From assembly GCA_002197545.1 (NCBI GenBank), contig NFUO01000574.1, forward strand, positions 1-49,533: 49,533 nucleotides of DNA, written 5' to 3'. Position numbers and translations under genes: made by a program. Positions 1 to 49,533 of the stretch are shown here, piece after piece. Source of the DNA: Acidobacteria subdivision 2 bacterium RH1 MAG20 (GTDB taxonomy: Bacteria; Acidobacteriota; Terriglobia; Terriglobales; Acidobacteriaceae). The notes under the pieces are model-generated. The model searched no databases. It saw only the letters and a program-made list of their open reading frames with translations, and had not been told where the DNA came from. Numbering within the stretch: the stretch's first letter is position 1; the number at the start of each line of letters is the position of its first letter.

Positions 1-178
1 AACCCCGAGCCTGCCTCTCCCTCCCTTGACGAACCAGACCCAGGTGTCTTTCACCACGATCCCGCAAAGCCACCGCCGTCTCGGCCATCCCCGCCCCCCC
101 ACAATAGCCAGACGAATTCATCATGATGTAATCATCAAAAACCGCCTACTTCAGTAGACTTACAATGAAAATCAGACC
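1..178. other. Window edge, no supported gene
   Basis: I see no convincing gene here. Short reading frames exist on both strands, but none has a recognisable domain, and each ends in a stop before the next gene. The segment may be the tail or leader of something outside the window. The last 50 bases before the sixA-like gene are AT-richer and probably hold its promoter, but no clear pair of promoter hexamers can be picked out. Confidence 0.4.
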
Positions 179-715
179 ATGAATCTCTTCATCCTCCGCC
201 ACGCCAGCGCCGGAACCCGCCGTGCCAATTCTCTTCTCGACGCGAAACGCCCACTGGACAAAGACGGCAAACGCCACTGCCTTCAGCTCGCCCACGTGTT
301 GAATGCGTTGAAGATACAGTTCGACCTCATCGTCTCCAGCAGTCTCAAGCGCAGTATGCAGACCGCCTCGCTCGTAGGTACCGAGACCGGCTACGAATCC
401 GCCATCCAGGTCTCCAACGCTCTCGCTCCCGAAGCCACCCTCCACGACTTCCAACGCCTCCTCCACGAGTGCCGCGACCGCGAAAACGTTCTCGTGGTTG
501 GCCATAATCCAAACATCAGTACCTTTGTCGGATCGCTCCTCGTCCCCGCCTCCACCCACGCCACGGCCCAAATCCGTCTGCGCAAAGGCTCACTTGCCCG
601 CCTTTCGCTTACCCGCGGCCCCGCCAACCTTCAGTGGCTCCTCGACCCCCGTACTGTCCGTGCGCTCTATGCCATCTCGACAAAGAGCTCCCTGCGAAAG
701 ATCTCGCGAAAATAG
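179..715 (+). CDS. sixA: SixA-like histidine phosphatase
   Basis: A 178-residue histidine phosphatase of the phosphoglycerate-mutase superfamily, resembling SixA, which removes phosphate from phosphohistidine on signalling or phosphotransfer proteins in the cytoplasm. The N-terminus carries the RHA motif (R7, H8), so H8 is the expected phospho-accepting residue. The conserved SSSLKR segment with R58 followed by QTA and the GHNP motif with H109 complete the phosphate pocket. The length fits SixA (about 160 residues) with a short basic C-terminal tail. Its 3' end overlaps the oppositely oriented ppx-like gene by about 49 bases, so the two genes converge tail to tail. The true substrate is unknown; members of this superfamily also act on small phosphate esters. 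Confidence 0.8.
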   Translation: MNLFILRHASAGTRRANSLLDAKRPLDKDGKRHCLQLAHVLNALKIQFDLIVSSSLKRSMQTASLVGTETGYESAIQVSNALAPEATLHDFQRLLHECRDRENVLVVGHNPNISTFVGSLLVPASTHATAQIRLRKGSLARLSLTRGPANLQWLLDPRTVRALYAISTKSSLRKISRK

Positions 716-2226
716 TCCGCTTCCTTCCTCAGCGACCACGCCTCCAGCTCCGCTCCACCGCGCCCCGGAACCAACTCCAGCAGCACTCTCTTCGGATAGA
801 CATGGACCTTCATCCTCACCACCGCGCTCGCCCTGTCCTGGTTCAAAGCTACCGCCAGCCGTAGCAGGACGACCGCACGCCTCACATGCTCATGCTCCTC
901 CAAATGGATTGGCCGCATAGGCCGATCGGTCGTGTCAGGTCGTGTCTTCCCCAGATAGCGCGCAATCGCACTCACAATCGCCCGCTGCTCCGGCGAAAAC
1001 CCAAAGATCTCCGAGTTGGCAATGATGTACTGCGTATGCCGGTAGTGCCCCTGGTGGTTCATGAACTTGCCGACATCATGCATCATCGCCGCGGCCTCAA
1101 GCCACAACTTGTACTCCTCCGGCAGCTCATGCACCCGCGCCAGCGAATCGAAGAGCTGCACTACGTGCTCCCGCACCGGCTCAACATTTTTCAGTTGAAC
1201 GCCATATCTCCGGCAGACCTCCAGCACACCCGTCCACCGCTCATTCTCGATCTTTTGATGCACCGAAGTCCGCAGGTCGGTCTCAGCCAGCATCTGCGCC
1301 AATATTCCATCCCGCAAACCCAGCGGAGAATACCGAAACCCCTTCAATCCCATTCGCTCCAGCAGACTCGCATACACCAGCGCGCCGCCCACAATGATCT
1401 CCGACCGCCGCGGCCCAATCCCCGGAACCGCCTCCCGCTGAGCGTTGTTCATCTTCAGCAGCTTGTCCGCCAGCACTCGCACCCCTGCCGTAGTAGCCTC
1501 ATTCGGCTTCAGCCGCACAAACCTCTTCGGAGCTGATCTCTTCGTCGGCAACTTCTTCGCCATCGCCACGCTGGCCTCGGCCAGCGCCGCCGCCGTCCCC
1601 GAGGTCGCAATCACCAGCCTCACCCGTGGAGTACCCAGCTTCTTCTCTGCCCGCTTCAACTCCCGGTCGATATACTGCTTCAACCGCGCCACATCCTCCT
1701 TCGCCGGAGGATCCGTCGGCAAAAACTCCTGCTGCAACCGCACCGCGCCCAGCGACAAGCTCACCATCGATTTGATCCGCGCTCCATCGGAGACCGTCAC
1801 CTCGCAGCTACCGCCGCCCAGGTCAATCAGCAGACACTTTCCCTTCGCGCCCGGCTCATGCGTAACGACTCCCAGATGAATCAGCCGCCCCTCTTCCAGC
1901 CCCGAGATCACCTCCACGTCCCATCCCGTGGCCGACTTCACCCACTCCGTAAAAGCATCGGCATTGCGCGCGTCCCGCATCGCGCTCGTCGCCACCACGC
2001 GAACCTTGTCCGCCGCATGAAGCTGCACCGCCTTATAGAACCGCTTCAGCGCCCGAATCGTTCCCGCCATCGCCTCCGGCGAGATCGACCCGGTTTGAAA
2101 CACGCTCTCGCCCAGCCGCGTCACCTCGCGGTCTTCGTGCAGCGTCTTCAGCCGGTGCATCTGCGCCGAAGCAATCTTCAACCGGCACGAATTCGACCCA
2201 ATATCGACCGCGGCAAACGTAGGCAT
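667..2226 (-). CDS. ppx: Exopolyphosphatase / Ppx-GppA phosphatase
   Basis: A 519-residue Ppx/GppA phosphatase with a C-terminal HD-type domain, matching the full-length exopolyphosphatase architecture. It would hydrolyse inorganic polyphosphate from the chain end and/or convert pppGpp to ppGpp, linking phosphate storage with the stringent response. The actin-like ATPase fold is shown by DIGSN near residue 8, the LIDLGGGSCE loop at 133-142 and the ATSAMRDA segment near 80. The C-terminal helical domain has an MMHDVGK motif at 381-387. The ATG start is preceded by a modest GAAGAG. It converges with the SixA-like phosphatase, and the pairing of the two phosphatase genes is suggestive of phosphate metabolism. 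Ppx and GppA cannot be told apart from motifs alone. Confidence 0.88.
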   Translation of the reverse strand: MPTFAAVDIGSNSCRLKIASAQMHRLKTLHEDREVTRLGESVFQTGSISPEAMAGTIRALKRFYKAVQLHAADKVRVVATSAMRDARNADAFTEWVKSATGWDVEVISGLEEGRLIHLGVVTHEPGAKGKCLLIDLGGGSCEVTVSDGARIKSMVSLSLGAVRLQQEFLPTDPPAKEDVARLKQYIDRELKRAEKKLGTPRVRLVIATSGTAAALAEASVAMAKKLPTKRSAPKRFVRLKPNEATTAGVRVLADKLLKMNNAQREAVPGIGPRRSEIIVGGALVYASLLERMGLKGFRYSPLGLRDGILAQMLAETDLRTSVHQKIENERWTGVLEVCRRYGVQLKNVEPVREHVVQLFDSLARVHELPEEYKLWLEAAAMMHDVGKFMNHQGHYRHTQYIIANSEIFGFSPEQRAIVSAIARYLGKTRPDTTDRPMRPIHLEEHEHVRRAVVLLRLAVALNQDRASAVVRMKVHVYPKRVLLELVPGRGGAELEAWSLRKEADYFREIFRRELFVEMA

Positions 2227-2344
2227 CGCTCTTCACACACCTCAAACCCAAAATCACCCCACACAAGCAAGATACATCGCTACCTACATCTCTCAGTCCT
2301 TAACGCGCTTAATCAATTTATGCTTAGAAAAGCGCACTAAGCCG

Positions 2345-4483
2345 ATGACCAATCCAACTCTCAACGAATCACTCTCCGAGCAACCAGCCATCTTCCGCAT
2401 CGACACTCCCCGCCGTTCTACAGCCGTGGCCATCCTCTGCGGTCTTTGGCTCGTCATCTTCTTCGCCTCGCTCTTCGCGCCGCCTCTGCTCGATGACGCC
2501 GACGCCACCCACGCCAACGCCGCCCGCCACATCGCCCTCACCGGCGACCTCGTCACCCTGCACGTCAACGGCATCCGCTACCTCGAAAAAGCGCCGCTCC
2601 CTTACTGGTTCGACGCTCTCAGCTTTCGCATCTTCGGCTTCAACACCTTCGCCGCCCACTTCCCCCAATCCATCGCAGTCCTTCTCCTCGCGCTCCTCGG
2701 CTTCCATTGGGCCAACGGCGCCTTCGGCAACCGCACCGCCTTCTACACTGGCCTCGGCATCCTCACCTCTATCGGTGTCTTCCTCTTCACCCGCATTTAC
2801 ATCCCCGAAGTCCTGCTCTCCCTCTTCCTCTGCACCTCCCTCTACTGCCTCCTCCAATGCCTTTCTCTTCCTGAAAAAAACTTTGTCATCCTGAGCGAAG
2901 GCGCAGCCGCAGTCGAAGGACCTGCGGTTTCTTCGATGCGCCCCGCCCTCTACGCCTACTTCATGTGGGCCTCGCTCGCCTTCGCCGTCCTCACCAAAGG
3001 CCTCGTAGCCATTGTCTTCCTCTTCGGCACAGCCATCGTCTATCTCGCTCTCACCGGCGAATACAAAAATTGGCGGGCCTTAAAGCCCCTCACAGGAACC
3101 ATCCTCTTCTTAGCCATCGCCGCTCCCTGGCACATCCTCGCCGGCCTGCGCAACACCGGCGGCATGAACGGCCACGGCTTCTTCTGGTTCTACTTCGTCA
3201 ACGAGCACTTCCTCCGCTTCCTCGGCAAGCGTTTTCCCAAGGACTACAACAAACTCCCCGACTATCTCTTCTGGAGCCTCCACCTCGTCTGGCTCTTCCC
3301 CTGGAGCCTCTTCGCCCCGCTCGCCGCCATCCCGGTCTTCCGCGCTATGCGCCGCAACCAAGCTCTTCCCCGTAGAAGACGCAAAACCCGCTGGGGCGAT
3401 GTCATCGCCAGTTTTGTGCTCGTCTGGCTCGCGATTTATCTAAAGATCAAGCTGCATCTCGGCTCCACCGAATTCGTTCTGCTGGCGCTTGCTTTCGTCC
3501 CCCCAATCGCATACTTCCGAAACCGATATCGCGCAGGCCTGCCCATCTTCGATCAAGCGCCCCGAACCTTCACGCAGCGCACCAACCTCATCCTCGCCCT
3601 CTACACCGCGTTAGTCCTGATCTTCTTCTCCATCTCCACCAATCAGGAGTACTACACCTTCCCCGCTTACCTTGCCCTGCTGATCCTCATCGCCGCATCC
3701 CTCAATCACGCCGAAGACACCTTCGCCACCGACAAATCCTCCCGCCGCTGGATTATCTTCGCTCACCTCGCCTTCATGCTCATCGGCTTTGCCGTCGCCA
3801 TCACTCTTGCCTATGGCCTCTGGAGCTCCCGCCGCCTCGCCTTCATCCCCGACATCGGAGACGTCCTCGCCCACCGCAATGTCGGCAACGACACCCTCTC
3901 CATGTCGCACTTCTTCGACCTCACCGACGCCTCGTTCGCCGCACTACGCCTTCCCGCCGCCCTCGCCGCAATTACCTTTTGCCTCGGTCCCGCCATCGCA
4001 TGGCTGCTGCGCGCAAAACAACGCCACCTCGCCGCCACCACAGCCATCGCACTCACCTCGACCGTCTTTCTCGTCGCCGCGCACATTGCCTTCGTTCGCT
4101 TCGCGCCGATGCTCTCCTCCCAAAAAGTCGCCGATAAAATTCAAAGCCTCGAAGCCAGCGGCGCCATCTCCCCCAACAACACCGTCCTGCTATACGGAGA
4201 CCAGTCCTACGGCTCCTCCATCCCCTTCTACCTCGGACGTCAGGTCGACCTCGTCAACGGACGCTCCACCTCCATGCTCTTCGGTTCTACTTTCCCCGAC
4301 GCACCACCCATCTTTCTCACCTCATCCGGCCTGCTGAAGGTCTGGGGCACCGGCGACCGCAAGCTCCTCTTCGTGCCTCTCGAAAGACGCGACGATGTAG
4401 ATCAACTCCTCGGCAACAACAAAATCCTCCTTCAGGAGACCTCCGGTAAAGCGCTCTTCACCGACCGTCCTCTCGATCACTGA
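2345..4483 (+). CDS. ArnT-like GT-C membrane glycosyltransferase, copy 1
   Basis: A 712-residue integral membrane protein of the ArnT/PMT (GT39/GT83) type, which transfers a sugar from a polyprenyl-phosphate donor to an acceptor on the outer face of the inner membrane; in enterobacteria ArnT adds aminoarabinose to lipid A. The first periplasmic loop has the typical acidic pair (D50, D51) followed about 30 residues later by YLEKAPLPYW, and many hydrophobic helices follow. A GT-C-like C-terminal soluble region begins near residue 590. Residues about 180-196 (ILSEGAAAVEGPAVSS) are encoded by a repeat-like sequence and look foreign to the family. The next gene is a paralogue 26 bases downstream, so they are probably co-transcribed. 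The acceptor is unknown and I cannot claim lipid A modification. Confidence 0.82.
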   Translation: MTNPTLNESLSEQPAIFRIDTPRRSTAVAILCGLWLVIFFASLFAPPLLDDADATHANAARHIALTGDLVTLHVNGIRYLEKAPLPYWFDALSFRIFGFNTFAAHFPQSIAVLLLALLGFHWANGAFGNRTAFYTGLGILTSIGVFLFTRIYIPEVLLSLFLCTSLYCLLQCLSLPEKNFVILSEGAAAVEGPAVSSMRPALYAYFMWASLAFAVLTKGLVAIVFLFGTAIVYLALTGEYKNWRALKPLTGTILFLAIAAPWHILAGLRNTGGMNGHGFFWFYFVNEHFLRFLGKRFPKDYNKLPDYLFWSLHLVWLFPWSLFAPLAAIPVFRAMRRNQALPRRRRKTRWGDVIASFVLVWLAIYLKIKLHLGSTEFVLLALAFVPPIAYFRNRYRAGLPIFDQAPRTFTQRTNLILALYTALVLIFFSISTNQEYYTFPAYLALLILIAASLNHAEDTFATDKSSRRWIIFAHLAFMLIGFAVAITLAYGLWSSRRLAFIPDIGDVLAHRNVGNDTLSMSHFFDLTDASFAALRLPAALAAITFCLGPAIAWLLRAKQRHLAATTAIALTSTVFLVAAHIAFVRFAPMLSSQKVADKIQSLEASGAISPNNTVLLYGDQSYGSSIPFYLGRQVDLVNGRSTSMLFGSTFPDAPPIFLTSSGLLKVWGTGDRKLLFVPLERRDDVDQLLGNNKILLQETSGKALFTDRPLDH
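2884..2932 (+). repeat. Interspersed repeat embedded in a coding region
   Basis: This stretch begins TGTCATCCTGAGCGAAGG and ends GAAGGACCTGCGGTTTCTT. It has the style of a short intergenic element that I associate from memory with Acidobacteriaceae genomes; that link is unverified. Here it lies in frame inside the first ArnT-like gene, in a loop between membrane helices. It adds roughly 16 to 20 residues without breaking the frame. Confidence 0.5.
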
Positions 4484-4509
4484 AGCAAACACTGATACGG
4501 CAAATCCTC

Positions 4510-6576
4510 TTGACAACGCACCTCCCCAATACGAACCCTCCTAACGCCGTGAACGATCTCTCTTCCCAACTCGCACAAGCTCCGCCAACGCTGCCACATG
4601 CAGCGACCGTCGCAGCGCATCCAGCAGAGCCCATCATCGCGCCCCCACCTCACCGCTGGAACCTTTACTCCATCGCTATCCTCGTCTTCGCGTGGCTCGT
4701 GCTCCAGATAGGCGGCCTCTTCACTCCCGGCCTGCTCGATGACGTCGACTCCATCTACATTGAGATCGCCCGCGAGATGCTGCGCCGCCACGACTTCGTC
4801 ACGCCCTATATCAACGGCATCCGCTTCTTCGACAAGCCACCCCTCATGTACTGGATGGCTTCTTCCTCGATGGCTGTCTTTGGGATCAAGGACTGGGCCG
4901 CCCGTCTCCCCCTCGCCCTCTCCGTCCTTGCACTCCTGCTCGCCGTCTACGCCCTCGGAATCCGCCTCTTCAGCGGCATCTCTCCCGCCGATCACCCCGA
5001 CTGCGGAGGCTTCTACGCCGCTCTTGCCATGGCCACCAGCATCGGCCCCTACCTCTACACCCGCTTCTACATTCCAGATATCCTCCTCGCCCTCTGGATG
5101 ACGCTCGGCGTCCACCTCTTTCTCATAGCTCTCGACCGCATCCGTTCGACCCACTCCAACAGCCCGGGTGCGGGTGCCCCATCCTTCGCGCCTTTTGCGA
5201 AGGATAGGAACGTACCACCTTCCCCTCTCCTCCCCTGCCTGGCCTTCGCCGCAGTCATGGCCCTCAACGTTCTCACCAAGGGACTCATCGGCCTGGTCTT
5301 CCCCATAGGCTTCGTCCTCCTCTACCTTGCCCTCACCAGACAACTCCGCCTGCTTCCCCGCTTCCACCTCATCTCAAGCACCGCCGTCTTCCTCGCCATC
5401 GCCGCCCCCTGGCACATCCTCGCGGCGTTACGCACCCCTGCCATCGCGCTGCCCGCTGGTCTCGGTCTCCCCGTAACCGGAGGCTGGGCGTGGTTCTATC
5501 TCTTCAACGAACACATCGCCCGCTTCCTCGGCAAGCGCATCCCCCACGACTACGGCCAGGTTCCCGTTCCCCTTTTCTGGCTCTTCACCGTCATCTGGAT
5601 CATGCCCTGGGCTATCTTCCTACCCGGCGCTCTGATCGAACACATCCGCGTCCTCCGCCACAAGGTCATCTCCACTTCGCGCCAGCACGAAACCTCTCTT
5701 TCCCTTTTTCTATGGGCTTTGCTGGTCCTCGGCTTCTTCAGCCTCTCCAGCCGGCAGGAGTACTACGGCCTCCCCGCGCTGCCCGCACTTGCCCTGATGG
5801 CTGCCGGGCTCCTCGCCCGCGCCGACGCCAGCAGCTCCACCGCCAACCGCAGCGCCCTCCAGTGGTCGGCCTGGTTCCTCGTTCCACTCGGCACGATCAT
5901 CGCCGTCATCTGCGGGTTCTTCGCCTTCACCGCTCCCCATCCGGCCCCCGGCACCGACATCGTCTCACTCCTCGCCATGGCCGGAAACTCTGCGGCCTAC
6001 AACCTCTCCCTCAGCCACATCAGCGACCTCACCGGAGCAGCGATGGGCCTCTTCCGCGGCCCTCTGACAGCGGTAGCGCTCAGCATGATCGCCATCGGCC
6101 TCGGCAGCTATCTCCTCCGCCGCGTCCGGCACGCCTACGCCGCCAACCTCACCCTCGCCGCCGCCATGATCGTCACGCTGCTGGCCGCGCACACTGGCCT
6201 CGCGCGTTTCTACCCCATCCTTGGATCAAAGGGCCTCGCCGAAGCCATCAATCAAGCACGCAAGACTGAACCCGAACCCAACGACCTCATCATCCTCGAC
6301 GGCGAGCTCACCACAGGCTCCACCCTCATCTTCTACACACACCAGCAGGTCCACCTGATCAACGGCCGCGTCAACGGCCTCTGGTACGGCAGCTTCTGGC
6401 CCGATGCCCCAGCCATCTTTGAAACCGAGTCCTCCCTCCATCAGCTCTGGGCCAGCCCACGCCGCATCTTCCTCTTCACCTACAACCCTACGGCGCGAAT
6501 CGAAGACCTGACTCCCTTCGCTCCTGTCCACACCCTGGCCACCGCCGGCGGCAAAACCGTCCTCACCAACCGCTAA
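4510..6576 (+). CDS. ArnT-like GT-C membrane glycosyltransferase, copy 2
   Basis: A 688-residue paralogue of the preceding gene with the same layout. The first loop has LLDDVDSIYIEIAREML, then INGIRFFDKPPLMYW, followed by about ten hydrophobic segments and a C-terminal soluble part. It would also use a polyprenyl-linked sugar. The start is uncertain: the frame opens at a TTG at 4510, while a GTG at 4549 would remove a polar leader rich in proline and alanine; neither has a strong ribosome binding site. Residues about 219-236 come from a palindromic repeat placed in the same loop as the insertion in copy 1. The gene ends 25 bases from the convergent HpnI-like gene. Tandem duplication followed by divergence is the simplest origin. 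Confidence 0.8.
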   Translation: MTTHLPNTNPPNAVNDLSSQLAQAPPTLPHAATVAAHPAEPIIAPPPHRWNLYSIAILVFAWLVLQIGGLFTPGLLDDVDSIYIEIAREMLRRHDFVTPYINGIRFFDKPPLMYWMASSSMAVFGIKDWAARLPLALSVLALLLAVYALGIRLFSGISPADHPDCGGFYAALAMATSIGPYLYTRFYIPDILLALWMTLGVHLFLIALDRIRSTHSNSPGAGAPSFAPFAKDRNVPPSPLLPCLAFAAVMALNVLTKGLIGLVFPIGFVLLYLALTRQLRLLPRFHLISSTAVFLAIAAPWHILAALRTPAIALPAGLGLPVTGGWAWFYLFNEHIARFLGKRIPHDYGQVPVPLFWLFTVIWIMPWAIFLPGALIEHIRVLRHKVISTSRQHETSLSLFLWALLVLGFFSLSSRQEYYGLPALPALALMAAGLLARADASSSTANRSALQWSAWFLVPLGTIIAVICGFFAFTAPHPAPGTDIVSLLAMAGNSAAYNLSLSHISDLTGAAMGLFRGPLTAVALSMIAIGLGSYLLRRVRHAYAANLTLAAAMIVTLLAAHTGLARFYPILGSKGLAEAINQARKTEPEPNDLIILDGELTTGSTLIFYTHQQVHLINGRVNGLWYGSFWPDAPAIFETESSLHQLWASPRRIFLFTYNPTARIEDLTPFAPVHTLATAGGKTVLTNR
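5164..5218 (+). repeat. Palindromic repeat embedded in a coding region
   Basis: Within the second ArnT-like gene lies a perfect inverted repeat, ATCCTTCGC at 5181-5189 and GCGAAGGAT at 5197-5205, around a 7-base loop. It is flanked by GGGTGCGGGTGCCCC and GTACCACC. It resembles a REP-type element rather than coding sequence, yet it keeps the frame open. Confidence 0.55.
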
Positions 6577-6601
6577 CCATTCAATCCTCGCGCAACATAC
6601 C

Positions 6602-7849
6602 TCACTGCCGGGCCGCGCGCCTCATCTTGCCGTCCTCAACCAGCTCATAGACCTCGCCCCGCCACAGAATCCGGTTGCTCGTATAGCTCAGCGCCCAAAA
6701 CAATATCCCCATCATGTCGCGCACCGGAAACAAGATCATCGCCATCCCGATGTGCCGCTCCTGCACAACGTCTCTGCCTACCTTCCATGCCTGAAGGCTG
6801 CGTCCCAATACACTGCCTACCAGAGCACACCATCCCAGCACAGGCATTCCCAACAACAGAGCGCCCGCCCACGCCATCAGCCCAAACGGCACGCCAAACG
6901 TCAGGCAGGTGCCAAGATGCCCTTTCGGCCTGGAAAATCGCGTGCTCTTCATCCATCGCACCTGGTGCTTGATGGAGTCCACAAAACCCGCATGGAGCAC
7001 CATGTGGTCGATGATGTGTCCGATCAGCACTACCCTGTGCCCTCTCCGCGCGATCCAGTTTCCCAGCACGAAGTCATCCGCGCAATACTCCGCCATCGCC
7101 TCGAATCCACCCACTTCCGCGACGCACTCCCGCCGAGCTACCATCGTCGGCCCCAGCGCGAATCGCATCGGCTCGGTCAGGCTCGCCGCGCAGACGCCCG
7201 AACTCATCTCGATCGTCATCCCCACCGCCTCCAACTCCGACCACAGGCCACTCTCCGCCGCCACCCCGCGATAGAGGCACGTCGCGCAGCCTACCTTTTC
7301 ATCCGCAAACGGCAGAACGATCCGCCGCAGATAATCCGGCCCAACCCGCACATCGCTATCGCTGATTGCCCACAGATCGTGGGTCGCCACCTTAGCCATC
7401 GCAGCCAGCGAGCAGACCTTGGCATTGGCCGCCCACGGCTCTCCACTGGTCAGAAACCTCGTCGTAATCGCCGGATACGCTGCAGCGACGCGCCTCGCGA
7501 CCACAAGCCCCGCATCCGACTCGCTGCGCGCGCAAAACAGCACCTCGACCTTCGACACTCCATCTTCCGCAATCGCCCCTCCCGCCATCGCGACATGGTG
7601 CAGATAATCCTGCTCAAAAAATGTCCTGAGATGCGCCTCCAGCGCCGCCTCATTGCCGTGCAACGGCTTGAACAGGCTGATCCCCGGCAGAAACTCCGGT
7701 TGTGATGCCAGGGCAACGTCCTGCCGCGCCGCCTCGCGCCGGAACCGTCTCGCCCCTTCCATTACCATTCCGAAAAAAACGCTCGAAGTAAACAGGCCAA
7801 ACAGCCCGAGTATCAGCAGCGCCCGCTCAACTGCAACCATCACGTGCAT
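6602..7849 (-). CDS. HpnI/GT21-like lipid glycosyltransferase, copy 1
   Basis: A 415-residue membrane-anchored GT-A enzyme of the ceramide-glucosyltransferase (GT21) and HpnI group. HpnI adds an N-acetylglucosamine to bacteriohopanetetrol. An N-terminal membrane segment (about 8-30) precedes FKPLHGNE near residue 60. The nucleotide-sugar DxD-type site is SDSD at 163-166. The third acidic motif is DDF at 258-260, followed by HQVRWMKSTR at 295-304, which is the family's (Q/R)xxRW signature. Two or three further membrane segments close the protein. The ATG has GTGAGG six bases upstream. Compared with its neighbour it has about 13 extra residues after FFEQDY. The partner genes hpnJ and hpnK are not in the window, so the acceptor could be a hopanoid, a ceramide or another lipid. 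Confidence 0.78.
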   Translation of the reverse strand: MHVMVAVERALLILGLFGLFTSSVFFGMVMEGARRFRREAARQDVALASQPEFLPGISLFKPLHGNEAALEAHLRTFFEQDYLHHVAMAGGAIAEDGVSKVEVLFCARSESDAGLVVARRVAAAYPAITTRFLTSGEPWAANAKVCSLAAMAKVATHDLWAISDSDVRVGPDYLRRIVLPFADEKVGCATCLYRGVAAESGLWSELEAVGMTIEMSSGVCAASLTEPMRFALGPTMVARRECVAEVGGFEAMAEYCADDFVLGNWIARRGHRVVLIGHIIDHMVLHAGFVDSIKHQVRWMKSTRFSRPKGHLGTCLTFGVPFGLMAWAGALLLGMPVLGWCALVGSVLGRSLQAWKVGRDVVQERHIGMAMILFPVRDMMGILFWALSYTSNRILWRGEVYELVEDGKMRRAARQ

Positions 7850-7922
7850 TTAACCTCACCCGCAACATGGCCCTGTCTAGCTATTGCCAAGCCTTCTGTC
7901 CAACCCGTGTCTACGCATGAAG

Positions 7923-9128
7923 TCAACGTACGTTTCCCGTCGAATCCGGTGCCTCTACCTTACCCCCATCCTTTAACCGATAAATCTTTCCCCGGTAATA
8001 AAACCGGTCGCCCCCATAACTCCCAAGCCAAAGCACGCTCCCCAGCAGGTCGCGCACAGGATAGATCATCATTCCCCGCACCCAGTCTGAATCGCCCATC
8101 ACCCGCAAAATTGACCCCGCCTGCAGCCATCGATTCACCACCATCCACGAAAGCCATACCAATCCCAGCAGAGCATGGCCACTCAGTAGTCCCCAGATTA
8201 GCCCCAGCAACCCAAACGGAATGGCAAACGTAAGCCCCGACCCGAGATGCCCCCAGGGCCGCGACCGCCGCGTACTCTGCATCCACCGCAACTGGTTCCG
8301 TAACGACAGCCCAAACGGAGTGTCCTGCACCATCAGCCGAATCACGTGCGTCGCCATCTGAACGCCCGTCCCCTGCGCCGCCAGCCTGTTCCCCAGCACA
8401 AAATCGTCGGCATAAAACTGCCCTAATTCCTCAAAACCGCCTACATCCTGAAACGACTTCTTCCGTACCGCCATGGTCGCGCCCAGAGCGAATTTCGTGC
8501 CCTCCAGCATGTCCGCCACCAGTACGCCCGAGGTCATCTCAACACTCTTCCCCACCGCATCCAACTGCGCCGAAAATCCCGCCGAAGCGCCCCCATCGAC
8601 CGTCCCCAGGTACACGCATGAAGCCAGTCCTACATGCGGGTCTTTCAGGTTCTGCACCATGCGCCGCAGATAATCCGGCATCACCCGAACATCCGCGTCA
8701 CTGGTAATAAACAACTCATGCCGCGCCACCGAATCCAGCTTGGCCAGTGAAAAGACCTTCGCATTATGAAACTGGGGCGTCGGCTCACCGCAAGTCACAA
8801 ACCGCGCATTCACCTGCGGATACCGCTCTGCCACCCGCCGCGCCAGCCGCAACCCTTCATCGGTCTCATGCCGGGCACAAAACAGCAGCTCAAACTCCGG
8901 GTAATCCTGTTCAAAAAACGATTCCAGGTTTCGCTCCATCCCCTGCTCAGTCCCATGCAGAGGCTTCAGCACGCTCACCGGCGGCAAAAACGTCATCGCT
9001 ACCCTGTCCTCCCGCCGCATGCGCGCGCCAAAGCGCACTGCTGCCGCCATCACCATCAGGCAATAGATCGTGGAAGTCACAGAGCCGCCAAGCGCGACCC
9101 AAAACAAAATCCGAAGCAACAGACTCAT
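7923..9128 (-). CDS. HpnI/GT21-like lipid glycosyltransferase, copy 2
   Basis: A 401-residue paralogue of the gene just downstream, transcribed first. It shows the same series of motifs: an N-terminal membrane helix, LKPLHGTE near 54-61, SDAD at 143-146, DDF at 241-243 and NQLRWMQSTR at 278-287, then C-terminal membrane helices and a short charged tail. The reaction would be transfer of a sugar from a nucleotide donor to a membrane lipid on the cytoplasmic face. The ATG start has AGGTGAG immediately upstream. A gap of about 73 bases separates it from copy 1, so the two are likely one transcript. The close pairing with two ArnT-like enzymes suggests a lipid-glycan decoration locus, but this is inference. 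Confidence 0.78.
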   Translation of the reverse strand: MSLLLRILFWVALGGSVTSTIYCLMVMAAAVRFGARMRREDRVAMTFLPPVSVLKPLHGTEQGMERNLESFFEQDYPEFELLFCARHETDEGLRLARRVAERYPQVNARFVTCGEPTPQFHNAKVFSLAKLDSVARHELFITSDADVRVMPDYLRRMVQNLKDPHVGLASCVYLGTVDGGASAGFSAQLDAVGKSVEMTSGVLVADMLEGTKFALGATMAVRKKSFQDVGGFEELGQFYADDFVLGNRLAAQGTGVQMATHVIRLMVQDTPFGLSLRNQLRWMQSTRRSRPWGHLGSGLTFAIPFGLLGLIWGLLSGHALLGLVWLSWMVVNRWLQAGSILRVMGDSDWVRGMMIYPVRDLLGSVLWLGSYGGDRFYYRGKIYRLKDGGKVEAPDSTGNVR

Positions 9129-9202
9129 CTCACCTTTGCAGGAACCTGGATTAATAAGCAGTCTTCAAGTTTATCGCAGCTCAACCCAGCAACAGGTTCG
9201 AG

Positions 9203-9296
9203 CATGAAAGCGCCAACGGCGCGTGCTATACCAGCCCACGGCGTAGCCCTGGGTTTCGATGCCCACGATACCGAGGGCTGAAGGCCCGACCTATAG
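9203..9296. repeat. Intergenic interspersed repeat with short hairpins
   Basis: The gap between hspR and the HpnI-like gene holds a sequence beginning ATGAAAGCGCCAACGGCGCG and ending GGGCTGAAGGCCCGACCTAT. It contains small palindromes (GGGC, five bases, GCCC; and AGCCC next to GGGTT). I have the impression that it is a dispersed acidobacterial element, unverified. It lies downstream of hspR and may also help to end that transcript. Confidence 0.5.
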
Positions 9297-9320
9297 GAAT
9301 TTCTGGACAGACTCTTAAAA

Positions 9321-9743
9321 TTACTTCTTCTTCCCAGCCTTAGCCGTCTTTACTGAAACCACCTTTACCGGCACTACCATCGGACGCCGCATCGGAACCA
9401 GCCCCGCTCCCGGCTCCTGTTGCTGCTGCATCCGCGACAGCATCTCCGTCCGCACATAGTCGACGAACCCCTGCATCTGCCGGTTCATCTCCTCCATGCG
9501 CTCGCGCATCTGCAGCACAATCGCGATTCCGGCGATATTCACGCCCAGGTCCCGCGCCAGGTTCAAAATGAACTCCAGCCGTTCCAAATCCTCGTCCGTA
9601 TAGAGCCGAGTATTTCCCTCACTCCGCGAAGGCCGCAGCAACCCTTCCCGCTCATACAGACGCAGCGTCTGCGGATGTATCTCATACATCTCCGCCACCG
9701 ACGAAATCATGTACGCGCCCTTACTCTTCCGCTTCGTAGCCAT
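9321..9743 (-). CDS. hspR: MerR-family heat-shock repressor HspR
   Basis: A 140-residue MerR-type regulator matching HspR, which in actinobacteria represses dnaK operons with DnaK as corepressor. The N-terminal winged helix-turn-helix reads GAYMISSVAEMYEIHPQTLRLYEREGLL (key residues H23, L27, Y30, E31) followed by NTRLY. A leucine-rich dimerisation helix runs from about 50 to 100 and a basic lysine-rich tail closes the protein. No cysteine cluster for metal binding is present, which argues for HspR over metal sensors. It is the last gene of the dnaK-to-hspR string, 15 bases after dnaJ. A candidate operator sits in front of dnaK, giving a plausible feedback loop. Confidence 0.88.
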   Translation of the reverse strand: MATKRKSKGAYMISSVAEMYEIHPQTLRLYEREGLLRPSRSEGNTRLYTDEDLERLEFILNLARDLGVNIAGIAIVLQMRERMEEMNRQMQGFVDYVRTEMLSRMQQQQEPGAGLVPMRRPMVVPVKVVSVKTAKAGKKK

Positions 9744-9758
9744 CTCGCAACCTCGAAT

Positions 9759-11006
9759 CTAAACGCCGTCAAACAAAGCCGCCCGGGGATCATCCGGGTT
9801 CAGCTTCGCAAGCTCCCTCAAAATCTCCTTTGATCGTTCATCTTGCACCTTCGGCACCACGATCTTCACTTCAACAATCTGGTCGCCGCGCGTTCCCTCC
9901 CGGGATGCGCTCTGCACGCCCTTCTCCCGTAGCCGCAACTTCTGTCCCGATTGCGTCCCCGGCGGAATCTTCAACTGCGTCCGCGCCCCACCATTATGCG
10001 TGTCGATCGTAGGCACATCGATCTTCGTGCCCAGCGCCGCCTCCGTCATCGTAACCGGGACGGTTACATAAATATCATCGCCGCTCCGCGTAAACACCGG
10101 ATGCGTTCCCGCCTTGATGATCAAAAACAGATCTCCCGCAGGGCCGCCGTGCATTCCGGCATTGCCCTTGCCTGCCAGCCGAATCCGCTGACCATCCCGC
10201 GTCCCCGGCTTGATGCGAAACTCCAGCGGCTCCCGTTTGATCACCACTCCCTCTCCATCGCACGTCGGGCATGAGTTTTGCACCTTACCCGTCCCACCGC
10301 ATCGTGGGCACTGGATGTTGAACTTCATCCGCCCGCCCATCTGCGTCACCTGACCGCTGCCGTGGCACTCCGGGCATTCAATACTTCCGCCCGTCGTCGA
10401 CTTCCCCTTGCAGGCCGGGCAGATCTCCTGCCGCTGAATCTCCAGCCGCGTCACACCGCCGCGCACAGCAGTCCAGAAATCCACGCTCACCTGATACTCA
10501 AGGTCCGTCCCCGGCTGCGGCCCGCGCTGTGCCTTCTGTGCGCCGCCGCTGAACATTCCGCTAAAGATGTCCTTGAAGCTCCCGCCAAATCCCCCGCTCG
10601 ACTCCTGCTGCTGTCCGCCACCACTAGCCTGAAAGTCAGAAAAATCAAAGCCGCCAAAATCAAACGGGACCTCCTGCGTTGTACGGCCACCCGACCGCGC
10701 CCGGCCACCGCCACCCGAAAATCCGCCGCCATACCCACCCCGGGCCGCAGCTTCAGCCGCCGCCGGATCGATATTGTCCGAGTAGAACCCGAACTGGTCA
10801 TAGATCTTCCGCTTCTTGTCGTCGCTCAAAACATCGTTCGCCTCGGAGATCTCCTTGAACTTCTCCTCGGCCTTCTTGTCGCCCGGATTCACGTCGGGAT
10901 GATATTTACGCGCAGCCTTCCTGAAGGCCTTGCGAATCTCCTCCGTCGTCGCCGTCTTTTTGACGCCCAGCGTGCCGTAATAATCTTTTGTCTGTGTCAT
11001 CGCCAT
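9759..11006 (-). CDS. dnaJ: Chaperone protein DnaJ
   Basis: A 415-residue type I DnaJ, the cochaperone that delivers unfolded clients to DnaK and stimulates its ATPase. The J domain occupies residues about 7-75 with HPD at 36-38. A glycine and phenylalanine-rich linker follows (about 88-160). The zinc-binding region has four CxxCxGxG-type repeats ([32 protein letters not shown]). The C-terminal client-binding domains end near ALFDG. The ATG at 11006 has GGAAGAAG upstream; a second ATG two codons later is also possible. The first zinc repeat has serine in place of the last glycine. It follows the DNA glycosylase gene by 54 bases in the same direction and precedes hspR. Confidence 0.93.
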
Positions 11007-11060
11007 AATCTTCTTCCATTCTGCAACAGTGCGCGTATTTCGCGCCTCGAAATCGAATGA

Positions 11061-11954
11061 CTACTCTTCCCTATCGGCCTGGCATGCCGGACACCAGAAC
11101 AGGTTCCGCCCCGCCATCACCTTTGTCAAAATCTTGGTTCCGCAGACAAAGCAGGCCCTGCCCTGCCGCCGGTACACATAATGCGCCTCTTCCTTCATCA
11201 CCTTCCCCCTCTTATGTGGCCTGTCCGAAGCCTTCGTCGTCACGATCCGCCGGTCAACCATCCCCGCCTTCATCAAAGCACGTGCATCCTTCCATATCGA
11301 CCGCAGGCGCTTCTCCTCCACCTCGTTGCCCGGAGTAAACGGACTCAGCTTCGCGCGAAACAGCAGCTCCGCCCGATAGATATTTCCAACCCCAGCCGCC
11401 ACTGCCTGGTCCATCAGCAAAGCGCCAATCGCCTTCTTGCTCCTCCGAATCTTCACAACCGCTCTCTCCGGCCCATCTCCATTCAGAGGATCAGGCCCAA
11501 GCCGCTCTAGCAGTCTCTCCCACATCTCCTGCGTGTACACCGAGCAGTCCATCGGCCCTCGCAGCTCAACCCACGCAACCTTCTCCGGAGCAACGTGCCC
11601 CGTCCCATCATCCTCCGAGTACCAACCATGCCGCTTGCTCACGCCCGGCTCTGCCGCACGCTTCACCGCCTGCGCATTCCACATCCGCAGCCTCAGTGCT
11701 CCACGCACCTCAGGTAATGGTCCTGATCCTTCGGTGAAATCACCCTGCAATCCTAGATGCACATGCAGAATCCGGTCCTTGCCAAAGTCATACCCCAGAT
11801 GCTTTCCGACAGCCATCACACGCGCCAGCTTGCGACCATCGATCACCGCCGCATCCGTAAACCGTCCCTGCGGCCCATCGACTCTCACCGGCCTTCCCGC
11901 AAACGCCGCCGTATGCCGCTCCGCCCATCGATGTATCTCATTTCCTTCCGGCAT
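11061..11954 (-). CDS. Fpg/Nei family DNA glycosylase / AP lyase
   Basis: A 297-residue base-excision repair glycosylase of the Nei/Fpg family, which removes oxidised bases and cuts the abasic site. The start must be the ATG at 11954, because the catalytic proline must be residue 2: the protein then begins MPEGNEIHR, with P2 and E3. The longer upstream extension lacks support, and an AGGA lies just before this ATG. KHLGYDF supplies the conserved lysine, VGNIYRAELLF is the helix-two-turn-helix, and the C-terminal zinc finger has CFVC and, 16 residues later, CPAC. MPEGNEI resembles the Nei branch more than Fpg (MPELPEV). Its place inside a dnaK-dnaJ-hspR string implies heat-shock or oxidative-stress co-expression. 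Confidence 0.88.
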   Translation of the reverse strand: MPEGNEIHRWAERHTAAFAGRPVRVDGPQGRFTDAAVIDGRKLARVMAVGKHLGYDFGKDRILHVHLGLQGDFTEGSGPLPEVRGALRLRMWNAQAVKRAAEPGVSKRHGWYSEDDGTGHVAPEKVAWVELRGPMDCSVYTQEMWERLLERLGPDPLNGDGPERAVVKIRRSKKAIGALLMDQAVAAGVGNIYRAELLFRAKLSPFTPGNEVEEKRLRSIWKDARALMKAGMVDRRIVTTKASDRPHKRGKVMKEEAHYVYRRQGRACFVCGTKILTKVMAGRNLFWCPACQADREE

Positions 11955-12073
11955 AGATCCTGGCCACCTCTCCCGCAAACACAAGCAAATGGCGACGGCA
12001 CTGGTCAACCACCAGAACTACCGTCGCCACTGCCGACTGCTCAATCTAAAACTACCGCTCTACTAATTTTTCT

Positions 12074-12244
12074 TTAGTTCCAGATCTGCTTCGCTTCAAT
12101 CGCCTCGATCGAAAACATCTGGTCCGGCTCCATCTGTCTCATCCGCTGCACAAACTCCTCAGCCTCGGCCTTTGTGTCGAACATCATGCGGTTGTACAAC
12201 TGACCCGCCCTCACCTGGTCGCATCTCCACATTGTCTCGGTCAT
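12074..12244 (-). CDS. Small conserved-looking protein in the dnaK operon
   Basis: A 56-residue acidic protein beginning MTETMWRCDQVRAGQ with a mixed alpha/beta pattern and no membrane segment or cysteine pair. I do not recognise a domain. The frame stays open to a GTG at 12337, but that codon has no ribosome binding site, while the ATG at 12244 follows GGAGGGAAGGCG with ideal spacing, so I choose it. It lies between dnaK and the Nei-type glycosylase on the same strand, downstream of a possible dnaK terminator. The tyrosine, phenylalanine and glutamate content (FDTKAEAEEFVQRMRQME) suggests a helix of the kind found in small adaptor proteins, but no function can be assigned. Confidence 0.6.
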   Translation of the reverse strand: MTETMWRCDQVRAGQLYNRMMFDTKAEAEEFVQRMRQMEPDQMFSIEAIEAKQIWN

Positions 12245-12404
12245 CGCCTTCCCTCCAAGCAATCGATTGAGTTCCAGGTTCTCCAGCCACATCACGTCCG
12301 CGTATCTGTCTTCCTTGCTTCCACTACTTCTCTTCACTTAAACACAACTCCTGCTAATAAGACGCACTTTACACGTCAACGATTCCATCCGAACCCGATT
12401 AAAC

Positions 12405-12434
12405 AAGAGGCGCACCTTCTCAGGAACGCCCCTT
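12405..12434 (-). terminator. Possible intrinsic terminator after dnaK
   Basis: On the minus strand the RNA can form an 8-pair stem, AAGGGGCG with CGCCUCUU, including one G-U pair and a 14-base loop with an inner CC/GG pairing. A short U-rich run (UUGUUU) follows. It could end or attenuate most dnaK transcripts before the downstream glycosylase, dnaJ and hspR genes. Confidence 0.45.
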
Positions 12435-12467
12435 TTGTGTTACGCAGCAGCAATCTCTGTGGATTAC

Positions 12468-14384
12468 TTACTTCTTTTCATCGACATCAACATACTCGGC
12501 ATCGATGACGCCTTCGTCCTTCTTCGGCTCTTCCGGCGCACCTTCTGCAGTCGCCGCACCTTCAGCAGGAGCAGAAGCAGCCGCAGCCTTGTACATCGCC
12601 TCGGCCAGTTTGTGGCTTACGGCAGTCAACTTATCTTTAGCCGCATTCAGCTCCGACGCACTCGGCGTTCCCGCCAGCGTAGTCTTCGCTTCAGCCAAAG
12701 CGCTCTCGACCTCGGTCTTGTCCGACTCCGGCACCTTGTCGGCCGAGTCCTTCACCATCTTCTCGACGTTGTACACCAGCGAGTCCAGGCCATTGCGCGC
12801 CTCCACTGCATCGCGCTGTTCCTTGTCCTCGGCAGCGTGGGCCTCGGCGTCCTTCGCCATCCGCTCAACCTCTTCCTTGCTTAGACCCGAAGAGCTCGTA
12901 ATCGTAATCTTCTGGTCCTTGCCCGTCGCATTGTCCTTCGCCGTGACATTCAGAATGCCGTTGGCGTCGATATCAAACGTCACCTCGATCTGCGGCACGC
13001 CACGCGGAGCCGTCGGAATTCCGCTCAGCTTAAACTTGCCCAGCGTCCGGTTCTGCGCCGCCATCGGGCGCTCGCCCTGCAGCACATGGACCTCGACCTC
13101 GGTCTGGTTGTCCGCCGCCGTCGAAAACGTCTCCGTCTTCTTCGTCGGAATCGTCGTGTTGCGCGCAATCATGCTCGTCGCCACGCCGCCCATCGTCTCA
13201 ATCGACAACGTCAGCGGAGTCACATCCAGCAGCAGCAGGTCTTTCACCTCGCCAGCCAGGACACCGGCCTGTACCGCCGCGCCAATCGCCACGACTTCAT
13301 CAGGATTCACGCCGCGGTGCGGCTCTTTGCCGAACAGGTCCTTCACCAGTTGCTGGATCTTCGGCATACGCGTCTGTCCGCCAACCAGCACGACCTCATC
13401 GATCTTGCTGGCATCAATCCCCGCATCCTTCATCGCCTGTTTGCACGGCCCAATCGACCGCTGCAGCAAGTCATCCACCAGCGACTCCAGCTTCGCCCGC
13501 GTCAGCTTCCGCACCAGGTGCTTCGGTCCGCTCGCATCGGCAGTGATGAACGGAAGATTGATCTCCGTCTCCTGCGCCGTCGACAATTCGATCTTCGCAC
13601 GCTCCGCGGCATCCTTCAGCCGCTGCAGCGCCATCTCGTTGCCCTTCGAATGCAGATCAAGCCCGGTCTCCTGCTTGAACTCCGAGATCAGCCAATCCAC
13701 AATCCTCTGGTCGAGATTGTCGCCGCCAAGGTGCGTATCGCCGTTGGTCGACTTCACCTCGATCACGCCTTCGCCGACCTCAAGGATCGAAATATCGAAG
13801 GTACCGCCGCCAAAGTCATAGACGGCAATGGTCTCGTCCTTCTTCTTGTCCAGCCCATAGGCCAGCGCAGCCGCCGTCGGCTCATTCACAATACGCTTGA
13901 CGTCCAGTCCGGCAATCTTACCGGCGTCCTTGGTGGCCTGCCGCTGAGCATCGTTGAAGTAAGCCGGAACCGTAATCACAGCCTCCGTCACCGACTGCCC
14001 CAGATAGTCCTCCGCAGCCTTCTTCAACTTCTGCAGAATCATCGCCGAGATCTCAGGCGGCGTGTACTCTTTCCCCTGCGCAACAATGGCAATGTGGTCG
14101 CCTTGCTGCACAACTTTGTACGGCACCATCTTCATCTCGTCATTCACTTCGTTGTACCGGCGGCCCATAAACCGCTTGATCGAGTAAACCGTGTTCTCCG
14201 GGTTCGTAATCGCCTGCCGCTTGGCCACCTGACCCACCAGCCGCTCCCCGCTCTTCGTGAACGCAACGACAGAAGGCGTAGTCCGCCCACCCTCTTCGTT
14301 CGGAATTACCTTTGCCTCGCCGCCTTCCATCACGGCAACGCAGGAGTTCGTCGTTCCCAGGTCAATACCAATAATCTTCGCCAT
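12468..14384 (-). CDS. dnaK: Chaperone protein DnaK (Hsp70)
   Basis: A 638-residue Hsp70 chaperone that folds and disaggregates proteins in an ATP cycle with DnaJ and GrpE. The start at 14384 gives the canonical [18 protein letters not shown]; an upstream in-frame extension of 12 residues has no family support, and GAGGA precedes this ATG. Nucleotide-binding motifs include [22 protein letters not shown] and [10 protein letters not shown]. The substrate domain runs from about 390, and the lid ends in an alanine-rich linker and [11 protein letters not shown]. It is the first gene of the stress operon dnaK, small ORF, nei, dnaJ, hspR. grpE is not in the window. Expression is likely repressed by HspR through sites over the promoter. 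Confidence 0.97.
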
Positions 14385-14429
14385 ATACCAATCCTCATTC
14401 CGGGCCCACGGCCCATTCACATGTCCGAC

Positions 14430-14466
14430 CCCTCAAGAATCTCACCTTGAGTCACTTACTGTCAAT
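14430..14466 (-). promoter_or_regulatory. dnaK promoter with candidate HspR operator
   Basis: On the minus strand a perfect TTGACA lies at 14465-14460, with a weak -10 (AGATTC or GAGATT) about 17 bases on. Overlapping it on the plus strand is CTTGAGT (14446-14452), seven bases, then TGTCAAT, which matches one full half and about four of seven bases of the other half of the HspR box CTTGAGT-N7-ACTCAAG. A second half-site, CCTCAAG, lies at 14431-14437. HspR bound here would block the -35 region. Confidence 0.5.
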
Positions 14467-14473
14467 CTATCTG

Positions 14474-14489
14474 ATGCTATAAATAGCAT
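14474..14489. promoter_or_regulatory. Short perfect palindrome between dnaK and the PepSY gene
   Basis: ATGCTAT at 14474-14480 and ATAGCAT at 14483-14489 form 7-base arms around two A residues. It lies just upstream of the putative dnaK -35 element and about 120 bases upstream of the divergent PepSY gene. It could bind a dimeric regulator; no family can be named. Confidence 0.35.
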
Positions 14490-14563
14490 GAAGTTGCAAA
14501 CCATCCCCCCTTTTTGGATGCATTTTTTCCCTCAAACGCCATTCCCGGTTCAAATATTAATAA

Positions 14564-14584
14564 ATAGGACTGAAATTGTCCTAT
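14564..14584. promoter_or_regulatory. Palindromic operator upstream of the PepSY gene
   Basis: ATAGGAC and GTCCTAT form perfect 7-base arms separated by the 7-base TGAAATT. A second TGAAATT lies at 14587-14593. The site is about 27 bases upstream of the PepSY ATG, in an AT-rich stretch that probably holds the promoter (TATATT at 14583 as a possible -10). A repressor here would control that gene; the spacing resembles sites of small winged-helix dimers. Confidence 0.5.
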
Positions 14585-14610
14585 ATTGAAATTTTATGTA
14601 GAAAAGACAT

Positions 14611-15069
14611 ATGCCACCGAAGCGTGCCTTTCTCCACTACACCCGCTACACTCACCTCTACCTCGGCGTCTTCATCGCTCCGGCGCTGCTCTTCTTCGCC
14701 TTCACCGGCGCGCTCCAGACCTTCAGCTTTCACGAGACCACCCGTGGCAGCTCCTACAAACCCCCTGCCTGGATCGTCACCCTCGCCCAGATCCACAAAA
14801 AGCAGCTCACGACCGCTCCAGTCAAAAAACTCCCGCCTGCCATCGCCCAACCCGCGCCCTCTACGGAGAAGCTCCAGCCATCCGCCAGGCCCTCCAAAGC
14901 CCACAACCCCCTGCCCTTGAAGTTCTTCTTCCTCCTGGTCTCCCTCGGCCTCTTCTCCTCCACCCTCTCCGGTCTCTACATGTCCTATCGCTACAGCCGC
15001 AACCGCCCTCTCATCACAGCGCTCCTCATAACCGGAACCATCCTCCCTATCGCACTGCTCTTCCTCTAG
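14611..15069 (+). CDS. Small PepSY-associated transmembrane protein
   Basis: A 152-residue membrane protein of the PepSY-TM type. It begins with an H9-Y10-T11-R12-Y13-T14-H15-LYLG segment leading into a first membrane helix (about 17-38), the signature seen at the N-terminus of PepSY-TM proteins. A proline-rich periplasmic loop (about 50-100) follows, then two more helices (about 102-123 and 132-151). It is far shorter than the full PepSY-TM iron-reductase-like proteins (350 or more residues) and lacks PepSY domains, so it is a minimal version. Some family members work with siderophore uptake or metal reduction. The gene stands alone behind a palindromic site, divergent from dnaK. Role unknown. 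Confidence 0.65.
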   Translation: MPPKRAFLHYTRYTHLYLGVFIAPALLFFAFTGALQTFSFHETTRGSSYKPPAWIVTLAQIHKKQLTTAPVKKLPPAIAQPAPSTEKLQPSARPSKAHNPLPLKFFFLLVSLGLFSSTLSGLYMSYRYSRNRPLITALLITGTILPIALLFL

Positions 15070-15107
15070 CAACCCTTTCGGTCTTGCCTGTGCTCCCACA
15101 AACGCAC

Positions 15108-15262
15108 GTCATCTCGACCGAAGGCCGGCGCTTTTGCCGCCGCAGTGGAGAGGTCCCTGTATTTTGTTGTTGCTTGTTTTGCGCCGCCGCTGTTTTGAAA
15201 GGGCACGGCCTCTGCCGAAGCCCGGAGTGGAGCCCGCAGGGCGAAACGACTGATTCTACTGC
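15108..15262. repeat. Intergenic repeat relics
   Basis: The first part of the 600-base gap between the PepSY gene and the slipin gene holds two segments with the look of dispersed elements: GTCATCTCGACCGAAGGC to GGTCCCTGTATTTT (15108-15165), with a short CGGC/GCCG hairpin, and GGGCACGGCC to GCAGGGCGAAACG (15200-15247). No reading frame with a credible product covers them. The rest, to about 15370, is featureless. Confidence 0.4.
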
Positions 15263-15436
15263 CCATCCCGCCACCATTGCTCAAAACACCAGCAAAATCA
15301 CCTGTCAAGTCCCAATACCACCTAACCCAAACAAAACAAACCAAATAGCGATTGCCATTTAGTTCCATCCAACCCGCTAGAATAAAGATAGTAGAAAAAA
15401 GGAAAAGACGTCCTCAGCATCGGCACTTGGCCTAAC

Positions 15437-15545
15437 TCTTTTATAAAGAATACTTTGACTATAAAGTATCTGGAATGAAGACTTTACGTACTAAACTGTC
15501 TGAAATGAAGACTTTACATACTCAGGTACAGGAGGGGGGTACTTC
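15437..15545. repeat. 30-base tandem direct repeats upstream of slipin
   Basis: Two adjacent 30-base units, 15467-15496 and 15497-15526, share 24 of 30 positions, with the common core GAAGACTTTAC preceded by TCTGRAAT. A third, weaker unit precedes them (AAAGAATACTTTGAC). The array is followed by GGTACAGGAGGGGGGTAC, in which GTAC flanks a G-run. It lies 120 to 230 bases upstream of the slipin ATG and has no coding potential. Confidence 0.6.
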
Positions 15546-15666
15546 GAGGAAAGCTCTTGGTACTAACTAGAAACCCCACTGTGAGTAAACTGACACACCC
15601 ACCATTCAACTGCTCTACAATCGGAGCGGCGGTCGAACTCTGTTCCGTCCGAGGTTCTACGCACCC

Positions 15667-16443
15667 ATGTCTATCCCTGCACTCTTCGCCATCGCCATCG
15701 TCGTACTCTATCTCCTCAATTCCATCAAAATCCTCAAGGAGTACGAGCGCGGAGTCATCTTCCGGCTGGGTCGTGTCATGGGAACAGCCAAAGGCCCCGG
15801 CATCATCCTGGTCTTCCGCCCGCTCGATCAGATCGTGCGCGTCAGTCTCCGGCAGGAGGCGATGGAGGTTCCCCCGCAGGACGTCATCACCCGCGACAAC
15901 GTCACCTTAAAAGTGAACGCCGTCATCACCCTGCGCGTCATCGACCCCACCAAGACCGTGATCGAGGTCGCAAACTATGTCTATCAGACCTCACAGTTTG
16001 CCCAGACAACACTTCGCTCCGTCCTCGGCGAGGTCGAACTCGACGAACTCCTCGCTCATCGCGAGATCCTGAACCAGCGCATCCAGACCATCATCGACGG
16101 CCACACCGCGCCCTTCGGCGTCAAGGTCGTCTCCGTAGAGGTCAAGCAGGTCGATCTGCCCGAATCGATGCTCCGCGCCATGGCAAAGCAAGCTGAAGCC
16201 GAGCGCGAGCGCCGTGCCAAGGTCATCCACGCCGAAGGCGAGTTCAACGCCGCCGCCAAGCTCGTCGAAGCCGCCGAGCTGATGGCGACCCAGCCCATGA
16301 CCCTGCAACTGCGCTACCTGCAGACCCTCACCGAGATCGGCGTCGAGAAGAACACCACCATCGTCTTCCCGCTGCCGCTGGAGTTGATGAACCTGCTGAA
16401 TAAAACCCTCATACCCGCTGCAGCGACGGAGAAGAAGGACTGA
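15667..16443 (+). CDS. Slipin / SPFH (stomatin-like) membrane protein
   Basis: A 258-residue SPFH-domain protein of the slipin (stomatin) group. These form oligomeric membrane scaffolds and often partner an NfeD-type protease. A membrane helix (about 3-20) is followed by [13 protein letters not shown] and [19 protein letters not shown], the typical start of the band-7 domain. The SPFH core runs to about 175 and ends with [27 protein letters not shown], the family signature leading into a helical C-terminal part that ends near [11 protein letters not shown]. No nfeD gene is adjacent. The SPOR-domain gene starts 2 bases after its stop, so the two are co-transcribed. Ribosome binding is weak (GAGG 13 bases upstream). 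The repeat array upstream may regulate it. Confidence 0.88.
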
Positions 16444-16445
16444 CC

Positions 16446-17078
16446 GTGAACACCCTGTACAGCCGCAATCGTGATCTGGAAGAAGACGACGAACCCCGCG
16501 GACGCGACCGCGAGATGACTCTCGGAACGTCCTTCATCGTAGGCATCTTCTTTGCCCTGGTGCTGATCTGCGCCATCTTCTTCGCCTTCGGCTACTCCCT
16601 CGGCAGACGGTCCGCGCTTCCCGCATCCGGCATCCCCGCCCCAGCCGCCGGCACAGACACAGGCGCCAGCGTCTCCAAACCCGCCTCCGGAGTCCCTGAA
16701 GCTCAGGCAGCAACCACAAGTTCCTCAGCCGACGAAAATTCAGCGGACGAACAGCCTGCTCCTGAAGCAACAAAGGCCCCCGTCGTTCTGCCGGCGAAGC
16801 TGGCAATCAAGCCAACACCCGTCAGCAGGGCCGTCGAGCCATCAGCGACAACGCCCGCTGCCGCACAATCCATCGTACAAATCGCCGCCGTCTCGCGTCA
16901 GGGAGACGCAGCGATGTTGATGTCGGCCCTGAAGCGGAAAGGCTACGACGCAGCGGTCCATCAAGTGCCGCAGGACAAGCTGCTCCACGTGCAGGTCGGC
17001 CCCTTCGCGACGAAGAAAGACGCTGAAGCGATGCGCCAGAGGCTGATCGCCGACGGCTACAACGCCATCGTCAAGTAG
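16446..17078 (+). CDS. SPOR-domain membrane protein
   Basis: A 210-residue inner-membrane protein with a C-terminal SPOR domain, which binds septal peptidoglycan stripped of stem peptides. It starts at a GTG two bases after the slipin stop, with AAGGA inside the end of the slipin gene as ribosome binding site. An acidic cytoplasmic tail (about 1-24) leads into one membrane helix (about 28-47, ending GYSLGRRS). A long alanine and proline-rich periplasmic linker follows to about 135. The SPOR domain (about 139-210) has QIAAVSRQGDA, LMSALKRKGYDA and VQVGPFATKKDAEAMRQRL. It is probably a cell-division or envelope protein similar in layout to DedD or FtsN. Its 3' end overlaps plsC, which is on the other strand, by 22 bases. 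Confidence 0.82.
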   Translation: MNTLYSRNRDLEEDDEPRGRDREMTLGTSFIVGIFFALVLICAIFFAFGYSLGRRSALPASGIPAPAAGTDTGASVSKPASGVPEAQAATTSSSADENSADEQPAPEATKAPVVLPAKLAIKPTPVSRAVEPSATTPAAAQSIVQIAAVSRQGDAAMLMSALKRKGYDAAVHQVPQDKLLHVQVGPFATKKDAEAMRQRLIADGYNAIVK

Positions 17079-17791
17079 TCCTCAGGCTTCATCTCCTCGG
17101 GCAGAGCGTCCGCAATGGCCTTGCGCACGGCTTTCAGTAGTTCTTCGCGCGTCTCATACTGCGCAGGCTCAATCGCAGGCAGCAGCAGCACCCGCGCTAC
17201 TCCAGGCGTAATAGCAACGCTTCCCTTCCGCATCATGCTCTCAGTACCAGAAAGTGCAATCGGAATAATGGGGGCCTGGGTCTGCTCCGCAAGGAAAAAT
17301 GGGCCCTTTTTGAAGACTGAAAGCCGGCCATCCTTCGAGCGCGTCCCTTCTGGAAAGACCAGAATATTCAACCCCGAGCGAAGCGCGTCCGCAGCCGCAG
17401 CTACACTCGCCTGGGCCGCATCGCGACGGTGTCCACGTTCCACCGGCACAAACTTGCCCATCCGCATCGCCGGTCCCAGGATCGGAATCCGCATCAGCTC
17501 CTGCTTCAGCAGCACCGAACATCTGCCAGGAAGCAGCGGAAGCACAACCGGAGGATCGAGGTTGGAGACATGGTTGCACATAAAGATGCACCGGCGATCA
17601 GCGGGAACATTCTCCAGCCCGCTGATCTCAACCCGAATTCCCGCCGCTCGCACGCCGGCATTCGCAATCCACATCGCCACCCGGTAAAGCCGGCTGATAT
17701 CACGGACCAGAAACGAATAAGGAATACCAACAACACCGGCGACAGTACCCAGGGTGGAGTACACAAAAAGAAGTTTAAGGGTTGCAAACAT
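17057..17791 (-). CDS. plsC: 1-acyl-sn-glycerol-3-phosphate acyltransferase
   Basis: A 244-residue PlsC-type acyltransferase that converts lysophosphatidic acid to phosphatidic acid in membrane lipid synthesis. The catalytic NHxxxxD is NHVSNLD at 73-79. The acyl-acceptor motif is FPEGTRS at 146-152, with KFVPVERG between them near 113, and an N-terminal membrane segment is present. I choose the ATG at 17791; the frame extends eight codons to a TTG without a binding site. It lies 38 bases after mpl and may be the last gene of the long minus-strand string. Other acyl acceptors, such as ornithine lipids, cannot be excluded. Confidence 0.87.
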   Translation of the reverse strand: MFATLKLLFVYSTLGTVAGVVGIPYSFLVRDISRLYRVAMWIANAGVRAAGIRVEISGLENVPADRRCIFMCNHVSNLDPPVVLPLLPGRCSVLLKQELMRIPILGPAMRMGKFVPVERGHRRDAAQASVAAAADALRSGLNILVFPEGTRSKDGRLSVFKKGPFFLAEQTQAPIIPIALSGTESMMRKGSVAITPGVARVLLLPAIEPAQYETREELLKAVRKAIADALPEEMKPEDYLTMAL

Positions 17792-17829
17792 ACCGCTTTT
17801 CAGAATACCGCACAAGAAGTGCCGGAAGG

Positions 17830-19272
17830 TTATGCCCGTTCCACAGACACAACGGAATGAGCAATCGCACGTGGAAGTTTCTGATAGATGTTGCCAAAGC
17901 CGCCGTTAGACAGAATCGCAACAACGTCACCACTTCTAAGCTGCGGAACCAACGCATCAACAATCGCGTCCGCATCCGCATAAAAAATTGCTGGGACCTC
18001 GCGCGCGTTGAGACGAGCGACAACGTGCTCCGGAACAAGACGTTCACTCACAGGAATCTTCTCCGACCTGAAGACATCAGCCAAGATGACACCATCGGCC
18101 AACGCCAGGCTCTCTACCAGATCGGCTTCGAATACATTTCGTCGCAGCGTATTCGATCGCGGCTCCAGCACGGCCCAAAGTCGCCTGCCCGGATAAGATT
18201 CACGAAGGGCGCGGAGCGTCTCTCGGACGGCCGTCGGATGGTGCGCGAAATCGTCAATGATGGTGATACCTTCGACGACCGCACAGACCTCGAGCCTGCG
18301 CTTTACGCTTTTAAAGGTTGCCAACGCCTCGACAATCGCTTCCACCGGAACGCTCTGCCCTGCGGCAAGCGCGGCTGCAGCGGTAGCGTTCAGCGCATTG
18401 TGCTCACCCGCCATCGGGAGACTCAACTCTGCGAATTCAGCACCATCACGAAAGAGCGTCCATCGACTCAATGCTTCGTCATGGCGCAAATCAGCAACGC
18501 GCCAGTGAGAGCCTGCAGAGAAGCCATAGCGCTCCACCGCGCAAAAGGCGTTCGCTACACATTCGCTGACATTCTCGCTGCCGTCAAAGGCCACAACGCG
18601 GCCACGACGCGGAATGAGATTGACCAGTCGCTTGAACGCGGTCTTCACTGCCGCAAGATCGGGATAGATATCGGCATGATCAAACTCGACATGGGTCAGG
18701 ATTGCCGCGTCTGGAAAGTAGTGCAGAAACTTTGGGCCTTTGTCGAAGAAAGCGGTGTCGTACTCGTCGCCCTCGAGAAGAAAGGGCCGAGTTGGCCGCA
18801 CCATAAAGCTGGTGCCAAAGTTTTCCGCTACGCCTCCGATCAGGAACGATGGTGCAAGATCGGGGTTTTTGCGTGAGGCAACCTCGTAGATCCAGGCCAA
18901 CATGCTGGTCGTCGTGGTCTTGCCGTGCGTTCCTGCGATGACCAGCGACTCGCGGCCGGGCAGAAACTCATCATGCAGGATGGCGGCCATCGAGCAGAAC
19001 GGAATGCGCTTGTCGAGCACATACTCAAGCTCCACATTGCCGCGCGAGATGGCATTGCCGACAATTACCAGATCGGGTCGAGGTTCGAGATTGCTTTCTG
19101 CGTACGGTTCATGAACTCCGATGTTCAAGCCGACCAGCAGATCACTCATCGGCGGATATGCAGCCGCATCCGAGCCGGTAATGTGGTGCCCTTGTTGTTG
19201 CAACATCCCGGCGAGCGACGCCATCGCCGTGCCGCAGATGCCGATGAGATGAATGTGTTTGAGCTTTTGCAT
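17830..19272 (-). CDS. mpl: UDP-MurNAc:tripeptide ligase Mpl (murein recycling)
   Basis: A 480-residue Mur-ligase-family enzyme. Mpl joins the recovered tripeptide L-Ala-gamma-D-Glu-meso-Dap to UDP-MurNAc and so returns old peptidoglycan peptides to synthesis. The protein starts with HLIGICGTAMASLAGML, the Mpl/MurC type of N-terminus. The ATP loop GTHGKT is at 114-119. EGDEYDTAFFDKGPK, HNALNATAAAA and DDFAHHPTAV follow in the central and C-terminal domains. EGDEYD with the Mpl-type spacing separates it from MurC. It sits 17 bases after ldcA, whose product trims tetrapeptide to the tripeptide Mpl uses, which strongly supports the assignment. Confidence 0.93.
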   Translation of the reverse strand: MQKLKHIHLIGICGTAMASLAGMLQQQGHHITGSDAAAYPPMSDLLVGLNIGVHEPYAESNLEPRPDLVIVGNAISRGNVELEYVLDKRIPFCSMAAILHDEFLPGRESLVIAGTHGKTTTTSMLAWIYEVASRKNPDLAPSFLIGGVAENFGTSFMVRPTRPFLLEGDEYDTAFFDKGPKFLHYFPDAAILTHVEFDHADIYPDLAAVKTAFKRLVNLIPRRGRVVAFDGSENVSECVANAFCAVERYGFSAGSHWRVADLRHDEALSRWTLFRDGAEFAELSLPMAGEHNALNATAAAALAAGQSVPVEAIVEALATFKSVKRRLEVCAVVEGITIIDDFAHHPTAVRETLRALRESYPGRRLWAVLEPRSNTLRRNVFEADLVESLALADGVILADVFRSEKIPVSERLVPEHVVARLNAREVPAIFYADADAIVDALVPQLRSGDVVAILSNGGFGNIYQKLPRAIAHSVVSVERA

Positions 19273-19289
19273 GATCGCCAGCTTAGAGG

Positions 19290-20240
19290 CTAGACCGTAA
19301 CCGCCGCTTCAAGAAAGTGCATCTGCGGATTCCCAGCATCGGCCAGATCCAGCTTAACAGTAACGCCAAATGGCAACGTGACATTCGGTGTATCCACATG
19401 GCCGCTGCGCAGTCCAATGGCGATTGGTCCGTCGAAATCGCGGAGCGAGTGCAGAATGGCGCGTTCCAGATACTCGGCCTCGTCAGCAGTGACACACTGG
19501 CACATATTACCGAAGACAATGCCTCGCACTGTTTCCAACACTCCGGCGTAACGCAAGTGCAGAAGCATACGATCCCACTGATACGGTTTGGTGCCGATGT
19601 CCTCAAGGAAGAGCACGCTGTCCGCTATCTGTGGCGCGTAAGGCGTTCCCAAAGCCTCTGCGAGGATGGAAAGGCATCCACCTTGCAAGCTCCCTTGGGC
19701 CACCCCGCCGCGAAGCACACGAAGACCATCGGCAACGCCCAAGGACCAGGAAGCATCACCCTCGACACAGTGCCGCCAGCTTGCCATATCGATGCCATCG
19801 TCACGTCCAAAGTCCGAAGCGACCATAGGGCCATAGAAGGTGACCAAGTTTGCCTTGTTGTGAAGCCAACTATGCAGTGAAGTGTGATCGCTGTAGCCGA
19901 TAAAAGCCTTGGGGTTGGCACGAACCAATGCCGCATCGAGATAGGGCAACAGCTCTGCCGAGCCCCAGCCACCGCGAGTGCAGATGATTCCATCGATGGA
20001 AGAATCGGCAAAAGCAGCGTGAAAGTCTTCCAGACGATGCGCCAGCGTGCCGGCATAGTAGAGCGGCCCATGATCGAGCGCGTGTTTGCCGAGAACGGTC
20101 CTGTAGCCCAATGCCTGCAACCTGCTTATGCCTTGATGAACCAGTTCAGGCTTCGGAGTGCTTGCCGGGGACACTACAGCCAGCGTCGCGCCGGAACGCA
20201 GCGCAGCAGGCTTTACGACGGTACTCTGTAAGATCGTCAC
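19290..20240 (-). CDS. ldcA: L,D-carboxypeptidase (muramoyltetrapeptide, S66)
   Basis: A 316-residue family S66 serine peptidase that removes the terminal D-alanine from murein tetrapeptides in the cytoplasm during peptidoglycan recycling. The catalytic set is visible: S117 in GYSDHT, E213 in LEDIG and H281 in SGHVD. The N-terminal nucleotide-like fold begins AVVSPAS. The start is a GTG at 20240 that overlaps the dapF stop by four bases (GTGA), so translation is probably coupled. With mpl downstream and dapF upstream it forms a compact unit for meso-diaminopimelate supply and reuse. An alternative is a microcin-C-type S66 hydrolase, but the neighbours argue against that. Confidence 0.92.
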   Translation of the reverse strand: MTILQSTVVKPAALRSGATLAVVSPASTPKPELVHQGISRLQALGYRTVLGKHALDHGPLYYAGTLAHRLEDFHAAFADSSIDGIICTRGGWGSAELLPYLDAALVRANPKAFIGYSDHTSLHSWLHNKANLVTFYGPMVASDFGRDDGIDMASWRHCVEGDASWSLGVADGLRVLRGGVAQGSLQGGCLSILAEALGTPYAPQIADSVLFLEDIGTKPYQWDRMLLHLRYAGVLETVRGIVFGNMCQCVTADEAEYLERAILHSLRDFDGPIAIGLRSGHVDTPNVTLPFGVTVKLDLADAGNPQMHFLEAAVTV

Positions 20241-21040
20241 AGTGCGGCGACCTCGCCGCGGCAGATGATCTCTGCCGGCCCAGTCAGCCGCATGACTGCA
20301 TCACTGGCTGACCAGACAGTCTGTTGCGAGCCACCTTCGGCAATAGCGGTCAGCGAGCGTTCCACTCCGCGCAATGCCATCGCAGCAGCAGAGGAGGCGC
20401 AAGTTCCCGTGCCGGAAGAGGTCGTGGGGCCGCAGCCGCGCTCGTAGATGCGGAAGGCTATCTCTGTTGGCGAGATGACGCGCACAAACTCAACATTCGT
20501 GCCGTGCGGGAAGAATGGGCTTGTACTGATGCGAGCGCCAAGGTCCTGCCAGCTTTTGCCATGCGCGCTGAAGTCATCCGTATCCACGAAGAGAACAAAG
20601 TGCGGATTGCCTACATTGACCATGGCACCGGATACGTTGCCTATGTCGGAGAGCTCAATCGTCCGCTGCATCACTCTCGGCACGCCCATCTCGCTCTCGA
20701 TGAGGTAATACGGATTGGCTGCCTCCATCACCTGACAGGTGCGCAGACCACCGTGCGTTCCCAGCGCTACCTTCTGCCTGCCCTCGCTGCTCGCCAGCCA
20801 CGCCGCTACACAGCGAGTCCCATTGCCGGAGAGTTCGGCCTCGCTGCCATCGGCGTTGAATAGGCGGAGAAAGAGTTCGCCATTCGGCTTGCGTTCAAGA
20901 AATTCAATGCCATCCGCGCCGACGCTGGTATTGCGAGCGCACAATTTACGCGCCAGATCGGCATGACGCCGTTGCGCCAGAGGCCCTTCAATAATCAGAA
21001 AGTCGTTGCCGCAGGCGTGTGCCTTTACAAAAGGGATCAT
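20237..21040 (-). CDS. dapF: Diaminopimelate epimerase
   Basis: A 267-residue DapF that epimerises LL- to meso-diaminopimelate for lysine and peptidoglycan synthesis. Both catalytic cysteines are present: C77 in SGNGTRC and C214 in SGTGTCASS. The N-terminus MIPFVKAHACGNDF matches the family start. I therefore take the ATG at 21040 rather than an ATG eight codons upstream that lacks a binding site, although the site at 21040 (AAGAAAA) is also weak. The 3' end overlaps ldcA by four bases. The length is normal, and no residue looks unusual apart from alanine in HACGND where most relatives have glycine. Confidence 0.94.
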   Translation of the reverse strand: MIPFVKAHACGNDFLIIEGPLAQRRHADLARKLCARNTSVGADGIEFLERKPNGELFLRLFNADGSEAELSGNGTRCVAAWLASSEGRQKVALGTHGGLRTCQVMEAANPYYLIESEMGVPRVMQRTIELSDIGNVSGAMVNVGNPHFVLFVDTDDFSAHGKSWQDLGARISTSPFFPHGTNVEFVRVISPTEIAFRIYERGCGPTTSSGTGTCASSAAAMALRGVERSLTAIAEGGSQQTVWSASDAVMRLTGPAEIICRGEVAAL

Positions 21041-21079
21041 GATTTTCTTATTCTGCCTCAGCATTCTAAAAAAATGTAG

Positions 21080-22768
21080 CTATGGTGTCTTCGGTGGTGA
21101 ACCAAACTGATTGGACCGGTAGATTCGCGCGCATGGCTGCCCTGTCACGCACAGGACAGTCAACTCCGTCAGGCCCTGGGAAGTGGCATCTATTGCTTTG
21201 GATACAGGGTCACCTTTGATGGCGATCACATACGCCACATGGTCAGCCGGTGCCGCCAATGCCGCCTTCCAACTATCGTAGTCGTCTTCATTCAGCGTTT
21301 GCTTCAACGGCATTCCCGCATCCTGCAAGGCACCTACGTGGTCCGAGTTGTACATCAGGATTGAAACGCCCGGAGGAAACGACTGCAATATGCGTGCAAG
21401 CGAAGTTTCAAACGCGATCCGTGTCGTGGAGTTCACTATCCCTTCCTTCAGCACCAGAGGAACGAAATAGATCATGGCAGCCGTATTGAGAGCAATCAGA
21501 GCCAAGGCAACGGGATGAAGAAAGCGCGCCCTCAGCGGCTGCGATAGGCTCCATCGACATTGCACCCATTCGATGGCAAGAAACATGGATATCGCCAGCG
21601 CGGGCAACAACTCCATACCATAGCGCGCGTTGTAATAGGCGTGCGGCCATAGCTGCGGAATGAAGATCGGCACCGAGCCATAGGCGATGGCGTAGACATA
21701 AAAAGGTAGCGGTAGCCAGAGAAGCAGCGACGGCAGCGCAAGCCTGCGGCGAACAGCCAGAATAAGGCCCGCTATCGCTGCGAGCATTACGGCAAAGCCG
21801 GTCTCCCACGCTGCTGCATCCACCTGCGCGGTGCGGGTAAAGAAGAGGAGCGACCAGCCGGGATTATGCCATCCGCGATAGTGATGCGATCCGGGCGGCG
21901 AGGTCTTCTTTTCGATTGCTGCCGCCGAATAAGGTCCGCGTATGAAGTCCAGCGGGTCGTGGAAGAAGTGCTGGTTGTAGGCAAGCCAGCTCAGGGGAGC
22001 CGCTATGGCAAGAAGAGTAAAGACAGCGAATGACGGAGCGACCTTGCGCCATACCTCGCGATTGCGCGCAAGACACCACGTCACAATGCACCATGCCGCT
22101 GCGCCGAGTATCCAACCGTCGTATCGGGTGAAGACCGCCGCAACAATGAGCAGTGCAATATAAATCAGCCGCCGCGCAACAAAACTGTGGCGCGATTCTC
22201 GAATCGCTGCTGTGCACTCCATCGTAAACAGCGTCAGCCAGATAAGCTCTGCAAGAAACAACGGCTCCGTCATGGCTGTCGTTGAGAGATAGAGCAGGTT
22301 CGGATTCAGCGCATAGAAAGCGGTGGCCGCAAACGCCCACCGCGGCGTCATCATGCGGCGCGCAAGCCGGTAAAGCCCAACGACACTGGCGATAAAACAG
22401 AGCAGTGACGGCCATGCGCCGGCAAGACCGTTCTGCCACCACTCCATCTTCTGCACGAAGGGCAAGATCAGCAGATGCGGCAGCGGCAGCCAGACTCCCC
22501 CGAGCTGCGACAGGCCGGGATTGCGCGAGTCGAAGATGCGGCGCGCGATGCCCAGATGCGCCACCGCATCTCCGTACAGCAATAGATAGCCTCGCGTATA
22601 GCAGAGGGCAAGCGCAACAAAAGCGAGAATGACCGCGATTAAAGCGACAGGAAAGCTCTCTTCCCTGGTGGCCGGACGAACCTCGTCAGGCGTCGCTTCC
22701 CCGGCGGGAGACACTGCTCCAGCGAGGGTAATCGGTCGTAATCGCTTCGTCGGCCTACGCTCCTTCAA
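21080..22768 (-). CDS. GT-C type membrane glycosyltransferase (GT39-like)
   Basis: A 562-residue polytopic membrane protein of the polyprenyl-sugar-dependent GT-C type. A polar N-terminal arm (about 1-38) precedes the first helix (about 40-62). The first outer loop holds LYGDAVAHLGIARRIFDSRNPGLSQLG, with an acidic residue in the position used for catalysis, then VWLPLPHLL. About ten more helices and a C-terminal soluble region (about 440-562) follow. It differs from the two ArnT-like proteins in that loop 1 has GDAVAH rather than DDxD. The TTG start at 22768 overlaps the end of the kinase gene by 14 bases, with AAGGAG inside that gene. The acceptor and sugar are unknown; its place in a peptidoglycan operon suggests envelope glycosylation. 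Confidence 0.72.
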   Translation of the reverse strand: MKERRPTKRLRPITLAGAVSPAGEATPDEVRPATREESFPVALIAVILAFVALALCYTRGYLLLYGDAVAHLGIARRIFDSRNPGLSQLGGVWLPLPHLLILPFVQKMEWWQNGLAGAWPSLLCFIASVVGLYRLARRMMTPRWAFAATAFYALNPNLLYLSTTAMTEPLFLAELIWLTLFTMECTAAIRESRHSFVARRLIYIALLIVAAVFTRYDGWILGAAAWCIVTWCLARNREVWRKVAPSFAVFTLLAIAAPLSWLAYNQHFFHDPLDFIRGPYSAAAIEKKTSPPGSHHYRGWHNPGWSLLFFTRTAQVDAAAWETGFAVMLAAIAGLILAVRRRLALPSLLLWLPLPFYVYAIAYGSVPIFIPQLWPHAYYNARYGMELLPALAISMFLAIEWVQCRWSLSQPLRARFLHPVALALIALNTAAMIYFVPLVLKEGIVNSTTRIAFETSLARILQSFPPGVSILMYNSDHVGALQDAGMPLKQTLNEDDYDSWKAALAAPADHVAYVIAIKGDPVSKAIDATSQGLTELTVLCVTGQPCARIYRSNQFGSPPKTP

Positions 22769-23693
22769 GATGAGAGATCTCCTTGAACAGGTTGAAACGC
22801 TCTTCGATCTCTTCGCGCGTGACCGATTGCAGTCGCTCCGTTCCGAACCGCTCCACGGCGAATGAACCCATTACGCCGCCGTAAAACATCGCCGTGCGAA
22901 AGACCGTTGGTGTCAGTTCCGGCTGCGATGCGAGATAGCCATAGAAGCCGCCTGCAAACGAATCTCCCGCGCCGGTCGGATCGACTACTTCAGCCAGCGG
23001 CAGCGCAGGTGCTCGGAAGGGACGCGAAATTGTCGTGTTTGCGCCGAAAGACCGGTCGCTGAAAAAGGCTGTAGCACCGTATTCTCCATGCTTCACAACC
23101 AGAGTTTTAGGCCCCATCGACAAGACCTTCTCCGCGGCAAGAACGAGGTTGCGTTCTCCCGCCAGCATCCGCACTTCGCCGTCGTTGATCAGCAGCACAT
23201 CCAGATCGCGCAAAACTTTGGCGAGATTCTCGCTATGATCGGCGATCCAGTAGTTCATCGTATCGCCGCAGACCATGCGGACCTGCGGCATCTGGCTGCG
23301 AACACGGGCCTGAAGGGCCGGATCGATGTTCGCCAGAAAAAGATACTTGCTATCGGCGTAAGCTTCCGGGATCTTCGGCTCAAATGTCTGAAAGACATTC
23401 AGATCGGTTCCAAGCGTCTTTGCTTCGTCCATATTGCCGGCGTAAGAGCCAGTCCAATGGAAGCTGAGCCCCTTGGCCCGCTCAATGCCCTGCGTGTCGA
23501 TACCGCGCTTCGTGAGCACGCCCTCATGCTGGGCGGTAAAGTCCTCTCCGACGACAGCGATCACTCGCACCGGAGTGAAGTAGCTCGCCGCAAGCGAGAA
23601 ATGCGTCGCCGCACCGCCCAGACAATGGTCCACCGCACCATGCGGGGTCTCAATACTATCGAAAGCCACAGATCCTACAACAAGAATGGACAT
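22755..23693 (-). CDS. PfkB-family sugar or nucleoside kinase
   Basis: A 312-residue ribokinase-fold (PfkB) kinase. The substrate-side GGAATHFSLAA near residue 27 and the ATP-site signature DPTGAGDSFAGG near 240, with its catalytic aspartate, are intact. I choose the ATG at 23693, preceded by AAGGAG; a GTG five codons upstream would place that binding site inside the coding region. Directly upstream is mtnP, whose product releases adenine and methylthioribose-1-phosphate. This makes a nucleoside (adenosine- or inosine-type) kinase a reasonable guess, but a sugar kinase is equally compatible. It overlaps the next gene by 14 bases. Confidence 0.82.
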   Translation of the reverse strand: MSILVVGSVAFDSIETPHGAVDHCLGGAATHFSLAASYFTPVRVIAVVGEDFTAQHEGVLTKRGIDTQGIERAKGLSFHWTGSYAGNMDEAKTLGTDLNVFQTFEPKIPEAYADSKYLFLANIDPALQARVRSQMPQVRMVCGDTMNYWIADHSENLAKVLRDLDVLLINDGEVRMLAGERNLVLAAEKVLSMGPKTLVVKHGEYGATAFFSDRSFGANTTISRPFRAPALPLAEVVDPTGAGDSFAGGFYGYLASQPELTPTVFRTAMFYGGVMGSFAVERFGTERLQSVTREEIEERFNLFKEISHLEGA

Positions 23694-23747
23694 AAACTCC
23701 TTTTTCACACCAGTTAGTAATTTGACTTAGTAAAGCGGCTATTCACC

Positions 23748-24608
23748 TTATAAATACTTATCCAATAGAAGCGCCAACCGCTGCCGCGTCTCCGCGGGAA
23801 TCGCTTTGGGATCGGTAAGAACTGCATATCTGAGCGCATCGACGCAGGCACATGTCCTCTGCGCAGGTATGGCTGCTACGGCAGCGCGAACCACCTTCGC
23901 CGCGTTATCGGCATTTTGATGAAGCACTGCCACGATCTGATCGATTGTGACATCGTCGTGGCCTTCACGCCAGCAATCGTAGTCCGTCACCATCGCCATC
24001 GTTGCGTAACAAATCTCCGCCTCGCGGGCCAGCTTCGCCTCCTGCAGATTGGTCATCCCGATCACATCCGCGCCCCAGCTACGGTAGAGGTTCGACTCTG
24101 CGCGGGTCGAAAACTGAGGCCCTTCCATGCAGACATAGATGCCGCCATTTTTTCCGACAACTCCTACCGAAGCACACGCCTTCTCGAAGGCAGAGGCCAC
24201 GGTCGCGCAGACCGGATCGCCAAAACCCACATGCGCCACAATGCCATCGCCGAAGAAGGTGGAGATACGAGCGAAGGTACGATCGATAAACTGGTCCGGC
24301 ATTAAAAAATCCGTAGGCTTATGTTCTTCCTTTAGCGAGCCCACGGCAGAGACAGAAAGTATCCGCTCCACGCCCAGCAGCTTCATGCCAAAGATATTGG
24401 CGCGGAAGTTCAACTCGCTTGGCAGCAGCCGATGCCCGCGCCCATGCCGCGCCAGAAAAGCAACCTGACGGCCCTCAAGTTCGCCGAGAACAAAAGCGTC
24501 CGAAGGTGAGCCGAACGGCGTCTCCACCAGCTCCTCGCGCATATTCGTAAGTCCCGGCATAGCATACAAGCCGCTGCCGCCAATGATTCCAATCTCTGCC
24601 TTCTTCAA
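23748..24608 (-). CDS. mtnP: S-methyl-5'-thioadenosine phosphorylase
   Basis: A 286-residue purine nucleoside phosphorylase-family enzyme of the MTAP type, which splits methylthioadenosine (a by-product of polyamine and homoserine-lactone synthesis) into adenine and methylthioribose-1-phosphate. Signatures are [10 protein letters not shown] (6-15), [46 protein letters not shown] and [19 protein letters not shown], followed by TDYDCW. The start is a TTG at 24608 with AAGGAG eight bases ahead; a nearby ATG is out of frame. The serine and asparagine in TNLQEA fit MTAP, and some relatives act on inosine or adenosine. Fifteen bases separate it from the metallopeptidase gene upstream. Confidence 0.92.
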
Positions 24609-24622
24609 GTGCCATGCTCCTT

Positions 24623-26218
24623 TTACCGAACGCTGCTCGGATGACCTTCAAAAGTATATCGTTGCAAGCCAGTCGCTCGAATCATCCCAAACGACGACAG
24701 CGTATGCGACAGTCCCAGCGACAGCTCCTGCGGCTGCGTACCGGCGAGTTGCAACGGCCCTTCCGGCTGCGCGCTTACGATCTGGTCCCGCAGTTTCCGT
24801 GCCAACGGAAGCTCGAAGCCCTCACTGACAAAGACGCCTGTTCCCGAAATAGAAAGCAGAACATCGCCCTCGTTCGTCGAATAAATCTGCTCACCTTCAT
24901 TCGTCTCATCCTGCGAACGTCGCACAACATCGGAGTATTTTCGGGGTATCTGGGCGGCATAGACCCGTAAAAACGACCGGGCCGAGGCCGCATTCTTCCA
25001 CTGCGAGTAATAGAGCAACCCAATCGAAGCCGTTGACTCCTTCTCAGCCTCAGTCACAGCCGATTTGCGTTGCGCCGCATAATAAACGCCACCAGCCCAC
25101 TTTGGCGCCAGCGCGGTCGCTATCTGCTGACCGCCAAAAAGCTCAGTCAGCATACGCACATCCAGCTCGCCCATCACCCCCACGTCATAGGGCGTGTACT
25201 CCACATCCAGCAAAGGGTGAATATCCGGAAGGCGCAGCACTGGCACGGGCATATGGGCCATATAAGCCTTGGGGTTCATAATCTCGAAGCTCGAAGACGG
25301 CGGATTCTCCAGCACATCCGCAAAGGCCGCCTTCGCTCCCTTTTTCACCAGAATCGCCTGTTCAAAGCTCAGTCCGTCCGTGTAGGGAAACAGCAGCGAT
25401 TCCTGCAATAGCAGCGGAGCCCTCGCCATCACCGGCGAACCGCTTGAGTCCGAAGCCATGTCCTTGAGCTTATCTCCCAGCTCTGGCGCATCGGCAAGCG
25501 TCTTTCCTGTTGGCCGCAGCGAGTAGTCGACAAACACAGCCATCGCCTGTCCTTCAGCGACTGCATCGCGAGCGGTATCAGCTTCATCCGTCTGCAGGTG
25601 TTGATTGTCCTCCTGCACATTGTGCGCCGTGCCTTCCTGGCTCACATCAGACCACTTCGTCAGCCCCACCCTCTGGTCCTGCAGGGCATGAGTCAGTTCA
25701 TGCGCCAGCACCGGCTTTTGATCGTCCGGCTGTATCCAGTCCAGCAGATTCACCGTCTTCGTCTTGTTGTCGTAGAAGCCTGCAATCTGCTCCGTCAGCA
25801 GGGAGAGCAGAAACGGGCGGAGATGAAAGTCGCGGTCAAGCAGCCCAAACTTCTTCAAAACAACCTCGGAGCGCTCCATCCGCTTGGTGCCTTCATCTCC
25901 ATCAAATTTCTTCTTCAGATATCGATTGATCTGATCCCGTGAGATCAGCTTCCTCTTCACGCTATGCTCAATGGGCAACTTCGAGTCGCTGCTGACAAAG
26001 CCCAGAATCTCATCGACAGACCGAAAAAGCTCCTTCGCCTGGGCCTTCGTCATCGGTGCCTGCATCGTCGCGGGAGCTTGCTGCTGTTGCTCCGCCGGAG
26101 CCGACGCCTGCCCTGCGAATCCCACACAGGGAACCATGCAAATTGCAATGGCCGCAAGCCACCCCACCAAAATCCCACCGCTTCCGCTAAGTCCTTGCCG
26201 CAACCTCAACCTCCGCAT
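24623..26218 (-). CDS. Exported putative zinc metallopeptidase
   Basis: A 531-residue protein with an N-terminal hydrophobic signal (about 12-35, likely cleaved after AGQASA). It has a zinc-peptidase motif HELTH at 173-177 within [17 protein letters not shown]. The preceding segment, [17 protein letters not shown], is typical of gluzincin-like proteins seen in acidobacterial genomes. The third zinc ligand is not obvious; a glutamate in the following acidic region (about 205-225) could serve. The C-terminal half has no domain I can name. It would act in the periplasm. It is the first gene of the minus-strand string ending in plsC. The ATG is preceded by GGTGAA. Substrate and family are unknown. 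Confidence 0.7.
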
Positions 26219-26226
26219 TTCACCGC

Positions 26227-26232
26227 TATAAT
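26227..26232 (+). promoter_or_regulatory. Possible -10 element for ygfZ
   Basis: A consensus TATAAT lies 34 bases upstream of the ygfZ ATG, in the gap shared with the divergent metallopeptidase gene. No good -35 hexamer sits 16 to 18 bases upstream, so this rests on the -10 alone. Confidence 0.35.
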
Positions 26233-26266
26233 CAAGTGTACGCAGAGTTTCACCCTACCGTCCGCT

Positions 26267-27334
26267 ATGTCCCTTCTAGCCCATTCCGATATCGGCCCAT
26301 CGCAAGCGCCGGACTCCGCCGTTCAGCTCGCCACCCTGCTTCGAGAAGCCGGAATCTCGCCGCTCGACAGCACAGGCTGGATACGCGTCACCGGCAAAGA
26401 CCGCGTCCGCTGGCTCAACGGCATGGTCACTAACTCCATTCAGGACCTGCAGACAGGCAAAGGCTGCTACAACTTCCTGCTCAGCGTTCAGGGCCGCATT
26501 CAGGGCGATGCCTACATCTTTGCCGAACCCGACGCTCTGCTCCTCGAAACAGCGTCCGAGCAGATTCCCGCTCTCATGGCTCTACTCGATCGCTTCATCA
26601 TCATGGACGACGTAGAGTTAGCAGACAATAGCAGCGTCCAATCTGGTCTGCAGCTTTCCGGGCCGAAAGCTGCATCGTTGCTGGAACATATCGGCCTCCC
26701 CGTCGCATCTTTCGCGGAACTTGAGATGCAGCACACGTCCTGGAACTCCGCAGACGTCACCATCATCCACGCTTACAGTCCTTTGGTTCCCCGCTTCGAG
26801 CTCTGGACACAGCCAGCCACAGCCGAAGCCCTGTCGCAGGCTCTGCTAGACGCAGGAGCCGTCGCCTGCGATTTGCAGAGTCAGGAATGGCTGCGCCTGC
26901 TCGAAGGAACACCTCGCTACCACACCGATATACGCGATCGTGAGCTTCCGCAAGAAACGGGACAAACCCGCGCGCTGCACTTTTCCAAGGGCTGCTACCT
27001 CGGTCAAGAGATCGTCGAGCGCATCCGCTCCCGCGGCAACGTGCATCGCGTCTTCACAGCCTTCCGCCTCGAAGGATCGCTCCCCAACCCCGGCACACCG
27101 CTGGAAGCCGATGACAAACAAGTAGGCGAGCTAACCAGCGTTACAGCAATTCCGCTACCTGCCGTCTCCGAGAATAGAATGCAACTAGGCCTCGGATATG
27201 TCCGCCGTGAGGCGCTGGAGCGCAACCTTCTGCTTCAATATCCCGGCGGCACCGCATTACCCGTTTCCCTTCCATTTACGACCGCTGAAGCCCTCCGGCC
27301 CGAACCGGCATCTGAATCTTCTAAGAGAGTGTAA
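26267..27334 (+). CDS. ygfZ: YgfZ/GcvT folate-binding iron-sulfur protein
   Basis: A 355-residue protein of the YgfZ branch of the GcvT fold, a tetrahydrofolate-binding factor that helps maintain certain iron-sulfur enzymes such as MiaB. The YgfZ signature KGCYLGQE is at 241-248, with the essential cysteine C243. RVRWLNGMVTNSI and GRIQGDAYIF in the N-terminal half also fit. The start is the ATG at 26267; the frame runs about 100 codons further upstream, but that part is the antisense of the metallopeptidase gene. It ends 3 bases before the DUF1844 gene, starting a plus-strand operon with ribF. Confidence 0.88.
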   Translation: MSLLAHSDIGPSQAPDSAVQLATLLREAGISPLDSTGWIRVTGKDRVRWLNGMVTNSIQDLQTGKGCYNFLLSVQGRIQGDAYIFAEPDALLLETASEQIPALMALLDRFIIMDDVELADNSSVQSGLQLSGPKAASLLEHIGLPVASFAELEMQHTSWNSADVTIIHAYSPLVPRFELWTQPATAEALSQALLDAGAVACDLQSQEWLRLLEGTPRYHTDIRDRELPQETGQTRALHFSKGCYLGQEIVERIRSRGNVHRVFTAFRLEGSLPNPGTPLEADDKQVGELTSVTAIPLPAVSENRMQLGLGYVRREALERNLLLQYPGGTALPVSLPFTTAEALRPEPASESSKRV

Positions 27335-27337
27335 CCA

Positions 27338-27943
27338 ATGTCCGAGCAGAACAAACCCTTTGTCGTCACCGATCGCCGCAAGTTCACCTCCGAGGGCGAA
27401 CTACGTCCTGACGCCGACCCTTCACCAGAGAGAGAGCGCCACGATCCTCCAGCGGCCCAAGCGCCGATAGCTGTCGAGCCGACTCCCGCCGCGCCACAGG
27501 AGGCCGCACCGGCAGACGAACCGCCGCCTCTCACAGCAGAACAATCCGATCAGGCCCGCACCGCCTACCAGGCAACCGCTGACCGTCTCGACACTGCCAT
27601 CCGCGCCGCGAATCCCGGCATGGAGCACCCGCCGGAGATGAGCTTCGAACAGATCGTCCACTCCGTGTACATGACGGCCATCATGCAGCTTGGTGGCGCC
27701 ACACCCGAAGGCCAACAACCCCAGGTGGATCTCATGGGCGCTCGGCAGAGCGTCGACATGCTCGGCGTCCTCGCCGAAAAGACCAAGGGCAACCTCACCC
27801 CCGAAGAGGCCCGCCTGCTCGACAACGCGCTCTTCGAGCTTCGCATGGGCTTCCTCGAAATTACCCAGGCCCTGGCACGCTCCGCCGCGGCAAAAGCCCC
27901 CGGCTCCGGCACGGCTCCCGGCCGGCCAAGCATCGTCCGCTAA
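27338..27943 (+). CDS. DUF1844 domain protein
   Basis: A 201-residue soluble protein with a DUF1844-like C-terminal domain (about 103-185), recognised by MSFEQIVHSVYMTAIMQLG, DLMGARQSVDMLGVLAEKTKGNLTPEEARLLDNALFELRMGFLEI. The N-terminal 100 residues are low-complexity, rich in proline, alanine and glutamate. The function of DUF1844 is unknown. It is common in acidobacteria, deltaproteobacteria and planctomycetes, and I read it as a helical adaptor. It lies between ygfZ (3-base gap) and the metal-dependent hydrolase (3-base gap), so all are one transcript. Confidence 0.8.
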   Translation: MSEQNKPFVVTDRRKFTSEGELRPDADPSPERERHDPPAAQAPIAVEPTPAAPQEAAPADEPPPLTAEQSDQARTAYQATADRLDTAIRAANPGMEHPPEMSFEQIVHSVYMTAIMQLGGATPEGQQPQVDLMGARQSVDMLGVLAEKTKGNLTPEEARLLDNALFELRMGFLEITQALARSAAAKAPGSGTAPGRPSIVR

Positions 27944-27946
27944 ACG

Positions 27947-28747
27947 ATGGAGGCCACGCTCACCTTTCTCGGCAGCGGCACATCCATGGGTGTGCCAACG
28001 CTGGGCTGCGACTGCGCCGTCTGCACCTCGGCCATGTCTCCCACTGGCGATCCACGCAATCGTCGCACGCGTCCCTCTGTCCGTCTTGTCTACAACGACC
28101 ACACCGTTGTCATCGACACAGGTCCCGACTTTCACACTCAGGCCCTGCGCGAGGGAGTCCGTCGCCTCGATGCCGTTCTCTACACCCACGGCCACGCCGA
28201 TCACGTCATGGGTTTTGACGATCTCCGCCCGCTCAGCTTTTATGCCAAGGGCAATCTTCCCATCTACGCGGACGATGCAACAGCAAACGACATCGAACGA
28301 ATCTTTGAATACACCTTCCGTAAGGAAGACCGCTACCCCACCAGCGCCCGCGTGGAGACGCATCGTATCGACCCCACTCCCGGCGCAGGCTTCGATCTTT
28401 TCGGAGCCTGTTTTCGCCGCATCCCGGTCACGCATGGCCACCAGCAAATTACGGGCTATCGCTTCGGCAGCGCCGCCTATCTCACCGACATGAGCGACAT
28501 TCCCGAAGAGAGCATGCCTCTCCTTCAGAATCTGGATGTACTCATTCTCGACGCTCTGCGCCGCGATCCCCACTCCAGCCACTCGCATCTGGAAAAATCC
28601 GTCGCCTTCGTCGAACAGCTCAAGCCTCGCCGCGCCTTCTTCACCCACATGAGCCACGATCTCGACCACGCAGCCACGGAAGCCATCCTTCCACCCCACA
28701 TCCGTCTCGCCTACGACGGCCTACAGATCACCTTCGAGATTGCCTGA
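27947..28747 (+). CDS. Metallo-beta-lactamase fold phosphodiesterase, PhnP-like
   Basis: A 266-residue MBL-fold hydrolase closest in pattern to PhnP, a cyclic phosphodiesterase. The metal site is THGHADH at 80-86 with further ligands in ITHGH..., LTDMSDI and FFTHMSHDLDH. Residues C21, C23 and C26 (GCDCAVC) match the extra structural-zinc cysteines of PhnP. No phosphonate (phn) genes are nearby, so the substrate here is probably another cyclic phosphate or RNA-derived nucleotide. It shares a TGATG stop-start overlap with ribF, so translation is coupled. RNase Z-like activity is less likely, since the cysteine cluster is specific to the PhnP branch. Confidence 0.82.
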   Translation: MEATLTFLGSGTSMGVPTLGCDCAVCTSAMSPTGDPRNRRTRPSVRLVYNDHTVVIDTGPDFHTQALREGVRRLDAVLYTHGHADHVMGFDDLRPLSFYAKGNLPIYADDATANDIERIFEYTFRKEDRYPTSARVETHRIDPTPGAGFDLFGACFRRIPVTHGHQQITGYRFGSAAYLTDMSDIPEESMPLLQNLDVLILDALRRDPHSSHSHLEKSVAFVEQLKPRRAFFTHMSHDLDHAATEAILPPHIRLAYDGLQITFEIA

Positions 28748-29748
28748 TGAAGATCTACCGACATCTCTCGGAAATTCCCGCGAACTTCGGCCCCTCGATC
28801 GCCACGATCGGAAACTTTGATGGCGTGCATCGCGGACACCGCTGTGTCATCGCCGAAGTCGTTGAACGCGCCCGCTCTCTTGGAATCAACTCCGTCGGCA
28901 TCACGTTCGATCCGCATCCCGCACGAATTCTTCGCCCTCAGTCTCGCCAGCCTCTCATTACTCCATTACCCCAAAAGCTTGAACTGCTCGCGGACACCGG
29001 CCTGGATGCACTCTTAGTGCTGCCTTTCACCAATGACTTCTCGCGCATGACGGCACGCACCTTCGCCACCGAAGTCTTGCAGCAGGCCCTCCATGTGACC
29101 GAGTTGCACGAAGGTGAAAACTTCCGCTTCGGTTATCAGGCTGAAGCCGGTGTTGATAACCTCGATTTGCTCGGCAAGAAGCTCGGTTTCAATCTGCGCG
29201 TCTATGCATCTCAGATCATTCGCAAACAAGCCGTCTCCTCCAGCCGCATCCGGCAGCTCATCGCAGAAGGAGATGTCAGCCACACACGCGCTCTTCTCGG
29301 CCGCCCCTTCGCTATCACAACAACGCCGGCCTCTGGGCGTGGCTACGGCACCCGCTACACCGTTCCCACCATCAATCTGGCGTCCTATCCTGAGTTGCTG
29401 CCGGCAAACGGTGTCTACATCACGACCCTTACAGTTGGCACGGGATCATCGCAGGAGACCTTTGACGCCGTAACTAACGTCGGCAACCGCCCCACCTTCG
29501 GCGCGGACTCATTCGCCGTGGAATCCCACCTGCTCAACTTCCATCCAATTGAATTAACCGAGCAGACACCCTTGACGCTGACTTTCCTGCGACGTATCCG
29601 CTCTGAGATGCGCTTCCCCAATCCTGAAGCCCTGCGCGAACAGATAGGCAAGGACGTCCTCAAGGCCCGTCGCTATTTCACTTTCTGCCGCGCGGTGGCT
29701 TCGAAACCCAGAAGCTCTGGGGCTCAACATATTTTGTTGGCGCCGTAG
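28747..29748 (+). CDS. ribF: Bifunctional riboflavin kinase / FAD synthetase
   Basis: A 333-residue RibF that phosphorylates riboflavin to FMN and adenylylates FMN to FAD. The N-terminal nucleotidyltransferase domain has GNFDGVHRGH at 22-31 and SVGITFDPHPARIL. SSSRIRQLIAEGDV follows near 160. The C-terminal kinase domain (about 180-315) has GRPF, GYGTRYTVPTINLA and NVGNRPTFG. It overlaps the preceding hydrolase by one base. Its last 70 bases overlap the oppositely directed pbp1A gene, so the C-terminal tail beyond about residue 310 may be non-conserved. Confidence 0.94.
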   Translation: MKIYRHLSEIPANFGPSIATIGNFDGVHRGHRCVIAEVVERARSLGINSVGITFDPHPARILRPQSRQPLITPLPQKLELLADTGLDALLVLPFTNDFSRMTARTFATEVLQQALHVTELHEGENFRFGYQAEAGVDNLDLLGKKLGFNLRVYASQIIRKQAVSSSRIRQLIAEGDVSHTRALLGRPFAITTTPASGRGYGTRYTVPTINLASYPELLPANGVYITTLTVGTGSSQETFDAVTNVGNRPTFGADSFAVESHLLNFHPIELTEQTPLTLTFLRRIRSEMRFPNPEALREQIGKDVLKARRYFTFCRAVASKPRSSGAQHILLAP

Positions 29749-32092
29749 TCCCTTTCACTTTGCTTCCCGCTGCAGGCGCATTTGGAACAGCCGGAGTCTT
29801 CGGCACATCCGTTTTCACAGGAGCCTCACCCACTCGCTGATTCAGAGGCACATCCGGCGTCTTCTTTGGCGCACTCGCACCGGCGAACTCTTCGTTCGGC
29901 GTATTGGCAATCGCCACTCGCATGAAATCCATCCACATGGGCAACGCCGCCCGTGCGCCAGTCTCCTTCTCGCCGAGCGATTCCCGATTATCGAATCCAA
30001 TCCACGTTCCACAAGTCACCGAAGGAGAGAACCCGATATACCAGGCGTCCGTATAGTTATTCGTCGTTCCCGTTTTACCGCCAAAGGGATGGTTGAGCTG
30101 CCTAGCCGCCGCACCTGTTCCCGCTTGCACATTCGCTTGCAACAACTGCATCATCTCGCGTGCGGTGTCGACCGAAATCACCTCGTTCATCTGAGGAGCC
30201 TTCTCATCGAGCGGTAGCCCATTCGCCTGGATGACCTTGCGAATATAGTGCGGCTCAATGCGGATACCATCATTCGGAAACACACTGTAGGCCCCTACCT
30301 GCTCATACAACGTAATATCCGCTGCGCCAATAGCCACCGGCAAAAACGCCGACATATCGCTTGTGACGCCAAAGCGGTGCGCGGTCTCGATCACCTTTCG
30401 GATGCCATACTTGTAAGCCAGCTTCAACGCAGGAATATTCCGCGACTCGGCAAAGGCGCTGGTAAGCGTCATCGCCCCGCGATAGTCCCTCTCATAGTTA
30501 TGCGGGGTATACGGTCCGCTCGGCGTCGGAAAAGTAGTCGGCCCATCCACGATGATGTCTGTCGGTTTCGCACCCGCTTCCATCGCCGTCGTATACACAT
30601 ACGGCTTGAACGACGATCCCGCCTGGCGCTCTGCCTGGGTCGCTCGATTGAACTGCGACAACGCAAAGTCACGCCCACCCACCATCGCCACAACCTCACC
30701 CGTTGCGTTGTCCACCGCCATCAGGGATGCCTGCGCGCCTGAATCCTGCTGCAGCGAAGCGCGCAGCGTTCCGTCCGGCCGGGTCCCCTCAATCCGGACA
30801 TAGACAATATCGCCATTGCGCAAAAAACTGTCTCCATCCACATTCTGCGTCCACACCCAGTCTTCCGGCGTCAATACAGCCTGCTGTTTCCCAAGCTTCA
30901 CCACCACTCGTTTCGCCGAAACCGTCGTTACCACCCCATGAACGTAGCTCCCCTTAGCCATCGATTCCACCCAGTCAGGATGCTGATAACTCTCCATGTC
31001 CATTCCTGAGAGCACCACATTCCGCAGATCCCCCTTCCATCCCTCCCGGCGTTCATAGGTTGCCGTGCCATCCAGCACAGCTTTGTTCGCAACCGCCTGA
31101 AGACCGAGATCCAGCGTCGTATACACGCGTAAACCCGCTCCGTGTACCTCCTCAACGCCGTACTCCTTCTCCAGTTGCCGCCGCACCTCCTCGACAAAGT
31201 AAGGCGCCACACTATTCGCCGGGGCCTCAAGGTGCAGCCCCAGCGGCGCATTCTTCGCGGCCTGCGCCTGCGCCCGCGTAATCTTGCCGTCCTGCAGCAT
31301 CTCGTTGAGCACCAGGTTCCGCCGCTTCAACGCACGTTCCGGATACTTCACCGGCGAGTAATATTCCGGCCCCTTCGGCAGCGCAGCCAACAGCGCGGCT
31401 TCCGGTAAGGTCAAGTCCCGCGCATGTTTGCTGAAGTAATACTCCGACCCCGCCTCAAACCCATACGTCCCACGCCCGAGATAGATCTGGTTCGCATACA
31501 GTTCAAAGATCTGCTGTTTCGTAAACCGCCGCTCGATCTGCATCGAAAGAAAGATCTCCTGCAGCTTGCGGCCATACGTCTTTTCTGACGAAAGAAAGAG
31601 GTTCCTCGCCAATTGCATCGTTATCGTGGATGCGCCCTGCGCCCGCTCATTCTCATGCAGATCGCGATAGGCCGCCTCCACCGCCCGCACAAGATTCACG
31701 CCCCAGTTACTCTCAAAGCTCTTGTCTTCAATCGAGATGATCGCCTGCCGCAGCAGCGGCGAAAACTGCGCATACGGCACGACGATACGGCGCTCCAACG
31801 CAAAAGATCCGAAGACCTTTCCGTGAACATCCAGCAGTTCGGTCGTAGTATTAGGGTGGTATCGCGCAAGATCCGCCATCTGCGGCAAATTGATGGAGTA
31901 GATCAGCATCAAGCCGCACATCGCGCCGAAGATCGCCGACGCAGCCAACAGCGCAAAGAAGGTCATCCGTCTGGCTATTCGGCGGCTGGAATAGTCCGGC
32001 CCATTCAGCGTAACGCGGCGTATAATCCGCCGCCATGTCGGTTCAGTTTCGACCTCCGGAGGCCGAGGTCCACGGCTGAATGAGCTCTGCAC
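29678..32092 (-). CDS. Penicillin-binding protein 1A (bifunctional)
   Basis: An 804-residue class A penicillin-binding protein that polymerises lipid II and cross-links peptides in the periplasm. A cytoplasmic tail (1-42) and one membrane helix (about 43-65) precede the GT51 domain, with E122 in IEDKSF, QGASTITMQLARNLF at 152-166 and KQQIFELYANQIYLG near 192-206. The transpeptidase has SSFK at 493-496 (S493 nucleophile), SRN at 550-552 and KTGT at 673-676. An alanine and proline-rich C-terminal tail follows. The start is a GTG at 32092 with no strong binding site; a nearby ATG is out of frame. Length and domain order are normal. Confidence 0.95.
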   Translation of the reverse strand: MQSSFSRGPRPPEVETEPTWRRIIRRVTLNGPDYSSRRIARRMTFFALLAASAIFGAMCGLMLIYSINLPQMADLARYHPNTTTELLDVHGKVFGSFALERRIVVPYAQFSPLLRQAIISIEDKSFESNWGVNLVRAVEAAYRDLHENERAQGASTITMQLARNLFLSSEKTYGRKLQEIFLSMQIERRFTKQQIFELYANQIYLGRGTYGFEAGSEYYFSKHARDLTLPEAALLAALPKGPEYYSPVKYPERALKRRNLVLNEMLQDGKITRAQAQAAKNAPLGLHLEAPANSVAPYFVEEVRRQLEKEYGVEEVHGAGLRVYTTLDLGLQAVANKAVLDGTATYERREGWKGDLRNVVLSGMDMESYQHPDWVESMAKGSYVHGVVTTVSAKRVVVKLGKQQAVLTPEDWVWTQNVDGDSFLRNGDIVYVRIEGTRPDGTLRASLQQDSGAQASLMAVDNATGEVVAMVGGRDFALSQFNRATQAERQAGSSFKPYVYTTAMEAGAKPTDIIVDGPTTFPTPSGPYTPHNYERDYRGAMTLTSAFAESRNIPALKLAYKYGIRKVIETAHRFGVTSDMSAFLPVAIGAADITLYEQVGAYSVFPNDGIRIEPHYIRKVIQANGLPLDEKAPQMNEVISVDTAREMMQLLQANVQAGTGAAARQLNHPFGGKTGTTNNYTDAWYIGFSPSVTCGTWIGFDNRESLGEKETGARAALPMWMDFMRVAIANTPNEEFAGASAPKKTPDVPLNQRVGEAPVKTDVPKTPAVPNAPAAGSKVKGTTAPTKYVEPQSFWVSKPPRGRK

Positions 32093-32109
32093 GACCCATT
32101 AACGGTAGC

Positions 32110-32139
32110 ACGGCCAGCCTCGTAATCGTGGCTGGCCGT
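32110..32139. repeat. Perfect 10-base inverted repeat between pbp1A and the S41 gene
   Basis: ACGGCCAGCC at 32110-32119 and GGCTGGCCGT at 32130-32139 form a perfect stem with a 10-base loop. A short T-run (CATTTTG) follows on the plus strand, but the flanking genes run on the minus strand, where no U-run follows. It could act as an imperfect terminator for the S41-like gene or as an RNA element in front of pbp1A, whose start is 18 bases further on. Confidence 0.5.
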
Positions 32140-32182
32140 CATTTTGTGATCAAAGGCATCAACAACTATTTTCGTGAAAATG

Positions 32183-33406
32183 TCAGGCGGCTTTACTCTT
32201 CAACAGATCGAGCGCCTTGGTAAGCTGTTCATCTACAGTGACTGCGGGCTTCGGAGTCACCGGCTTGCTCGCGGACGTCTCATCATCATCGCCTTCATCT
32301 TCGTCAGGGATATTCGAAGCTACCAGCACTCCCGGAGTGACCGCGTCATCCTGCAGCTTCTTCCCCGAAGGCGATTCATACTTCGCAACCGTAAGAATCA
32401 CTGCCGCTCCATCCGGCAATTCAAACGTCTTCTGTTGCGCACCTTCACCAAAGGTCCGCTCTCCCACCAGGTCCGCGCGCTTGTTGTCCAGCAACGCAGC
32501 CGCCACCAGCTCTGCCGGGCCAGACGTGCCGCGATTCACCAGCACCACCACAGGCGCCGTCGCGTTGATGGTCTTCGAGGCATCAACCGAGAAGGTCTGC
32601 TTCTCCACCTTTTGCCCCTCAAGCATAGCGATGGTTCCACTCGGAAGCAGGAAATTCGCCAGTCTTATGGCATCCGGCATGTCTCCGCCGGCAACATCCC
32701 GCAGGTCGAGCAGCACCTTCTTGTTTCCGGCCTTCTGCATTCCCTTCAGCTTCTGCTCTACCTGTTGCACATGCTCATGGTCCAGTACGTCCGGCTTCAA
32801 ATATAGAATCGACGAGTTCTCATACATCGTCTCAGCAACCGCCGGATAGGTCACCACAGTACGCGTCAGCGTCAACTTGTCCGGCGCCGCTTTCCGGGGT
32901 CGCACGATGGAGACCGTCAACTCACTCCCGGGCTGCCCCTCCAGCAGCAGACGAATCGTGGCCAGCGACAGATCGCGCGTATCCTGTGCGCCAATCGCTT
33001 CGATAATGTCGCCATCGTTCAAATTGGCCTTGTCCGCCGGGCTACCCGGAACCACAGACACTACCGTCGCATAGCCAAACCGCTTCGAAACATTGATGCC
33101 CACCTGCGCCTTGCCGCCCTTATCGGCCTTGTAGACCTTGTACTCTTCAGGCGTCAAATAGCTCGAATCCGCATCCAGCGACTCGAGCAACCCGCGCATC
33201 GCGCCATTGGTCACGGTGCCGATATTGGGGTCCACAACGTAGTCCGTCTGGATATGCCGCAATACCTCGCTGTAAACATTGATCTGGTTGTATGCGCCAT
33301 CCTGATCCGTTGCCGCACTGACTCCGCTGGAATTCACACCCAGGAAAACGGTCAGCACCAGCACAACCGAAACAACAAGCAGCAGGATCTTCGAAATCTT
33401 AGGCAT
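32183..33406 (-). CDS. S41-family (CtpA-like) PDZ protease, possibly inactive
   Basis: A 407-residue secreted or membrane-anchored protein of the C-terminal processing protease type. It has an N-terminal hydrophobic signal (about 5-32), an entry domain with SYLTPEEYKVYK, a PDZ domain (about 95-185, with VVPGSPADKANLNDGDIIEAIG) and an S41 core. The usual GSASASE active-site segment reads RGTSGPAE, and the catalytic lysine of the TFGKG motif is replaced: VGERTFGEGAQQ. A serine is present but shifted by one position. It may therefore be non-catalytic or use other residues. The ATG at 33406 is chosen over a TTG four codons upstream. A long acidic C-terminal tail follows. The neighbour pbp1A suggests an envelope role. 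Confidence 0.8.
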   Translation of the reverse strand: MPKISKILLLVVSVVLVLTVFLGVNSSGVSAATDQDGAYNQINVYSEVLRHIQTDYVVDPNIGTVTNGAMRGLLESLDADSSYLTPEEYKVYKADKGGKAQVGINVSKRFGYATVVSVVPGSPADKANLNDGDIIEAIGAQDTRDLSLATIRLLLEGQPGSELTVSIVRPRKAAPDKLTLTRTVVTYPAVAETMYENSSILYLKPDVLDHEHVQQVEQKLKGMQKAGNKKVLLDLRDVAGGDMPDAIRLANFLLPSGTIAMLEGQKVEKQTFSVDASKTINATAPVVVLVNRGTSGPAELVAAALLDNKRADLVGERTFGEGAQQKTFELPDGAAVILTVAKYESPSGKKLQDDAVTPGVLVASNIPDEDEGDDDETSASKPVTPKPAVTVDEQLTKALDLLKSKAA

Positions 33407-33516
33407 AAGGCGAAACAATCTCCACGGGCATCGGATGAAACAGGGATTAGACGCTCCCCACTACCGAAATGATACTCTCGTACGAAGATTGCGTGACACT
33501 GTGGTCGTACTACATT

Positions 33517-33593
33517 TGGTGGCGGTGGGCAGGATCGAACTGCCGACCTACGGGTTATGAGTCCGTCGCTCTAACCATCTGAGCTACACCGCC
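33517..33593 (-). tRNA. tRNA with CAT anticodon (probably elongator Met)
   Basis: A complete 77-base cloverleaf on the minus strand, from GGCGGTG (5') to CCA (3' end encoded at 33519-33517). The acceptor arm GGCGGTG pairs with CACCGCC. The D arm has AGCTCAGATGGTTAGAG. The anticodon stem and loop is GACGG, then ACTCATAAC with CAT at 33559-33557. The T arm has GGCAGTTCGATCCTGCC. Because CAT can be initiator or elongator methionine, or lysidine-modified isoleucine, the identity is a judgement: the first base pair and the D arm are not initiator-like (no C1-A72 mismatch). I favour elongator Met. Confidence 0.9.
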
Positions 33594-33726
33594 CTTATGT
33601 TGTATTGGCTGCACCAGGCAGGAAGCGTCGCGCGACGATAAGTCAGACCAGTTTAGGAGAACCGTCGCGGCACAGCCAGTTCCAATCATACTTGATTCGC
33701 GCCAGAGCGAAAAGCAGGCACCAACC

Positions 33727-34437
33727 GTTCTCGGCGTCATTCCTGCGCGCCTGGCTTCAACCAGGCTCGCCCGAAAAGTCCTTCGCCCCATCGCCGGAAA
33801 ACCCATGCTTCGTTGGGTTTACGAAGCCGCAAAAGCCTGCCCTCAACTCAACGACGTTCTCATCGCCACCGACTCCGCCGAAGTAGCAGAACTCTGTGAG
33901 CGCAGCGGCTGGTCCTTTCAGCTCACCTCGCCCGATCTCCCCAGCGGCACCGACCGCATCCACGCCGTCTCCCAGCTCATCCATGCGGACATCTACGTCA
34001 ACATCCAGGGCGACGAACCTCTCCTGAAACCCGAACACATCGCCGCCCTCCTCCGCCCCTTCGACCGCCCCCAAGTCGAGGTCTCCACCCTGAAGGTCCT
34101 CTGCACCGCCGAGAACATCGCCAACCCGAACGCAGTCAAGGTAGTCACCGCAGCCGATGGCCGAGCCCTCTACTTCTCCCGCGCCACCATCCCCTACGAC
34201 CGCGACAATGCGGGGCCGCAATACTGGAAGCACATCGGTCTCTACGCCTACCGCAAGAGTGCCCTCGAACGTTTCCCCACTCTTCCCGCCAGCATCCTCG
34301 AACAGACCGAACGGCTCGAACAACTACGCTTCCTCGAAAACGGCATCCACCTCTACGTCGAACCCACCGACTTCGACACCATCGGCGTCGATACTGAAGA
34401 CGACCTGAAGCGCGTCGAAGTCCTTCTCCAGAAATAG
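33727..34437 (+). CDS. kdsB: 3-deoxy-manno-octulosonate cytidylyltransferase (KdsB)
   Basis: CMP-KDO synthetase activates KDO for lipopolysaccharide core assembly. The conserved N-terminal nucleotide-binding segment (33727 onward) reads VLGVIPARLASTRL, then RKVLRPIAGKPMLRWVYEAA; SGTDRI and IQGDEPLL follow. The first ATG in frame is at 33805, inside KPMLRW, which would remove the essential PARLAST segment. Upstream the frame stays open back to a TGA at 33580, but no ATG, GTG or TTG occurs in it, so the true start is unresolved; AGGAGA lies at 33655-33660, and ATC or ATA at 33685-33690 are possible rare starts. I list the coding region from the first clearly conserved codon. The length from there, 236 residues, is close to the usual 245. 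Confidence 0.82.
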   Translation, partial: VLGVIPARLASTRLARKVLRPIAGKPMLRWVYEAAKACPQLNDVLIATDSAEVAELCERSGWSFQLTSPDLPSGTDRIHAVSQLIHADIYVNIQGDEPLLKPEHIAALLRPFDRPQVEVSTLKVLCTAENIANPNAVKVVTAADGRALYFSRATIPYDRDNAGPQYWKHIGLYAYRKSALERFPTLPASILEQTERLEQLRFLENGIHLYVEPTDFDTIGVDTEDDLKRVEVLLQK

Positions 34438-34440
34438 TCC

Positions 34441-36477
34441 TTAATGAGATGCCTCTGAAGACGGCAGCGACTGGGTCTCCTGCAGATATTGAATGTATCC
34501 AAGCAGCGCTCCCCAGTGATAAAACCGGTCACTGCTGCGCACATCATCCCCTATACCAGTCATGCCGTTATAGTTCTCATGCACGTGCCCATTCTCTTTC
34601 CATTCCTTGAGAAAGAGATCGTAAGATTTTTGTGCGAACTGGCGCGAAACCTCCGGATTGTCATAATTACGCAACCCAAGGTACACCAGATAATTCATAG
34701 GCCCCCATATGCGTCCGCGCCAGTAATCCTGATCTCTAAAGGCAGGATCATCGCGTGCAATGGAAGGAATGACCCACTCACCCCAAAACTCTTTCGGGTT
34801 CAGCAAATGCTTCCTGATCATGACCTCAGCCTGTTGCGGTGTCGCTGCCCTGGCGAGCAATGGATAAAAGTTAGTCGGCGAAAGTCGATCACTGAACTTG
34901 CCCGTGTGCAGGTCTTTGTTCAAAAATATGCCGGCACCATTACTCCACAAGGTCGCCAGCTTTGCGCGATAGCGTGTGGCTCGTTCACGAATCTCTTTCG
35001 CTGCATCAGCCTCACCCAGGCCATCGGCAATCGTTGCCAGCGCGTCACAATCTGCGATGTACATGCTCATCAGGCCAACGTCTGCGATCTCCAACTTGTG
35101 CGTGGCCGCGTTATAAGTCGTGCTGTCATACATAGGACTGTTGTCCAGACCGGATTCGAGAATAGCGCCCCCACGCGTTCCCCGCGAACTATCGTCCAGA
35201 TTGGCTGGCGCATTCCCACCATCGCTTCCCCAGGTCAGATAACCCTGAATATCGCGATCTTCAGCCCACCAGCGATTCCACCGCAGCAAAGGCGCAAAGG
35301 CTTCCTGCAGAAACCAGCGATCATGGAACCGTTGATAAAGTCCAAGCACGGTGATCGACCCCACAGGAGGCTCAGACCGGTCAGAGCTCTTCCAGCCACC
35401 CGAACGAGCATAGTTAGGCACAAAGCCCTGTTCTGTCTCGCCGCGCAATGTCTCAATCGCATCGGCATACGCCAGATCGCGGTCGCCAGTGGATGCCATC
35501 GTAGCGGCAAAAAACGTATCCCAATCGAAGATCACATAGCCGCCCCAGCCAACGCTCCACACCCGGCTCACCGGAGAGGTCACGCGGCGTTCTTCCGGCT
35601 CATAAATCGTGTCCCACCCCAGAACAGTCTGAATCGCATCCAATACATCAGCGGTCTTCGCATCTTTAGCGGTAGATTGCGCATAGGCCTGGCGGCCGCG
35701 TTCAATGATCGCCCGAATCTTCTCGATAGGAAGTGATGTGCCAGTGCTGACTCCGACTGGTTGAATAAAGTCTGTTGAGAAATAAGGACCACCCACTGGC
35801 AGGTTCACATCTTCTCGCGCCGCGCCGTACTTGCCGCGCTGCGATCCATCTTCACACGTGCAATACACCGCAACAGCATGAGGGCCGCCATGCGCTTCGA
35901 TTCGTCCGGCCACTTTCAAAGCACTCCCGGGCCGGTCCCACAGATAGTTCACCGAAAAGACAAGGGTTGCCGGAAGCGCGGACTGGGGCCGGGACGCTGG
36001 CAGCGGTGTCGCAAGCATCACCAGATTGTCGCCATCGTGGCCCGTCTGAAGGCGCAGAGCGTGTCCCTTCCACGAAAGCCGCAGGTCTGTGTAACCGCCA
36101 TCCCACGAATGCGGCCCGGGAAAGACCTGTTCTGCATCCGGCGTCAGTCTGCCTATCAATGCGTCCCCTAAAAATGCATCTCCGCCTTCCGTGGTATTGT
36201 GCTTCAGCACAACGTGGATGGCCAATCCCTCAGGCAGCAGCACCTGAGTCGTCACGCTATGGACGTCCCAGGTATTCCATCCGGTCGCCAGCCGCTTCTG
36301 CAGTTGCTGATATTGAGCGGAGCCCGGAGCCACGGCTGGTTGCGCCGCGCTTCGAGATATCTTTGGCAACGTAACCGAAGGAGGGTTCTGCCCCTCAGTC
36401 TTCGACTGGCCCAAAGCAAGGATGGATGCGGCAGTAAGAACGATCGCGGCAGACCAGACTGCGCCAAGCTTCGTCAT
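34441..36477 (-). CDS. Secreted GH63/MGH-like glycoside hydrolase
   Basis: A 678-residue exported protein with a (alpha/alpha)6-barrel region of the GH63/mannosylglycerate-hydrolase type. I choose the ATG at 36477, giving a clean signal peptide (MTKLGAVWSAAIVLTAASIL, likely cleaved after LALG) with AAGGA ahead of it; the upstream frame adds 26 unconvincing residues. An N-terminal beta-rich domain (about 60-290) is followed by a catalytic domain with YVIFDWDTFFAA, where aspartates fit the general acid, then ESGLDNSPMYDS, WRGRIWGPMNYLVYLGL and HENYNGMTG, where the glutamate fits the general base. The substrate may be a trehalose, glucosyl or mannosyl compound. It converges with kdsB. Confidence 0.78.
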   Translation of the reverse strand: MTKLGAVWSAAIVLTAASILALGQSKTEGQNPPSVTLPKISRSAAQPAVAPGSAQYQQLQKRLATGWNTWDVHSVTTQVLLPEGLAIHVVLKHNTTEGGDAFLGDALIGRLTPDAEQVFPGPHSWDGGYTDLRLSWKGHALRLQTGHDGDNLVMLATPLPASRPQSALPATLVFSVNYLWDRPGSALKVAGRIEAHGGPHAVAVYCTCEDGSQRGKYGAAREDVNLPVGGPYFSTDFIQPVGVSTGTSLPIEKIRAIIERGRQAYAQSTAKDAKTADVLDAIQTVLGWDTIYEPEERRVTSPVSRVWSVGWGGYVIFDWDTFFAATMASTGDRDLAYADAIETLRGETEQGFVPNYARSGGWKSSDRSEPPVGSITVLGLYQRFHDRWFLQEAFAPLLRWNRWWAEDRDIQGYLTWGSDGGNAPANLDDSSRGTRGGAILESGLDNSPMYDSTTYNAATHKLEIADVGLMSMYIADCDALATIADGLGEADAAKEIRERATRYRAKLATLWSNGAGIFLNKDLHTGKFSDRLSPTNFYPLLARAATPQQAEVMIRKHLLNPKEFWGEWVIPSIARDDPAFRDQDYWRGRIWGPMNYLVYLGLRNYDNPEVSRQFAQKSYDLFLKEWKENGHVHENYNGMTGIGDDVRSSDRFYHWGALLGYIQYLQETQSLPSSEASH

Positions 36478-36569
36478 AAATCCTTCCGAGAGACAATATC
36501 TTTCAGCAAACAGGCGAGACGCTTCCGCAGTCGGCGTCCGAACGGCAAACCACATGCGGAAAATCTCAA

Positions 36570-36595
36570 TTGACGATAACAGGGATCTCCGTCAA
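36570..36595. promoter_or_regulatory. Inverted repeat upstream of the GH63-like gene
   Basis: TTGACG at 36570-36575 and CGTCAA at 36590-36595 form perfect 6-base arms 14 bases apart, about 95 bases upstream of the hydrolase start. The minus-strand copy could serve as a -35 element, or the pair as an operator. Nothing else is visible in this 164-base gap. Confidence 0.3.
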
Positions 36596-36641
36596 CAGAA
36601 GCAGAATAACCTGCACAGTTGCTGTTCAGATTCCGGCCAGG

Positions 36642-37307
36642 TCAGCCGACAGAAGTAAACCGCAGATCCAGCCCGCCCGCTTTAGTCACCACGGTCAATT
36701 CATCCAACGAAGGCACCACCCAGTCTGCCTCATTCAACTCCTCCACCGAGTGCGTCCCCAAGACCGCAAGCACCCGTCCTCCAGCCGCTTTCCCAGCGCC
36801 CACTCCCGAAGGCGCATCTTCAATCACAACGCATTCTTCAGGTCGCAATCCAAGCAGCGCAGCTCCCCGCCGATATGGCTCGGGGTCAGGCTTGCCGCGC
36901 TCCACCATATCGCCGCTGATGATTCGCTCCGGAATCGGCAGCCCAGCCGTCTTCAGCCGTCCCAGCAGCAGACGTCGCGTCGCTGAAGTCACAATGGCCC
37001 ATCGCTCCAGCGGAAGACTCTCCAGCAGTTTCTTTACCCCTGGTAGCACGGTCAGATCGGCCATGTCCTCCATCTCAATGTCTTCAATCACCCGCAGCGC
37101 CTCTTCAGCGTCAACATCTGGCCGCAGCGACTTGATGATCTCGATGGCCCTCATTCCATGCGGAACGTCATAGGTCTCTGCATTCGGGACATCGTAAATC
37201 TCAGCCCACTGCCGCCAGCACCGCACAACCGAACCAATGGAGCTGACCAGCACTCCATCCATATCAAACAAAATTCCCTTGGCCTCAACGCAAATCCGCT
37301 TGCTCAA
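36642..37307 (-). CDS. HAD-superfamily sugar phosphatase (beta-PGM-like)
   Basis: A 221-residue HAD subfamily IA hydrolase. The nucleophile motif FDMDGVL has D15 and D17. The Ser/Thr motif is VTSATRR, and GKPDPEPY followed by VVIEDAPSGVGAGKAAG completes the active site. I place the start at a TTG (37307) that overlaps the phosphomannomutase stop by four bases (TTGA). It has AGGGGAG six bases upstream, so translation is coupled; a 52-residue upstream extension lies inside the mutase gene and is not conserved. It probably dephosphorylates a sugar phosphate made near the GDP-mannose route, but a beta-phosphoglucomutase role is not excluded. A cap domain with mostly helical residues lies at about 30-100. 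Confidence 0.85.
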   Translation of the reverse strand: MSKRICVEAKGILFDMDGVLVSSIGSVVRCWRQWAEIYDVPNAETYDVPHGMRAIEIIKSLRPDVDAEEALRVIEDIEMEDMADLTVLPGVKKLLESLPLERWAIVTSATRRLLLGRLKTAGLPIPERIISGDMVERGKPDPEPYRRGAALLGLRPEECVVIEDAPSGVGAGKAAGGRVLAVLGTHSVEELNEADWVVPSLDELTVVTKAGGLDLRFTSVG

Positions 37308-38740
37308 ACAGCACTCCCCTGCAACACAAACCTTTGCGCCGCCGCCAATACCTTCGCTACCGACTCGACCGAACAGCTCTCGCAATACACGCGCAGCAGT
37401 GGCTCCGTGCCTGAAGCGCGCAGCAACAGCCATGTCTCCGCGGCATTCGCCCTGCCTGCACAATCCGTATTCTCAAGGAAGAACTTGACCCCATCCATCG
37501 TCTCCACTCGAAGCACCTTCATCCCGGCAATCTCCGCCACCCCAGCCTTCGCTCGCGCAATCGCAGATTGCTTGACCACCTCATCGAGGTGCATATCCAC
37601 GCGTCCATACTGGTGCTCGCCGAACTCCTCCTGCAACGCAGCGACCAGCTCGCCAAGCGTCTTTCTCTCGTCTGCCATCACGTTCGCCAACAGCAATGAG
37701 TTCAGCATCCCGTCGCGCTCCGGCAAATGACAACTGATCCCCACACCACCCGACTCCTCACCGCCAATCAGGATCTCCTGCTCTAGCATCAATTCGCAGA
37801 CATACTTGAAGCCAATGCCATGCTCATGCAAACGCCGCCCATACTTTGCCGAGATACGATCGATCATCTTGGTCGTATTGAAGGCCCGTGTTACATCGCC
37901 CGGCCACTTCTTCCGCTCCAGCAGCCATTTCAACAGCATAGAGAATATCTTGTGCGCGTCCACAACATTGCCATGCTCATCCACAGCGCCGATGCGGTCG
38001 GCGTCACCATCCGTAATCAGCCCCGCATCGCAATGTTCCGCGACGACTACTTTTTGCGTCTCCTGAATGTTAGGCAGAATCGGCTCGGGATTAATTCCCG
38101 GAAACGCGGGGTTTATCTCGTTCCGAATCTCCACAAACGGCACACCTGCCTGTGAAAAAATTCCCGCAACCACTCCCCGACCTGCGCCATACATCACGTC
38201 GATCAAAAACCTATATCCCGACGCCCGAATCGCATTCAGATCGACAAACCGCGCAATCGCCGCAACATACTCTCGATTGAAGTCCACCTCTTCAATCGCT
38301 GACGGCGTCGCGCTCTTCGCCAAAGGCTTTCCTAGATAGCTCTCAATCGAAGCCATGATGGAAGGCTTACCCGACCCGCCATAGCTCGCCTTGTACTTCA
38401 CGCCATTCCACTCTGCCGGATTATGGCTGGACGTAATCATCACGCCGCCCGCCGCCTTCCGCTCCCGCACCGCATAGGAGAGGGCAGGCGTAGGAGTAAT
38501 CTCCGCAGCCAGAGCTACAGGAATCCCTGCCCCCGCCAAAACCTCCGCAACTACCTTCGCAAACGAGCGCGAGCCAAACCGCGTGTCATAGGCAATGCAA
38601 ACCCCGGCGGCTGCATCTTCATAAGCCAGCACATAGTTTGCAATCGCCGCCGCCGCCACGCGCACATTGGCATAGGTAAAGTCATCGGCGATGATGCCGC
38701 GCCACCCATCCGTCCCGAACTTCACCGCTGTCTCTGCCAT
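37304..38740 (-). CDS. Phosphomannomutase/phosphoglucomutase
   Basis: A 478-residue alpha-D-phosphohexomutase that interconverts hexose-6-phosphate and hexose-1-phosphate. The phosphoserine motif is TSSHNP at 103-108, the magnesium site DGDADR at 244-249, the sugar-binding loop GGEESGG near 330, and the phosphate loop RASGTEP near 445. FGTDGWRG at the N-terminus is typical. The ATG at 38740 is chosen; a GTG directly before it is an alternative. It lies 18 bases after manC and overlaps the HAD phosphatase gene by four bases. Together with manC it supplies mannose-1-phosphate and then GDP-mannose, so a mannose role is favoured over glucose. Specificity cannot be read from the sequence. Confidence 0.9.
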   Translation of the reverse strand: MAETAVKFGTDGWRGIIADDFTYANVRVAAAAIANYVLAYEDAAAGVCIAYDTRFGSRSFAKVVAEVLAGAGIPVALAAEITPTPALSYAVRERKAAGGVMITSSHNPAEWNGVKYKASYGGSGKPSIMASIESYLGKPLAKSATPSAIEEVDFNREYVAAIARFVDLNAIRASGYRFLIDVMYGAGRGVVAGIFSQAGVPFVEIRNEINPAFPGINPEPILPNIQETQKVVVAEHCDAGLITDGDADRIGAVDEHGNVVDAHKIFSMLLKWLLERKKWPGDVTRAFNTTKMIDRISAKYGRRLHEHGIGFKYVCELMLEQEILIGGEESGGVGISCHLPERDGMLNSLLLANVMADERKTLGELVAALQEEFGEHQYGRVDMHLDEVVKQSAIARAKAGVAEIAGMKVLRVETMDGVKFFLENTDCAGRANAAETWLLLRASGTEPLLRVYCESCSVESVAKVLAAAQRFVLQGSAV

Positions 38741-38758
38741 CACTCCCGCCGCAATCTA

Positions 38759-39901
38759 CTAAATTAAGTCTTCCCTACCAGCCTTCTTCAACTCTGCGAC
38801 CACTTTGCCCACGTCCTGCGACCGCTCACGCGTAGTAATCAGCAACGCATCCTTCGTCTGCACAACCACCAGGTTGCTTACGCCAACCAGCGCAACCGCC
38901 TGTCCCGGCGCATACACATAATTTCCGCACGAATCGATCACCACCCGCGACGAAGCTGCTCCAAAGATATTTGCTATCGCCGCATCCTCACAGCCGCAAT
39001 CCGCCTCGTACTCATGCAGCGCGTCCCAGCATCCAAGATCGTTCCACCCGAAGTCCCCCGGCAAACAGTAAATCTCAGATGCCAACTCACCCTTGGCCGA
39101 GCGCGGCTCCAACACAGCATAGTCGATGCTGATGTTCTCGCACTTCGGATACTCCTCCGCGAACACCCGCGCAAACTCGTCCGTTCCATACGCCGCGGCG
39201 ATCTTTTCCAGCAGAGGAGCCATCGCCGGACAAAACTCTCGAATCGCCCCCGCCAGTGTCCGCGCACTCCACAGAAAGATTCCACCGTTCCATGCATAGT
39301 TCCCCGAAGCCACAAACTGCTCGGCTCGCACCTTATCCGGTTTTTCGGTAAACCGCTTCACCCTCCGCGAAGCAATTCCATCCGACCCTTCAGCGACAAC
39401 CGAGCCTAGTTCGACATAGCCGTAACCAGTCTCCGCGCGGGTCGGTGGCACTCCCAGCACCACGATCCTGTCCCCACTCGCCGCCAGAGCAATCCCCGCG
39501 CGAACGACCTCGGCAAACCGTGCCGCATTTTTCACCACGTGGTCCGAAGGAAACACCCCGATGACCGCCTCAGGCTCGGTCTTTTCCAGCAAAAATGCCG
39601 CCAGCGCACACGCCGGAGCCGTATTCCTCGCGGCAGGCTCGCTCAGGATGTGTTCTCGTGGAACCTTCGGCAGCTGCTCCGCGATCACCTCATCCAGCAA
39701 CTCATTCGTAATCACCCACACATCAGTTGCATCAGCCAGAGGCATCAGGCGCTCCAGCGTCTGCTGAATCATGGTCTTCTCGCCATCGAGAGCGAGCACC
39801 TGCTTCGCTTTGGCCTTTCGGCTCCGAGGCCAGAACCGCGTTCCACTGCCACCCGCAAGAATCACTGGAGCAAACCGCAAACCGTCGACTTCTATGGACA
39901 T
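38759..39901 (-). CDS. manC: Mannose-1-phosphate guanylyltransferase
   Basis: A 380-residue nucleotidyltransferase that makes GDP-mannose from mannose-1-phosphate and GTP. The signature GGSGTRFWPRSR lies near residues 17-28. KQVLAL, EPAARNTAPACALAA, FPSDHVV and FTEKPD follow in the usual order. NYAWNGGIFLW and FGWNDLGCWDALHEY confirm the ManC branch. I start at the ATG at 39901 with GGGG ahead; an upstream in-frame start adds 13 unsupported residues. There is no C-terminal isomerase domain, so it is the monofunctional form. The downstream mutase and HAD genes form a GDP-mannose unit, probably feeding envelope glycans. Confidence 0.93.
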   Translation of the reverse strand: MSIEVDGLRFAPVILAGGSGTRFWPRSRKAKAKQVLALDGEKTMIQQTLERLMPLADATDVWVITNELLDEVIAEQLPKVPREHILSEPAARNTAPACALAAFLLEKTEPEAVIGVFPSDHVVKNAARFAEVVRAGIALAASGDRIVVLGVPPTRAETGYGYVELGSVVAEGSDGIASRRVKRFTEKPDKVRAEQFVASGNYAWNGGIFLWSARTLAGAIREFCPAMAPLLEKIAAAYGTDEFARVFAEEYPKCENISIDYAVLEPRSAKGELASEIYCLPGDFGWNDLGCWDALHEYEADCGCEDAAIANIFGAASSRVVIDSCGNYVYAPGQAVALVGVSNLVVVQTKDALLITTRERSQDVGKVVAELKKAGREDLI

Positions 39902-39974
39902 ACAACCCCGTCTCAAGGAAAAGACCGCACCTTCAACCAAAGTGCGGTCCAGCCTCGAATTCTCAATTCACCAA

Positions 39975-41168
39975 CTAGCCTAGCGTTGCAAAATACTCCC
40001 GCATCCGTTTCACACCCTCATCGATCACATCGTGCGAAACCGCATACGACAACCGAATGTGCTCATCCGTTCCAAACGCCTCGCCCGGAACAACGACGAC
40101 ATGCGCCTCGCTCAGCAGTTTTGCCGCCAGGTCCGAGGCTGACTTCACTCCGCCCTTGCCGATAAAGTTCTTCACATTCGGATAGACATAAAATGCTCCC
40201 TGCGGCACCGTGCACGTCAGCCCGGGAATCGTTTTGAAGCCATCCAGCACCTGGTCGCGCAGCTTGATGTAGTCAGCGCGCATCTCCGACACACATGCCT
40301 GCGATCCGCTTACCGCCGCAATCGACGCCCGCTGCACCATGCTCGCCGTATTCGAAGTGCTCTGCGACTGCAGCTTGCTCATCGCCGCAATAATCGGCTT
40401 CGGCCCGAGCGCAAACCCCGCGCGCCAGCCGGTCATCGCATAGGTCTTCGACAGCGATCCCAGCACCACAACATGCTCCTTGCAGTCCGTAAACGATCCG
40501 CCGCTGACAATCTCGCCCGTAAAGTTCAGGTAGACATAGCACTCATCCAGCAGCACATAGATCTCATTCTTATGCGCCAACCGGACAATAGCCTCCAGAT
40601 CCTCCGGCGATACCACCGCGCCCGAAGGATTCGACGGCGTATTCAAAACAATCGCCTTCGTCTTCGGTGTAATCGCGGCCTCGATCATCTTCGCCGTAAC
40701 CCGGAAGTTCTCCGCCTCGTCGCTCTCCACCAGCACAACCTTGCCGCCGGCATACTGAATAATGTCCTTGAACGAAACCCAGTACGGCACCGGCAGTATC
40801 ACCTCATCGCCATGGTCCACTAGCACCTGGATCGCATTGAACAACGCCAGCTTGCCACCCGTCGTAAACACGCACTCCTCCGGCGTATAGTTCGAGCCGA
40901 AGTCCGCCGCGTGACGGTCCACAATCGCCTTCCGAACCTCCGGAATCCCGGCAACGTTCGTATAGCGGGTAAAGTTCTTCTCAATGGCGTCGATTGCCGC
41001 GTCCTTGATGTGCCGCGGAGTCGCAAAGTGCGGCTCGCCCGCCCCAAAGTCCGCCAGGTTGACACCTTCCGACTTCAGCTTCAGCGCCGCCGCGGTGATC
41101 GCCATCGTCGCAGAAACTTCAATGCGGCCTATGCGGTCCGCAAATATCTTGGTAGCTGTTGTGCTCAT
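39975..41168 (-). CDS. aspC: Class I pyridoxal-phosphate aminotransferase (AspC-like)
   Basis: A 397-residue class I/II aminotransferase, most similar to the Ib-type aspartate/prephenate aminotransferases. The pyridoxal-phosphate lysine is K241 in GSLSKTYAMTGWRAG. YPY-type residues LPVPYWVSFKD near 127-135, NTPSNPSGAV near 176 and LDECYVYLNF near 207 are typical. The N-terminus, RIGRIEVSATMAI, is also family-like. It transfers amino groups between aspartate and 2-oxoglutarate and may act on prephenate. The ATG has AGAGGT ahead. It stands alone, 73 bases after manC on the same strand. Confidence 0.9.
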   Translation of the reverse strand: MSTTATKIFADRIGRIEVSATMAITAAALKLKSEGVNLADFGAGEPHFATPRHIKDAAIDAIEKNFTRYTNVAGIPEVRKAIVDRHAADFGSNYTPEECVFTTGGKLALFNAIQVLVDHGDEVILPVPYWVSFKDIIQYAGGKVVLVESDEAENFRVTAKMIEAAITPKTKAIVLNTPSNPSGAVVSPEDLEAIVRLAHKNEIYVLLDECYVYLNFTGEIVSGGSFTDCKEHVVVLGSLSKTYAMTGWRAGFALGPKPIIAAMSKLQSQSTSNTASMVQRASIAAVSGSQACVSEMRADYIKLRDQVLDGFKTIPGLTCTVPQGAFYVYPNVKNFIGKGGVKSASDLAAKLLSEAHVVVVPGEAFGTDEHIRLSYAVSHDVIDEGVKRMREYFATLG

Positions 41169-41247
41169 ACCTCTAGTTTGTCAGATTTACCCCGCAAGAT
41201 AAAGCGTTCCCTGCCATTTATCGCCCAAATCCCAGTTGAGAGACCAA

Positions 41248-42279
41248 TCAGGCCCTCCCCTCGCGCGCATCTTTCCAAATATCGATAGCCCCTTCCTGTG
41301 CATAACCATCGATGGCTTTCAACTCGGCATCCGTAAACTGTAGTTTCTGAACGGCATCGAGCGAGTTATCGAGCTGTTCCACATTCCGCGCTCCAATCAG
41401 CGCCGACGTAACCCGCTTGTCGCGAAGCACCCAGGCAATTGCCATCTGCGCCAGCGTCTGCCCGCGCCCCTGTGCGATGTCATTAAGCGCCCGCACACGC
41501 TTCAAATTCTCTTCCGTCAGAAAAGCCTTCTGCAGCGAACCTTCCGCCGCTGCGCGCGAGTTCTCCGGCACCCCATTCAGATACTTGCTCGAAAGCATCC
41601 CCTGAGCCAGCGGTGAAAACGCAATGCAACCCACACCCAATTCCTCCAGCGTGTCGAGCAGCCCCTTCTCTACCCACCGGTTCAGCATCGAGTACGACGG
41701 TTGATGAATCAGCAACGGCACGCCCTCGCTCTTTAAAATCTTTGCTGCCTCCCGCGTCCGCTCCGGACTATACGACGAGATCCCCACATATAAAGCCTTA
41801 CCCTGCCGTACCGCCTGCACAAGCGCTCCCATCGTCTCTTCCAGAGGCACATCCATCGTCGGACGGTGCGAGTAGAAGATATCGACATACTCAAGCCCCA
41901 TACGATGCAGGCTTTCCTCCAGAGACGCCAGCAGATACTTCCGCGATCCGCCATCGCCATAAGGTCCCGGCCACATGTCCCATCCCGCCTTCGACGAGAT
42001 CAGCAACTCATTCCGATGACCACCAAAATCCTTCCGCAAAATAGTGCCGAAGTTTTCCTCAGCCGATCCATACGGCGGCCCATAGTTATTCGCCAGATCG
42101 AAGTGCGTCACCCCACGATCAAAGGCTCGCCGAATCATCGCTCGGCCAGTCTCGAAGGAGTCAACGCCGCCGAAGTTCTGCCACAGCCCAAGCGATACCG
42201 GTGGCAGCACAATCCCCGACCGTCCGCACCGCCGAAACTGCGCCCCGTCATACCGCTTTGCATCGGCTACATAACTCAT
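41248..42279 (-). CDS. gpr: Aldo-keto reductase, YghZ/Gpr-like
   Basis: A 343-residue NADPH-dependent aldo-keto reductase of the YghZ type, which in E. coli reduces L-glyceraldehyde-3-phosphate and some methylglyoxal. The catalytic set is D61, Y66, K97 and H138 in DLANNYGPP, SSKAGWDMWPGPYG and FYSHR. WPGPYGDGGSRKYLLASL and ALYVGISSYSPERT match the YghZ subfamily closely. I start at the ATG at 42279, preceded by AAAGGG; the frame extends 23 unsupported codons upstream. The gene is single and points away from the ECF module. Confidence 0.9.
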   Translation of the reverse strand: MSYVADAKRYDGAQFRRCGRSGIVLPPVSLGLWQNFGGVDSFETGRAMIRRAFDRGVTHFDLANNYGPPYGSAEENFGTILRKDFGGHRNELLISSKAGWDMWPGPYGDGGSRKYLLASLEESLHRMGLEYVDIFYSHRPTMDVPLEETMGALVQAVRQGKALYVGISSYSPERTREAAKILKSEGVPLLIHQPSYSMLNRWVEKGLLDTLEELGVGCIAFSPLAQGMLSSKYLNGVPENSRAAAEGSLQKAFLTEENLKRVRALNDIAQGRGQTLAQMAIAWVLRDKRVTSALIGARNVEQLDNSLDAVQKLQFTDAELKAIDGYAQEGAIDIWKDAREGRA

Positions 42280-42508
42280 CCGCACACCCTTTCGTTCTAT
42301 GGATATCGCCGCGAACTCACCTAATCGCAGCTTCACAAAGTATGTCACAGCGAATTCGACCTCGTCCTAGGTCAAATGCCTCGAGTCTACCCATCTTTAA
42401 TCTGCTTATAAGCCACGACCCGGCATCAGAAAACCTATCCTCCCAAAGTGGTGAAATATGGCCGAATATCGCCCCAATACCCGCCGATATCGAACGAAAG
42501 ATACCCTA
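42280..42508. other. Gap between the aldo-keto reductase and the ECF module
   Basis: About 230 bases without a gene. A short inverted repeat, GACCT and AGGTC around CGTCCT, lies at 42358-42373 and could belong to the reductase promoter. Otherwise I see nothing up to the ECF-type promoter at 42509. Confidence 0.5.
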
Positions 42509-42537
42509 TGTCCAAACCGCTGGATTTCAAACGTCAT
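42509..42537 (+). promoter_or_regulatory. ECF-type promoter, copy 1
   Basis: TGTCCAAA at 42509-42516, a 15-base spacer and CGTCAT at 42532-42537. The same two blocks with the same spacing recur at 43178-43206. The form fits ECF-sigma promoters (TGTC at -35, CGTC at -10). It drives the decarboxylase-like gene starting at 42589; the leader that follows is shared with copy 2. Confidence 0.7.
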
Positions 42538-42588
42538 TGTAGTGGCGGACCATAATGCCCGCCCACAACCCATGATGGAGACTCCACT

Positions 42589-43155
42589 ATGAACCTTTCG
42601 AACTCGGACACATTCCTTCCTCCCATCGAAAATCCCCATGGCCCGATGATGAAATTCGTCTACGCCATGACACGCCGGCAATTCGGCAAAGTGCTTACAC
42701 CAGTAAAAGTAGTCTCCGCGCGAATGCCGCTTGCATTCGGCATGTTCTCTGCAAAGATCAGCAAGCTGGATAAAAAGCTGCAACTGCCGCCCGAGACCAT
42801 GCTGCTCATCCGTGAACAGGTGGCACGCCTTAACGTCTGCCTCTTCTGCATGGATATCGGCCGTTCATTCACAATCAAAGCGTCGATGAATGAAGCCAAA
42901 TTCGATGCCCTGGAACAGTACAGCACAAACCCTCTCTTCACCGACGCAGAACGCGCAGCGCTGGACTACGTGACAGAGCTGACAAGAGATAAAGATGTTA
43001 ACCCGGCAACCTTTGCTCGCCTGTCCCACTATTACTCCGAGCGCCAGATCTGCGAGATCGTCTGGCTCGTTGCCAGCGAGCACTTTTACAACATGACGAA
43101 TATCGGCCTGAACATTCACTCGGACATGCTCTGTGACATCAGCAGAAAAAAATAA
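42589..43155 (+). CDS. Carboxymuconolactone decarboxylase-like (AhpD fold) protein
   Basis: A 188-residue all-helical protein of the carboxymuconolactone decarboxylase/AhpD family. The redox CxxC motif appears as C84-L-F-C87 in NVCLFCMDIGR, with a nearby glutamate-rich helix and EHFYNMTNIGLNIHSD at the end. Relatives act as alkylhydroperoxidase-type reductases or decarboxylases. Genes of this family are often controlled by ECF41/42-type sigma factors. The ATG has GGAG ahead in a leader that is nearly identical to that of the next gene. An oxidative-stress role is plausible. It starts the ECF module with the DGPF gene and the sigma factor gene. Confidence 0.82.
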   Translation: MNLSNSDTFLPPIENPHGPMMKFVYAMTRRQFGKVLTPVKVVSARMPLAFGMFSAKISKLDKKLQLPPETMLLIREQVARLNVCLFCMDIGRSFTIKASMNEAKFDALEQYSTNPLFTDAERAALDYVTELTRDKDVNPATFARLSHYYSERQICEIVWLVASEHFYNMTNIGLNIHSDMLCDISRKK

Positions 43156-43177
43156 ATTCAGTGGCCAAAAGCGCGAC

Positions 43178-43206
43178 TGTCCAAATTGGGCGATGCCGGG
43201 CGTCAT
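43178..43206 (+). promoter_or_regulatory. ECF-type promoter, copy 2
   Basis: TGTCCAAA at 43178-43185, a 15-base spacer and CGTCAT at 43201-43206, matching copy 1 exactly in both blocks and in spacing while the spacer sequence differs. It precedes the DGPF gene and, through it, the sigma factor gene, so the sigma factor probably activates itself. Confidence 0.72.
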
Positions 43207-43254
43207 CATAGTGGCGGACATACTGCCGCCTAAAACCCACGACGGAGGATTCAC

Positions 43255-43602
43255 ATGCAATATCTATTACTGCTCTACGTAAACGAAGCTGGTTTCGCCA
43301 CGATGACGAAAGCTCAGCAAGAACAGGGACTGGCGGCCTATATGGCATACACAGAGGCGCTCACCAAAGCCAATGCCTACAAAGCCAGCAACCGCCTGCA
43401 ACCAATCTCGACTGCTACCACTGTGCGTATCGCAGATGGAAAGTCGCAGGTTCTCGATGGTCCCTATGTGGACTCGAAGGAGCAGTTAGGCGGCTTCTTC
43501 CTCATCGACGTGCCCGATCTCGATGCTGCGCTCTCATGGGCGGCCCGTTGTCCGGCTGCAAGCCATGGTGTCGTTGAAGTGCGTCCCATCTGGAGCATGT
43601 AG
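43255..43602 (+). CDS. DGPF/YCII-domain protein
   Basis: A 115-residue YCII-like (DGPF) protein. It begins MQYLLLLYVNE and carries VLDGPYVDSKEQLGGFFLIDVPDLDAALSWAARCP, the DGPF motif in its Y variant (DGPY). These small dimeric proteins commonly sit next to ECF42 sigma genes; their biochemistry is not established. Here the sigma gene starts 25 bases after its stop. The GGAG upstream is strong, and the promoter is the second ECF-type site. Confidence 0.88.
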   Translation: MQYLLLLYVNEAGFATMTKAQQEQGLAAYMAYTEALTKANAYKASNRLQPISTATTVRIADGKSQVLDGPYVDSKEQLGGFFLIDVPDLDAALSWAARCPAASHGVVEVRPIWSM

Positions 43603-43627
43603 GTGTGAGCTGCGACAGGATAAGTTT

Positions 43628-44878
43628 ATGAACATCCACGAAGGCGATGCGCAGGCGCGTATCACGGCAGACGCGGTTGCGCGTCGCAGCTACGGCAAGC
43701 TCGTCGCCTTTCTCGCAACACACACACAGGATGTCGCCGCCGCCGAGGACGCGCTCTCAGAGGCGTTCGCGTCGGCGCTGGCAGATTGGCCGCGAAATGG
43801 CTGTCCCTCGAACCCCGAAGCCTGGCTGCTGACCGTCGCCCGGCGAAAGGCGATCGATGTGCACCGCGCACGACATCGGTACGAGATTGCCGCCGAACAG
43901 TTGCAGGTAATGGCGAAAGGGCTCGACGCCGCCGCGACCGCAGTGGAGATACCCGATCAGCGTCTTGCAATGATGTTCGCCTGCGCACACCCTGCAATCG
44001 ATGCCGGCATTCGCGCACCATTAATTCTGCAGGTGGTGCTCGGGCTCGACGCGAAGACAATCGCATCGGCCTTCCTCACGTCGCCGTCGGCCATGGGCAA
44101 ACGGCTCGTCCGCGCCAAGGACAAGATCCGGCAGGCCCGCATCCCATTCACCGTCCCCGAGCGTGAGGAGCTTCCCGACCGGCTCGAGACGATATTGGAC
44201 GCCATCTACGCCGCCTTCACAGAAGGTTGGACCGACCCTGGCGGAACAGATGTCACTCGCCGCGATCTCACCGAAGAAGCCATGTTTCTGGCCCGGCTCG
44301 TAACCGAGCTGCTGCCGGAAGAGCCGGAGGCGCTGGGTCTGCTTGCACTCTTGCTCCATGCCGAAGCCCGACGCCGCGCACGGCGCAATCAGGATGGCGA
44401 TTTCGTGCCGCTCGCCGAACAGGACCCGGCCTTGTGGGATTCGCAGATGATCGATGAGGCCGAGGCCCTGCTCCAGCGTGCCAGCACTCGCCGCTTCATT
44501 GGCCGCTATCAGTTGGAAGGCGCATTACAGTCGGCACATGTGGACCGCTGCCGCACAGGTCATGCCAACTGGGCAGAGGTGGTGCAGCTCTACGACGCGC
44601 TATTCGCAGTCGCTGGCTCACCCGTAGTCGCTATTAACCGTGCCCTGGCTATCGCGGAGATGCATGGCGTTGACGCCGCTCTCGACTCCATGCCACAGGT
44701 AGCCGACGACGTGCGGCTCGCCGAGTACCAACCTTACTGGGCTACACGCGCAGAGTTGTTAGCCAGGAAAGGGGCGCATAGTGAGGCTCGTGAGGCATAC
44801 GAACTCGCAATCGGTCTCGAGCGCGACCCCGCTGTCCGCCGCTTCCTGCAGCAGCGGCAGTTGGCCTTGCCAGCTTGA
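43628..44878 (+). CDS. ECF42-type RNA polymerase sigma factor with TPR-like C-terminus
   Basis: A 416-residue ECF sigma factor of group ECF42, which has a long C-terminal extension instead of a separate anti-sigma factor. Sigma-2 (about 12-85) includes AAAEDALSEAFASALADWPRNGCPSNPEAWLLTVARRKAID, and sigma-4 (about 110-175) includes SPSAMGKRLVRAKDKIR. The remainder has repeated helical TPR-like units (EGWTD, GLLALLLHAEARR, RFIGRYQLEGALQSAHV, LYDALFAVAGSPVVAINRALAIAEMHG, YWATRAELLARKG). The ATG at 43628 has AGGA eight bases ahead; the longer upstream frame lies within the DGPF gene. The signal it senses is unknown. Confidence 0.9.
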   Translation: MNIHEGDAQARITADAVARRSYGKLVAFLATHTQDVAAAEDALSEAFASALADWPRNGCPSNPEAWLLTVARRKAIDVHRARHRYEIAAEQLQVMAKGLDAAATAVEIPDQRLAMMFACAHPAIDAGIRAPLILQVVLGLDAKTIASAFLTSPSAMGKRLVRAKDKIRQARIPFTVPEREELPDRLETILDAIYAAFTEGWTDPGGTDVTRRDLTEEAMFLARLVTELLPEEPEALGLLALLLHAEARRRARRNQDGDFVPLAEQDPALWDSQMIDEAEALLQRASTRRFIGRYQLEGALQSAHVDRCRTGHANWAEVVQLYDALFAVAGSPVVAINRALAIAEMHGVDAALDSMPQVADDVRLAEYQPYWATRAELLARKGAHSEAREAYELAIGLERDPAVRRFLQQRQLALPA

Positions 44879-44943
44879 TCCCTCTCGTTTAAAAAGCGCC
44901 GTCTGCCAATGCACTCCATACGTCCGGCACCACGGTTACGCAA

Positions 44944-45561
44944 CTACACACGCTTCCGCATCACCCAAGTAGTCATACACCGCACCCCCTGCACCACAGT
45001 AGTCTTCAAAGGGTCCACCAGCTCCCCACCCAACTCCTCTGTTAGTCGCGTCAGCAACGCCGCATCTACCAGATACCACTCCATCCCGCCCGGCATCAAA
45101 AACTTCCGTCCCGCTATTGGCTGAAAAGGCCGCTCAGTATCCATGCCAATCGTCGAAGCCAACCGGCAGAACAGCAGCCCACCCGGCTTCAGTACCCGCC
45201 ACATCGCCCGTACCATCGCCTCAAACTGTGCATCATCTTTCGCAAAATGCAGCACCGCGTTCGAGATCACCACGTCCGCAAACCCATCAGGAAACGACAT
45301 CGCCTCAACCGCTTCTACGCGAAAGTTCCCTGCCTCCAGTCTCGGCGTCAGTCTCGACGCCACCAACCTCACATGTTCTACGGCCTCGGCGCTCGCATCC
45401 ACGCCAAATACCTCATAACCCTCGCGCAGCAGATACACCAGGTTCCGCCCGCCCCCGCATCCTGCATCGAGCACCCGCATCCCAGGCGCAATATTCCCCC
45501 GCAGCAACTGGTCGAACAAATAAATGTCGATATTCCCGAACTGCTCCACCAGCTTCGTCAT
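44944..45561 (-). CDS. SAM-dependent methyltransferase (class I)
   Basis: A 205-residue class I methyltransferase. Motif I is VLDAGCGGGRN (about 30-40), followed by VFGVDASAEAVEHVR, AEAMSFPDGFADVVISNAVLHF and MWRVLKPGGLLFCRLAS. This set fits a methyltransferase-11-type enzyme acting on a small molecule or lipid; no target can be named. I use the ATG at 45561, though a GTG two codons upstream is possible. It lies 31 bases after coaD on the same strand, so the two are probably co-transcribed, and converges with the sigma factor gene. Confidence 0.83.
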   Translation of the reverse strand: MTKLVEQFGNIDIYLFDQLLRGNIAPGMRVLDAGCGGGRNLVYLLREGYEVFGVDASAEAVEHVRLVASRLTPRLEAGNFRVEAVEAMSFPDGFADVVISNAVLHFAKDDAQFEAMVRAMWRVLKPGGLLFCRLASTIGMDTERPFQPIAGRKFLMPGGMEWYLVDAALLTRLTEELGGELVDPLKTTVVQGVRCMTTWVMRKRV

Positions 45562-45592
45562 AGACACCCGATAAATATCAGTAATCCGTCAG

Positions 45593-46087
45593 CTAAATCC
45601 GCGCCGGAACCTTGGCCTTCAACCGCTCCACCACCAGCGGCGGGACCAGCGCCGTCACATCCCCACCCAGTTGAAAGACGCCCTTGATCAGCCGCGAGCT
45701 GACATAGGTATATTTCTCCGCCGGCATCATGAACAGCGTCTCCAGCTCCGGATCGAGCTTCCGGTTCATCATTGCCATCTGGAACTCATATTCATAGTCC
45801 GAGATCGCCCGAATCCCCCGCAGCACCGCCTTCGCGCCCTGCTGCCGCGCAAAGTCCACCAGCAGCCCATCGAAGGTCATCACCGACACATTCCTGAACC
45901 CAGCCACCGCCTCGGCGATCATCTCCTCGCGCTCCGGAACGGTAAACAGCGGCGTGCCCTTCTCAGAGTTGCGCAGGATAGCCACCACCAGGTGGTCCAC
46001 AATCTTCGCGCCCCGCGCAATCAGGTCAAGGTGCCCGTTCGTGAGCGGATCAAAGGTTCCCGGATAAATCGCCTTTACAGTGTGCAT
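45593..46087 (-). CDS. coaD: Phosphopantetheine adenylyltransferase
   Basis: A 164-residue CoaD that adenylylates 4'-phosphopantetheine to dephospho-CoA. The N-terminus MHTVKAIYPGTFDPLTNGHLDLI has the nucleotidyltransferase motif with T16 and H19. The C-terminal segment YVSSRLIKGVFQLGGDV holds the family SSR-type residues. GAKAVLRGIRAISDYEYEFQMAMMNRKL confirms the family. The start is the ATG at 46087 with GGAAG ahead; the frame runs a further 150 codons upstream without conservation. It is followed by the methyltransferase gene and diverges from satP. Confidence 0.94.
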   Translation of the reverse strand: MHTVKAIYPGTFDPLTNGHLDLIARGAKIVDHLVVAILRNSEKGTPLFTVPEREEMIAEAVAGFRNVSVMTFDGLLVDFARQQGAKAVLRGIRAISDYEYEFQMAMMNRKLDPELETLFMMPAEKYTYVSSRLIKGVFQLGGDVTALVPPLVVERLKAKVPARI

Positions 46088-46255
46088 GACTTCCAAAGCA
46101 TACTGTGCCTCAGCCGCGGAAGCCAACCAACCTCCCGTAAATCTTAAGGCTTTTTCCTCTACCGCAGAAAACGATACATCGGTAAGATGGTGTCGCATTC
46201 CAGATGACAATCTTCCCACCGAGTTTGGTACCCCTCTCGGCACAGGAGCATCCCC

Positions 46256-46873
46256 ATGTCGCAGCTTTCTGATACCTTTCAACCCGAACCCCGGCCAACT
46301 GCCAACCCCGGCCCCCTCGGTCTTGCCGGCTTCGGCTTCACCACCGTCGTTCTCAGTTGCGTCAACGCCGGTCTCCTGTCTCACGAAGCCGTGCCCGTCG
46401 TTGTCCCCCTGGCCTTCGCTTACGGCGGCGTCGCGCAGATCATCGCCGGCATCCTCGAATTTCGCAACGGCAACACCTTCGGCATGGTCGCCTTTCTGTC
46501 GTACGGCCTCTTCTGGTGGTGGTTCGCCTTCCTCCAATGGACCATCGGCGCCGGTTGGCTCTCGCAGCCGCCCGCCTCAGCCGTGGCCTTCGTGCTGCTC
46601 ATGTGGGGAGTCCTCACCTTCCTGCTCTGGATCGTGACCTTCCGCTTGAGCCTCGCGGTCTGGAGTGTCTTCCTGCTGCTCTGGATCACCTTCTTCTTCC
46701 TTGCGTTCGGAGATTTCGGCTACCTTGTCGGGAGCGTGAGCTGCGGCACCATTGGAGGATATATAGGCATCCTGACCGGCCTCGACGCCCTCGCCGTCGC
46801 CTTCATCGAGATACTCAACGCAACCGCCGGTCGTATCGTCATCTCTCTCGGCCGTCCCATCTTTCGTAACTAA
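46256..46873 (+). CDS. satP: Acetate/succinate permease, SatP (YaaH) family
   Basis: A 205-residue membrane protein of the GPR1/FUN34/YaaH family, which moves acetate or succinate with protons across the inner membrane. The signature NPGPLGLAGFG lies at about 17-27, and six hydrophobic helices follow, with FAYGGVAQIIAGILEFRNGNTFG in the second and third and FGDFGYLVGSVS in the fifth. The ATG has AGGAG seven bases ahead. It is a single gene that ends in a strong bidirectional terminator shared with recA. Confidence 0.9.
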   Translation: MSQLSDTFQPEPRPTANPGPLGLAGFGFTTVVLSCVNAGLLSHEAVPVVVPLAFAYGGVAQIIAGILEFRNGNTFGMVAFLSYGLFWWWFAFLQWTIGAGWLSQPPASAVAFVLLMWGVLTFLLWIVTFRLSLAVWSVFLLLWITFFFLAFGDFGYLVGSVSCGTIGGYIGILTGLDALAVAFIEILNATAGRIVISLGRPIFRN

Positions 46874-46885
46874 GACGCACTTAAA

Positions 46886-46924
46886 AAGAGAAGCACCGGC
46901 ATTGAAATCACCGGTGCTTCTCTT
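46886..46924. terminator. Bidirectional intrinsic terminator (satP / recA)
   Basis: AAGAGAAGCACCGG at 46886-46899 and its exact complement CCGGTGCTTCTCTT at 46911-46924 make a 14-pair stem with an 11-base loop. T-rich flanks exist on both strands (GAATTTTT on plus, TTTTTAAG on minus), so it can end both convergent genes. Confidence 0.85.
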
Positions 46925-46942
46925 GAATTTTTCTCCGGCAAT

Positions 46943-48019
<1,077 letters not shown>

Positions 48020-48049
48020 GTATGTCTCCTCGGGTAAAGTTCAAAGCGG

Positions 48050-48077
48050 ATTCTAGCATCTAATTCATAAAAAGCAA
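48050..48077 (-). promoter_or_regulatory. recA promoter
   Basis: On the minus strand, TTGCTT (48077-48072), a 16-base spacer and TAGAAT (48055-48050) form a good sigma-70-type promoter, about 30 bases upstream of the recA start codon. It lies in the short gap between the downstream end of the orphan gene and recA. Confidence 0.65.
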
Positions 48078-48099
48078 ATAAAAGGCGAAATGATAAGAC

Positions 48100-48642
48100 T
48101 TATCCTGCAAAGAGATCATCCAATTCGAGCTCATCGGTAAAGGCAGATTTAGCCATCTCAAAGTTATAGGCACATAGCTCCTCACTTTGGATCATGAGCG
48201 CAAGCTCCACCATTCGAGACAAGTTATAGTTGTTTTCAAATTCAACTACGTCAATAATTTCCCCCGCCTCATCTAGGATCACTAAATGAAGATGGGATTG
48301 CTCTGCGGCATCGCAAATGATCGCCATATCTCCCATAGGATTCCAGAAAGTTTCATATGCCGCGTACGGCCGATTATTTGTCATTGGAGGAAACCACCAA
48401 AGCGCGAAAAAAATAGGCCCCGCACTCGTTCGAGCGGCACCACTGTTCAGCATCAATGAAAGAGGTGCGAGTTTCATCAGACTCTCAAAAAAAGACCGCT
48501 GCTCTTTGAGTACCAAAATGGTTTCGGGACCAACCTGGGGACTAAGAGTCGCCTTCATGATCGTCATTCCAATCTGAGCTATATCTAGATCAAAACCTCT
48601 CGCCTCAAAATGCGATCTAGAGCCCAATCGCGTGTCGCGCAT
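48100..48642 (-). CDS. AT-richer orphan protein of unknown function
   Basis: A 180-residue soluble, acidic protein that I do not recognise. It starts MRDTRLGSRSHFEA with a perfect AGGAGG just upstream; two ATGs lie side by side and I choose the second for spacing. The middle has GPIFFALWWFPPMTNNRPYAAYETFWNPMG, rich in aromatic residues and prolines. The second half is acidic and ends in ELELDDLFAG. Its DNA is visibly more AT-rich and its codons less biased than those of its neighbours, which suggests later acquisition. It lies between recA and the thyX-like gene on the same strand. It could be an immunity- or adaptor-type protein; that is only a guess. Confidence 0.6.
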   Translation of the reverse strand: MRDTRLGSRSHFEARGFDLDIAQIGMTIMKATLSPQVGPETILVLKEQRSFFESLMKLAPLSLMLNSGAARTSAGPIFFALWWFPPMTNNRPYAAYETFWNPMGDMAIICDAAEQSHLHLVILDEAGEIIDVVEFENNYNLSRMVELALMIQSEELCAYNFEMAKSAFTDELELDDLFAG

Positions 48643-48680
48643 CATTCCTCCTAACTTCAAGAGCAAACTCCACTAGGCAG

Positions 48681-49533
48681 TTATCGTTTCAGCAGGTCCA
48701 CCGGCTCATAGACATCCTCAATCCTGAAATGTCCTGCCAGTGCGGGGTGGCGCTTTTCTACGGCTTTGTACATCTCCCAGGCGATGCGGCGGTAGCTGAA
48801 GTGGCCAGCGACCCCGGAGCGGAGTTCCGCAATGTAGAGGACTTCGGCGAAGTCCATCTTGAACATGGAGCGGCAGCGAGTACCAAGGGGAAGAACGTAT
48901 TGCGCGGACTGCGCGGCTTCGGGTGCACCGGAGTCGCGGAGCTGGCGATAGGTAGCAAGAGCAGCGTCCATCGCGGCCTTGTAGGGGACTTCTAGATTGG
49001 CTTCGGCGAGAGTCGGCTGGCCGGGGCAGATGGGCTCTTCGTAGCCGTGGGCGTCGGTGAAGTTCTGGAGGAGCTGGACGCAGCGGCGATGGCGGTGCAT
49101 GTCGCGGAAGCCGCCGATGTCCATGAGGATGTCGAAGCGCAGGGCCTGGCCGGCGGAAAATTCGCGCAAGAGTTCGTCGTGGCGGCCGCGATGACGGATG
49201 CCGAGGTCGATGATCTCGTTGCGTCGCGCCTCGCTGAGAGCCGAGACGTGGCGTTGAAGTTGCCGGTACGGATAGTGGCACTGGCCGTAGAGCAGCGTTG
49301 TCGCCAGGTCGACTTCGAGAGATCCGGCATCATCGACCAGGTCCACCAGCGGGGCCGTATCGATGGCCTCGCCGCACAGGAGGTCGGCCGCAGCCTGGCT
49401 CAACTCCTCGCGAGTCTGCATCTGATAGTCATTCACGGCGGCGTACTTCACCAGGGTGGGAGCCGTCCTCACCTCGCGGGTGAGCAGGGCGGCGGCGCGC
49501 TCGCCGAGCGCCGGATCGAGCGCGGCGATGTCT
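48681..49533 (-). CDS. thyX: ThyX-like thymidylate synthase, C-terminal part (cut by window)
   Basis: The frame is open to the right edge of the window, so this is the C-terminal 283 residues of a longer protein; an internal GTG at 49472 is not a convincing start. ThyX uses FAD and methylenetetrahydrofolate to make dTMP. The fold is shown by YRQLQRHVSALSEARRNEIIDLG, FRDMHRHRRCVQLLQNF, AQSAQYVLPLGTRCRSMFKMDFAEVLYIAELRSG and FSYRRIAWEMYKAVEKRHP. The RHR residues of the ThyX motif RHRxxSxNExSxRYS are present, but the serine, asparagine and glutamate are not, so this domain looks degenerate. A second, intact domain probably lies upstream, outside the window. Confidence 0.75.
   Translation of the reverse strand, partial: DIAALDPALGERAAALLTREVRTAPTLVKYAAVNDYQMQTREELSQAAADLLCGEAIDTAPLVDLVDDAGSLEVDLATTLLYGQCHYPYRQLQRHVSALSEARRNEIIDLGIRHRGRHDELLREFSAGQALRFDILMDIGGFRDMHRHRRCVQLLQNFTDAHGYEEPICPGQPTLAEANLEVPYKAAMDAALATYRQLRDSGAPEAAQSAQYVLPLGTRCRSMFKMDFAEVLYIAELRSGVAGHFSYRRIAWEMYKAVEKRHPALAGHFRIEDVYEPVDLLKR

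Follow-up and report, generated by a model that had tools for sequence, protein, structure and literature searches.

Besides S. meliloti, bacteria known to carry an ECF42 sigma factor accompanied by a DGPF (YCII) gene include S. venezuelae (Sven_0747) and P. putida (ECF-10). In S. meliloti, two operons that carry TGTC..CGTC promoters are raised by RpoE10, its ECF42 factor (PMC6180224). CMD genes are controlled by another group, the ECF41 factors, through TGTCACA..CGTC promoters, and in B. licheniformis and R. sphaeroides these are CMD-type genes with a CxxC motif (PMC3426412). A third kind of described element is the 5'-terminal stabilising stem-loop of ompA and papA, paired at or next to the 5' end; its effect is explained by the reliance of RppH and RNase E on single-stranded 5' ends (PMC3997798).

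The locus analysed here resembles each of these systems and differs from each. Like ECF42 systems such as that of RpoE10, it combines sigma domains and a long C-terminal extension with a DGPF gene directly upstream, a TGTC..CGTC promoter and no anti-sigma gene among the neighbours profiled; unlike ECF42 systems as described in the literature examined, it contains an AhpD/CMD-like gene as a further unit with a matching promoter, and both units have hairpin leaders. With ECF41 systems it shares a CMD-type gene with CxxC under a TGTC..CGTC promoter, but its -35 block is TGTCCAAA, not TGTCACA, and its sigma factor carries DUF6596 and, at a threshold of 0.001, no SnoaL family, the C-terminal mark of ECF41 factors. 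Like the leaders of ompA and papA, its own are predicted to be base-paired at the 5' end or beside it, which should impede RppH and RNase E; unlike them, hairpins of this type are tied to one sigma-factor class, lie at a fixed distance from the -10 block and occur in at least three phyla, with a presumed effect on stability. The reading we favour, with slightly more confidence than doubt, is that of an ECF42 module with matched CMD and DGPF-sigma units whose messages begin with a stabilising stem-loop.

The window, that is, the whole stretch of DNA analysed, comprises 49,533 nucleotides of an Acidobacteriota contig. The three genes of the module lie on its + strand and encode an AhpD/CMD-like protein of 188 aa (42589–43155), a DGPF (YCII-domain) protein of 115 aa (43255–43602; PF03795, 79.3 bits, cut-off 24) and an ECF42-type sigma factor of 416 aa (43628–44878). 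The DGPF gene ends 25 bases 5' of the sigma gene, adjacent to it as in the ECF42 group. The sigma factor has ECF sigma domains 2 and 4, also a feature of that group; PF04542 (35.8 bits) and PF20239 exceed their cut-offs, and PF08281 at 19.4 bits is under its cut-off of 25.7. Its C-terminal extension of about 230 residues carries DUF6596 (116.5 bits), with no TPR family reported at 0.001; in the ECF42 group the extension has about 200 residues with TPR, and activity depends on it. It should be mentioned that many enterobacterial plasmids carry a short gene matching only a part of this extension (residues 254–382, 31.5% identity), in some cases annotated as a DUF6596 protein. The opposite strand encodes an aldo-keto reductase and a methyltransferase, and a tRNA-Met gene (33517–33593, - strand) is the sole tRNA gene found in the window.

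The 188-residue protein gave no Pfam match at 0.001 (PF02627, none at 0.1) and only sub-cut-off NCBIfam matches, one of them to a peroxidase-related subfamily. It is similar to the debrominase Bmp8 (E 8.6e-8) and to the structure of a CMD family protein (2e-7). Among its 20 close homologues, 14 matched PF02627 at E<=0.1 (best 2.3e-5), although 17 also weakly matched the unrelated DNA_pol3_delta model (best 0.0014); Cys84 and Cys87 of the CxxC motif are invariant in all 20. AhpD/CMD-like appears a reasonable name. The viral collection contained no relative of this protein.

A search of the whole window for TGTCCAAA-N15-CGTCAT revealed two exact copies on the + strand, at 42509–42537 (-35 block 42509–42516, -10 block 42532–42537) and 43178–43206 (-35 block 43178–43185, -10 block 43201–43206). 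There was no third match in the window, and 100 shuffles gave none (mean 0, largest 0), which rules out a chance repeat. The first copy precedes the AhpD/CMD-like gene and the second the DGPF gene adjoining the sigma gene, so that the earlier description, made from the letters alone, of identical blocks and spacing with different spacers before a decarboxylase-like gene and a DGPF-sigma pair was accurate. The N15 spacers agree at only 5 of 15 positions, and alignment of the spacers, of the 80 bases upstream and of the first 60 coding bases of the two units was no better than alignment of shuffled sequences. Recent copying of the whole upstream block is ruled out, since spacers and flanks are unrelated.

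Scanning species genomes for the sigma protein yielded 91 relatives, and the best 80 of the 91 loci were used. In these 80 loci and the window, TGTC-N19-CGTC was present within 160 nt upstream of 50 readable DGPF/CMD starts, including the two window leaders and the CMD leader of locus L001, and absent from 24; the -35 block is kept before DGPF genes in related loci. In 18 of the 24 starts CGAC replaces CGTC with the same -35 block and spacing, and two others are N-masked at the position of the element. The CGAC form thus appears to be a -10 variant of the ECF42-type promoter class. It was seen before DGPF genes, at the same spacing, in many alphaproteobacterial and a few other loci (L035, L045, L047, L054, L056, L060, L061, L064, L069, L077 and Mesorhizobium loci).

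We also searched whole genomes, some of which were counted in several of the searches, for TGTCSAAA-N15-CGTCAT, with the backwards pattern as control. There were 10 sites in 7 of 7 genomes (backwards 0), 14 sites in 12 of 297 Acidobacteriota genomes (backwards 4), 39 sites in 32 of 42 genomes holding related sigma loci (backwards 0), 32 sites in 29 of 147 genomes from the family of L009 (backwards 1), 11 sites in 7 of 200 from the family of L013 (backwards 3) and 13 sites in 13 of 199 from the order of L040 (backwards 0). The stricter TGTCCAAA-N15-CGTCAT occurred at 25 sites in 22 of 300 genomes from the family of L001 (backwards 2). No genome contained more than three elements in any search. 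The motif does not stand at many unrelated genes, which would have told against the sequence-only reading: of the 14 Acidobacteriota sites, 10 have a DGPF, sigma or CMD gene as neighbour (at L113 the site directly follows a sigma gene), and the four elsewhere equal in number the matches of the backwards control. As a chance control, the sites away from these genes are not clean: several have hairpins and sensible genes downstream.

In many Acidobacteriota and Proteobacteria the putative element is thus found 5' of DGPF(YCII)-sigma genes, and both window copies look like ECF42-type promoters, with TGTC..CGTC before the DGPF gene as is characteristic of the ECF42 group. In this respect the proposal that the repeat consists of two ECF42-type promoters beside a DGPF gene holds well; it was incomplete, however, in that a hairpin-bearing leader is duplicated as well.

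Similar elements were noticed at other genes. In one genome family (L159–L165, motif at position 1501, either strand) TGTCGAAAT-N15-CGTCAT stands 5' of YceI-like genes and is followed by hairpins; the spacers mostly end in CCCGTT, and the PF04264 profile was checked in L160. Elements 5' of a GST gene (L157, and L180 by eye), a RibD_C-domain gene (L192) and a MAPEG gene (L193) are candidates for other TGTC/CGTC regulons. In L199 and L200 (motif position 1501) the element and a strong hairpin precede a gene, which in L199 has no Pfam match.

The leaders of the two window copies, from CGTCAT to ATG, are identical in 38 of the 51 columns of their alignment, which scores 22, whereas 300 shuffles average -4.3 and reach 10.5 at most. 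Each is about 50 nt long and can fold as GGCGG-loop-CCGCC, at 42544–42563 in the CMD message and at 43213–43230 in the DGPF-sigma message, both on the + strand. The first G of each stem coincides with the predicted +1 (see below); folded from there, bases 1–5 are paired at 0.99–1.00 in the first leader and at 1.00 in the second, and in neither does the stem take in the ribosome-binding site. Folded singly, the two leaders are unremarkable (z -1.2 and -1.9). The CMD leader of L001 is 3 bases shorter, with bases 2–3 still paired at 0.97. A known RNA family is ruled out for the hairpin: at the gathering score of Rfam 15 the window yielded tRNA only and nine related loci yielded nothing, and three sub-threshold matches in 42400–43400 (E 3.8–8.6) were taken as chance.

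To compare the leaders of relatives, we kept DGPF/CMD starts lying 62–160 nt from the motif and removed leaders at least 80% identical. The starting point was a set of 120 unique motif sites, of which 76 adjoin DGPF, CMD or sigma genes; 58 non-redundant leaders (54 DGPF and 4 CMD) remained. In a first set of 49 leaders, from which the short leader L080 was dropped, the mean folding z was -1.5, and pairing probability rose to 0.9 in two arms around a loop at 0.09–0.17 (shuffles 0.43–0.51). At least five contiguous Watson-Crick pairs were found in 35 of the 58 leaders (60%), against 13% in shuffled leaders (300 mononucleotide shuffles, maximum 28%) and 14% in a coding control; in the other 23 a stem of 5 bp is absent. 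The axis of the hairpin is 18.5 +/- 0.9 bases downstream of CGTC (zero-based index 17.5). Exchanging the 3' halves between leaders weakened the mean MFE from -10.9 to -8.25 kcal/mol, and 0 of 1000 permutations reached the native value. In alignment A1, 59.1% of cells pair compared with 51.6% after shuffling (0 of 500), and the covariation score is 0.285 compared with 0.189 (0 of 500) and with at most 0.200 when the 3' side is slid. Pairs changed on both sides showed no excess in the alignment (8 vs 7.7 shuffled), and RNAalifold found no consensus structure in the 58 leaders, perhaps because loop lengths differ. For the separate class of 18 CGAC leaders, many of which come from a single genus, the mean z is -1.55, with 10 of them below -1.

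A covariance model, R1, was built from 18 seeds chosen for pairing, so that the scores of seeds are not evidence. In 237,574 bases its best match, at E 0.003, was the window CMD leader, itself a seed, followed by the leader of L060 (not a seed, E 0.005). The window DGPF leader, also not a seed, matched weakly (E 1.3), and at E<=10 the model missed the leaders of 14 of the 15 loci tested outside the window, L060 being the exception.

Further leaders came from plasmids. Of 193 plasmid records with a DGPF match we examined 20 plasmid-borne loci, picked for diversity; TGTC..CG[TA]C was present in 12 and no readable element in 8. In six of the 12 a hairpin lies at +1 or close to it, the sequences being unrelated: Streptomyces L212, Paraburkholderia L220, Neorhizobium L221, Asticcacaulis L222, Embleya L261 and Tsukamurella L263. 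The hairpin is weak in Rhodococcus L225, and none was seen in three cyanobacteria, Vibrio L218 and Streptomyces L259. The arrangement of promoter and hairpin thus appears to span Acidobacteriota, Pseudomonadota and Actinomycetota. Hairpins follow the element at non-DGPF genes too, namely CMD in the window and an MFS transporter gene in L137. In L022 (3799–4337) the element of the DGPF gene itself is closely preceded by a DUF1761 gene, which has a second element with a hairpin on its 5' side. No 5' hairpin was seen in the S. meliloti leader of the SMc01149 type, nor in that of SMb20029, the one ECF41 leader examined, which in this respect differs from the window leaders.

The predicted start sites rest on S. 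meliloti. The mapped starts of SMb20475 and SMc01149 (ECF42) and of SMb20029 (ECF41) read as the ninth base after CGTC, the start being taken as the last printed base of the promoters in the table, which lower case confirms for SMc01149; for the YCII gene SMc01151 the motif and the mapped start overlap, and this gene was not raised when RpoE10 was overexpressed (PMC6180224). The message of SMb20475, a target of RpoE10, begins with A followed by a 9-bp stem (z-score alone -1.03). With the start at the ninth base, the first four bases of the 58 leaders are paired at 0.79 (shuffled 0.40). This is the best of ten offsets for 5'-end pairing, the next being close (0.77), and it leaves at most one unpaired 5' base in 49 of the 58 leaders. 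In the 18 CGAC leaders pairing at the same start is 0.84 and peaks three bases later (0.88). For the window we accordingly predict +1 at 42544 and 43213, from which both messages would have the stem-loop at their 5' end.

The existence of the hairpin is well supported; its function we infer. One alternative, which we consider unlikely, is a binding site at which a protein, sRNA or ligand would control how the messages are translated or degraded, with the frequent 5'-side bulge as part of the recognition; a protein of the module such as DGPF might then close a feedback loop. Bulges in 76 leaders do favour the 5' side (26, against 8 on the 3' side; mostly single C or A), and a GCA..TGC upper stem part recurs in many of them. 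For a recognition site, however, the stem sequence is largely free, with 23 different outer 5-mers among 35 stems, loops vary from 3 to 14 nt, and the ribosome-binding site is outside the stem in both window leaders. Besides the bulged forms, 24 of the 76 leaders have internal loops, 15 none, and 3 lack a central hairpin.

Still less probable is that the dyad works as DNA, either as a repressor operator over the start site or by taking part in initial transcription. Its position over the predicted +1 is one often bound by repressors, and G-U mismatches are as common as A-C mismatches (48 and 41), counts that do not separate RNA from DNA; yet the half-sites are often offset by a one-sided bulge, and the stem sequence varies even within Acidobacteriota, unlike the operator of one repressor. 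A terminator is ruled out as the role of the hairpins, as the + strand has no terminator-like site in 41000–45600. A stabilising stem-loop would fit the stem at the predicted +1, the free sequence and the open ribosome-binding site better than a protein site or an operator would.

We then consider the CMD gene. Only one of the 80 related sigma loci, L001, has a close CMD homologue adjacent, in the order CMD-DGPF-sigma; seven of the 80 have less than 1.2 kb upstream and could not show such a gene. In L001 the CMD gene is preceded by TGTCCAAA-N15-CGTCAT and the DGPF gene by the same element ending in CGTCAC. CMD homologues were found in 19 of 298 sampled genomes from the order of the L001 genome; 18 of 20 CMD matches were used, the gene start being missing in L106 and L109. 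The element, with at most one mismatch and the exact 15-nt spacing, is present 5' of 4 of the 18 homologues (L091, L098, L104 and L108), where L091 belongs to the L001 genome, the chosen reference centre of the CMD sample. The outer parts of the sigma loci contained no element at this tolerance in 902,544 positions; an earlier random-window control (mean 0.35–0.40, maximum 3 of 18 against the 4 observed, at most one mismatch) was contaminated because many loci had been picked for the motif. An ECF42 sigma factor of at least 60% identity is encoded in 7 of the 19 genomes with a CMD homologue, including those of L091, L098 and L104, and genome G275 has CMD, a DGPF gene (32%) and a divergent sigma gene (33%) in the same order. 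One case speaks against the link: in genome G043 (L108; L250, 5259–5733) an intact ECF42-type promoter stands 5' of a frame-broken CMD copy, with no ECF42 sigma factor in the genome at E<=1e-60; this is possibly a relic.

It is therefore plausible, from gene order and promoter match, that the CMD gene is a second ECF42 target. The suggestion that the decarboxylase-like gene belongs to the module gains from the recurrence of the element at its homologues and from the L001 gene order, but adjacency in a single sigma locus out of 80 indicates an uncommon addition. Two other CMD homologues (L101 and L107) have ECF41-like TGTCACA elements instead, and because ECF41 factors control CMD genes, such genes seem to change between the ECF42 and ECF41 sigma groups. 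That a sigma factor other than the neighbouring ECF42 factor reads the window CMD gene, for instance an ECF41 factor with a CGTC -10, would agree with these two homologues and with the known ECF41 targets, but is very improbable, the -35 block of the gene being identical to that of the DGPF-sigma copy and its leader matching the DGPF leader too.

Under the favoured reading of an ECF42 module with stabilised messages, one sigma factor would presumably read both copies. Once active, it would direct RNA polymerase to start at both promoters, so that more AhpD/CMD-like redox-type protein, DGPF protein and sigma factor would be made, the last by autoregulation. In both units the hairpin would begin at the predicted +1 or no further than about 1 base from it. 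The paired end would shield the messages from 5'-end-dependent decay, as RppH and RNase E require an unpaired 5' end, and the downstream ribosome-binding site would stay open. Since no terminator-like site intervenes on the + strand, the CMD transcript may also run on into DGPF-sigma and add to the positive feedback. More tentatively, and as a possibility rather than an expectation, ECF42 may use a two-part start element, a promoter plus a 5'-terminal RNA hairpin at fixed distance. The sequence of the hairpin would be free, with selection acting on its pairing and position in at least three phyla; initiation and message fate would then both be set by one sigma factor, and new targets such as CMD would join with both parts.

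The ECF42-DGPF module itself is already known, and the CMD gene with its matched promoter is a variant of it. The accessible parts of the open-access literature gave no description of a hairpin leader or of a matched CMD unit for ECF42; the founding ECF42 papers, outside that scope, may note the hairpin. ECF42 factors are widespread, and the literature examined names neither their signal nor a role for the DGPF partner. The CMD gene ties ECF42 to a redox-type target known from ECF41. The conserved hairpin predicts start sites and can help to distinguish genuine targets from fortuitous promoter matches; it also suggests that one sigma-factor class builds transcript stability into its regulon.
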